A stretch of 31,815 bases of DNA from a virus. Location of the stretch: positions 1-31,815 of IMG/VR virus record IMGVR_UViG_3300042863_001004. The stretch is one strand, 5' to 3'. Positions 1 through 31,815 of this stretch are shown piece by piece. The notes under the pieces were generated by a model. The model made no database searches. It worked only from the letters and a program-made list of their open reading frames with translations, and was not told the origin of the DNA. Positions within the stretch are counted from its first letter, which is position 1. Each line of letters begins with the position of its first letter. The translations under genes and the position numbers were made by a program.

Positions 1-1
1 T

Positions 2-1372
2 CACATTGTTACTAAAACATTTAAACTTTTATTAGAAAATACAAAGGCTACTAAATTAGAATTAGTTTCAAGATTAGTTGGTGATAGAAATTTGCCAGCA
101 TATAGATCTACTTCAGCAGGATCTGCAATTGCAGATAGTGGTTTTGGTGTAAGATTAAATGATAGCGGAATTGCAGATACTGATAATAAAATTAGTTCAG
201 ATAATTATTATACATCTGAGGGTAAATATGATTTAGTACCAATTCAATATCAAAACATCGATGCAACATCAATAACATCATATGCATTATTAGCTGAAGC
301 ACCATATCAATCTGCACAAAGACGTGGACAATTTGTTTACTCTAGATTTATGGATATTGCTAATCAAAATCCATTATACGTGACGGAATCTTTATTGTCT
401 GGTGCACTTCCAAATTTAACAAATTATGAGTATCCTCTTAGTTATGCAACATTTCAAGGAACTGCTGCTGGAATTCAATTAATTGATCCAAATGGAAGTG
501 GTAATTCTGTTGATTTTATATGGACTGGAACATTCGGTAAAGGTGATACGGGTGTCACTGGAAATATATCTGGAGATTTTACTAAAGATAAAATAGATGT
601 ATGTAGTGTATCTACTATAGGTGCTGCAAATTATAATAATGGTTTATACATCCATAAGGATCATCCAGATTTACAAAACTTATATACAGATTTACAAAGT
701 ATTGCAACAAACGATGCTGCAGTTACTGATACTGAACAACGAAGTAACGTTCAGGCTATAGTAAATAATGCTATTTATACAATGCCTATTACTGCAACCT
801 ATGCAACTGGAACTTCATTTATATATAGCGGTATAAATAATTTAATCGGAAACTCATTTGCAGTTTCAGCGATTGATTCAATTCAGTCTACTAAACAATT
901 AGCATTCCAAAAAACATCTGGTTTAATTGCAGCTGGTGATAGAACATTTAAAATGTCTTTCGATGCAAATGATCAATATCTTTTAGGTGGTCGTTCTTGT
1001 GGAGCTTTCTTATTTTTATCGCCAATTAATTTAAACACATTAAGAGTAGAAGGTGATGCTAAACAAAGTAGAAAAGAAATTAAATCTGCAGTTGGTACAC
1101 TAGACACTTCTAAATCGCTTTCGGTTGACATCATGTTCCAATATAGAATGACTGATTATTTTGGTAATGATTCATCTAGTGATATTGGTAGAGTTGGAGG
1201 TCAAGCTAAATTAACATTCCCTAATTTAACATATACTAAGAAAATTGGATTAGACATATTTGATAAATACGATCAACAATTTTCGTTTGATATTGAAGTA
1301 TTTGCTAAGTACAGTCCAGCTGGTAAAAATCTAAATTCAATTAGAGCCGCTAAGTTGACTAGATTTGCCTAA
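2..1372 (+). CDS. Phage structural protein, C-terminal part (5' truncated by window edge)
   Basis: The reading frame is open from the first bases of the window, so the gene begins upstream; the TTG at 92 is not a convincing start. About 456 residues are visible. The sequence is rich in Ser, Asn, Gly and Thr with no transmembrane segment and no enzymatic motif. Its last ~90 residues alternate polar and hydrophobic residues as in a beta-rich domain (around SVDIMFQYRM and FSFDIEVFAKYSP). It lies directly upstream of giant tail/adhesin genes, so a virion role (sheath, tail or baseplate component) is likely. I do not recognise the family: a T4 gp18-type sheath was considered but no diagnostic motif was seen. 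The gap to the next gene is 66 bp and holds a promoter-like motif and a small hairpin. Confidence 0.6.
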   Translation, partial: HIVTKTFKLLLENTKATKLELVSRLVGDRNLPAYRSTSAGSAIADSGFGVRLNDSGIADTDNKISSDNYYTSEGKYDLVPIQYQNIDATSITSYALLAEAPYQSAQRRGQFVYSRFMDIANQNPLYVTESLLSGALPNLTNYEYPLSYATFQGTAAGIQLIDPNGSGNSVDFIWTGTFGKGDTGVTGNISGDFTKDKIDVCSVSTIGAANYNNGLYIHKDHPDLQNLYTDLQSIATNDAAVTDTEQRSNVQAIVNNAIYTMPITATYATGTSFIYSGINNLIGNSFAVSAIDSIQSTKQLAFQKTSGLIAAGDRTFKMSFDANDQYLLGGRSCGAFLFLSPINLNTLRVEGDAKQSRKEIKSAVGTLDTSKSLSVDIMFQYRMTDYFGNDSSSDIGRVGGQAKLTFPNLTYTKKIGLDIFDKYDQQFSFDIEVFAKYSPAGKNLNSIRAAKLTRFA

Positions 1373-1387
1373 TGCTAACTAATAAAT

Positions 1388-1400
1388 CTTAGATATATAA
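1388..1400 (+). promoter_or_regulatory. Promoter-like motif CTTAGATATATAA (copy 1 of 5)
   Basis: This intergenic AT-rich motif contains the decamer AGATATATAA (1391-1400), which recurs at four other gene boundaries in the window. It ends 38 bp before the ATG of the 2500-residue protein, nearly the same spacing as copies 3 and 4. It resembles the single -10-like box of T4 late promoters (TATAAATA) but is not identical. Function is inferred from recurrence and position. Confidence 0.45.
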
Positions 1401-1419
1401 CAGAGACAGGAACTCTGTT
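1399..1419 (+). other. Small intergenic hairpin
   Basis: AACAGAG (1399-1405) is a perfect complement of CTCTGTT (1413-1419), giving a 7-bp stem with a 7-nt loop, followed by a short T/A stretch. It could be a weak terminator for the upstream gene, an RNA processing site or a 5' stabilising hairpin in the leader of the next gene. It starts at the end of the promoter-like motif, so a leader hairpin is the better fit. Confidence 0.4.
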
Positions 1420-1438
1420 TAATAAAAGATTTATATAA

Positions 1439-4400
1439 ATGGCATCAATTTCAATTAAGACAATTCCATACGCAACTAGTGTTTTAGCATGTACTAATGG
1501 ACCTGCTGCGAGTGGCACCCTAACATTATATTATAATGACACTACATTTCCAACATTTGGAATAAATGTTATTTTATATACAGATATTGCCATGTTATTG
1601 GTATTTAATGGTGGTGATACTTGGTATTATAAAGCGATTGGTACAGAGACTATTCAAGTTGATAGCAATGGTAAAATAACTGATATGGCTGTATGTGCAG
1701 CGCCAACTCCAGTAGTTACTGCAACACCAATAGTTACTGCAACACCAATAGTTACTGCAACACCACTTCCACCAACAGCTACTGAAATTCCACCAACGGC
1801 TACACCAGTTCCTACTGTTGTACCGACGGCTACACCAATTCCACCAACGCCAAGTCCTACACCTGATAGTGTACCGATTGCGATAAGTGCTGCATATGGT
1901 GTTTCTTGGAATGGAACATTGACTATTACATTGACAGGTCTAGATGATCAGACTACTAATTTATTTTATACTATTGTTGACCAACCTACTAAAGGTACAT
2001 TGACTAGAGTCGGTGTTGCTGGTTCGGCAGTATATTCATATGTGCATACAGCATCTACAATTGGATCTGATTCATTCACATTTACAGTAAAAGATGGAAA
2101 TAATCAAACTTCTCCATCTGCTACTATAACAATTAATCCTGCAAATGCAGTTCCTGTGATCGTAAATCCGGGTACAATATATGTAACGCAAAATAGTTTT
2201 TCTAATTTTAATATATCTGTTACCGATTCAGACGGAGACACTGTAACTTTATCTACTATAACTAGTCCTATAAAAGGTGCTATAACAATAAATGGTCAAA
2301 CTGGAAATACCATAAGTGTAAAATATACACCTAATTTGGGTATATTTGGTAATGATAGTTGGACTATAAGAGCTACTGATTCAAAGGGTGGACAATCTGT
2401 ACCATTTACGGTTGCGTTTAGTATTATGTCAACGCCTAGGTTTCAGATGAATATTGGATCGTTTGGAAATGATCCAGATTCAATATGTTTTGCTGCTAAA
2501 AATAATTTAGCGTATGGTTCTACTTCTCAGGCAAATAACGTATCACAATTAGTAGCTCGTATTAATGAGGTACCTGCTACACCGGGTACACCTGCAATAC
2601 CTGCAATTCCAGGTGATTCTATTTATTACGATGAAAGTCTAGTTAACAAAGTGGTTCCAGCCAGTTCTATTATAAATTTAGTACCGGTGTCTGATAGCTC
2701 TGCATCTGTAATTTTAGGAATAGATCTTTCTGGTGAAATTATCAGCATTACTCCATGTGGTATTACGTCTACATCGTCTTCTGTAAATGTTAAGTATGCT
2801 ACAAATTCCAGAGATTATTGTTCGGGTGATTATCAATACGTAACGCTATGGTATGAAGGTAGTGTGTCTAAAACTTTAAGTGACTTAGTTAATTACGACA
2901 TACCTCTTTTTAGTAGCGAATATTATTCTAATTTATATACAAGTACAGGCAGTCAACTTGGTCAAATAGATAGCGGAATTTACAGTGCTTTAAATTCGAC
3001 CAGTGTTTACTATAAACGATCTACTACAAATACATGGGGTAAATCAAGACCCTCTTCAGATGATTTTGAATGGCTATGTGGTATATTACTTCCTAACGAG
3101 ACTTTTGAATTAACTTCTATTTATAAAACTAATTTATCAGATCCTACTATAAATCAGTTTTGTGCTGGAACTGCAAGTTCAACCTCTTTATTTTATGTTA
3201 GACAAGAAGGTATGCGACCGTTTAGTGGTTTATTGGAGCTAGCCAAATCAAATACACCTATTTATAAATCTAGTATTGGCGCTACGGTAGAAGATCCTGA
3301 TGATTTATTTGAATCTAATATATTTGAAGATAACACCGGATATTTAATTTGGGAAAATCTAGGTGATGGAGTTAATTTTAAATGGTACGGTTATAATAAT
3401 AATAAATTATTGGTATCAGGTGGTGCTATATCTACATATGGTGAGTGTGAAGATTACATCAAACCTGAAATAGTTACAAATGAGTTCATCACTAATGGAA
3501 ATATAGAAAATGTATTTTACGGATTTTATTCATGTACTCCTGAAATTGAAGGACCTCAAGCTGGTAATAATGTTGAGACTTTATTTTGGCCTATATACAT
3601 CATAGATGGATTGCATACTAATTATCCTGGAGATTCAGGTAGTTATATAAAAGATTTTGTAGATACTTTATCGTTTGGAAACGTCATATCTTCCAGCAGC
3701 TTCGATAGCTGTTTAGAATACAGCTTTAAAATTATTGCTGAAGACATTGATGAAGCTAAATCTTTATTGTTGGCTGCAATTGCAGAAGAAACACAAGCGC
3801 TGTATGTCGCAAATTTAATACCTTCACCAGTTCCACAAAAGCGCCCAGTTGTTTCAAGTGGAACGCAAATTGGTTTAGGAAGTGAAGCTATTATACAAGT
3901 ATACGGAGATACAAAACCATGTATTTCTAATGTTACTGGTTTAGTATTAGAAACTTATACGTTTCCATTAATAGCTGATTATGAAACTATTAAAGCGGGT
4001 CCTAATTTTAGGACTCAAACTAATTATCAATTAGATAATGTTACAAAACCATTATTGAGAACTAATCCAAAATTATCGGGTAATATTAAAATTGTTACAA
4101 GTTCAAATGGTTCTGTTTATTTAGAAAGTATTAATGCTTCTAAAGAATTGGCCGCTATAAAATATAAAAAGAATGTAGTTAATCCTAATGGTAACTATGC
4201 AAATGATGTTGCGAATTTCTTTAAAAATACTGGAACACCTTCTGATTTGATTTATTTAACAAAAAGATCTGAATCTGATTTAACAGTATTAGGTTCTTAT
4301 GATAAACAAATAGAAGAGGAATACCAATATGGTACAACATATAATTATTCTAAAAACTATGATGAAAATTATAGAATTTTTGCACCTATATGGGCTGACA

Positions 4401-7400
4401 ATAATATGCCAGATAATTTTGTAATTTTTAAAGTTAAAAATCCAACAGGTATCGATGCTGCGACAGTTAGTACTGATAACGTTTCAAGAATTCAAGAGAT
4501 ATTAAAAAATGCTGAAATAGTTAAAACATTTGATCTATCTAAAAAATCAGATTTAGGTAAGTACATTAGAAATCATGTACAACAAGAAACTTTTCCAAAG
4601 GCACCAATTACTGTTTCGTTTGGTAAAAATGACATGACTAGTTTTAATGGTATTGATATTAAGTCTGGTGAATTAACTAGTAAAGGTGAATACATTTACA
4701 AAGATTATGTTGAAGCTGACAAACCTCTTATTGAAGCCAATGATTTTATCACAGATGGTTTTAGAAGAAATGGTATGTTATGTGCTAACTTGTTAAACTT
4801 AGAGTTTTTGTTTGACGATGAAAGTTCAAGTGACTATAGCGTTAACAGATACTTTGGATTATATGTTGATGCAATTGATTCTGGAATAGGTGAAATAAAT
4901 TCTATAGATAATAATATTATTAAGTTTAGTAATGTTACTTCTTATGTTGATGCTAATAATCCTATTACTGCAATTCCATCACATAAACAAATGTCTACTT
5001 CGCCTACATTAGGTTACGTGTCAATAAACGATATTTACTATAAGATTTCTAATTCAGGACTTTATGATCCTAAACAATTAGAAGTTAAAATAGATGATAC
5101 TACTGGAAATATACCGAGCACGATTGGAATATCTAACACTGGAAGATCGGTTGATTTAATCAAGACCGATGAAAGAGGTTATGACTTTGTTAAAATGTCA
5201 ATCATAGATGTCCCAGATAGTAGCGATGCAATTGCTGTTGTAAGTTCAAGAGAAGAATCTTACAAGTTTACATTTGTAAAACATACACCAGGTGAAAATA
5301 TTAGCATTAATATTGAAGATTCTACTGGACCATATCAATTTACGTTTACTACTGGTTCTACTTTCAATTTAACAATACTTAATATGTTAAACGCTTGGAA
5401 CAATTTTACTTTTTTAAATAATCCAACTAATCCGATATTAGAATTAAATATTGATGCAGTTAAAAAATCATTTGTTATTACTGAGATAAAAACAAATTTA
5501 GGTGATCTTAACATGTATGTTTCTGGAGCAATTAGTTCTATCATAAGAGTTGATCAAATTCAAACAAACATAAATATTCAAAACAGAACATATTCTGCTA
5601 ATTATACTTTACCGAAAGGAACATATAGTGGAAAATTCTTTTCTAGTCAAGGTAAATTAGGTGATATTGCTTCTGCTTTAGCAAGTGCTATACATGCTGA
5701 TGATAGTGCATTAGATGCATTTAATATTGGATCTGATATTTGGATTAAGTCTAGAATTCCAGGTTATAAATTATTGCAATATACAGTTTTGGTTAATAAA
5801 TCAAATGTTATTGATTTTGTAAAAGTTAACAATAGAGATACTGATAATATTCTAAAATTAAGAGATGGAGCTAATACAGTATTGTTTAAGTGGGATGCAT
5901 ATTATTTAACTGGTGGTAATTCTACTGGCAAATCCATCTTTATTAACAATACGACTATTAGCGAAATTTCTATAGGAGATTATCTAGAAACTAGACATGC
6001 CAATGAATTTAATAGAGTGTTGGATATTGTTGAAGATATAACTGTTCCTAATTCTACTAGATCTAAATTAATAATGCAATTAAAGTCAGATACACCTGAC
6101 GGTGAAGCTAGAGTATTTAATGAAAACATAGTTAAAATTGGACTATTCTCAGCGTATGACATATATGACATGAATTTTGATTTTTACGATACTTCTAATT
6201 CTGATCTAAAAGAACTAGATTATGAAACTAGAACTAACTTAAATTACGAACCATATGAAAATGCTATAGCAAAAATTGATCCTATTACTGGTGAATTTAA
6301 TACTAAGTTAGATGCTAATGATATATTTGATGATAGTTTTGCATTAGATCCTATAAACTATTTCTCAAATCTTTCTGAAATATTATCGGAAGAAACTGTA
6401 GTAGAAATAGCTGGTCAGAATATTACAAGTGAGTTTGATAGATTAAAAGAAAACGAACTTAAAGAATTTGCTATAAACTCAAGAGTGGTTCCTAATATTA
6501 ATAAGTGGGTTTTAAAAGATTCATTGACGGTAAGAGATCAACCTTATTATTTAAATACTAATGAGGCTTTTGGTAGAACTAATTTCTCACCAGATTTAGG
6601 TGCTACTAAACGTAATAGAAATGATATGACTCATGAATGGTTTTATATGGATAAAAAACCAAAGTATTTAAGATATGACGAATTAAATGATACGTTTTCA
6701 TATGTTAATTTTATTGAAGACTTTGAATTAACTGCTGATTTATTTAAGAGCACTAAGAACAATTATTTTGATAAGTTCATGATAACCGAAGGTTTTGAAA
6801 AGAACCTGGATGCAAATGATATAACGAGTATTTATAATAAGTTTGGTGAATTCACTAGAAGCTATTTAAATCCAGATGATGTAAACAATACTTTCTTTAA
6901 AACAAATCTAAAGAAAAAATATACATTAATCGACGGCGGTGATACTAGTGCTTTTGCTAGTACTATATTTAAGGGATTAAAAGTTGTTCTTAAAAATAGA
7001 AAAGAATTTACAGAAAAAGTTGCATTAGACTTTGTACCTACAAGTGAATTTAATGGATACAAATTTAGTATTTTATTGAAGACTAATACTGATGTGAAAA
7101 CTAATAGTGTTGATTTTGAAGTAATTCAAAATAAGAAATTTAAATTTGTAATATTCTTTATTAACTTAAACATAAGTGATTATTGGATTAAGGGAAATAT
7201 GAATAGAAAACTACTTTATGAATTAAACCATAAAATAGTATACGATCATACAATAGAAGACTATAATTATGCTAACACTTCTTTTAGTGGTGCATTAAGT
7301 TGGAATACTGCGGATTTTACTGGAAGTACACCATTTGTTGTTGAAGGTATTAATCATTTTGATGGATCTGTTCCTAATTTTGAGAATGATATTTTAATAG

Positions 7401-8941
7401 GTGAAAATGGATTATTTGGAGAAGTATTAATGGACATTTATCCGGAAACTCCTGGTAATACAATGTATAAATTTTCAATTTATTCAATTCAAGATACTAA
7501 CACTATGTTTGTTGTTTCAAAGCCAGTTAATGTTAATGATCCAAATGATATATTAGATGTTACATATTTGCCTAATTATACTCAAAGAAAAATTAAGTAT
7601 TATTACACAAATGGAGGTGGTCATATTCACAAGACTCTTTTAGAGAAAATATCTATAAACAAGGTTGCTGATATGATTAATTTAAATGATGATAGTGTTA
7701 CATATACTACAGTTGAAGAAGATGGAACTGTAAATAATAATAGATTTACTGTCAACTTCGATGATGGTAATGAAATAATTAAATACGCAACTATTTCTAT
7801 TGAGGAAGATAACGATAAACCTAAAAGTTATAAATTATTTAAAGGTATTATTGGTTATAATCTTGTTAGATCTGATGAGGCGTCATACTATCCATTCTTA
7901 GTTAGACATAATGGTGCATACACTGTTGATTTTACACCAGTGATAACATTTACCGATATGTACACTCATTTTAAATCTAATAGAATTCAGGCGAGTGCAG
8001 ATCAAAGAGAAACTGGATTAGAGCCTATATTATATAGGCATTCGTTAACTGATGGATATGAATTAACTACGGCTAAATCATATTATGAAAGATATAATAG
8101 ATGCGGTACTGCATTTAATGTAGGATTTATACAAGATGATGGTACGCATGATAAATATTTCGGTGTTATTAAAAACCATTTTTATCACAAGGTTAATGAA
8201 ATAAATCCAACTGGTATTACAAAGCTTTCGGAGTCATCTGATAAACTTCCGTTGTACCCATTAATTGATGAAGTTGCTATTTCTAAAAAAGATGTAAACG
8301 TATTTAGATCTTCATGGGATGCTGGTTATTATACAAGAGCTTTTTCTGGTGGAAAATCAGAAGACATTCCTGGAACATTAGATAACACTGAAGAAAGATC
8401 TTATCTTGCATCTACAGTAATGAAGGTTAAAGATAATTACGATCTTATTTCGTTTAAATATCAGTCTATAAATAGCAAAGAAAAGTTAGATGAAATATTA
8501 AGTAACTCTATAAATGAGGCAGAAGTGTTAATGTTCGAAGATGAGAATGAAATTGTTGCTGATTTTTATATTACTGATATTACTACTAGATTATTAAAAG
8601 AAGACGGAGTATTAACTGGAATTCAAAACTATGTAAGTGTTCAAAATTCAGCAGGTGATAAAACAACATTGTCTGATGATGCTGATTTTTATATAAGTAA
8701 AAATATCATCGAACAGTTTGTTGTTGATTCTGTAAAACTGTACACTAAAAGATTCAAAGGGGCTGCATCAAGTATAGTTAGTTCTAATGATATTAATTTA
8801 ATTGGTGATGGAGGATTTTCCCCTGATAATAATTTCACTTATAAACCTCATAAGCAAACGCCTATGAATTTTAGGTTGATATATAATAAAAGATTAGGAT
8901 ATTCTTACGACATTAAACCTATGATAAAAATAAAGTCATAA
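1439..8941 (+). CDS. Giant 2500-aa virion/adhesion protein with Pro/Thr stalk and cadherin/Ig-like repeats
   Basis: Residues 1-87 form a small N-terminal domain. Residues ~88-143 are a Pro/Thr stalk built of VTATP and PTATP units. Residues ~145-330 hold two tandem beta-sandwich repeats of the cadherin/VCBS kind seen in large adhesins, each ending with a SFTFTVKD- or SWTIRATD-like strand. The remaining ~2170 residues are polar, beta-rich and unrecognised, with a notable RTNPKLSGNIKI segment near residue 872. No signal peptide or membrane segment is seen. The length, and its place between a structural protein and fibre genes, suggest a tail, baseplate or fibre component with surface-exposed receptor-binding modules near its start. 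The ATG at 1439 follows an A-rich leader without Shine-Dalgarno. Its stop lies one base before the next start, so the two genes are probably co-expressed. The exact role is unknown. Confidence 0.7.
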   Translation: MASISIKTIPYATSVLACTNGPAASGTLTLYYNDTTFPTFGINVILYTDIAMLLVFNGGDTWYYKAIGTETIQVDSNGKITDMAVCAAPTPVVTATPIVTATPIVTATPLPPTATEIPPTATPVPTVVPTATPIPPTPSPTPDSVPIAISAAYGVSWNGTLTITLTGLDDQTTNLFYTIVDQPTKGTLTRVGVAGSAVYSYVHTASTIGSDSFTFTVKDGNNQTSPSATITINPANAVPVIVNPGTIYVTQNSFSNFNISVTDSDGDTVTLSTITSPIKGAITINGQTGNTISVKYTPNLGIFGNDSWTIRATDSKGGQSVPFTVAFSIMSTPRFQMNIGSFGNDPDSICFAAKNNLAYGSTSQANNVSQLVARINEVPATPGTPAIPAIPGDSIYYDESLVNKVVPASSIINLVPVSDSSASVILGIDLSGEIISITPCGITSTSSSVNVKYATNSRDYCSGDYQYVTLWYEGSVSKTLSDLVNYDIPLFSSEYYSNLYTSTGSQLGQIDSGIYSALNSTSVYYKRSTTNTWGKSRPSSDDFEWLCGILLPNETFELTSIYKTNLSDPTINQFCAGTASSTSLFYVRQEGMRPFSGLLELAKSNTPIYKSSIGATVEDPDDLFESNIFEDNTGYLIWENLGDGVNFKWYGYNNNKLLVSGGAISTYGECEDYIKPEIVTNEFITNGNIENVFYGFYSCTPEIEGPQAGNNVETLFWPIYIIDGLHTNYPGDSGSYIKDFVDTLSFGNVISSSSFDSCLEYSFKIIAEDIDEAKSLLLAAIAEETQALYVANLIPSPVPQKRPVVSSGTQIGLGSEAIIQVYGDTKPCISNVTGLVLETYTFPLIADYETIKAGPNFRTQTNYQLDNVTKPLLRTNPKLSGNIKIVTSSNGSVYLESINASKELAAIKYKKNVVNPNGNYANDVANFFKNTGTPSDLIYLTKRSESDLTVLGSYDKQIEEEYQYGTTYNYSKNYDENYRIFAPIWADNNMPDNFVIFKVKNPTGIDAATVSTDNVSRIQEILKNAEIVKTFDLSKKSDLGKYIRNHVQQETFPKAPITVSFGKNDMTSFNGIDIKSGELTSKGEYIYKDYVEADKPLIEANDFITDGFRRNGMLCANLLNLEFLFDDESSSDYSVNRYFGLYVDAIDSGIGEINSIDNNIIKFSNVTSYVDANNPITAIPSHKQMSTSPTLGYVSINDIYYKISNSGLYDPKQLEVKIDDTTGNIPSTIGISNTGRSVDLIKTDERGYDFVKMSIIDVPDSSDAIAVVSSREESYKFTFVKHTPGENISINIEDSTGPYQFTFTTGSTFNLTILNMLNAWNNFTFLNNPTNPILELNIDAVKKSFVITEIKTNLGDLNMYVSGAISSIIRVDQIQTNINIQNRTYSANYTLPKGTYSGKFFSSQGKLGDIASALASAIHADDSALDAFNIGSDIWIKSRIPGYKLLQYTVLVNKSNVIDFVKVNNRDTDNILKLRDGANTVLFKWDAYYLTGGNSTGKSIFINNTTISEISIGDYLETRHANEFNRVLDIVEDITVPNSTRSKLIMQLKSDTPDGEARVFNENIVKIGLFSAYDIYDMNFDFYDTSNSDLKELDYETRTNLNYEPYENAIAKIDPITGEFNTKLDANDIFDDSFALDPINYFSNLSEILSEETVVEIAGQNITSEFDRLKENELKEFAINSRVVPNINKWVLKDSLTVRDQPYYLNTNEAFGRTNFSPDLGATKRNRNDMTHEWFYMDKKPKYLRYDELNDTFSYVNFIEDFELTADLFKSTKNNYFDKFMITEGFEKNLDANDITSIYNKFGEFTRSYLNPDDVNNTFFKTNLKKKYTLIDGGDTSAFASTIFKGLKVVLKNRKEFTEKVALDFVPTSEFNGYKFSILLKTNTDVKTNSVDFEVIQNKKFKFVIFFINLNISDYWIKGNMNRKLLYELNHKIVYDHTIEDYNYANTSFSGALSWNTADFTGSTPFVVEGINHFDGSVPNFENDILIGENGLFGEVLMDIYPETPGNTMYKFSIYSIQDTNTMFVVSKPVNVNDPNDILDVTYLPNYTQRKIKYYYTNGGGHIHKTLLEKISINKVADMINLNDDSVTYTTVEEDGTVNNNRFTVNFDDGNEIIKYATISIEEDNDKPKSYKLFKGIIGYNLVRSDEASYYPFLVRHNGAYTVDFTPVITFTDMYTHFKSNRIQASADQRETGLEPILYRHSLTDGYELTTAKSYYERYNRCGTAFNVGFIQDDGTHDKYFGVIKNHFYHKVNEINPTGITKLSESSDKLPLYPLIDEVAISKKDVNVFRSSWDAGYYTRAFSGGKSEDIPGTLDNTEERSYLASTVMKVKDNYDLISFKYQSINSKEKLDEILSNSINEAEVLMFEDENEIVADFYITDITTRLLKEDGVLTGIQNYVSVQNSAGDKTTLSDDADFYISKNIIEQFVVDSVKLYTKRFKGAASSIVSSNDINLIGDGGFSPDNNFTYKPHKQTPMNFRLIYNKRLGYSYDIKPMIKIKS
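1713..1765 (+). repeat. Three 18-bp tandem repeats coding VTATPI units
   Basis: The unit TAGTTACTGCAACACCA plus one spacer base occurs three times in a row with no base changes in the 17-base core. It encodes consecutive VVTATP/IVTATP hexapeptides at the start of the Pro/Thr stalk. Identity at the DNA level suggests recent slippage expansion rather than selection on the protein alone. Confidence 0.85.
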
Positions 8942-8942
8942 A

Positions 8943-10586
8943 ATGGCAATTAACATTCAAGAGATATTACACCCAAGCGATTCGGACTCTATAAAGTTTG
9001 AGAAAATCAATTATAACTTTGATCAAATTTTAGCGAATGGTGGTGGGCCAATTGGACCAAAAGGTCAAAAAGGTGATCAAGGTCTACAAGGAACTACTGG
9101 TCAAAAAGGTCAAAAAGGTGAAACAGGACCTATTGGTTTAAAAGGTGTTTCCGGAGCTACTGATAGTCCATGGTACAAAGTTAATGTCGATACAAATAAT
9201 GATGGTCAAAATGAAGTTAGTATTTTAAAACCTAAAATTGGATCAGATTCAAATATGCCTATTATTTGGTTAGGTGATGATGATTTTGTTGAAGATGTAA
9301 CTGATGGTGATATTTCTACTAATGCTAGATTATCAATTGCCAAAGATACTACCTTTGAAAATTATATTAAATTATATCATGCTATCGATAAAGCGCTTGT
9401 AATGACAAGTAATGCTGATGGTATATTTTCTAAATTTAATTGGCAAAATGCATTTGGTAGTTCAAATATAGAGTTTGGAGCTACTACAGATAAAATTACA
9501 TTCCTAGCAAATAATTATGCATTTTCAGCCAGTGGTGTTGGAATGAATTTAAAGTCAATTGGTAATACAAATATCAAACTCAGTAGCACTGGTTTTGGAA
9601 TTTTAGATGTAGACATGAATGCTGAATTTAAGGGTTATTTAAGATTGCCTGCTGGTACTACAGGTCAAAGACCTTCTGTACCTCAATTAGGCATGATTAG
9701 ATTTAATACCGATTTAGATATTGTTGAAGCTTATTATAATAATGGTGGAACTCCTGAATGGAGAGAATTATGTACTGATTGTGGAACACCTGTTGGTGAC
9801 AGCATCGGTATTTCGGGTGGAGATATAAATGCTAATGCTGATGGATCTCCAGCAACTGATACAATTGAAATTACAGGTGGAGATATAAATGCTAATGCTG
9901 ATGGATCACCATATTCTGCAGTAAGCGCAACATTAAGTGCAGTTGGATCTACTTCACTTACAGCAACTTATAATATTCCAACAACGCTGTATTTAAATTA
10001 TACAATTGCACCTACATCATCTGATCCAGGATCTTCTAACGTATTTGTTAATACTCCTGGATTAACTATCACTCCTGAACCTTCTAGTAATAGAATAAAA
10101 GTTGTGACAAGCGTTGATGTTGTTGGTAAAACTTGGAACGTAACAGTTAAACATCCGTTAGATTCGAATGTTATGGTAGTTTGGAATATATCATTAGTAA
10201 GTGCTGCAACGCCAACTGCAACACCAGTTGTGCCAACTGCTACACCAGTTCCAGCTCCGACTGCAACCCCTATCCCAGCTGCAACTGCAACAATAACTAA
10301 TGTGGTACATGTTGTTGATGATACTGCTAGCGTTGTTTTCAACTTAAGTGATACTGTTAATTGCTCGGCAGTTACAGTTCAATATGGTTCTAATCCAACT
10401 GGACCGTGGACAGGTGCTACATCGGGATGTTCATCACCTCGTTCAGTAAATATTTTTGGTGCATGTGGTAATACATATTACTTTAGAGTTGTTGAAACTA
10501 GAAGTGGTTTAACTGATGTTATATCTAATGTATATCAATTCACATATCCAGATTGCGGTGGAGGTGGAGGTGGATCACCTTCATAA
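8943..10586 (+). CDS. Collagen-like tail fibre protein
   Basis: The N-terminus (EILHPSDSDSIKFEKINYNF) looks like a virion-anchoring segment. Residues ~35-70 are a Gly-X-Y collagen-like tract (GPIGPKGQKGDQG and similar). Residues ~70-270 form a beta-rich region ending in a phage-fibre type strand (IRFNTDLDIVEAYYNNGG). Next come a duplicated 20-residue unit, an Ig-like region, a PTATP stalk (residues ~422-450), a fibronectin-III-like domain with paired cysteines (residues ~452-535) and a Gly-rich tail (CGGGGGG). This build is typical of trimeric phage fibres that bind host surface polymers. It is flanked by two other genes with the same stalk type, which suggests a set of alternative or co-assembled adhesins. 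The start is one base after the preceding stop. Confidence 0.8.
   Translation: MAINIQEILHPSDSDSIKFEKINYNFDQILANGGGPIGPKGQKGDQGLQGTTGQKGQKGETGPIGLKGVSGATDSPWYKVNVDTNNDGQNEVSILKPKIGSDSNMPIIWLGDDDFVEDVTDGDISTNARLSIAKDTTFENYIKLYHAIDKALVMTSNADGIFSKFNWQNAFGSSNIEFGATTDKITFLANNYAFSASGVGMNLKSIGNTNIKLSSTGFGILDVDMNAEFKGYLRLPAGTTGQRPSVPQLGMIRFNTDLDIVEAYYNNGGTPEWRELCTDCGTPVGDSIGISGGDINANADGSPATDTIEITGGDINANADGSPYSAVSATLSAVGSTSLTATYNIPTTLYLNYTIAPTSSDPGSSNVFVNTPGLTITPEPSSNRIKVVTSVDVVGKTWNVTVKHPLDSNVMVVWNISLVSAATPTATPVVPTATPVPAPTATPIPAATATITNVVHVVDDTASVVFNLSDTVNCSAVTVQYGSNPTGPWTGATSGCSSPRSVNIFGACGNTYYFRVVETRSGLTDVISNVYQFTYPDCGGGGGGSPS
9816..9910 (+). repeat. 60-bp period duplication in the fibre gene
   Basis: The 35-bp segments 9816-9850 and 9876-9910 are identical except for one base near the end (TCTCC versus TCACC), giving a 60-bp period. 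They encode two copies of GGDINANADGSP, each preceded by a similar I-x-I-[ST]-G strand. The 20-residue unit may be a short beta-repeat or linker that can expand or contract. Confidence 0.85.
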
Positions 10587-10630
10587 TATTAAACTAAAAT
10601 AAAATTAAAATAAATATAAAAACATAAATA

Positions 10631-11914
10631 ATGGCAGCTAACGATTACATAAGAACGGTAAATATAACACCATTGAGTACTAGTTACTCTTGGGATACCC
10701 CACCGAGTTGGATCACTATTACTAGAATAGGTACATCTAATGATTGGACTATAACACTTGCAGCTAATAGCGGCGTAGCTAGAAATGCTACACTGACAGT
10801 TAGACATGCTAATACAACTACGGTTGACACAATTGCAGTTTCTCAAAACGGTGCGAGTGCAACACCAACACCAACACCAACTTCGGGTTCAGGTGCTGGA
10901 CCAACTGCAACACCAATTGTGCCAACTGCAACACCAATTCCACCAACGCCAACGGCAACTTCACCAGCGGGTGCAGGTTACGCTCTATCTTTTGTTGACT
11001 CCAGTTATACAATTGATGATTTTAATAATGGAGCAGGTTCTTATGTTGATTTAGTTTATAATATTACAGGTGCTACAACTCCGCCTACATTGGTAGAAAA
11101 AGATAGTAGAATAAGTTGGACTAATAGATCAGGACCTACTGGTGGTGTTGGTACAATTAGATTGTATAGTTTAATGTCAGCTGGTGATCCACCTTCTAGT
11201 TTTTCAATGTCACCAGACTTTAAAATTGCACATCCATTAAGTAGTAGTGTAACAGCTTCTATTCCTGGCTATATAATTCAGGCAGATGGTGGAATTAGAT
11301 TTGTATCGCCAACAGCAACAGCAATGCCTAGTCCAACAACACCACCATATACTGGCGGTGGAGGCGGTGGAGGCGGTGGATGTCACATTGCTGGAGAAAT
11401 GATTACGATGGCAACTGGTGAAACTAAGGCTGTTGAAAACATTCAAGTAGGCGATCAATTATTATCATTTAATGTAGATGGATATAATTATGATGAAGAA
11501 GCATATAAAAATTGGTCTTCTCATATAGATAACTTTATAGGTGAATTTACATCGGTTCAAGTAATCAAAGTGATGGCTGATACATATACATCTTACTATG
11601 ACTTTAATAATGGAGCTCTTAAGATAACGTACGAACATCCTATATTGATCAAAGATATAAACAATGTAGTTTCTTGGAAAATAGCTAGAGATGCTTCTAT
11701 AGGTGAATCTATGTTAAACGAAAATAATCAATGGATTTTAATTAGTGCTAAGTCATTTATAGAAACAGAAGTTCCATTCTCAACTTGGAGTTTTAATGTA
11801 GAAACTGAAGATGTTTACTTTGCAAATGGTATATTAGTACATAACTTAGTAAACGAACTGGAAAAGGGTTTTGATGACGGTTCCGGTGGTGGTACTGGCG
11901 AAACAATAAGATAA
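10631..11914 (+). CDS. BACON-like domain plus Hint (autoprocessing) domain tail fibre/adhesin
   Basis: Residues ~1-76 match the BACON pattern of Bacteroidota surface proteins (SWITITRIG, NDWTITLAANSG, ARNATLTVRH, TIAVSQNGA). A PTATP stalk (residues ~77-116), a beta-sandwich region (~117-225), a second short Pro/Thr stretch and a Gly9 run follow. Residues 251-405 form a Hint domain of the hedgehog/intein superfamily: Cys251 right after the Gly run, a VGDQLLSF strand, the block-B motif T-Y-E-H in ITYEHPIL, and the terminal His404-Asn405 pair. Residue +1 is Leu and only 22 residues follow, with no homing endonuclease. Hint domains of this kind catalyse N-S acyl shift and self-cleavage or ligation, so the fibre may cut itself or attach covalently to a nucleophile. 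It lies in the fibre cluster, 44 bp after the collagen-like fibre. Confidence 0.82.
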   Translation: MAANDYIRTVNITPLSTSYSWDTPPSWITITRIGTSNDWTITLAANSGVARNATLTVRHANTTTVDTIAVSQNGASATPTPTPTSGSGAGPTATPIVPTATPIPPTPTATSPAGAGYALSFVDSSYTIDDFNNGAGSYVDLVYNITGATTPPTLVEKDSRISWTNRSGPTGGVGTIRLYSLMSAGDPPSSFSMSPDFKIAHPLSSSVTASIPGYIIQADGGIRFVSPTATAMPSPTTPPYTGGGGGGGGGCHIAGEMITMATGETKAVENIQVGDQLLSFNVDGYNYDEEAYKNWSSHIDNFIGEFTSVQVIKVMADTYTSYYDFNNGALKITYEHPILIKDINNVVSWKIARDASIGESMLNENNQWILISAKSFIETEVPFSTWSFNVETEDVYFANGILVHNLVNELEKGFDDGSGGGTGETIR

Positions 11915-11928
11915 TAAATTTTAAACAA

Positions 11929-12741
11929 ATGGAAATTAAAGAAAACATAAAACAATTTTTTTCAAATAAGAGCCTGGTTATTTTTGTAGCCGGTGCTCTT
12001 TTTGTTTTATTGTTTTTAAAACAGTGCAATCAAATAGACAATTTAAAAGCTAAAGTTGAGATGACTGAAAAAGATTCTCAAAGAAACTTTAATAATTATT
12101 TGGCTTCTAAAGATTCAGTAAGAATTGTAGTTGCTAAGAATGGTAATTTGATTGCTGAAAAAAGAAGTTATGAATTTGATCTTAATGATTTAAAGGGAGA
12201 TCAAAAAGAACTAATTGAAAAATATAAAGATGCTTTAAATTTAAATAGAAATTTAAATAAGGTGAATACTTTATTGACTGCTGATTTAAAAATAAAAGAC
12301 ACGTTTGTAGCTGGTACTAGTACTACTAAAATAGACTCGATAAATACTAAGATTAAGTTTAGTAAATTTGATGATTTTGGAAAAGGTAATTCTAGAGATC
12401 TTTCAGGAGAAATGCTAATCACAAAAAATGGTACAGATTTTAAATACAGTGATGCTACATTCTCTATAAACCATAAGATTAATTTAATGGCTGCTATAGA
12501 AAATGTTGATGGAGCTGATCAATTAAAAATTTCAACTTCTTACCCTGGTTTAACGTTTGACAATATAGAAAATATAAACCTAATTAATACTAAATTAAAT
12601 CAAAAGCCTGTTAAAAAAGGTGGTTTTGCAATCGGTATTGGTTTAGGATATGGAATAAATTTAAATAATAATCAAATAATAAGTACTGGTCCATCAATAG
12701 GCCTTGGACTCTACTACTCACCAAAGTGGTTAAGATTTTAA
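11929..12741 (+). CDS. Membrane-anchored protein, possible spanin-like lysis factor
   Basis: One hydrophobic segment at residues ~15-31 (LVIFVAGALFVLLFL) follows a basic N-terminus, predicting N-in topology with the rest outside the inner membrane. Residues ~33-110 are charged and helical, coiled-coil-like. The middle is a soluble beta-containing domain. The C-terminus (~229-270) is Gly-rich and amphipathic, with strands IGIGLGYGI and SIGLGLYYS and a final Phe, like an outer-membrane beta-hairpin. A protein spanning from the inner membrane towards the outer membrane fits a unimolecular-spanin-like role in lysis, or a virion/host membrane tether. I see no holin or endolysin gene next to it, so this function is inferred. 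The start is 14 bp after the fibre gene. Confidence 0.5.
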   Translation: MEIKENIKQFFSNKSLVIFVAGALFVLLFLKQCNQIDNLKAKVEMTEKDSQRNFNNYLASKDSVRIVVAKNGNLIAEKRSYEFDLNDLKGDQKELIEKYKDALNLNRNLNKVNTLLTADLKIKDTFVAGTSTTKIDSINTKIKFSKFDDFGKGNSRDLSGEMLITKNGTDFKYSDATFSINHKINLMAAIENVDGADQLKISTSYPGLTFDNIENINLINTKLNQKPVKKGGFAIGIGLGYGINLNNNQIISTGPSIGLGLYYSPKWLRF

Positions 12742-12754
12742 AATAATATAAATA

Positions 12755-14818
12755 ATGGCACAATCATCAAGATATTTTTACTTAGACTCAGACATTTTAT
12801 TAGAGTTTATTTACCACGATCAAAGTAATCCTTCTAAATACCAAATAGAGGTTGATGAAAATGGTAGCGAGGTAAAATTCTTAGATACAATTAAGGGTGA
12901 TCCTTTCAGTCAAAGACATTTGATTAGTGAGTTAGGTAGTGCTGTTGTAAACTTTGATGTTACAGAAACCAATGGTTATTTGTCAGTTGAAAATTTTGCA
13001 GCTAGAACTCTTTTACTACAAAACGGTAAAACCTACAAATTTAATTTAAGTCAATTAGTAAATCCTAGTTTATTTGCCATAAGTGGTACACTTGGAATTT
13101 ATTCATATTCTAGTGCAACTGAAATTGGTCAATTTACTCCTACACAAAACGGTACAGTTGATTATTCATATGAAGGTTTAAAGGGTGGAAAGATAATCGT
13201 TGACGCAAGAGCTAATCCTTTATTTGCAAATCCTGATGAAAATACAGGAAATGATATTAATCAAACTATCGGTAGATACCACGCTGTACAGACCGATGCT
13301 ACTGCAACTAAATATGCTTTATTAGGATATGATTCTACTGGAGATTATGAGATGCATAATTATATTAATAATAATGTAGATTGGGCTGGAGGAAATGAGA
13401 CAGATCTTTTAAATTACCAAACTGATGCTACTGCTAATATTAATTTTATAAAATACGATAGTATTAGACTACACTTAAGAAGTGGTTATAGTTTTTCTGC
13501 AAGAGGTTATGAAGGATTCTTATTTCAAGTAGCTGCAAAAAGAGAAACAGGTATAAGAAATTACTTAACGCAATTAGTTTATTTAAATACTAGTAATTAT
13601 GAATATGCAAACCCTAAGCCATTCATTTTAGGAGAGACTTTATATAGTAAATTTATTGATATAAAAATACCTACATTAATAAATCAGAATAGTGAGTTTA
13701 ACGATTTATTTTATGGAGATGGTACATTAGATTCTAGTGATTTACATCCTAGTGCAAACTATGAACTTACATTTAAGTTAATAAATAATCTAGAAACTTT
13801 TAATGGTTTTGATTATTTTACAACCGCAGAAGAAAATAAGTTTACTATTTCGAGAGAAGACGAGTTTCAAGATTTTACAGTAGTGGTTGAAGATGCAACT
13901 GATGGAGATTATTTTAGAATATATGGTGAAAAGGACAATTCAATTGGAGCATTCGAAGCTTATATTCTAAATCAAATCACTAAAACATCTGATGATATTA
14001 TTGTAATGTTTGACGTTGATGTTTTTGAAAGTATAGGAACTTCAGAAGTTAAAACATTCCAAACAACTTATACACAGTACGAAGATTTTAATACACCGAT
14101 TGTTTTTAGACCTGTTATTATTAATAGTAATATAGCTTCTAGTTTCTCAATTGATGTAACTATGAGAATATGGAATCAAACTGATAATACACAGATTGTA
14201 AAACGTGCAAGTTTGTCAATTGATCAAGCTGCAAAATATGGTAAAAGATTACAAAAACTTAAAATTGATTCACCAAATCAATTAACTGAAGTTTATAATG
14301 TGTTGCCTCAATTAGCATCTAATAAAATTATTGCTGGTATATTTACTGATAATTTACCAAGAAGTGTTAAATATGTACCTGCATTTGTAGAGAGACATAA
14401 TGTAATTGCTACTAGTGCCACTGTTAGATTCGATACTAGTAATGAAAACATAATGACACAAAATATTAATGAAGTTGATACTTCTAGTTTTAAAACTGAA
14501 GGCGAATTACTTATTAAAGTTCCACCTTTTACATCTTATTACAAATTCGTTGTTGCCAAAAGAAAAGAAGACGATATAGAATTTATATCTTTTGCTAATA
14601 CTGAAAATGTTGTAATGACATTCAGTGATGGAAATCAAAAACTAAAATTCAATCATGTTTCTAATAAAGACATTAATATGGGTGAAGGTGAATTACTATT
14701 TAAAATTAGTGAAGCTAATGCAAATACTATAAGAGGTATGAAAAACAATACATTTTATATTAGTGTTAATAACGGAATAGACGAAAATATGATTTTGTCT
14801 GGTAAATTTATGATTTAA
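12755..14818 (+). CDS. Probable tail/baseplate structural protein (687 aa)
   Basis: A soluble, beta-rich, Asn/Thr/Asp-rich protein without signal peptide, membrane segments or catalytic motif. The N-terminus (YFYLDSDILLEFIYHDQSNP) looks like a folded domain start. The C-terminal ~150 residues contain several predicted strands (ELLIKVPPFTSYYKFVV and others). It sits 2 bp upstream of the tail-tube-like gene and downstream of the fibres, with a 13-bp gap from the spanin-like gene, so it belongs to the late structural unit. The composition matches the other virion genes. A baseplate wedge, hub or tail-assembly role is plausible. The family is not recognised. Confidence 0.55.
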   Translation: MAQSSRYFYLDSDILLEFIYHDQSNPSKYQIEVDENGSEVKFLDTIKGDPFSQRHLISELGSAVVNFDVTETNGYLSVENFAARTLLLQNGKTYKFNLSQLVNPSLFAISGTLGIYSYSSATEIGQFTPTQNGTVDYSYEGLKGGKIIVDARANPLFANPDENTGNDINQTIGRYHAVQTDATATKYALLGYDSTGDYEMHNYINNNVDWAGGNETDLLNYQTDATANINFIKYDSIRLHLRSGYSFSARGYEGFLFQVAAKRETGIRNYLTQLVYLNTSNYEYANPKPFILGETLYSKFIDIKIPTLINQNSEFNDLFYGDGTLDSSDLHPSANYELTFKLINNLETFNGFDYFTTAEENKFTISREDEFQDFTVVVEDATDGDYFRIYGEKDNSIGAFEAYILNQITKTSDDIIVMFDVDVFESIGTSEVKTFQTTYTQYEDFNTPIVFRPVIINSNIASSFSIDVTMRIWNQTDNTQIVKRASLSIDQAAKYGKRLQKLKIDSPNQLTEVYNVLPQLASNKIIAGIFTDNLPRSVKYVPAFVERHNVIATSATVRFDTSNENIMTQNINEVDTSSFKTEGELLIKVPPFTSYYKFVVAKRKEDDIEFISFANTENVVMTFSDGNQKLKFNHVSNKDINMGEGELLFKISEANANTIRGMKNNTFYISVNNGIDENMILSGKFMI

Positions 14819-14820
14819 TT

Positions 14821-15372
14821 ATGGTTCTTAATAGTAGAAATAATGGTTTTGATTTTAGATTTCCCAGAGGATTTATACCTGCTGAAGTATCAGATAAGTA
14901 TAAAAAATATCTTAACAAGGTTCCTGGTGGTTTATTATCAGAACCTGTTGATTTTGTAAATTATAGTATTCAAGGTATTAATATTCCTGGAATTTCATTT
15001 GATCCAGTTACACAAGAAGATAATGATGGAACTAAGAGATACCATAGAGGTGCAATGCCAATTCAAAATACAATTAATAGAGAATTTACAGTGACTATGC
15101 AGTTGCTAGACGGTTTTATTAATTACTGGATTATGATGGATACTCTATTGTATTATTATGCACGATCAACTAAACAAGCTTATATTGATCCATTAAATTT
15201 GAGAATACTTGATGCCGAAGGTGCATCTGTTGCATATATGGAATTCACTGATTGTATTATGAATTCTATTAATGAATTAAGTTTGAATTTTGCAGAGAAC
15301 ACTGCATCTTTTAGCACATTTGAAGTTACGTTCTTCTATAATAAACTAAACCTCAGATTAGAGGTCGAATAA
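14821..15372 (+). CDS. Tail tube-like / tube-baseplate protein (T4 gp19-type fold candidate)
   Basis: The 183-residue length is close to T4 gp19 and related tube proteins. The order of segments resembles that fold: an early region with VNYSIQGINIPGISFD, a strand REFTVTMQLLDG followed by an amphipathic helix (INYWIMMDTLLYYY), a strand region with LRILDAEGASVAYMEFTDC and a final SFSTFEVTFFYNKLNLRLE strand. These features suit a tail tube protein or a tube-initiator/baseplate protein such as gp48/gp54. The match is by pattern only; no single residue proves it. It starts 2 bp after the preceding gene and closes the structural run before the promoter-like motif at 15375. Confidence 0.5.
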   Translation: MVLNSRNNGFDFRFPRGFIPAEVSDKYKKYLNKVPGGLLSEPVDFVNYSIQGINIPGISFDPVTQEDNDGTKRYHRGAMPIQNTINREFTVTMQLLDGFINYWIMMDTLLYYYARSTKQAYIDPLNLRILDAEGASVAYMEFTDCIMNSINELSLNFAENTASFSTFEVTFFYNKLNLRLEVE

Positions 15373-15374
15373 AT

Positions 15375-15389
15375 ATCAGATATATAACA
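15375..15389 (+). promoter_or_regulatory. Promoter-like motif ATCAGATATATAACA (copy 2 of 5)
   Basis: It contains the same AGATATATAA decamer (15378-15387) as the other copies and lies in the 18-bp gap before the next gene. It ends only 3 bp before the ATG at 15391, so as a promoter it would give an almost leaderless message or a transcript starting inside the gene. The spacing is the exception among the copies. Confidence 0.35.
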
Positions 15390-15390
15390 T

Positions 15391-15759
15391 ATGAAAACAT
15401 TTAATACTTACTTGCTTGAAAACTCAGCTACTGAAAAAGAGATGAAACTTATTAATGAAGGTTTACAAGAAGAGTGGACCCCAGAATTAGAAGCTAAAAT
15501 CAACGCGGCTTTGGAATCATTTGCTTTAGAATATCAAAGACCCGATGGTACATATGATATTGAAAAACTTAATGAAGAAATTACAAATGAAGGTTTCTTT
15601 GGTTCTATTATTGGTGGAATTACTGGATTTGCTTTAGGTAAATCAGTAGGTATGATGATAGCTAAAGTACTTGGTATCGAAAAGGGTATTTTCTATGATT
15701 TATTAACCTCAAGACTAGTTGGTGCCGCTTTAGGTGCAAGTCTTGGTAATAGAATATAA
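15391..15759 (+). CDS. Small protein with capsid-targeting-like leader and glycine-rich hydrophobic C-terminus
   Basis: The N-terminus MKTFNTYLLE closely matches the pattern of the T4 internal-protein capsid-targeting leader (MKTYQEFIAE), which the prohead protease cuts after Glu. Two more possible protease sites follow: L-I-N-E/G at residues 20-24 and I-T-N-E/G at 64-68. Cutting at Glu67 would release residues 68-122, a Gly/Ala/Leu-rich hydrophobic segment (GSIIGGITGFALGKSVG and LVGAALGASLG) with glycine-zipper spacing, as in membrane-inserting proteins. A role as a packaged protein that acts on the host membrane on DNA entry is possible. An alternative is a small prohead core protein. It is followed immediately by the RuvC-like gene (TAA then ATG). 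Confidence 0.55.
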   Translation: MKTFNTYLLENSATEKEMKLINEGLQEEWTPELEAKINAALESFALEYQRPDGTYDIEKLNEEITNEGFFGSIIGGITGFALGKSVGMMIAKVLGIEKGIFYDLLTSRLVGAALGASLGNRI

Positions 15760-16410
15760 ATGAATTTTTTAGCAGTAGACTTTTCTTTGAATTCCCCAGG
15801 AATTTGCATATACAATGATAAGAGTAAGAAATATCATTTTATTAGTTACATGAAGCCTGGTACAGGCACTAAAGCAGAACAAAAACTTCAAGAAGAGTTA
15901 TCTCTTTTAAGTGATGTTACTCTTATTAATCAACCTGACTTTACAAACACCGAATCATTTTCAAGTGCAGAACTTCTCAAAGTTAAGCGTTATGATAAAA
16001 TGGCAGATGACATAATAAACCTTGTCTTACAAAATAGTTTTGATGGTGATGGGTTTATAATTGCCTTTGAAGGAACTTCTTATGGTTCTAACGGTGGAAC
16101 TAACAACATGATTGACATGGCTGCAGGTGCTGCAATCCTAAAACTAAAACTTTTAAAGACTCTTAATCCCGATGACATTAAAACTGTGGCTCCAACCACT
16201 ATTAAGAAGTTTGCTGGTAAGGGTAATATGAATAAGCTTCAATTGTTTGATTGCTTTCAACGAAACGTGAACGAAGACCCAATCTTGGCTAAAAGCCCTT
16301 TGTGGAAAATCGTTAAAGACCTTGAAGTTGGAAAGAAGATCCCGAAGCCTTTAGACGACCTAGTCGATGCTTATTTTCTCGTTGCGTTCGTTGCAACCCC
16401 AAACACCTAA
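15760..16410 (+). CDS. RuvC-like Holliday-junction resolvase/nuclease
   Basis: The RNase H-fold resolvase motifs appear in order: an acidic first strand (LAVDFSLNSPG, Asp7), a second acidic site in IIAFEGTSYGSNG (Glu104), the helix and VAPTTIKKFAGKGNMNK segment typical of RuvC-type enzymes, and a C-terminal acidic pair in PLDDLVDAYFL (Asp200, Asp203). At 216 residues it is slightly longer than bacterial RuvC. Such enzymes cut branched DNA and, in phages, resolve replication and recombination intermediates before packaging. T4 uses the unrelated gp49, so this would be a functional replacement. The start abuts the stop of the upstream gene. Confidence 0.78.
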   Translation: MNFLAVDFSLNSPGICIYNDKSKKYHFISYMKPGTGTKAEQKLQEELSLLSDVTLINQPDFTNTESFSSAELLKVKRYDKMADDIINLVLQNSFDGDGFIIAFEGTSYGSNGGTNNMIDMAAGAAILKLKLLKTLNPDDIKTVAPTTIKKFAGKGNMNKLQLFDCFQRNVNEDPILAKSPLWKIVKDLEVGKKIPKPLDDLVDAYFLVAFVATPNT

Positions 16411-16458
16411 TCTTTCCTCTGGCGTAAAGACATATTTTATATGCTAGTTGCGTAAAAC

Positions 16459-16505
16459 TGTTTCATTTTATTTAAAAAAAAATAAAAATAGTTCTCCATG
16501 AAACA
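16459..16505 (+). repeat. AT-rich inverted repeat (nested hairpin)
   Basis: TGTTTCAT (16459-16466) is complementary to ATGAAACA (16498-16505). Inside it, TTTATTT (16467-16473) is complementary to AAATAAA (16480-16486), leaving an 11-base bulge on the 3' side. This gives 15 potential base pairs. It could act as a weak bidirectional terminator after the resolvase gene or as a regulator-binding site upstream of the promoter-like motif. Confidence 0.45.
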
Positions 16506-16513
16506 AAACTAAA

Positions 16514-16528
16514 CTTAGATATATAATA
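16514..16528 (+). promoter_or_regulatory. Promoter-like motif CTTAGATATATAATA (copy 3 of 5)
   Basis: This shares CTTAGATATATAA exactly with the copy at 1388. The decamer ends 38 bp upstream of the ATG at 16565, the same distance as copy 1. It heads the run from the 65-residue protein through the gp32-like gene and onwards. Confidence 0.5.
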
Positions 16529-16564
16529 AGTATACTATTAAAGTAGTAACATAAGGCAAAAGAA

Positions 16565-16762
16565 ATGGCACAGTTAGTTACAATCGATTTCATCCGACTA
16601 AACACAATCCTACACAAAATGGTTGTAAATGGTCAGCTCTCAAATGAAGAGCGTGAAGCATTATTACACAAGTCAGGGCTACTTAAGCTTACGGATACTT
16701 GTTGGAGTGAAGACGAAAATTCTATATTAACATTTCCTTTTCCTGAAGTTGAAACTTTTTAG
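16565..16762 (+). CDS. Small protein of unknown function (65 aa)
   Basis: This short, soluble and mildly acidic protein has a helical N-terminal half (FIRLNTILHKMVVNGQLSNEEREALL) ending in a polar tail; I do not recognise it. A clear ATG follows an A-rich leader (AAAAGAA), with the promoter-like motif upstream. Its place just before the gp32-like gene suggests early or middle expression with the replication block. The coding assignment rests on context, leader and the absence of any competing frame. Confidence 0.55.
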   Translation: MAQLVTIDFIRLNTILHKMVVNGQLSNEEREALLHKSGLLKLTDTCWSEDENSILTFPFPEVETF

Positions 16763-16780
16763 AGTATACGATTATAAGTA

Positions 16781-16840
16781 TTGAAAGCAATTTCAAGATA
16801 AACAATTTAATAATTTAAACAAACTAAACAATTTAAAGGT
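16781..16840 (+). promoter_or_regulatory. Possible autogenous translational operator in the gp32-like mRNA leader
   Basis: A 6-bp hairpin with a GNRA loop (TTGAAA-GCAA-TTTCAA, 16781-16796) is followed by 44 nt of unstructured A/U-rich leader reaching the ATG. This stretch contains AACAATTTAA twice (16801-16810, 16827-16836) and three TTTAA blocks. T4 gp32 represses its own mRNA by binding a structured element followed by an unstructured leader with UUAAA repeats. The layout here is similar, although the T4 element is a pseudoknot and this is a simple hairpin. Regulation is inferred. Confidence 0.4.
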
Positions 16841-17755
16841 ATGAGTGATTCATTTGACATTTTTAACTTAGGTGTAGAAGACGTAGAAACGCACCAAGTA
16901 ACAACAAGTACTTCTTCAAACGAAGTGTACAAACCAACCGCAGACGATGGTAAAGACGGAACTTACAAAGCATTAGTGCGATTTGTTCCAAACCCTGAAA
17001 ACCCTCGTAATTCCCTAATTCAAAAATATGTGCACTGGATGACAAATTCAAGTGGTGATGGTAAACTAGTTGATAGTCCATCTACTATTGGTGAAAAGTG
17101 TCCTATTGCAGATGTATTTTGGAAACTACGTAAATCAGATTCAGCTGTTGACCGTAAGGCATCAGAGAAATTGAAAAGACGTCAACAGTATTATGCTTTG
17201 ATCAAGATCATTAAAGATCCACAAAACCCAGAATTAGAAGGACAATACAAAGTCTTCAAATTTGGTTACAAAATCAAAGAGAAAATCGACGCAGAATTGA
17301 AACCAGACTTTGGTGAACCAACACAAGTATTCGACCTTTTCGAAGGTAAGAACTTTGAATTGATTATCACACGTCAAGGTGACTTCAATAACTACGACAA
17401 ATCTAAATTCTCAGCTAGTAAATCAGCTATCATTATGGGCGATGCACCAGCAGAGCGTAATAAAGAGACGATGACTACTATCAAAGCAGAATTAGACACA
17501 GCTCCTTCATTAAAAAGTTACGATTATCAAGCATGGGACGAAGAAACTCGATCATTTGTAAATGATGTATTGAGAATGTATTTAAACCCAGGTGATTCAA
17601 TCGGTGAGATGACTTCAAGTGCTCCTAAGAAAGCTACTAAAAGTACAAGCTCTGTAGCTGAAATGGAAGCTCCAGCGAAAGCAAAAACAGAATCAACATC
17701 AAATGTATCAAATGACGATGACTTAGATTCTTTTTTGAATGACCTCGACATCTAA
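16841..17755 (+). CDS. gp32: T4 gp32-like single-stranded DNA-binding protein
   Basis: The 304-residue length is near that of T4 gp32 (301). Residues ~40-150 form the conserved core (YKALVRFVPNPENPRNS, KYVHWM, STIGEKCPIADVFWKLRKS, QQYYALIKIIKDPQNPE) followed by YKVFKFGYKIKEKI. A linker rich in Lys/Thr/Ser/Ala leads to an acidic C-terminal tail (NDDDLDSFLNDLDI) of the kind gp32 uses to contact replication proteins. Only one cysteine (Cys87) is present, so the T4 zinc site (His plus three Cys) is missing. The protein would coat ssDNA during replication, recombination and repair. Its end overlaps the primase start by 17 bp. Arginine codons are mostly CGN (8 of 10 by eye), unlike most neighbours, which fits high expression or a different origin. 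Confidence 0.88.
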   Translation: MSDSFDIFNLGVEDVETHQVTTSTSSNEVYKPTADDGKDGTYKALVRFVPNPENPRNSLIQKYVHWMTNSSGDGKLVDSPSTIGEKCPIADVFWKLRKSDSAVDRKASEKLKRRQQYYALIKIIKDPQNPELEGQYKVFKFGYKIKEKIDAELKPDFGEPTQVFDLFEGKNFELIITRQGDFNNYDKSKFSASKSAIIMGDAPAERNKETMTTIKAELDTAPSLKSYDYQAWDEETRSFVNDVLRMYLNPGDSIGEMTSSAPKKATKSTSSVAEMEAPAKAKTESTSNVSNDDDLDSFLNDLDI

Positions 17756-18815
17756 CATAAACCTATCTGAAGAGTTAAAGGATAAAATAAGATATTCACT
17801 TAAACAAGTAGTATCTCAAAAACATCCTGAACCTAATAAGAAACTACTTAAAGACATGCATGGGCGAATAACCCTTGCATGTCCTTATTGTGGTGATTCT
17901 CATACTGATGATACCAAAAAAAGAGGTAACATTTTCTGGGATACACTACAATATCACTGTTATAATTGTAGCCATCATACTAATGTTTATACTTTTCTAA
18001 AAGATCACGAAGTAAAGATGGATAATTCAGATGACTCGTTCGCAGTTATCGATTATATTCAACAAAACAAAATACAAGTTAATCCTGAATCGGTTCTAAA
18101 ACACCAAGCTTTAGAAACTGTTCATAATCTTGCGATTGAGGTTGATGAATTTAAAAAACATTTTAGGGCAAAACCAATAGTTCCAGGTGACTGGATTTGG
18201 TTTCAATTAAAAGCAAGACTTCTACATAATAGAGTAGATGATTTTTTATATTCAGAGAAAGAACATCGTTTGTGGATTCTAAACTTTAGTACAGATGGTA
18301 AAATTATAGGAGCTCAGACTCGTAGAATGAAAGGATATGGTCAAAGATACTTAACGTATGATCTACCTAAACTATATGAGGAAATGGGTAAACCGTTAGA
18401 AATGACCAATGAAGAGTTAAATGCACTTACAAAAATATCAACTTTGTTTGGTATTATGCAATTAAATTTTCAAAGAACAATCACATTATTTGAAGGACCA
18501 TTAGATGCAAAGTTTATGAATAATTCATTAGCTCTTGCAACTGCAGGTAGATCAACAGAAGATTTCGATGAGATACCAACTGTTAGATATATGTTCGATA
18601 ATGATGCAACATGTAAAAAGAAAATGGCTGAAAAACTTAAAAGAGGCAGATCCGTATTTATGTGGTCTAAATTTCTTAAGGAAAATAAGCTGGATACATA
18701 TAATATTAAAGATCTAAATGACTTAATATTGAAATGTTTTGAGCTTAAAATCGATGCTCATAAAAAGATCGATCAATATTTTACATCAAGTCAATTAGAT
18801 TTATGGTACGTATAG
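17739..18815 (+). CDS. gp61: T4 gp61-like DNA primase
   Basis: An N-terminal zinc-binding domain has Cys48-x2-Cys51 and Cys74-x2-Cys77 (ACPYCGDSH and YHCYNCSHH). A TOPRIM catalytic core follows, with the acidic Glu252 in LFEGPLDAKFMNN and the Asp-x-Asp pair in YMFDNDATC (Asp287, Asp289). The 358 residues compare with 342 for T4 gp61. It makes RNA primers for lagging-strand synthesis with a gp41-type helicase, which is not in this window. The start overlaps the gp32-like gene by 17 bp and the end overlaps the next small gene by 13 bp, so translation is probably coupled. Confidence 0.88.
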   Translation: MTSTSNINLSEELKDKIRYSLKQVVSQKHPEPNKKLLKDMHGRITLACPYCGDSHTDDTKKRGNIFWDTLQYHCYNCSHHTNVYTFLKDHEVKMDNSDDSFAVIDYIQQNKIQVNPESVLKHQALETVHNLAIEVDEFKKHFRAKPIVPGDWIWFQLKARLLHNRVDDFLYSEKEHRLWILNFSTDGKIIGAQTRRMKGYGQRYLTYDLPKLYEEMGKPLEMTNEELNALTKISTLFGIMQLNFQRTITLFEGPLDAKFMNNSLALATAGRSTEDFDEIPTVRYMFDNDATCKKKMAEKLKRGRSVFMWSKFLKENKLDTYNIKDLNDLILKCFELKIDAHKKIDQYFTSSQLDLWYV

Positions 18816-19024
18816 CAGATATTAGTAGTATGGTTGAAGATAATTTGGATGACTTTCAAAAAGACAGTGATAGATTTAAAGGTATGAAACTCTTAATAGA
18901 TTTCTCACCATTAGATCTTAGTGTCAATTCTCCAGATATTAAAATGCCAGAACCTAAATTTAAAAAGAAACAAGTTATTACAAAATTTATTAAGCCTAAT
19001 CCTAACAAAAAATCATTATTTTAA
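18803..19024 (+). CDS. Small protein of unknown function (73 aa) between primase and UvsY
   Basis: It overlaps the primase gene by 13 bp and ends 2 bp before the UvsY-like start, a spacing typical of real phage genes. The first half is acidic (MVEDNLDDFQKDSDRF). The C-terminal third is Lys/Pro-rich (EPKFKKKQVITKFIKPNPNK), as in short proteins that bind nucleic acid or a partner through a tail. The family is not recognised. Context suggests an accessory role in replication or recombination. Confidence 0.55.
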   Translation: MVRIADISSMVEDNLDDFQKDSDRFKGMKLLIDFSPLDLSVNSPDIKMPEPKFKKKQVITKFIKPNPNKKSLF

Positions 19025-19026
19025 AT

Positions 19027-19449
19027 ATGAGCAAAGAAGTAATATTAGCGCTTGATAAAAAATTAAGTAGCCAACGAATAGAATGGACTAACAACATCAA
19101 AGAACTTGCACAAAGTCTTAGACGTTTAAATGAATTAGAAGGAACTATCGCAGAGGTACTTTCTTCAAGACAATCTTTGGTCGAACAAATATCATATTTA
19201 AATATGAAGATTAAAGAACAAAGAAATAAAGTTAATGTCAGATATAGAGAAGCCTATATTAGATATTATGAATATGATTACAAGCTCGGTGAAAAGCAAA
19301 AAGAGAAGTTTATCGAAACTGATCTAGCCGATGAAAATATGATATTGTCTCACTTAGAAAATCAAGTTGAATTTTTTAGAGACTCGGTAAAAACTCTAGA
19401 TAACATGGGATTTGCCATCCGTAATAGACTTGCATTAAAAGATCTATAA
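19027..19449 (+). CDS. uvsY: UvsY-like recombination mediator
   Basis: At 140 residues it is close to T4 UvsY (137). It is largely helical: an N-terminal helix with a Trp (RIEWTNNIKELAQSLRRL), a long charged helix (NMKIKEQRNKVNVRYREA), a Tyr-rich middle and a C-terminal segment ending in DNMGFAIRNRL. This last part lines up with the T4 UvsY end (SRGFAIKH). The next gene is a UvsW-like helicase and uvsY and uvsW are close neighbours in T4, so synteny supports the call. UvsY loads the UvsX recombinase onto gp32-coated ssDNA; no UvsX gene is in the window. Similarity is moderate and rests partly on context. Confidence 0.65.
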   Translation: MSKEVILALDKKLSSQRIEWTNNIKELAQSLRRLNELEGTIAEVLSSRQSLVEQISYLNMKIKEQRNKVNVRYREAYIRYYEYDYKLGEKQKEKFIETDLADENMILSHLENQVEFFRDSVKTLDNMGFAIRNRLALKDL

Positions 19450-19474
19450 CGGTAAACAAAAATGCTCTAACAAT

Positions 19475-20983
19475 GTGGAGCTTAGTTTAACTGAAAACAA
19501 ACAGTTGCTTCGTATTGACGTAGCATCTGAATTAGAATTAGAACAACTCAACATATCTCTTAATAAGAGAATTGAGTCTTGGCGTTTCAATCCCTTGGTT
19601 AAAAAGGGACTATGGGATGGCTACGTTTCATATATAAAAGATGATAAGTGGATTCCTTCTGGACTGTGGAGGGAAGTCATGGGTATTTGTAAGGACTACG
19701 GGTTTGAATTCAAACTCAATGGTATTACAGATATTTTCGATACGAATATTAACCAAGAAAAATTTAATGAATGGGCTTTAGCATTCTTTGATAAATCTGA
19801 GATCACTCCCAGAGATTATCAAATAGAAGCTGCATTCAACATTTTAAAATTTAAAAGATGTTTAAGTGAATTAGCAACTTCGGCTGGTAAAACACTTATA
19901 TCATTCTTAACCGTAGCATACCTATTAGAAAAACAAAAGGCACAAAAGATTCTCTTTATAGTACCCAATGTTTCTTTAGTGGTACAAGCAAGTGAGGATT
20001 TCCTAGATTATAATTATAGAAATGCTGTAGATATAAAAGTACAGCAAATTTATGCAGGTCAAAAAGTAAGACCAGGTAGAAATGTTATTATAGGAACATA
20101 TCAATCACTTGTTAAAAAAGACAAAGCATATTTTGAAGAGTTCGATGCAGTTATTGTAGATGAAACACATAAAGCAAAATCTGCATCTATTAAAACCATA
20201 TTACAAAAGTGTGCAAATGCTGATTACAAATATGGTTTATCGGGTACTATACCAAAGGAAGGCACTCTAGACAGATTAACTCTAATGGCATATACTGGTC
20301 CTCTAATAACTGAGATCAGTGCAAATTACTTGCAAAATGAAGGTCATATTGCAGGTTGTAAAGTAAAAATTATAAAAATGGACTACGCTCCGCAATCTAC
20401 CAAAGATGCGTTTAGAGAGATGTCACAAAACAGGTATGAAAGCAAAGATGTTTTTAAATTTGAACAGAATTATGTCATTAATTCGCCAGGTCGCCTTAAC
20501 TTCATTACTAGCATTATTTCCAGAGTTCGCGGTAATAGTCTGGTCTTATTCCATCGTATCGAGCACGGCAAAAAGATATATGATAAATTACGCAGAGAAA
20601 GCGATAAAACCGTTTACTATGTTGATGGAGGAATTGACCAAGATATTCGAGAGGAACATAAAAAGAAAATGGAAGCCGGAGAAGAAGTCGTTATTGTTGC
20701 ATCGTACGGTACATTTTCAACCGGTATCTCGATTAAGAAAATTCACAACATCTTCTTTACAGAATCTTTTAAATCGGAAGTCATAATTAGACAATCTATT
20801 GGTCGTGGTTTAAGGCAACACAGCTCAAAGGAATTCGTTAATATTATTGATTTTGTAGATGATCTTTCATCACCAGACTGGGATAATTATTTAATGCGAC
20901 ATGCCAAAGAGAGACAACGTATCTACAAAGAACAGAAGTTTAAATACGATATAAAAAATGTAGATTTTGAAGGAGATATATAA
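19475..20983 (+). CDS. uvsW: UvsW-like superfamily 2 DNA helicase
   Basis: A UvsW-type N-terminal domain (RIDVASELELEQLN, WRFNPLVKKGLWDG) precedes the SF2 core: motif Q/I region TPRDYQIEA and Walker A TSAGKT (135-140), DEAH-type box DETH (229-232), motif III SGT (256-258), and motif VI QSIGRGLRQH near residue 440. The 502 residues match T4 UvsW (503). It unwinds branched DNA and R-loops and helps shift T4 from origin to recombination-dependent replication. No in-frame ATG exists between the upstream stop and the conserved N-terminal domain. The GTG at 19475 is the best start, and the ATGs at 19462 and 19473 are out of frame. It follows the UvsY-like gene by 25 bp. Confidence 0.88.
   Translation: MELSLTENKQLLRIDVASELELEQLNISLNKRIESWRFNPLVKKGLWDGYVSYIKDDKWIPSGLWREVMGICKDYGFEFKLNGITDIFDTNINQEKFNEWALAFFDKSEITPRDYQIEAAFNILKFKRCLSELATSAGKTLISFLTVAYLLEKQKAQKILFIVPNVSLVVQASEDFLDYNYRNAVDIKVQQIYAGQKVRPGRNVIIGTYQSLVKKDKAYFEEFDAVIVDETHKAKSASIKTILQKCANADYKYGLSGTIPKEGTLDRLTLMAYTGPLITEISANYLQNEGHIAGCKVKIIKMDYAPQSTKDAFREMSQNRYESKDVFKFEQNYVINSPGRLNFITSIISRVRGNSLVLFHRIEHGKKIYDKLRRESDKTVYYVDGGIDQDIREEHKKKMEAGEEVVIVASYGTFSTGISIKKIHNIFFTESFKSEVIIRQSIGRGLRQHSSKEFVNIIDFVDDLSSPDWDNYLMRHAKERQRIYKEQKFKYDIKNVDFEGDI
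20974..20983 (+). promoter_or_regulatory. Promoter-like motif AGATATATAA (copy 4 of 5)
   Basis: The decamer overlaps the stop codon of the helicase gene and lies 36 bp upstream of the ATG at 21020. This spacing is close to copies 1 and 3 (38 bp). It would head the 21020-28376 run. Because it overlaps coding sequence, part of the match is constrained by the gene end. Confidence 0.4.
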
Positions 20984-21019
20984 TAAAATAATAACACACT
21001 AAATATAAAAAAAGATATT

Positions 21020-22987
21020 ATGCAAAAATTAAAATCATTTGATCAGTTTTCGACTGAGACAAAAATTTCTCAGACTAGACAAGTAGAAGAAGACAAGACT
21101 ATCAAAAGACAAAATGAAGCCGAAACATTCAAAACATTATTAGCTGAATTTAATGTTACTTCTATTAAAGAGTTAACACAAGAGCAGAGAGTAACATTTT
21201 TTACCAAACTAAGAGGTGCCGAAGTTAATGAATCAGTTTCATTAATCGAAGAAGGTACAAGAGGTCAAATTGGTAAAATTGATAAAAAAGGTAATATCAC
21301 TTCAGTGTATATGCAATATGATTCATATCCTGAAAACATTTTACCACATCTTAATAAAGGATTTAAAAACGGTAAAAACGTTGATGAGTTAATTAAAAAA
21401 GGTAGTTTTTCAGGTTTAGAAGCTTCTATTGATAAAATTAATTTTTACGGAAAACCAGGTCATATGACTGGATCAGCTGCTACAGAAGCAGATATTAAGA
21501 AATATCTTACAAAAACATCAAACGAAGAATCAGCAGAATATGTTTATCTATGGGATGAAAATGCTAAACAATGGATGATGGCTGATACTTACGCAAATAC
21601 TGGTTTAGTTCCAGCTTTTGAATCACTTTCAGTTTCAGTAAATGAAGCAATTCAAGTACAGTATAAAAGAGATGCTAAAAAAGTACTTACAGTTTACAAT
21701 AACTTATTTGGTAAAAAATTAACTGATTTTGGTGCAATGAACATTGACAGCAAATTAGGTTGTATTAAATACCTATTAGAAAATGCAATGACAGATGCTA
21801 ACTTTCATAAAGAAGGACCAGTTGCATCAGCCGCTATTAAAGGTAACATTGGAACTTTCCAAGTTAAAATGGCAGGATTAGGAAACTATTTTATTAAAAT
21901 CGGAGCAACGACAGTTAAAAGAATTTTAGATCAATATGTAACTGATATTTCAGGAGCAGCTGGATGGTCTGGAGTTGGAATCGCTGAAGGTACTGCACTA
22001 TACTTAGAACAAATCGGACAAGAGGCTGCAGGTCAGTCTATGTTAAATGCATTCAATGGAATGTTTACCGAATCTTTCATTAATGAAGCTGAAAAGTTTA
22101 AATCAACGAAAGACTTTGAAGAATTCTGTGAAGAAATCGATGGTATGCCAGAGTCAAGAATTAAGAAAATAATGGGTAAAGATTATATCGATACACCAGG
22201 TGGTTATAGAGATGAAGCTGAAGATTATGACAATGACATAACTGAATATATGATTTCTAATATGGGTCGTAAAGAATTTGAAAAGCTTCAAGATTGGTGG
22301 GAAAATAATGTAGCTGAGTCTGTAATGAATGAGGCTGAAATTAAATCAGATGAAGAATTTAGTGAATACGCAATGACTGTTTTGAAAAAAGCATTCGGTG
22401 CTGAGTTCGACGAGGCTAAAGCTAAAAAAGTTGCAGACGGTATTCTAGCAAAATCAAAAGGTGATTACGGTACAGCGGTTGGAATGTTAACAAGTTCTCT
22501 TGGAGAATCAGTTACTAACGAAGCTGCGTCATTCTTATTTTCTTTTGATTACAATACAGATGAAGACGATGTTGACTACATTCAGCGTATATTAAAAGAG
22601 GCTGGAGTTGATGCAGTTGCGCAACCAGGACTAGACTCTGAAGAAATGATAGTTAAAGCAAAGAATGCAATTGAATTACGTAAAGCTAAAAAAGCAATCA
22701 AAGAAAATGGATTTGAAATCTATGAAGCGATCGATACTAAATATTGGGCAGATTATAACACTGACACTTCAGGACAAGGAAATAAAGAATTTGCAGAAAA
22801 ATCTAAAGATTTCGAAGATACATTTTCATTAGCAGTTGCTGAGTGGAACGATGAAGCTGACGGTGCTGAAAATAGAATTATAGGTTCACAAGTTGACAAA
22901 GTTAAAAAAATAGCTCAACAATTCTTCAAAAAAGAAGGTTACATTTCAGTTAACATTGCACAAGCAATGATAGCACAAGAAGCATAA
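21020..22987 (+). CDS. Multidomain protein with repeated ES-x-NEA sites: candidate packaged polyprotein
   Basis: The leader MQKLKSFDQFSTE resembles a capsid-targeting sequence. Short motifs of the form E-S-[FV]-x-N-E-A recur at 351-357, 433-439 and 496-502, with a related SVNEA at 206-210 and LIEEG at 75-79. They resemble prohead-protease sites ([hydrophobic]-x-Glu before Ala/Gly). Between them lie distinct modules. Residues ~79-200 look like a known phage domain (RGQIGKIDKKGNITSVY, YDSYPE). Residues ~210-350 are mixed alpha/beta with a Gly/Ala stretch. Residues ~357-433 and 439-496 are small helical acidic modules, and residues 502-655 include a ferredoxin-like segment. Cleavage would give five or six small proteins. 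No catalytic motif is seen. It is the first gene after the replication block. Confidence 0.55.
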   Translation: MQKLKSFDQFSTETKISQTRQVEEDKTIKRQNEAETFKTLLAEFNVTSIKELTQEQRVTFFTKLRGAEVNESVSLIEEGTRGQIGKIDKKGNITSVYMQYDSYPENILPHLNKGFKNGKNVDELIKKGSFSGLEASIDKINFYGKPGHMTGSAATEADIKKYLTKTSNEESAEYVYLWDENAKQWMMADTYANTGLVPAFESLSVSVNEAIQVQYKRDAKKVLTVYNNLFGKKLTDFGAMNIDSKLGCIKYLLENAMTDANFHKEGPVASAAIKGNIGTFQVKMAGLGNYFIKIGATTVKRILDQYVTDISGAAGWSGVGIAEGTALYLEQIGQEAAGQSMLNAFNGMFTESFINEAEKFKSTKDFEEFCEEIDGMPESRIKKIMGKDYIDTPGGYRDEAEDYDNDITEYMISNMGRKEFEKLQDWWENNVAESVMNEAEIKSDEEFSEYAMTVLKKAFGAEFDEAKAKKVADGILAKSKGDYGTAVGMLTSSLGESVTNEAASFLFSFDYNTDEDDVDYIQRILKEAGVDAVAQPGLDSEEMIVKAKNAIELRKAKKAIKENGFEIYEAIDTKYWADYNTDTSGQGNKEFAEKSKDFEDTFSLAVAEWNDEADGAENRIIGSQVDKVKKIAQQFFKKEGYISVNIAQAMIAQEA

Positions 22988-23011
22988 CAATTTAAACAAG
23001 ATACATATCTT

Positions 23012-24301
23012 ATGAAGATTTATAATACATTTGAACAGTTTTTAACAGAGAAATTGCACGTCAACGATGACTATGCACCGATCTTAGAAGGTGGTGCAGC
23101 AGGTCATATGTCACATCCATTTGATAATAATGAATTGACATTCGGTGATTTCAAAGAAATGATTAATGCTGGTCTTAGTGGATCTCTTAATTTCGAAGAA
23201 GAGCCTACTGAAAAAACAGACGGTCAAAATGTATTTGCAACCATTCAAAATGGTGAAGTTAAATTCGCAAGAAATAAAGGTGATATGAAAACTCCTATGT
23301 CTTTGTCTGATTTTAAGACAAAGTTTGAAGGACATCCTAGTAAATTAGTACAAGATACTTTTCAATTTGCAGCAGATGATTTAGCAGCATCTTTAATTAA
23401 GTTACCTACAAAAGTACAAGACGAAGTATTCGCAAATGGATTAAACTTCATGAATATGGAATTAATTTATTCTCTTAATCCTAACGTTATTCATTATGAT
23501 GTTGATGTTATTCAATTTCATGGTGTAAAAATAACAGACGGTGAAGGTAATATTACAGGAGAAGATAATTCAGCTGCAAAGAAAATTGCAGGTTTATTAA
23601 AAGATGTTGATGCTCATATTCAAAAGACATTCTCTATAATTCCTCCACAAGTTATTAAGATAGCCAAAGATATTAACTTTGATGAAAACAAATCAAAGTT
23701 CATAGCTAAAGTCGATGCTCTTAGAGACACATATGGTTTAACAGATGCTGATGCGGTTTCTAGATACCATGAAATGTGGTGGAGAGATCAAATCGATTCA
23801 ATTTTCCCAGATGCAACTCAAGATATTAAAGAAGGTTTACTATTAAGATGGGCATATGATGATAAGAAAACTCTTAACATTAGAGATCTTGAAAAAATGG
23901 GCTTATCAAAAGAACAAGCAGATGCTGTTAAGAAATTTGATAAGGATGACGTTAAAAAGAAATACAAAGAAAACATTAGACCATTCGAAGATCTTTTCTT
24001 GGAACTTGGATCTATTATTTTAAAGAATGCAAGTAACTTTGTTGCTGCAAACCCTGCAGAAGAAATGCAAAGATTACACAACGAACTTAGATCAGAATCA
24101 GATAAAATTAAAGCAAACGGAGACCTTTCTCAAATTGCAAAAGTTGAAGCAGAATTAGCAAGACTAGACAGAATTGGTGGGATTGAATCAATTATACCAA
24201 CAGAAGGTTTAGTATTTGTTTACAAAGGTCATACATATAAATTAACAGGAACTTTCGCTGCTGTAAATCAGCTTATGGGTTTCATAAAATACGGAAGATA
24301 A
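23012..24301 (+). CDS. KxDG ligase-like nucleotidyltransferase with capsid-targeting-like leader
   Basis: The start MKIYNTFEQFLTE matches the capsid-targeting-like pattern. A conserved-looking segment GGAAGHMSHPFD precedes the nucleotidyltransferase motifs of the polynucleotide ligase/capping superfamily: motif I Lys68-Thr-Asp-Gly71 (EKTDGQNVFA) followed by KFARNKGD, a motif-III-like acidic strand (FMNMELIYS, Glu150), and motifs IV/V at the end (Glu398-Gly399 in TEGLVFVYKG, then YKLTGTFA with Lys410). Helical inserts occupy ~180-390. The enzyme is expected to form a Lys-AMP intermediate; whether it seals RNA, DNA or modifies a protein is not clear. Its stop overlaps the start of the next gene (TAATG), so the two ligase-like proteins are translationally coupled. 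Confidence 0.65.
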   Translation: MKIYNTFEQFLTEKLHVNDDYAPILEGGAAGHMSHPFDNNELTFGDFKEMINAGLSGSLNFEEEPTEKTDGQNVFATIQNGEVKFARNKGDMKTPMSLSDFKTKFEGHPSKLVQDTFQFAADDLAASLIKLPTKVQDEVFANGLNFMNMELIYSLNPNVIHYDVDVIQFHGVKITDGEGNITGEDNSAAKKIAGLLKDVDAHIQKTFSIIPPQVIKIAKDINFDENKSKFIAKVDALRDTYGLTDADAVSRYHEMWWRDQIDSIFPDATQDIKEGLLLRWAYDDKKTLNIRDLEKMGLSKEQADAVKKFDKDDVKKKYKENIRPFEDLFLELGSIILKNASNFVAANPAEEMQRLHNELRSESDKIKANGDLSQIAKVEAELARLDRIGGIESIIPTEGLVFVYKGHTYKLTGTFAAVNQLMGFIKYGR

Positions 24302-26148
24302 TGGCATTACAAAACTTAAGAACATACTTTGAATCTTCTAACATCAATGACTTCTTGTCAATGATAGAGTTACCGTGTGTTGTATCAGAAAAAATACAAG
24401 CATCTTCATTCCACGTTAGAAAAACTAATACAGGATTTGAATATTTTAAAAGTGGTTCTAAATCGGCAATGGACAGAATAGACAGAACTATGGTTAAATA
24501 CTATGAAAATGGTATTAATTATTTTAAAACTATTTTACCAGAAGTTACTGAAGAAATGCCAGTAGATTGGAAATTTGGATTTGACTACATGATTGACAAC
24601 AAGACTGTAGATATTGAGTATGATATTTTACCAAAAAATCACTTAATTTTAACACACATTCAAATATTAAATCCTACTGATCCAACTCAAATTAAAAAAG
24701 TAATTAGAGATCCACAAGTATTAAACAAGTGGGCTGATAAATTAGGAGTTAATAGAACACCTGTTATTTTTGAAGGTAAATTACAATCAAATCAAAAAGA
24801 TGAACTAGTTAGACTTTTAGAAATATCAGATACTGATTTCGCAATTAGATTTAAAGATCATTCTTTCACAAGAACAATATACAATATATTCAATAATGGA
24901 CTTACAAATCCAGCATTGAACTATTCATTAGATAATGACATTGACGGATTAATCATTAATTTTTACGAGGGTAAAACAATTAAAAGTTTTAAGTTAGAAA
25001 GATTTGATCGTAAACCACAAGAAGACAGATCACCTTCAGATATGTACCAAATTTCAATTTTAGATTTGGTAGAATATATTACTAATTTCGATATTAATAG
25101 TATTCAATTAACAGAAGAGTCTGCAGATTTAAGATACATTGAATTAATTTCAGAACTATATAATGGATATGTTGAAAAGAATGCAACTAAATATGTAGGT
25201 GCTAATTTCGATTCAGCTGATTTCTCAGATAATCCAGGTTTTGAATTGAATACTAATTTTATTAACAATGAAAAAACTTTATCATTTGTTCAAAATGATG
25301 TTTTAGCAGAACTATATAAGATTGCATTAGGAAGCTTTAGAAAGAGAAGAAATAAAGAGACTGATATTATTAACAAAGATTTGATGATTCAGATCAACGA
25401 TATTGTAGATAATATAGAAACTTTAGTAATGGCTAAAACTAATGAAAATGATGTGATGACATTCAAGTCATATCTTATTAATCAAAAACTTCAATATACA
25501 GACAGTCCAGTTTTAGAAGGACTTTCAGTTAAATATCCAGATCAGGGCAAAATGCCAGTAAATATGTTTGTTGGTAGATTCCAACCATTTACATTAGGAC
25601 ATGTTAAAGTTATTGAAACTATTTATAAACAAAATGGATTTCCAGTAGTTATATTTTTAGTTAAATCAAAAACTAAGAAAAAAGAGGATGCATTCTCAAG
25701 ACCTTACGACGAAGAAACTCAACTTAAGATGTTAGAAAAACTTAAAGGAAAATATCCTATTCAAGAAGTTTTTATAATTGATAGAGGTGCAATCGATTTA
25801 ATGTTTAACACGATGAGACCTAACTACGAACCAGTATTATGGGGAACAGGATCAGACAGATTACAAACATATTCATATCAAGTTGATAAACCAGAATATA
25901 GAGAAGATTTAGGTTGTAGACCAGATTTCGGTTTGTTTGAAATACCAAGAACTGGCAAAAACATTTCAGCTACTCAAGTTAGAGAAGCTATGTTGGCTGA
26001 TGACGAGAAGACTTTTAAGAAGCTAACACCAACACCGATACATGATATGTACAGTGAACTAAAGGCTAAACTAGAAGCATCTATGGGCGTTACAACAGAG
26101 TCTAACGACACAACATTAACATTCGATCAATTTATTAAGAATATATAA
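24301..26148 (+). CDS. Fusion of Rnl2-like RNA ligase domain and NMN adenylyltransferase-like domain
   Basis: The N-terminal half has ligase-superfamily motifs resembling T4 Rnl2: motif I SEKIQASSF (Lys31; Rnl2 has EKIHGTNF, so the usual Gly is Ala34 here), a following FKSGSK, a motif-III-like FGFDYM, motif IV DIDGLIINF (215-220) and motif V IKSFKLERF (Lys228/Lys231). The C-terminal domain from ~420 is a nucleotidylyltransferase of the NadM/NadR type: GRFQPFTLGH (T431-x-x-H434), WGTGSDR and the ISATQVR motif (555-561). The last residues LTFDQFIKN resemble the capsid-targeting motif, placed at the C-terminus. Possible roles are RNA repair coupled to NAD metabolism, or NAD resupply against host NAD-depleting defences. 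The family functions are known; the combined role is inferred. Confidence 0.75.
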   Translation: MALQNLRTYFESSNINDFLSMIELPCVVSEKIQASSFHVRKTNTGFEYFKSGSKSAMDRIDRTMVKYYENGINYFKTILPEVTEEMPVDWKFGFDYMIDNKTVDIEYDILPKNHLILTHIQILNPTDPTQIKKVIRDPQVLNKWADKLGVNRTPVIFEGKLQSNQKDELVRLLEISDTDFAIRFKDHSFTRTIYNIFNNGLTNPALNYSLDNDIDGLIINFYEGKTIKSFKLERFDRKPQEDRSPSDMYQISILDLVEYITNFDINSIQLTEESADLRYIELISELYNGYVEKNATKYVGANFDSADFSDNPGFELNTNFINNEKTLSFVQNDVLAELYKIALGSFRKRRNKETDIINKDLMIQINDIVDNIETLVMAKTNENDVMTFKSYLINQKLQYTDSPVLEGLSVKYPDQGKMPVNMFVGRFQPFTLGHVKVIETIYKQNGFPVVIFLVKSKTKKKEDAFSRPYDEETQLKMLEKLKGKYPIQEVFIIDRGAIDLMFNTMRPNYEPVLWGTGSDRLQTYSYQVDKPEYREDLGCRPDFGLFEIPRTGKNISATQVREAMLADDEKTFKKLTPTPIHDMYSELKAKLEASMGVTTESNDTTLTFDQFIKNI

Positions 26149-26156
26149 TATAAAAC

Positions 26157-27722
26157 ATGGAAACAGGAATGTCATTTAACGAATTCATTAACGAAAGAAA
26201 TATTACCATTAAAAGGCAATATACTCAAAATCACCCAGCTAAAACCGTAGGTAAAGCTGCTAAGATTAGAAATAAAGTATTAGAAGCTATTAAAGATGGT
26301 AAACTTACTAAAGAAGAATTCGACACAATTTTAAGGGAAATGACAACTGATTCCACTAGATGGATGAGAAGAAATTCAAGCTATATTACAATGAATGAAG
26401 AAGGTATTTCACTTTCTAAAATGGGTAAAAGAATCTTAAGCCAAATTTCGGTTAACGAAGAGATCAATGAGAAAGCTACTCCATTTAAAATTGCAAATGT
26501 AATGGCAGAAGAGATATTTGGAGAATTTGGTATTGCTACATTAAGCTATGATCAAATTGAAAGAATCATCGATATTAAAAAAGCTGATGCACTGTCAAAG
26601 AAATACGGAGAAAATAGCTTTATGGCTTTATCAGAATTAGATATGGAAGAACTTCTTAACAAGAATAAAAACTTAATAAAAGAAAATAAAACAAATAATA
26701 TGAAAACAAATTTTATTCATGAATCATTCAAAGGATTCGTTAATGCTTTGAATGAAGCAAATGTTAATGAGTCATTTGCATCGATGCAGTTGTCAAACTT
26801 ATTCACTAGAGATGGCGGTAAACTTGATCAAGCTCTAGTTAAAGGATTCTATAACGCTACTAAAGTTAAATTAGATTTAGTACAAGATGAAGATCTATTA
26901 ACAATGGATGCTAATACGGCATACAAAAATAAACAATCGGACACTATTATATTTTATATCTCTGATACACCTAAAGAAAATCCTTATGCACCAGCAGATG
27001 CATATAGTTCTGCAAAGAATATTCCAGGTGAAGGTTACTTATTAGCTGTAGCTTCAGGTGATAATAAATTCTATGACAATGCATGGTCTAAATATGCTAA
27101 AGACAGAAGTTTTAAGCAAGTAGATAATAATCCAAGTGATTCAATAGGTATCGGTAAAAGATATTCTGGATGGGATGCTACAGGATTATATAATGTAAAA
27201 AGAATTTCAGAAGTTGCTGACAGAGCGGTTGTAATTAATGTTGCATTGCTTAAACAAAAATATTCTTCTGAAAACGAAAGAGCAGAAAGAAGAGCAGCTA
27301 GATCAGGTGCAACAGCATTTAAATCTGATAAAGATTTTAAAACTGAAAACCAGAACAGATACCACCAAATCTTAGCTCAAAAAGCCGCAGCAATGCCATT
27401 AGATAGTATTGTAGCAGAAGCTATTGAAAAAATAAGCAATCAAATTAAAGATGCTTTATCAAAAGGTGAAAAAGGAAAATACGGAGAAATCTTAATAGGT
27501 ACTAGTTCAAAAGGAAGAGAATGTAAAATGTCAGATGCTGCATACCACATGAAAAACATCTTAGATGAATATCAAAGATATGTTGGTTATGTTCAACAAG
27601 AAGCAGACAGTCTTGCTAGATATGGTTCATCAGAATCATGGTACAAAAAAGAAGTAGAAAATTACGCAAAAAGTGTTAAAGACAAAGTTGACCAAATCGA
27701 GTCAATGTCTTATGCATGGTAA
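26157..27722 (+). CDS. Two-part protein of unknown function with capsid-targeting-like motifs and internal start
   Basis: The N-terminus METGMSFNEFINE matches the capsid-targeting-like pattern. Residues 1-95 are basic and helical with WMRRNSSYITMNEEGISLSKMG, and a possible processing site lies near 97-105 (SVNEEINEK). Residues ~105-180 form a second helical module. At Met182 (26700) a new start-like segment follows an A-rich stretch (AAAATAAAACAAATAAT) just like the intergenic leaders here. It begins MKTNFIHESFKGFVNALNEA, again with the leader motif. The last ~310 residues are a soluble alpha/beta domain (DTIIFYISDTP, GEGYLLAVASG, RSGATAFKSDKDF) that I do not recognise. The gene looks like a fusion of two genes, or one that also makes the shorter product from 26700. 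It is 8 bp after the previous gene. Confidence 0.6.
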   Translation: METGMSFNEFINERNITIKRQYTQNHPAKTVGKAAKIRNKVLEAIKDGKLTKEEFDTILREMTTDSTRWMRRNSSYITMNEEGISLSKMGKRILSQISVNEEINEKATPFKIANVMAEEIFGEFGIATLSYDQIERIIDIKKADALSKKYGENSFMALSELDMEELLNKNKNLIKENKTNNMKTNFIHESFKGFVNALNEANVNESFASMQLSNLFTRDGGKLDQALVKGFYNATKVKLDLVQDEDLLTMDANTAYKNKQSDTIIFYISDTPKENPYAPADAYSSAKNIPGEGYLLAVASGDNKFYDNAWSKYAKDRSFKQVDNNPSDSIGIGKRYSGWDATGLYNVKRISEVADRAVVINVALLKQKYSSENERAERRAARSGATAFKSDKDFKTENQNRYHQILAQKAAAMPLDSIVAEAIEKISNQIKDALSKGEKGKYGEILIGTSSKGRECKMSDAAYHMKNILDEYQRYVGYVQQEADSLARYGSSESWYKKEVENYAKSVKDKVDQIESMSYAW

Positions 27723-27737
27723 TAAAAAGATATAAAG

Positions 27738-28376
27738 ATGCCAAGTAAATCAGTAGCACAACAACACTTAATGGGAATGGCTTACGCTTACAAAAAGGGT
27801 GAGTTAAAGTCAGATGAAGTAAGCGGAGAAGTTAAAGACTTGGCTGATTCAATGACTATGCAACAACTTAAAGATTTTGCAAGTACAAAACATAAGGGCT
27901 TACCAGCATATGTTGAAGAAAATATAACAACTGCAGCAATGGCAGGTATGGGACCAGTAGTTTTACCAATGAATGGTGTTAATGGTTCTGGTGATGTACC
28001 AGCAGGAAAAGGCGATGCTAAGAAAGCATATAAGAAAAAGAAAAAGAAAACAGTGGTACATTTAACATTTGAAAGTTTTGTAAACGAAGCATACGAGAAT
28101 GATGACATCAATATGATGTATGGTTACTTTGGAAGCATGGAACAAGAATATGATGAAGCTAAAGCACATAAAGAGTTTGATCAAGCAGTAAAAGATTTAA
28201 TTAAAGAATTTAAGTTTAAAGAACAAGACGCACTGAACTTATTAAATTCAAAAGTAGGAAGGCAAGCAGCAGATGCTATCATTTCTGGAGAATGCGAAAA
28301 AGGTGCAGTAAACGGCGTTTATTGGTACTTAGGAAAAGATAAAAACAAAGTTATATCATATACTAAGAAATTGTAA
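27738..28376 (+). CDS. DUF3008-like small protein with internal FESFVNEA site
   Basis: Residues 1-57 match the DUF3008 pattern found in phages and bacteria (MPSKSVAQQHLMGMAYAYKK, then LADSM and FASTKHKGLP). A Gly/Pro linker (NGSGDVPAGKGDA) and a Lys-rich run (KKAYKKKKKK) follow. The motif HLTFESFVNEA at 108-118 separates this from a C-terminal helical domain of ~95 residues. If the site is cut by a prohead protease, the basic N-terminal part and the acidic C-terminal part become separate proteins. A basic, small, head-associated DNA-binding function is possible but unproven. It is the last gene before the terminator at 28397. Confidence 0.65.
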   Translation: MPSKSVAQQHLMGMAYAYKKGELKSDEVSGEVKDLADSMTMQQLKDFASTKHKGLPAYVEENITTAAMAGMGPVVLPMNGVNGSGDVPAGKGDAKKAYKKKKKKTVVHLTFESFVNEAYENDDINMMYGYFGSMEQEYDEAKAHKEFDQAVKDLIKEFKFKEQDALNLLNSKVGRQAADAIISGECEKGAVNGVYWYLGKDKNKVISYTKKL

Positions 28377-28396
28377 TATTAACATAGATATTTTTG

Positions 28397-28425
28397 AAGC
28401 CCAGTCGTAAGTCTGGGCTTTTTTT
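28397..28425 (+). terminator. Rho-independent terminator
   Basis: AAGCCCAG (28397-28404) pairs perfectly with CTGGGCTT (28413-28420) around an 8-nt loop, and the 3' arm runs into a T tract up to 28425. It lies 20 bp after the stop of the DUF3008-like gene and ends the preceding transcription unit. Confidence 0.9.
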
Positions 28426-28466
28426 ATGCATTGTTCGTAACTTTTTAGAAAATAAACGCAAAAAGA

Positions 28467-28512
28467 TTTTGGGTTGTCAAATATTAGTAGTATATTAGCC
28501 TTATAATTAAAA
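28467..28512 (+). promoter_or_regulatory. Promoter, Bacteroidota-like, heading the second transcription unit
   Basis: TTTTG (28467-28471), a 19-bp gap and TATATTAG (28491-28498) fit the Bacteroidota vegetative pattern TTTG/TAnnTTTG. The 39-bp segment 28474-28512 matches 30978-31016 at 34 positions with the same internal spacing (TTGTCAA, GTATATTAGC, TATAATTAAAA), although the flanking sequence differs. It lies just after a terminator and 11 bp before the ATG at 28524. The conserved repeat at two gene heads strongly suggests promoter function. Confidence 0.7.
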
Positions 28513-28523
28513 CACTAACAGAT

Positions 28524-28790
28524 ATGACAGTCACAACTTACACAAGATTCAATAGACACGAAAGCATGAATGCTGAAACTAGAATGGAAATCATGGAAAT
28601 TATTAGAGAACTTATCGATTTTGATAATACTCGTAGATTAGAGAATTTCATGTATGGTTTATTCGATGGATATTTATATTCAGATATTCAAATTGAAGCA
28701 TTACAGTTGCCTACAGAAATTGGATCAAGAATTATGAGAGTATTCGATATTTGTAACCGTTACCCTAAATCACAAACTCAAAACAATTAA
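28524..28790 (+). CDS. Small protein of unknown function (88 aa)
   Basis: It is a mostly helical, acidic protein (MNAETRMEIMEIIRELIDFDNTRRLENFMYGLFDGY) without cysteine-rich or membrane segments; I do not recognise it. It is the first gene after the promoter at 28467 and is followed after 3 bp by another small gene. Short, promoter-proximal genes of this type in large phages are often early host-takeover factors, but nothing in the sequence shows a specific role. Confidence 0.6.
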   Translation: MTVTTYTRFNRHESMNAETRMEIMEIIRELIDFDNTRRLENFMYGLFDGYLYSDIQIEALQLPTEIGSRIMRVFDICNRYPKSQTQNN

Positions 28791-28793
28791 TAT

Positions 28794-29087
28794 ATGACAA
28801 CTTTAGAACAAATCGAAAAAGTAAAAGAATTAGTGTCAAACTATTTTGACCAAAACGCAGAATGGTGTGGAGTAGCATCTCTGTCAGAATCTGAAGCACA
28901 ACACGTAATCCAAATCGGTGCATCGATTTTGTGTACCAAATGGGAAGTTGGTTATGCTGGTGGAGGTTTTGTACAATCATTCGTTAAAAATGATTTAATG
29001 GGTGCTTTGGGTAGTGCAGACTCTACAAGTCTTAAAGGATTTAAATTCTTTGCAGCCTTAATGTATAATATTGGAAAACCTTTCTAA
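28794..29087 (+). CDS. Small protein of unknown function (97 aa)
   Basis: It starts 3 bp after the previous stop. The N-terminal helix (TTLEQIEKVKELVSNYF) is followed by a short region with two Cys (AEWCGVASLSESE, SILCTKWEVGYAGGGF) and a moderately hydrophobic C-terminal part (LKGFKFFAALMYNIGK). It is not long enough or hydrophobic enough to be a clear membrane protein. The family is not recognised. It shares the promoter at 28467 and precedes a separate promoter-like element for the TROVE gene. Confidence 0.6.
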   Translation: MTTLEQIEKVKELVSNYFDQNAEWCGVASLSESEAQHVIQIGASILCTKWEVGYAGGGFVQSFVKNDLMGALGSADSTSLKGFKFFAALMYNIGKPF

Positions 29088-29090
29088 TAT

Positions 29091-29122
29091 TTTTGAAACA
29101 ATAAAAAACTTAGTAGTATAAC
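29091..29122 (+). promoter_or_regulatory. Promoter-like element upstream of the TROVE gene
   Basis: TTTTTG (29091-29096), an 18-bp gap and TAGTATAA (29115-29122) resemble the promoter at 28467, with which it shares TTAGTAGTATA. It lies in the 64-bp gap before the ATG at 29152, leaving an A/T-rich leader of about 25 nt. Agreement with TAnnTTTG is weak, so confidence is modest. Confidence 0.4.
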
Positions 29123-29151
29123 AATCAAATTAGCAATTTAACATTCACGTT

Positions 29152-30585
29152 ATGAAATTAGTAGACGCTTTAAGACAAGAAGACATTTTAACAGAAAATG
29201 GCATGGCCACAAACTCAAGCTCATTAAATGCTTGTGTAGATTTATTCTTTAACATTGGTGCAATGAGAGGCCAAGACAAACAACGTTTGATCGCAACCTT
29301 TTCGAAAGCGTTCAATGAAGATCCTAAACGTGCAATGAAATTGTTATTTTGGGCACGTGATGTTAGAGGTGGTGCAGGTGAACGTCAAGTTTTCAAAGAC
29401 ATCTTGGTTTACTTAGCTGAGAATCATGACTTGGTATTAAGACCAAACTTACACTTGATTTCAGAGTACGGTCGTTGGGATGACTTGTTAGTTCTTACAG
29501 GAACTTACTTAGAGAAAGAAGCATTTACATTAATCTCAGATGCAATCATCGCAGAAAACGGTTTATGTGCTAAGTGGATGCCACGTAAAGGTGCAGTAGC
29601 TGAGAAGTTACGTAAATTCACAGGCATGTCACCTAAACAATATCGTAAATCATTAGTTGGTTTGACAAGTGTTGTTGAAACTAAAATGTGTGCTAAAGAT
29701 TGGGACTCTATTGAATTTGGTAAATTGCCATCAGTAGCCAGTGCACGATACCAAAAAGCATTTGGTAAAAATGCATACGAAAGTTATTCAGCTTACATCG
29801 CTTCTTTAGTGAAAGGTGAAGCTAAGATCAATGCAGGTGCAGTGTATCCATATGATGTGATTAAGTCATTGACTCATGGAAATGCAACAGTTGCTAACGA
29901 GCAATGGAAAGCTTTACCAAACTACATGGAAGGTGCAAACGATATGATTTTACCAGTCGTGGATGTTTCAGGTTCTATGTCGTCTGCCGCAGGAAACAGT
30001 AAAACTGTAACTTGTATGGATGTTGCAATCTCTTTAGGTCTTTATATTTCTGAAAGAAATGAAGGTCCTTTCAAAGATGCTTTCGTAACATTCTCAGATA
30101 ATCCAAAATTACAAGTAGTTTCTGGATCTTTAGCTGACAGATATGCACAAATGTCAACAGCTGACTGGGGAATGAGTACAAACTTAGAAGCTACATTTAA
30201 ATTGATTTTAGATCAAGCTACTAAGCACAAGTTATCTCAAGACGAGATGCCAAATAAAATCTTAATCTTATCAGATATGGAATTTAATTCGGCAACATGT
30301 TCTAGAGGTTATGGAAGTAATAGAAAAGATGCTTGGAATCCTACAGCTCAACAAATGATTGAGAACATGTACGATGTAGCAGGTTACACAATGCCTCAAA
30401 TAGTTTATTGGAATATTCAATCCAGAAATGGTGGTGTACCAGTAGCATTTGACAAAGCAGGAACTGCATTAGTTTCAGGTTTCTCACCAGCAATTATGAC
30501 AAGTTTACTTGGAGGTGATATTGAGTCACCACAACAAATAATGGATAAAACAATCTTGAGCGAGAGATACGCTCCAATTGTTTAG
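29152..30585 (+). CDS. Ro60-like TROVE/von Willebrand A RNA-binding protein
   Basis: Residues ~1-250 carry the helical-repeat signature of phage and bacterial TROVE (Ro/vault) proteins: TENGMATNSSSLNACVDLFF, the turn WARDVRGGAGERQVF, ISEYGRWDDLLVL, CAKWMPRKG and VETKMCAKDWD, then AGAVYPYDVIK. Residues ~265-450 are a von Willebrand A domain with an intact MIDAS (Asp271-x-Ser-Gly-Ser in VVDVSGSM, a later MSTNLEATF threonine and LILSDMEF). Ro60 forms a ring that binds misfolded RNA ends and Y RNAs and takes part in RNA quality control and decay. The next ~390 bp hold a candidate structured RNA and then a CCA-enzyme-like gene. Arg codons change at the domain boundary: 9 CGN and 4 AGA before it, 0 and 6 after it (counted by eye). 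Confidence 0.86.
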   Translation: MKLVDALRQEDILTENGMATNSSSLNACVDLFFNIGAMRGQDKQRLIATFSKAFNEDPKRAMKLLFWARDVRGGAGERQVFKDILVYLAENHDLVLRPNLHLISEYGRWDDLLVLTGTYLEKEAFTLISDAIIAENGLCAKWMPRKGAVAEKLRKFTGMSPKQYRKSLVGLTSVVETKMCAKDWDSIEFGKLPSVASARYQKAFGKNAYESYSAYIASLVKGEAKINAGAVYPYDVIKSLTHGNATVANEQWKALPNYMEGANDMILPVVDVSGSMSSAAGNSKTVTCMDVAISLGLYISERNEGPFKDAFVTFSDNPKLQVVSGSLADRYAQMSTADWGMSTNLEATFKLILDQATKHKLSQDEMPNKILILSDMEFNSATCSRGYGSNRKDAWNPTAQQMIENMYDVAGYTMPQIVYWNIQSRNGGVPVAFDKAGTALVSGFSPAIMTSLLGGDIESPQQIMDKTILSERYAPIV

Positions 30586-30595
30586 ATATATAAAG
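30581..30595 (+). promoter_or_regulatory. Promoter-like motif TTTAGATATATAAAG (copy 5 of 5)
   Basis: The AGATATATAA decamer (30584-30593) overlaps the stop codon of the TROVE gene and directly precedes the candidate structured RNA. With no protein gene following for over 400 bp, a promoter here would serve the RNA itself. The overlap with the stop codon constrains part of the match. Confidence 0.4.
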
Positions 30596-30979
30596 AAATT
30601 GGGTTCCTTACAGCAACATATACAAACCTCAATTTTAAACAACGGAAAACAAGGAACCAGGTGGATAGGTACAGCAAAAAGTACAAACACAGCTATGATA
30701 GAGTCTAGATAAAAACGTGGAGTTTAAACTGGTTCGCTACTTTAAACAGTGAAGCGCTAGACAAGGTGAAGGTTAACACTAGAAAATGGATCACAAGTCA
30801 TACCACCCCAATAGGTGCAATTAGGATGTAGTCGAATAACAGTAGACTCTCGCGAAAGCAAAGCCGAAGACTATAAAGAGGGTTATTCTGCCGAGAAGAA
30901 AATCACGAACAACTATCCCGTATTAGATTAGAATCCTGGTAAAAATTGTTAATAACTTTTTTAGCCAGGATTTTTTTTT
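30594..30979 (+). ncRNA. Candidate structured RNA between TROVE and CCA-enzyme genes
   Basis: There is no reading frame longer than about 12 codons from an ATG. GC is about 40% (e.g. 38, 40, 40 and 45% in the four 60-bp lines from 30661 to 30900), above the surrounding genes. Perfect complementary arms include 30602-30609/30651-30658 (8 bp), 30703-30708/30757-30762 (6 bp) enclosing 30722-30728/30741-30747 (7 bp), and 30834-30840/30882-30888 (7 bp) stacked near 30848-30851/30878-30881. A GC-GAAA-GC tetraloop lies at 30852-30859. GGTGG (30660) can pair with CCACC (30803) to close a multi-branched domain. A promoter-like motif precedes it and a hairpin-plus-T-run terminator ends it. Position next to a Ro-like gene suggests a Y-RNA-like partner. 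No known RNA family was recognised. Confidence 0.6.
30932..30979 (+). terminator. Terminator with long AT-extended stem
   Basis: AATCCTGG (30932-30939) pairs with CCAGGATT (30965-30972), and the stem continues with AAAAA (30941-30945) against the T run at 30957-30962. Nine T's (30971-30979) follow the GC-containing arm. It ends the TROVE/RNA unit just upstream of the next promoter, whose TTGTCAA box begins in the same T run. Confidence 0.8.
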
Positions 30980-31017
30980 GTCAATTATTATTCGTATATT
31001 AGCTCTATAATTAAAAA
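30978..31017 (+). promoter_or_regulatory. Promoter of the CCA-enzyme-like gene
   Basis: TTGTCAA (30978-30984), GTATATTAGC (30994-31003) and TATAATTAAAAA (31006-31017) repeat the element at 28474-28512 with identical spacing and 34 of 39 bases shared. The ATG of the next gene is 10 bp downstream of the A tract. Here the upstream TTTTG box of the first copy is replaced by the terminator T run. Confidence 0.65.
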
Positions 31018-31027
31018 CAAACAAATT

Positions 31028-31762
31028 ATGCCACAGATATTTAAAGTAGGAGGTTGCATTAGAGATAAGTTTCTCGGAGTCGACTCAAAGGACATAGATT
31101 TCACATTCGTCTTGGACGATTTAAGTGGAACAGTAGAAGATGGTTTTAAAATCATGACAGATTGGATGACTGAAAGAGGATTTGAAATCTTCTTAAGTAC
31201 TCCAGATTGTTTTACGATTAGAGCTAAGTTTCCAAAAGATCACCAATTTACTGGACTTGTTGCAGATTTTGTAATGGCAAGAAAAGAAGTTGGTTACACT
31301 GAAGGAACTCGTAGACCAATCTTAGAACTTGGAACTCTTGAAGACGATTTACTTCGTCGAGATTTCACAGTCAATGCTTTAGCAGAAGATATTGATGGAA
31401 ACCTTATTGACCTTTTTGGTGGTATTGAGGATTTAAAGGTTGGTATTTTAAGAACTCCAATGGATGCGATGGTTACGATGATGGACGACCCATTAAGAAT
31501 CTTAAGAGCCTTAAGATTTACGATCACGAAGGATTTTGTAATGAGTGATGATATTTGGGAAGCAATGAAACAACCAAACATCTTAAAGAAACTTGAACAA
31601 ACAGTAAGTAGTCAAAGAATTAGAGAGGAAATCGACAAGATGATGAGATTTAATACCACTAGAAGTTTTAGACTCTTAATGGATGTTGATGAGATTATTC
31701 CAGGATTTTTAGAATTAATCTTCAAAGATGGAATGTGGTTAATGCCAACTTTTAAAAAATAA
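31028..31762 (+). CDS. cca: Short CCA-adding enzyme/poly(A) polymerase-like nucleotidyltransferase
   Basis: The class II tRNA nucleotidyltransferase signature is clear: KVGGCIRD (8-13), the catalytic Asp22-x-Asp24 in DSKDIDFTF, a third acidic strand VADFVMARKE, the RRDFTVNALAED motif (110-121), IDLFGGIEDLKVGILRTP and DPLRILRALRF (154-164). Class II enzymes of this kind add CCA to tRNA 3' ends or A tails to RNA. At 244 residues it is much shorter than bacterial enzymes (~400), keeping the head and neck but little body or tail, so substrate choice may differ. No tRNA gene is visible in the window. It follows the candidate RNA and TROVE gene under its own promoter, and a further gene starts 4 bp after its stop. 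Confidence 0.88.
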   Translation: MPQIFKVGGCIRDKFLGVDSKDIDFTFVLDDLSGTVEDGFKIMTDWMTERGFEIFLSTPDCFTIRAKFPKDHQFTGLVADFVMARKEVGYTEGTRRPILELGTLEDDLLRRDFTVNALAEDIDGNLIDLFGGIEDLKVGILRTPMDAMVTMMDDPLRILRALRFTITKDFVMSDDIWEAMKQPNILKKLEQTVSSQRIREEIDKMMRFNTTRSFRLLMDVDEIIPGFLELIFKDGMWLMPTFKK

Positions 31763-31765
31763 GAT

Positions 31766-31815
31766 ATGAAAAATATTCCAATTAAAACATTAAGAGAATT
31801 ATTCATGAGTTATCA
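31766..31815 (+). CDS. Start of a further gene (truncated by window edge)
   Basis: An ATG 4 bp after the CCA-enzyme stop opens a frame that stays open to the window end (MKNIPIKTLRELFMSY). Only 16 full codons are visible, so no function can be given. The spacing suggests the same transcript as the preceding gene. Confidence 0.5.
   Translation, partial: MKNIPIKTLRELFMSY

Follow-up and report, generated by a model that had tools for sequence, protein, structure and literature searches.

The 31,815-nucleotide stretch of viral DNA analysed here (the window) comprises positions 1–31,815 of the IMG/VR record IMGVR_UViG_3300042863_001004. It contains a gene for a protein related to the human autoantigen Ro60, a conserved structured RNA that ends in a terminator-like hairpin and a short gene of the CCA/poly(A)-polymerase type, all on the same strand (Table 1). 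Both genes had been named by an earlier, sequence-only reading of this DNA, which also described the stretch between them as gene-free; we find both genes, and no open reading frame (ORF) of at least 60 amino acids between them.

Table 1 Features of the locus, in window positions
Feature	Position	Strand	Description
Ro60-like protein gene (predicted Ro60 fold)	29152..30585	+	477 aa; DUF2828 + DUF7788/vWA; phrog_850 RNA-binding protein; MIDAS intact
Conserved structured non-coding RNA	30600..30979	+	Ends at T-run; no Rfam match
P1 hairpin, first CAGCAA module	30602..30658	+	GGTTCC 30602–30607 / GGAACC 30653–30658
Motif copy 1	30608..30617	+	TTACAGCAAC
P2 enclosing helix, second CAGCAA module	30663..30918	+	GGATAG 30663–30668 / CTATCC 30913–30918
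Motif copy 2	30669..30679	+	GTACAGCAAAA
P5 variable hairpin	30703..30762	+	GTCTAG/CTAGAC; in folds of many, not all, homologues
Pseudoknot 1	30766..30792	+	P6 GTG 30766–30768 / CAC 30777–30779; P7 GGTT 30771–30774 / GATC 30789–30792
Pseudoknot 2	30796..30883	+	P8 AGTC 30796–30799 / GACT 30869–30872; P9 ACCC 30805–30808 / GGGT 30880–30883
P10 hairpin	30831..30847	+	GTC/GAC; within domain missing from L046, L047 and L182
P13 hairpin	30886..30897	+	TTCT/AGAA; top covarying pair of whole alignment
Intrinsic-terminator-like hairpin and T-run	30932..30979	+	Hairpin 30932–30972; read from sequence and homologues
Short CCA/poly(A)-polymerase-head gene	31028..31762	+	244 aa; phrog_24229; recurrent, non-constant neighbour

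A predicted Ro60 fold

The sequence-only reading had labelled the first gene TROVE, with an intact MIDAS. The MIDAS is indeed intact: D271, S273, S275, T343 and D375, which occupy the MIDAS positions of a vWA domain, are invariant in an alignment of 19 family members. The label fits the predicted fold but not the Pfam family. None of the 19 members matches PF05731 (TROVE) at E ≤ 10 and all 19 match both DUF2828 and DUF7788, so we file the protein as Ro60-fold, in the DUF2828/DUF7788 branch, rather than as a member of PF05731; vWA_Ro60 is matched by 4 of the 19 (best E value of 0.0046).

The fold assignment comes from comparing a predicted structure model (mean pLDDT of 76) with the PDB. Ten Ro60/Trove structures head the ranking (Z = 15.0–18.9, 381–401 residues aligned, r.m.s.d. 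of 4.1–5.3), and the next-ranked structure matches the vWA domain only (Z = 12.2). The ten include 9kop (‘Trove domain’, Z = 18.9), 1yvp (Ro autoantigen with RNAs, Z = 17.6), 9l5y (Ro60 of phage phiLo, Z = 17.2) and 2nvo (Rsr, Z = 16.3), with 387–401 residues aligned across these four; Foldseek’s own significance is reached only by 9kop and 9l5y. A sequence search of the PDB with the window protein returned no Ro60, which the fold search did recover. As modelled, the product has a Ro60 fold: a ring of helical repeats plus a vWA domain. Ro60-like genes of this branch occur in 681 of 50,697 phage records, and in the literature searched we found no report of which RNA such phage proteins bind.

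A structured RNA that travels with the gene

The RNA begins 17 nt past the stop codon of the Ro60-like gene and is about 320 nt in length plus the terminator. The longest ATG-initiated ORF within it is 3–52 amino acids in length across 32 sequences, and 12 in the window. The GC content is raised, as had been noted, to 37.3% over positions 30594–30979 (40.1% over 30600–30923); the window as a whole has 31.9%, but 54 of 629 segments of the same size also reach 37.3%. The many complementary arms reported from the single sequence are not beyond chance when that sequence is folded alone (z = −0.93; 15 of 100 shuffles fold equally well), and it was comparison of homologues that revealed structure. 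The terminator was read correctly: homologues have hairpins of different sequence followed by T-runs at the equivalent position. A simple terminator scan did not report the hairpin at 30932–30972, probably because its loop exceeds the limit of the tool.

Covariation, and conservation beside the gene in relatives, had been set in advance as checks, and both came out in favour of an RNA. We thinned 41 RNA sequences to 31 below 96% identity and then added L190; L216, which has the same RNA as L223, was left out because its core is too divergent to align. In an alignment made from sequence without regard to structure, 96.7% of helix cells are paired and there are 83 double-sided changes, compared with 24.4 in shuffles (0 of 500 as good) and at most 18 in slid-helix controls. 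Ranked over every pair of columns, the four best belong to helices, two of them at E ≤ 0.025. P7 is 98% paired and its double-sided changes number 22, a result that 0 of 500 shuffles equal; P6 was identified by inspection of homologues and not counted, and P5 was omitted from the counts because the alignment is too loose there. Covariation supports the enclosing helix, hairpins and two H-type pseudoknots.

Some candidates were discarded. A helix TGAY/GTCA, our first idea for P4, is 89.5% paired, but double-sided changes number only 2 and P8 is the better pairing for its 3′ strand; P12 (GGT/GCC) pairs no better than shuffles (176 of 500); and a likeness to group I introns or RNase P, seen by eye, has no Rfam support. 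No Rfam family matches the RNA, including group I introns, RNase P, Y RNA, ROOL and GOLLD. The RNA has apparently not been described before, and its class is absent from Rfam 15.

An RNA profile, derived from the same family (the original discovery by blastn was not), matches 49 of the 50 nearest protein loci, 2 of them partially at contig ends. When 2.9 million viral contigs were scanned for the RNA only, 59 stretches were found. A Ro60-like gene lies upstream on the same strand for 56 of these and 2 more are on contigs otherwise shown to carry one (58 of 59), and the last is at a contig edge with only 322 nt of contig on the gene side; none of the 59 is a copy shown to lack the gene. Among 13 RNA-bearing contigs missed by the protein search, 12 have a Ro60-like gene. 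An exact 27-base probe of the RNA had no matches in the viral contigs, as it was too strict. The central claim of the earlier reading, that the phage encodes a Ro60-like protein and, beside it, a structured RNA of its own, is borne out by the fold match and by this co-occurrence. As judged by covariation and co-occurrence, 30600–30979 is a real structured RNA dedicated to the Ro60-like gene.

The surroundings of the pair are less constant. An ORF of 106–121 amino acids lies between gene and RNA at 16 of the 50 closest loci (several near-identical), and the ORF downstream of the RNA varies among relatives. This variation bears on the idea that the RNA is a leader, riboswitch or attenuator of the next gene, here the CCA-type enzyme: the RNA does precede a gene and finish in a terminator, but the next ORF differs between relatives, and we give this reading almost no weight.

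A CAGCAA hairpin motif beside phage Ro60-like genes

Two hairpins of the window RNA carry nnACAGCAA after the stem. Outside the window lineage, CAGCAA ranks first of 3,668 hexamers beside Ro60-like genes (43 loci). It is present in 30 of these first-examined loci compared with 4.1 expected (3 antisense), and in 23 of 29 when 10 MAG loci and four near-duplicates are omitted; the 13 loci in which it is missing include 7 of the 10 MAG loci. In a held-out set of 51 loci, with the motif fixed beforehand, we counted 44 sense copies compared with 2.7 expected and no antisense copies. There, 29 loci carry the motif compared with 2.6 expected and 22 do not, some of which are contig ends.

Stems at CAGCAA reach P ≤ 0.05 at 28 of 44 tested sites, which were chosen as nearest the gene (27 of 33 and 17 of 24 from the two sets). 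In six whole phage genomes, all from the set that first brought the motif to notice, 20 of 40 motif-plus-stem matches are on the strand of the gene and no more than 2 kb from it, compared with 1.1 expected. The Fisher and Poisson figures for the stems and for this clustering assume independence between related or tandem sites and are therefore overstated. With stems of the same quality, control hexamers number 0–12 per genome, compared with 4–12 for CAGCAA, so the motif with a stem is not rare in itself, and what counts as evidence is that it clusters next to the Ro60-like gene. Phages whose Ro60-like genes have the motif nearby infect hosts from several phyla.

Where the hairpins sit differs among phages. 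In KVP40 one spans the ribosome site and start codon (stem P = 0.15), and in LAh_9 five lie immediately upstream of the Ro60-like gene; together with the short distance from stop codon to RNA in the window, these placements suggest cis action, in which the Ro60-like protein or another factor would bind its own mRNA or operon and autoregulate translation or stability, the downstream RNA being a structured 3′ untranslated region. As a general account we consider this unlikely. The RNA of the window lineage is downstream and has its own terminator, the intervening ORF described above separates it from the gene in some relatives, the hairpins of Alf5 sit among tRNA genes 0.35–1 kb from the Ro60-like gene, and those of two further phages border tRNA-like modules (below). 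In some phages, such as KVP40, the motif could nevertheless serve as a cis-regulatory mRNA element.

The two further phages, one mycobacteriophage and one Klebsiella phage (L176 and L168), have CAGCAA at the borders of modules that resemble the Y RNA YrlA, although these matches fall below the Rfam gathering score and the RF02553 model also matches many genomes weakly. At only one of the three YrlA-like sites is the closing stem beyond shuffles (L168 at 4346, P = 0.02; L176 at 4007, P = 0.50; L168 at 4210, P = 0.87). The window has no RF02553 match, that is, no tRNA-like module. Conversely, the bacterial YrlA loci examined have no CAGCAA within the YrlA match on its strand; five that we read share G[G/A]AACUACAG, which we take to be the Ro-binding part of YrlA, so only UACAG is common to the two elements.

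A candidate phage Ro ribonucleoprotein

The RNA travels with the gene and its hairpin signal recurs beside distant Ro60-like genes; the structured RNA is therefore probably the RNA that the phage protein binds. We think it likely that the phage encodes a ribonucleoprotein of the Ro60/Y-RNA type, in which the protein would dock at the CAGCAA hairpins and the double-pseudoknot domain inside P2 would substitute for the tRNA-like module. Like Y RNAs, the RNA may be both scaffold and gate on the protein ring. The double-pseudoknot domain could recruit or mimic another factor, such as a nuclease or a host or phage RNA-handling enzyme, and the particle would then sort or stabilize damaged RNA, or feed it for decay, during infection.

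Bacterial Ro60 (Rsr) with YrlA Y RNAs (RF02553) offers a close parallel, with a protein of this fold, an RNA encoded beside the gene and, in the two phages above, the same phage motif bordering a YrlA-like tRNA mimic. The window system differs in the branch of its protein (DUF2828/DUF7788 rather than PF05731), in having CAGCAA hairpins rather than G[G/A]AACUACAG, and in having two pseudoknots where YrlA has its tRNA-like module. The vertebrate Ro60–Y RNA particle shares the protein fold, including the RNA-bound structures 1yvp and 2i91; unlike it, the window RNA matches no Y RNA in Rfam. The Ro60 of Thermus phage phiLo (9l5y, titled as phage-encoded, and 9kop) has the same fold (Z = 17.2–18.9) but is only 16–18% identical to the window protein, and the literature searched held no paper on it.

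With somewhat less confidence, we favour a broader model in which phages of many bacterial phyla share a docking code (a stem plus nnACAGCAA) by which Ro60-like proteins select dedicated RNAs whose effector domains differ by lineage, some being tRNA mimics, others tandem hairpins and that of the window RNA a new double-pseudoknot domain. This modular, phage-wide Ro ribonucleoprotein would be coupled in at least two lineages to a CCA-type RNA 3′-end enzyme. If so, such particles are in common use among phages and not borrowed only rarely, the conserved handle with its exchanged domain offers insight into Y RNA function, and the structured RNA is a class new to Rfam 15. The common hairpin motif opens the question of the RNA partner to a short binding experiment.

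The product of 31028–31762 matches PF01743 (PolyA_pol head domain, E value of 1.8 × 10^−18) and phrog_24229 (E value of 1.1 × 10^−59). In the 20 contigs with both genes, the order Ro60–RNA–CCA that the sequence-only reading had proposed as a system stands in 6, in which the CCA-type gene is the next gene, and fails in 14, in which the two are 3.2–141 kb apart (four of these distances were computed by hand; L212, with a weak CCA-type match of 30% identity 5.0 kb from the gene, was excluded from the 20). Two of the six come from near-identical relatives of the window; the other four (L137, L138, L140 and L142) belong to a distant lineage, in which the Ro60-like protein is 62–63% and the CCA-type protein 57% identical to those of the window. 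All six gaps (446–453 nt in the window lineage, 359–378 nt in the distant one) hold a CAGCAA-bearing RNA, and that of the distant lineage is not alignable to the window RNA. A further near-identical case is probably L082, a contig that starts with a 63-nt match to the terminator directly before a CCA-type gene.

The enzyme might belong to a three-part system in which it would tail or repair the 3′ ends of RNAs held by the particle, perhaps against RNA-cutting defences. The gene order recurs in the second lineage, with a terminator and a different RNA, so the enzyme may have some tie to the pair. We regard the full three-part system as doubtful, given the 14 contigs with distant genes, adjacency within the second lineage (82–100% identical) in just 4 of the 10 loci whose right flank extends for 1.1 kb or more, and matches of the window-type RNA profile in only 2 of 80 loci fetched via the CCA-type protein. 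The CCA-type gene is not a fixed member of the Ro60–RNA system. The three-part reading extends the ribonucleoprotein reading and is compatible with it.

ROOL and GOLLD are large structured RNAs encoded by phages. The window RNA is likewise phage-encoded and complex, with pseudoknots, and a ROOL-like RNA lies about 1 kb from a Ro60-like gene in a Listeria phage; the window RNA might accordingly be an independent ornate RNA that shares the operon, its CAGCAA recognized by something else. This is very unlikely, as none of the 59 stretches is a copy shown to lack the gene and the motif accompanies Ro60-like genes across several host phyla. The window RNA also differs from ROOL and GOLLD in having no Rfam match to either and in its tie to the Ro60-like gene, and is presumably smaller than both.

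A protein–RNA partnership of the kind that we favour has been proposed for Listeria phage CKA15, in which non-coding regions near the Rsr-like gene CKA15_055 yield most phage transcripts and the abundant RNAs are suggested to be Y RNAs (PMC12282133); the available portion of that report describes no such motif or structure. In the CKA15 genome, three CAGCAA sites lie just upstream of the Ro60-like gene, and the most transcribed region (26236–26727) coincides with the ROOL-like RNA rather than with these sites.

Ro60-like protein and its companion RNA

In the window, a 31,815-base IMG/VR virus record, the Ro60-like and CCA-type genes flank a stretch with no open reading frame (ORF) of at least 60 amino acids (Table). 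By sequence, the window protein is not a member of PF05731, and the Pfam TROVE model matched none of 19 diverse family members, yet a Ro60 fold is present in its AlphaFold2 model (mean pLDDT 76). Structure comparison with VIA extends the resemblance to Ro60 over most of the length of the model (rmsd 4.1–5.3), with Z scores of 18.9 against 9kop (‘Trove domain’), 17.6 against 1yvp (Ro autoantigen with RNAs), 17.2 against 9l5y (Ro60 of Thermus phage phiLo) and 16.3 against 2nvo (Rsr, the bacterial Ro60), compared with 12.2 for the highest vWA-only row. At E ≤ 0.001, Foldseek alone matched 9kop and two chains of 9l5y, three matches in all, with classical Ro60 absent among the 50 matches listed. 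The MIDAS residues are invariant in a 19-member protein alignment. Relatives of the protein occur commonly, in 681 of 50,697 phage records.

Features of the window and of the loci fetched for comparison (L-numbers; positions within each fetched stretch)
Feature	Location	Size or score	Remarks
Ro60-like gene	window 29152–30585 (+)	477 aa	DUF2828 + DUF7788 (Pfam); phrog_850 ‘RNA-binding protein’
Structured RNA	window 30600–30979 (+)		ends in terminator
Helix P1	window 30602–30658
Helix P2	window 30663–30918
Pseudoknot P6/P7	window 30766–30792
Pseudoknot P8/P9	window 30796–30883
CCA-type gene	window 31028–31762 (+)	244 aa
YrlA-like match	L176 4022–4130	39.3 bits, E 4e-5	at CAGCAA site 4007
YrlA-like match	L168 4209–4324	36.4 bits, E 2.6e-4	at CAGCAA site 4210
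YrlA-like match	L168 4359–4461	34.3 bits, E 1.1e-3	at CAGCAA site 4346
Second-lineage RNA	L137 3624–4000		structured-looking, unalignable to that of the window
Second-lineage RNA	L138 3642–4000		as for L137
Second-lineage RNA	L140 3643–4000		as for L137
Second-lineage RNA	L142 3643–4000		as for L137

Gene and RNA are associated. A blastn search with 30586–30990 placed the RNA downstream of this gene in the majority of near relatives, and a profile built from the RNA family itself (nhmmer, E < 1e-3) had matches at 49 of the 50 loci with the nearest proteins, those in L021 and L039 being partial at contig ends; in the sole miss, L041, the contig stops inside the gene. The profile also matched 25 of 79 loci from a later protein scan and 2 of 80 loci fetched by the CCA-type protein, with no match in the next 30 loci (proteins 57–64% identical) or in 16 named phages. 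Conversely, a degenerate RNA-only pattern, run over 2.9 million viral contigs, recovered 59 stretches, 56 of which have a Ro60-like gene upstream on the same strand, ending 19–666 nt ahead of the RNA. Two of the 59 (L179 and L180) are cut-outs from contigs already known to carry the gene, and one (L222) has just 322 nt of contig on the gene side. Thirteen of the RNA-found contigs were new relative to the protein search, and in 12 of these the gene is present, whole or in part. Sixteen of the 50 nearest loci have an ORF of 106–121 amino acids between gene and RNA, which makes the RNA a separable unit.

The structured RNA of the window is real. The single window sequence gave no folding signal (z −0.93); Rfam matches at gathering scores were absent from the window and from the corresponding RNA regions of eight relatives, and sub-threshold matches in the window were weak (best E 0.23). 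We aligned 31 RNA sequences on sequence alone and scanned 30 of them (297 columns) for covariation, all against all, with a tree-based null of our own. The four top-ranked pairs were all helix pairs, in P13 (E 0, below 0.025), P2 (E 0.025), P8 (E 0.4) and P1 (E 1.1); those ranked next were not. Across six helices, 96.7% of 851 cells are paired. Double-sided changes number 83; shuffles gave 24.4, with none of 500 reaching 83, and slid versions gave no more than 18. The counting tool warns that relatedness alone can exceed shuffles, and further pair types did not rise above them (352 of 500).

Helix P7 joins the P6 loop to downstream sequence. Of the 23 sequences with a P8 anchor, 21 allowed P7 to be anchored by sequence; in these its pairing is 98%, with 22 double-sided changes, a count that none of 500 shuffles reached, whereas slid versions are at most 68% paired. 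P9 joins sequence within P8 to sequence past it. These pairings make two H-type pseudoknots (P6/P7 and P8/P9), both within P2, with P6 assigned by inspection. Relatives carry AGTC/GACT, CGTC/GACG, CATC/GATG or CACC/GGTG at P8, and ACCC/GGGT or TCTC/GAGA at P9; divergent rows are misaligned by 1–2 columns, which lowers the counts. The domain that bears P10 is missing from L046, L047 and L182, and L045 is without P1. P12 and an earlier idea of a helix P4 failed the helix test.

Parts of the terminator hairpin (30932–30979) recur elsewhere in related phages (L097 5383–5431, L116 and L120–L123), resembling a shared terminator cassette. In L223, an insert (8275–9211) with no Rfam family at threshold splits the Ro60-like gene and has a 275-amino-acid ORF on the opposite strand (8397–9224) that is homing-endonuclease-like by eye. 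In L182 (1142–1591, − strand), a contig that has both the Ro60-like gene and the RNA, a tmRNA is also encoded (75.4 bits), along with four tRNAs.

Position of the CCA-type gene

The sequence-only reading had proposed the CCA-type enzyme as a partner in a possible RNA-handling system. Among 20 contigs with both genes, the CCA-type gene is next in 6 and 3.2–141 kb distant in 14 (nine from one comparison, L045 at 3.2 kb and four hand-derived cases at about 10–34 kb); the enzyme is therefore not a fixed part. Two of the six adjacent cases come from relatives nearly identical to the window (gap 453) and four from one lineage (gaps 359–378), with Ro60-like proteins 62–63% and CCA-type proteins 57% identical to those of the window. 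The gap in this second lineage holds a different RNA with no match to the window-type profile, ending in the CAGCAA hairpin AGGAAGG-YUACAGCAAUCUU...CCUUCCU-GAA and then a terminator. Ten loci of this clade (82–100% identical) have 1.1 kb or more of right flank, and in 4 of them the enzyme gene directly follows. Yet the full order Ro60–RNA–CCA recurs with unrelated RNAs between the genes, and the enzyme may still be tied to them.

A CAGCAA motif common beside phage Ro60-like genes

The motif nnACAGCAA directly follows the 5′ strand in both P1 and P2. Within 2.5 kb on each side of the gene in 16 named phages, the strand of the gene carries 33 intergenic copies of CAGCAA (3.3 expected) and the other strand 4 (3.1 expected), with at least one copy in 13 phages and none in Aeromonas AsFcp_2, Serratia BF and Acinetobacter ME3. 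Twenty-seven further loci, some closely related, have 24 near-gene same-strand copies in 17 loci (2.4 copies expected), 4 antisense (1.8 expected) and 0 farther away (1.9 expected). Over these 43 loci CAGCAA ranks first of 3668 hexamers (30 loci compared with 4.1 expected, 3 antisense), occurring in only 3 of the 10 loci from MAGs. With motif and distance set in advance, 51 held-out loci on contigs new to the analysis gave 44 sense copies (2.7 expected; 29 loci, 2.6 expected) and 0 antisense, or 37 copies (2.5 expected) in 25 of 43 loci once identical stretches were collapsed. Also enriched beside the gene are TTGACA, which we take to be a promoter word, and GGTTCG/GTTCGA, presumably tRNA T-arm words.

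CAGCAA tends to lie 5′ in hairpin loops, frequently in tandem, and dinucleotide shuffles were beaten (p ≤ 0.05) at 28 of the 44 sites tested. The Listeria LMTA-34 hairpin AGGAAUC-UAACAGCAAUU...GAUUCCU-GU may be compared with AGGAUCG-GUACAGCAAA...CGAUCCU-GU in relatives of the window. In 620 kb from six whole phage genomes, motif plus stem was matched 40 times; 20 of these matches are on the strand of the gene and no more than 2 kb from it (1.1 expected). We consider it probable that the Ro60-like protein and structured RNA form a phage Ro-RNP, as the sequence-only reading proposed, and we lean towards CAGCAA as a phage-wide docking code at which Ro60-like proteins would bind. The RNA would act as scaffold or gate, the pseudoknot domain may be an exchangeable effector part, and the predicted particle would work like the Ro60–Y RNA particle.

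Five tandem CAGCAA hairpins stand just upstream of the Ro60-like gene in Aeromonas phage LAh_9 (L166 2000–2365), the last of which, GGUUCCUUACAGCAAC, resembles P1 of the window RNA. The Ro60-like gene of Vibrio phage KVP40 has its ribosome-binding site and start codon covered by a hairpin, ACAUU-UUACAGCAA-...-AAUGU (L162 2457–2495), that may serve in autoregulation; its stem is not beyond shuffles (p 0.15). In Citrobacter phage Ci1, a 115-nt tRNA match (L163 4352–4466) has CTACAGCAA within an insert and may be a hybrid of tRNA and Y RNA.

Relation to YrlA RNAs and published expression

A permissive Rfam scan (E ≤ 0.5) of ten CAGCAA loci returned three matches to YrlA, a bacterial Y RNA type (RF02553), all below its gathering score of 69 (Table). 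By eye, each has the order T-arm, acceptor-like hairpin, D-arm; about 10 YrlA model positions preceding the tRNA-like module lack a counterpart in L176, and the closing stem went beyond shuffles at one of the three sites (p 0.02 versus 0.50 and 0.87). The YrlA model weakly matches 112 of 299 bacterial genomes, 3 of them above cut-off. Six loci of the best bacterial matches (L246–L251) contain CAGCAA 14 times over both strands, compared with about 7.5 by base composition, with none inside a YrlA match on its strand and one copy in L250 ending up 10 nt past the match. Because of this absence, and because the five bacterial loci inspected have GGAACUACAG or GAAACUACAG in common, the phage CAGCAA handle is not the YrlA element; the two are distinct, but UACAG is common to both. 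The window RNA, by the tests run, does not belong to the YrlA type. L264 (NVXB01000001.1), a contig from a Hyphomicrobiales bin, weakly matches YrlA (E 1.3e-7) about 3.8 kb away from a Ro60-like gene of phage type; this match may be a tRNA.

In the literature searched on phage Ro60/TROVE, DUF2828 and Y RNAs we found no report of the window RNA or the CAGCAA motif. According to earlier papers, a small subset of the jumbo phages has TROVE proteins, listed as RNA-repair platforms (PMC7824862), the early genes of crAss001 include one with a TROVE domain (PMC8375218), and several phages have YrlA, a statement that cites a review (PMC7765460). For Listeria phage CKA15, a 2025 study describes three highly transcribed non-coding regions at most 2 kb from the Rsr-like gene CKA15_055, for which Y RNAs were proposed alongside other explanations, and detection of the CKA15_055 protein in purified particles (PMC12282133). 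Three CAGCAA sites lie 169–327 nt ahead of CKA15_055. By coordinate mapping, the strongest transcribed region (26236–26727) coincides with a ROOL-like RNA (about 26195–26746), not with the CAGCAA sites. Its counterpart in Listeria phage LMTA-34 (L173 964–1515; 88.5 bits, E 2e-16, just below the gathering score) is located some 1 kb ahead of the Ro60-like gene. Expression of a ROOL-like RNA by a lytic phage may therefore already be present in published RNA-seq data.
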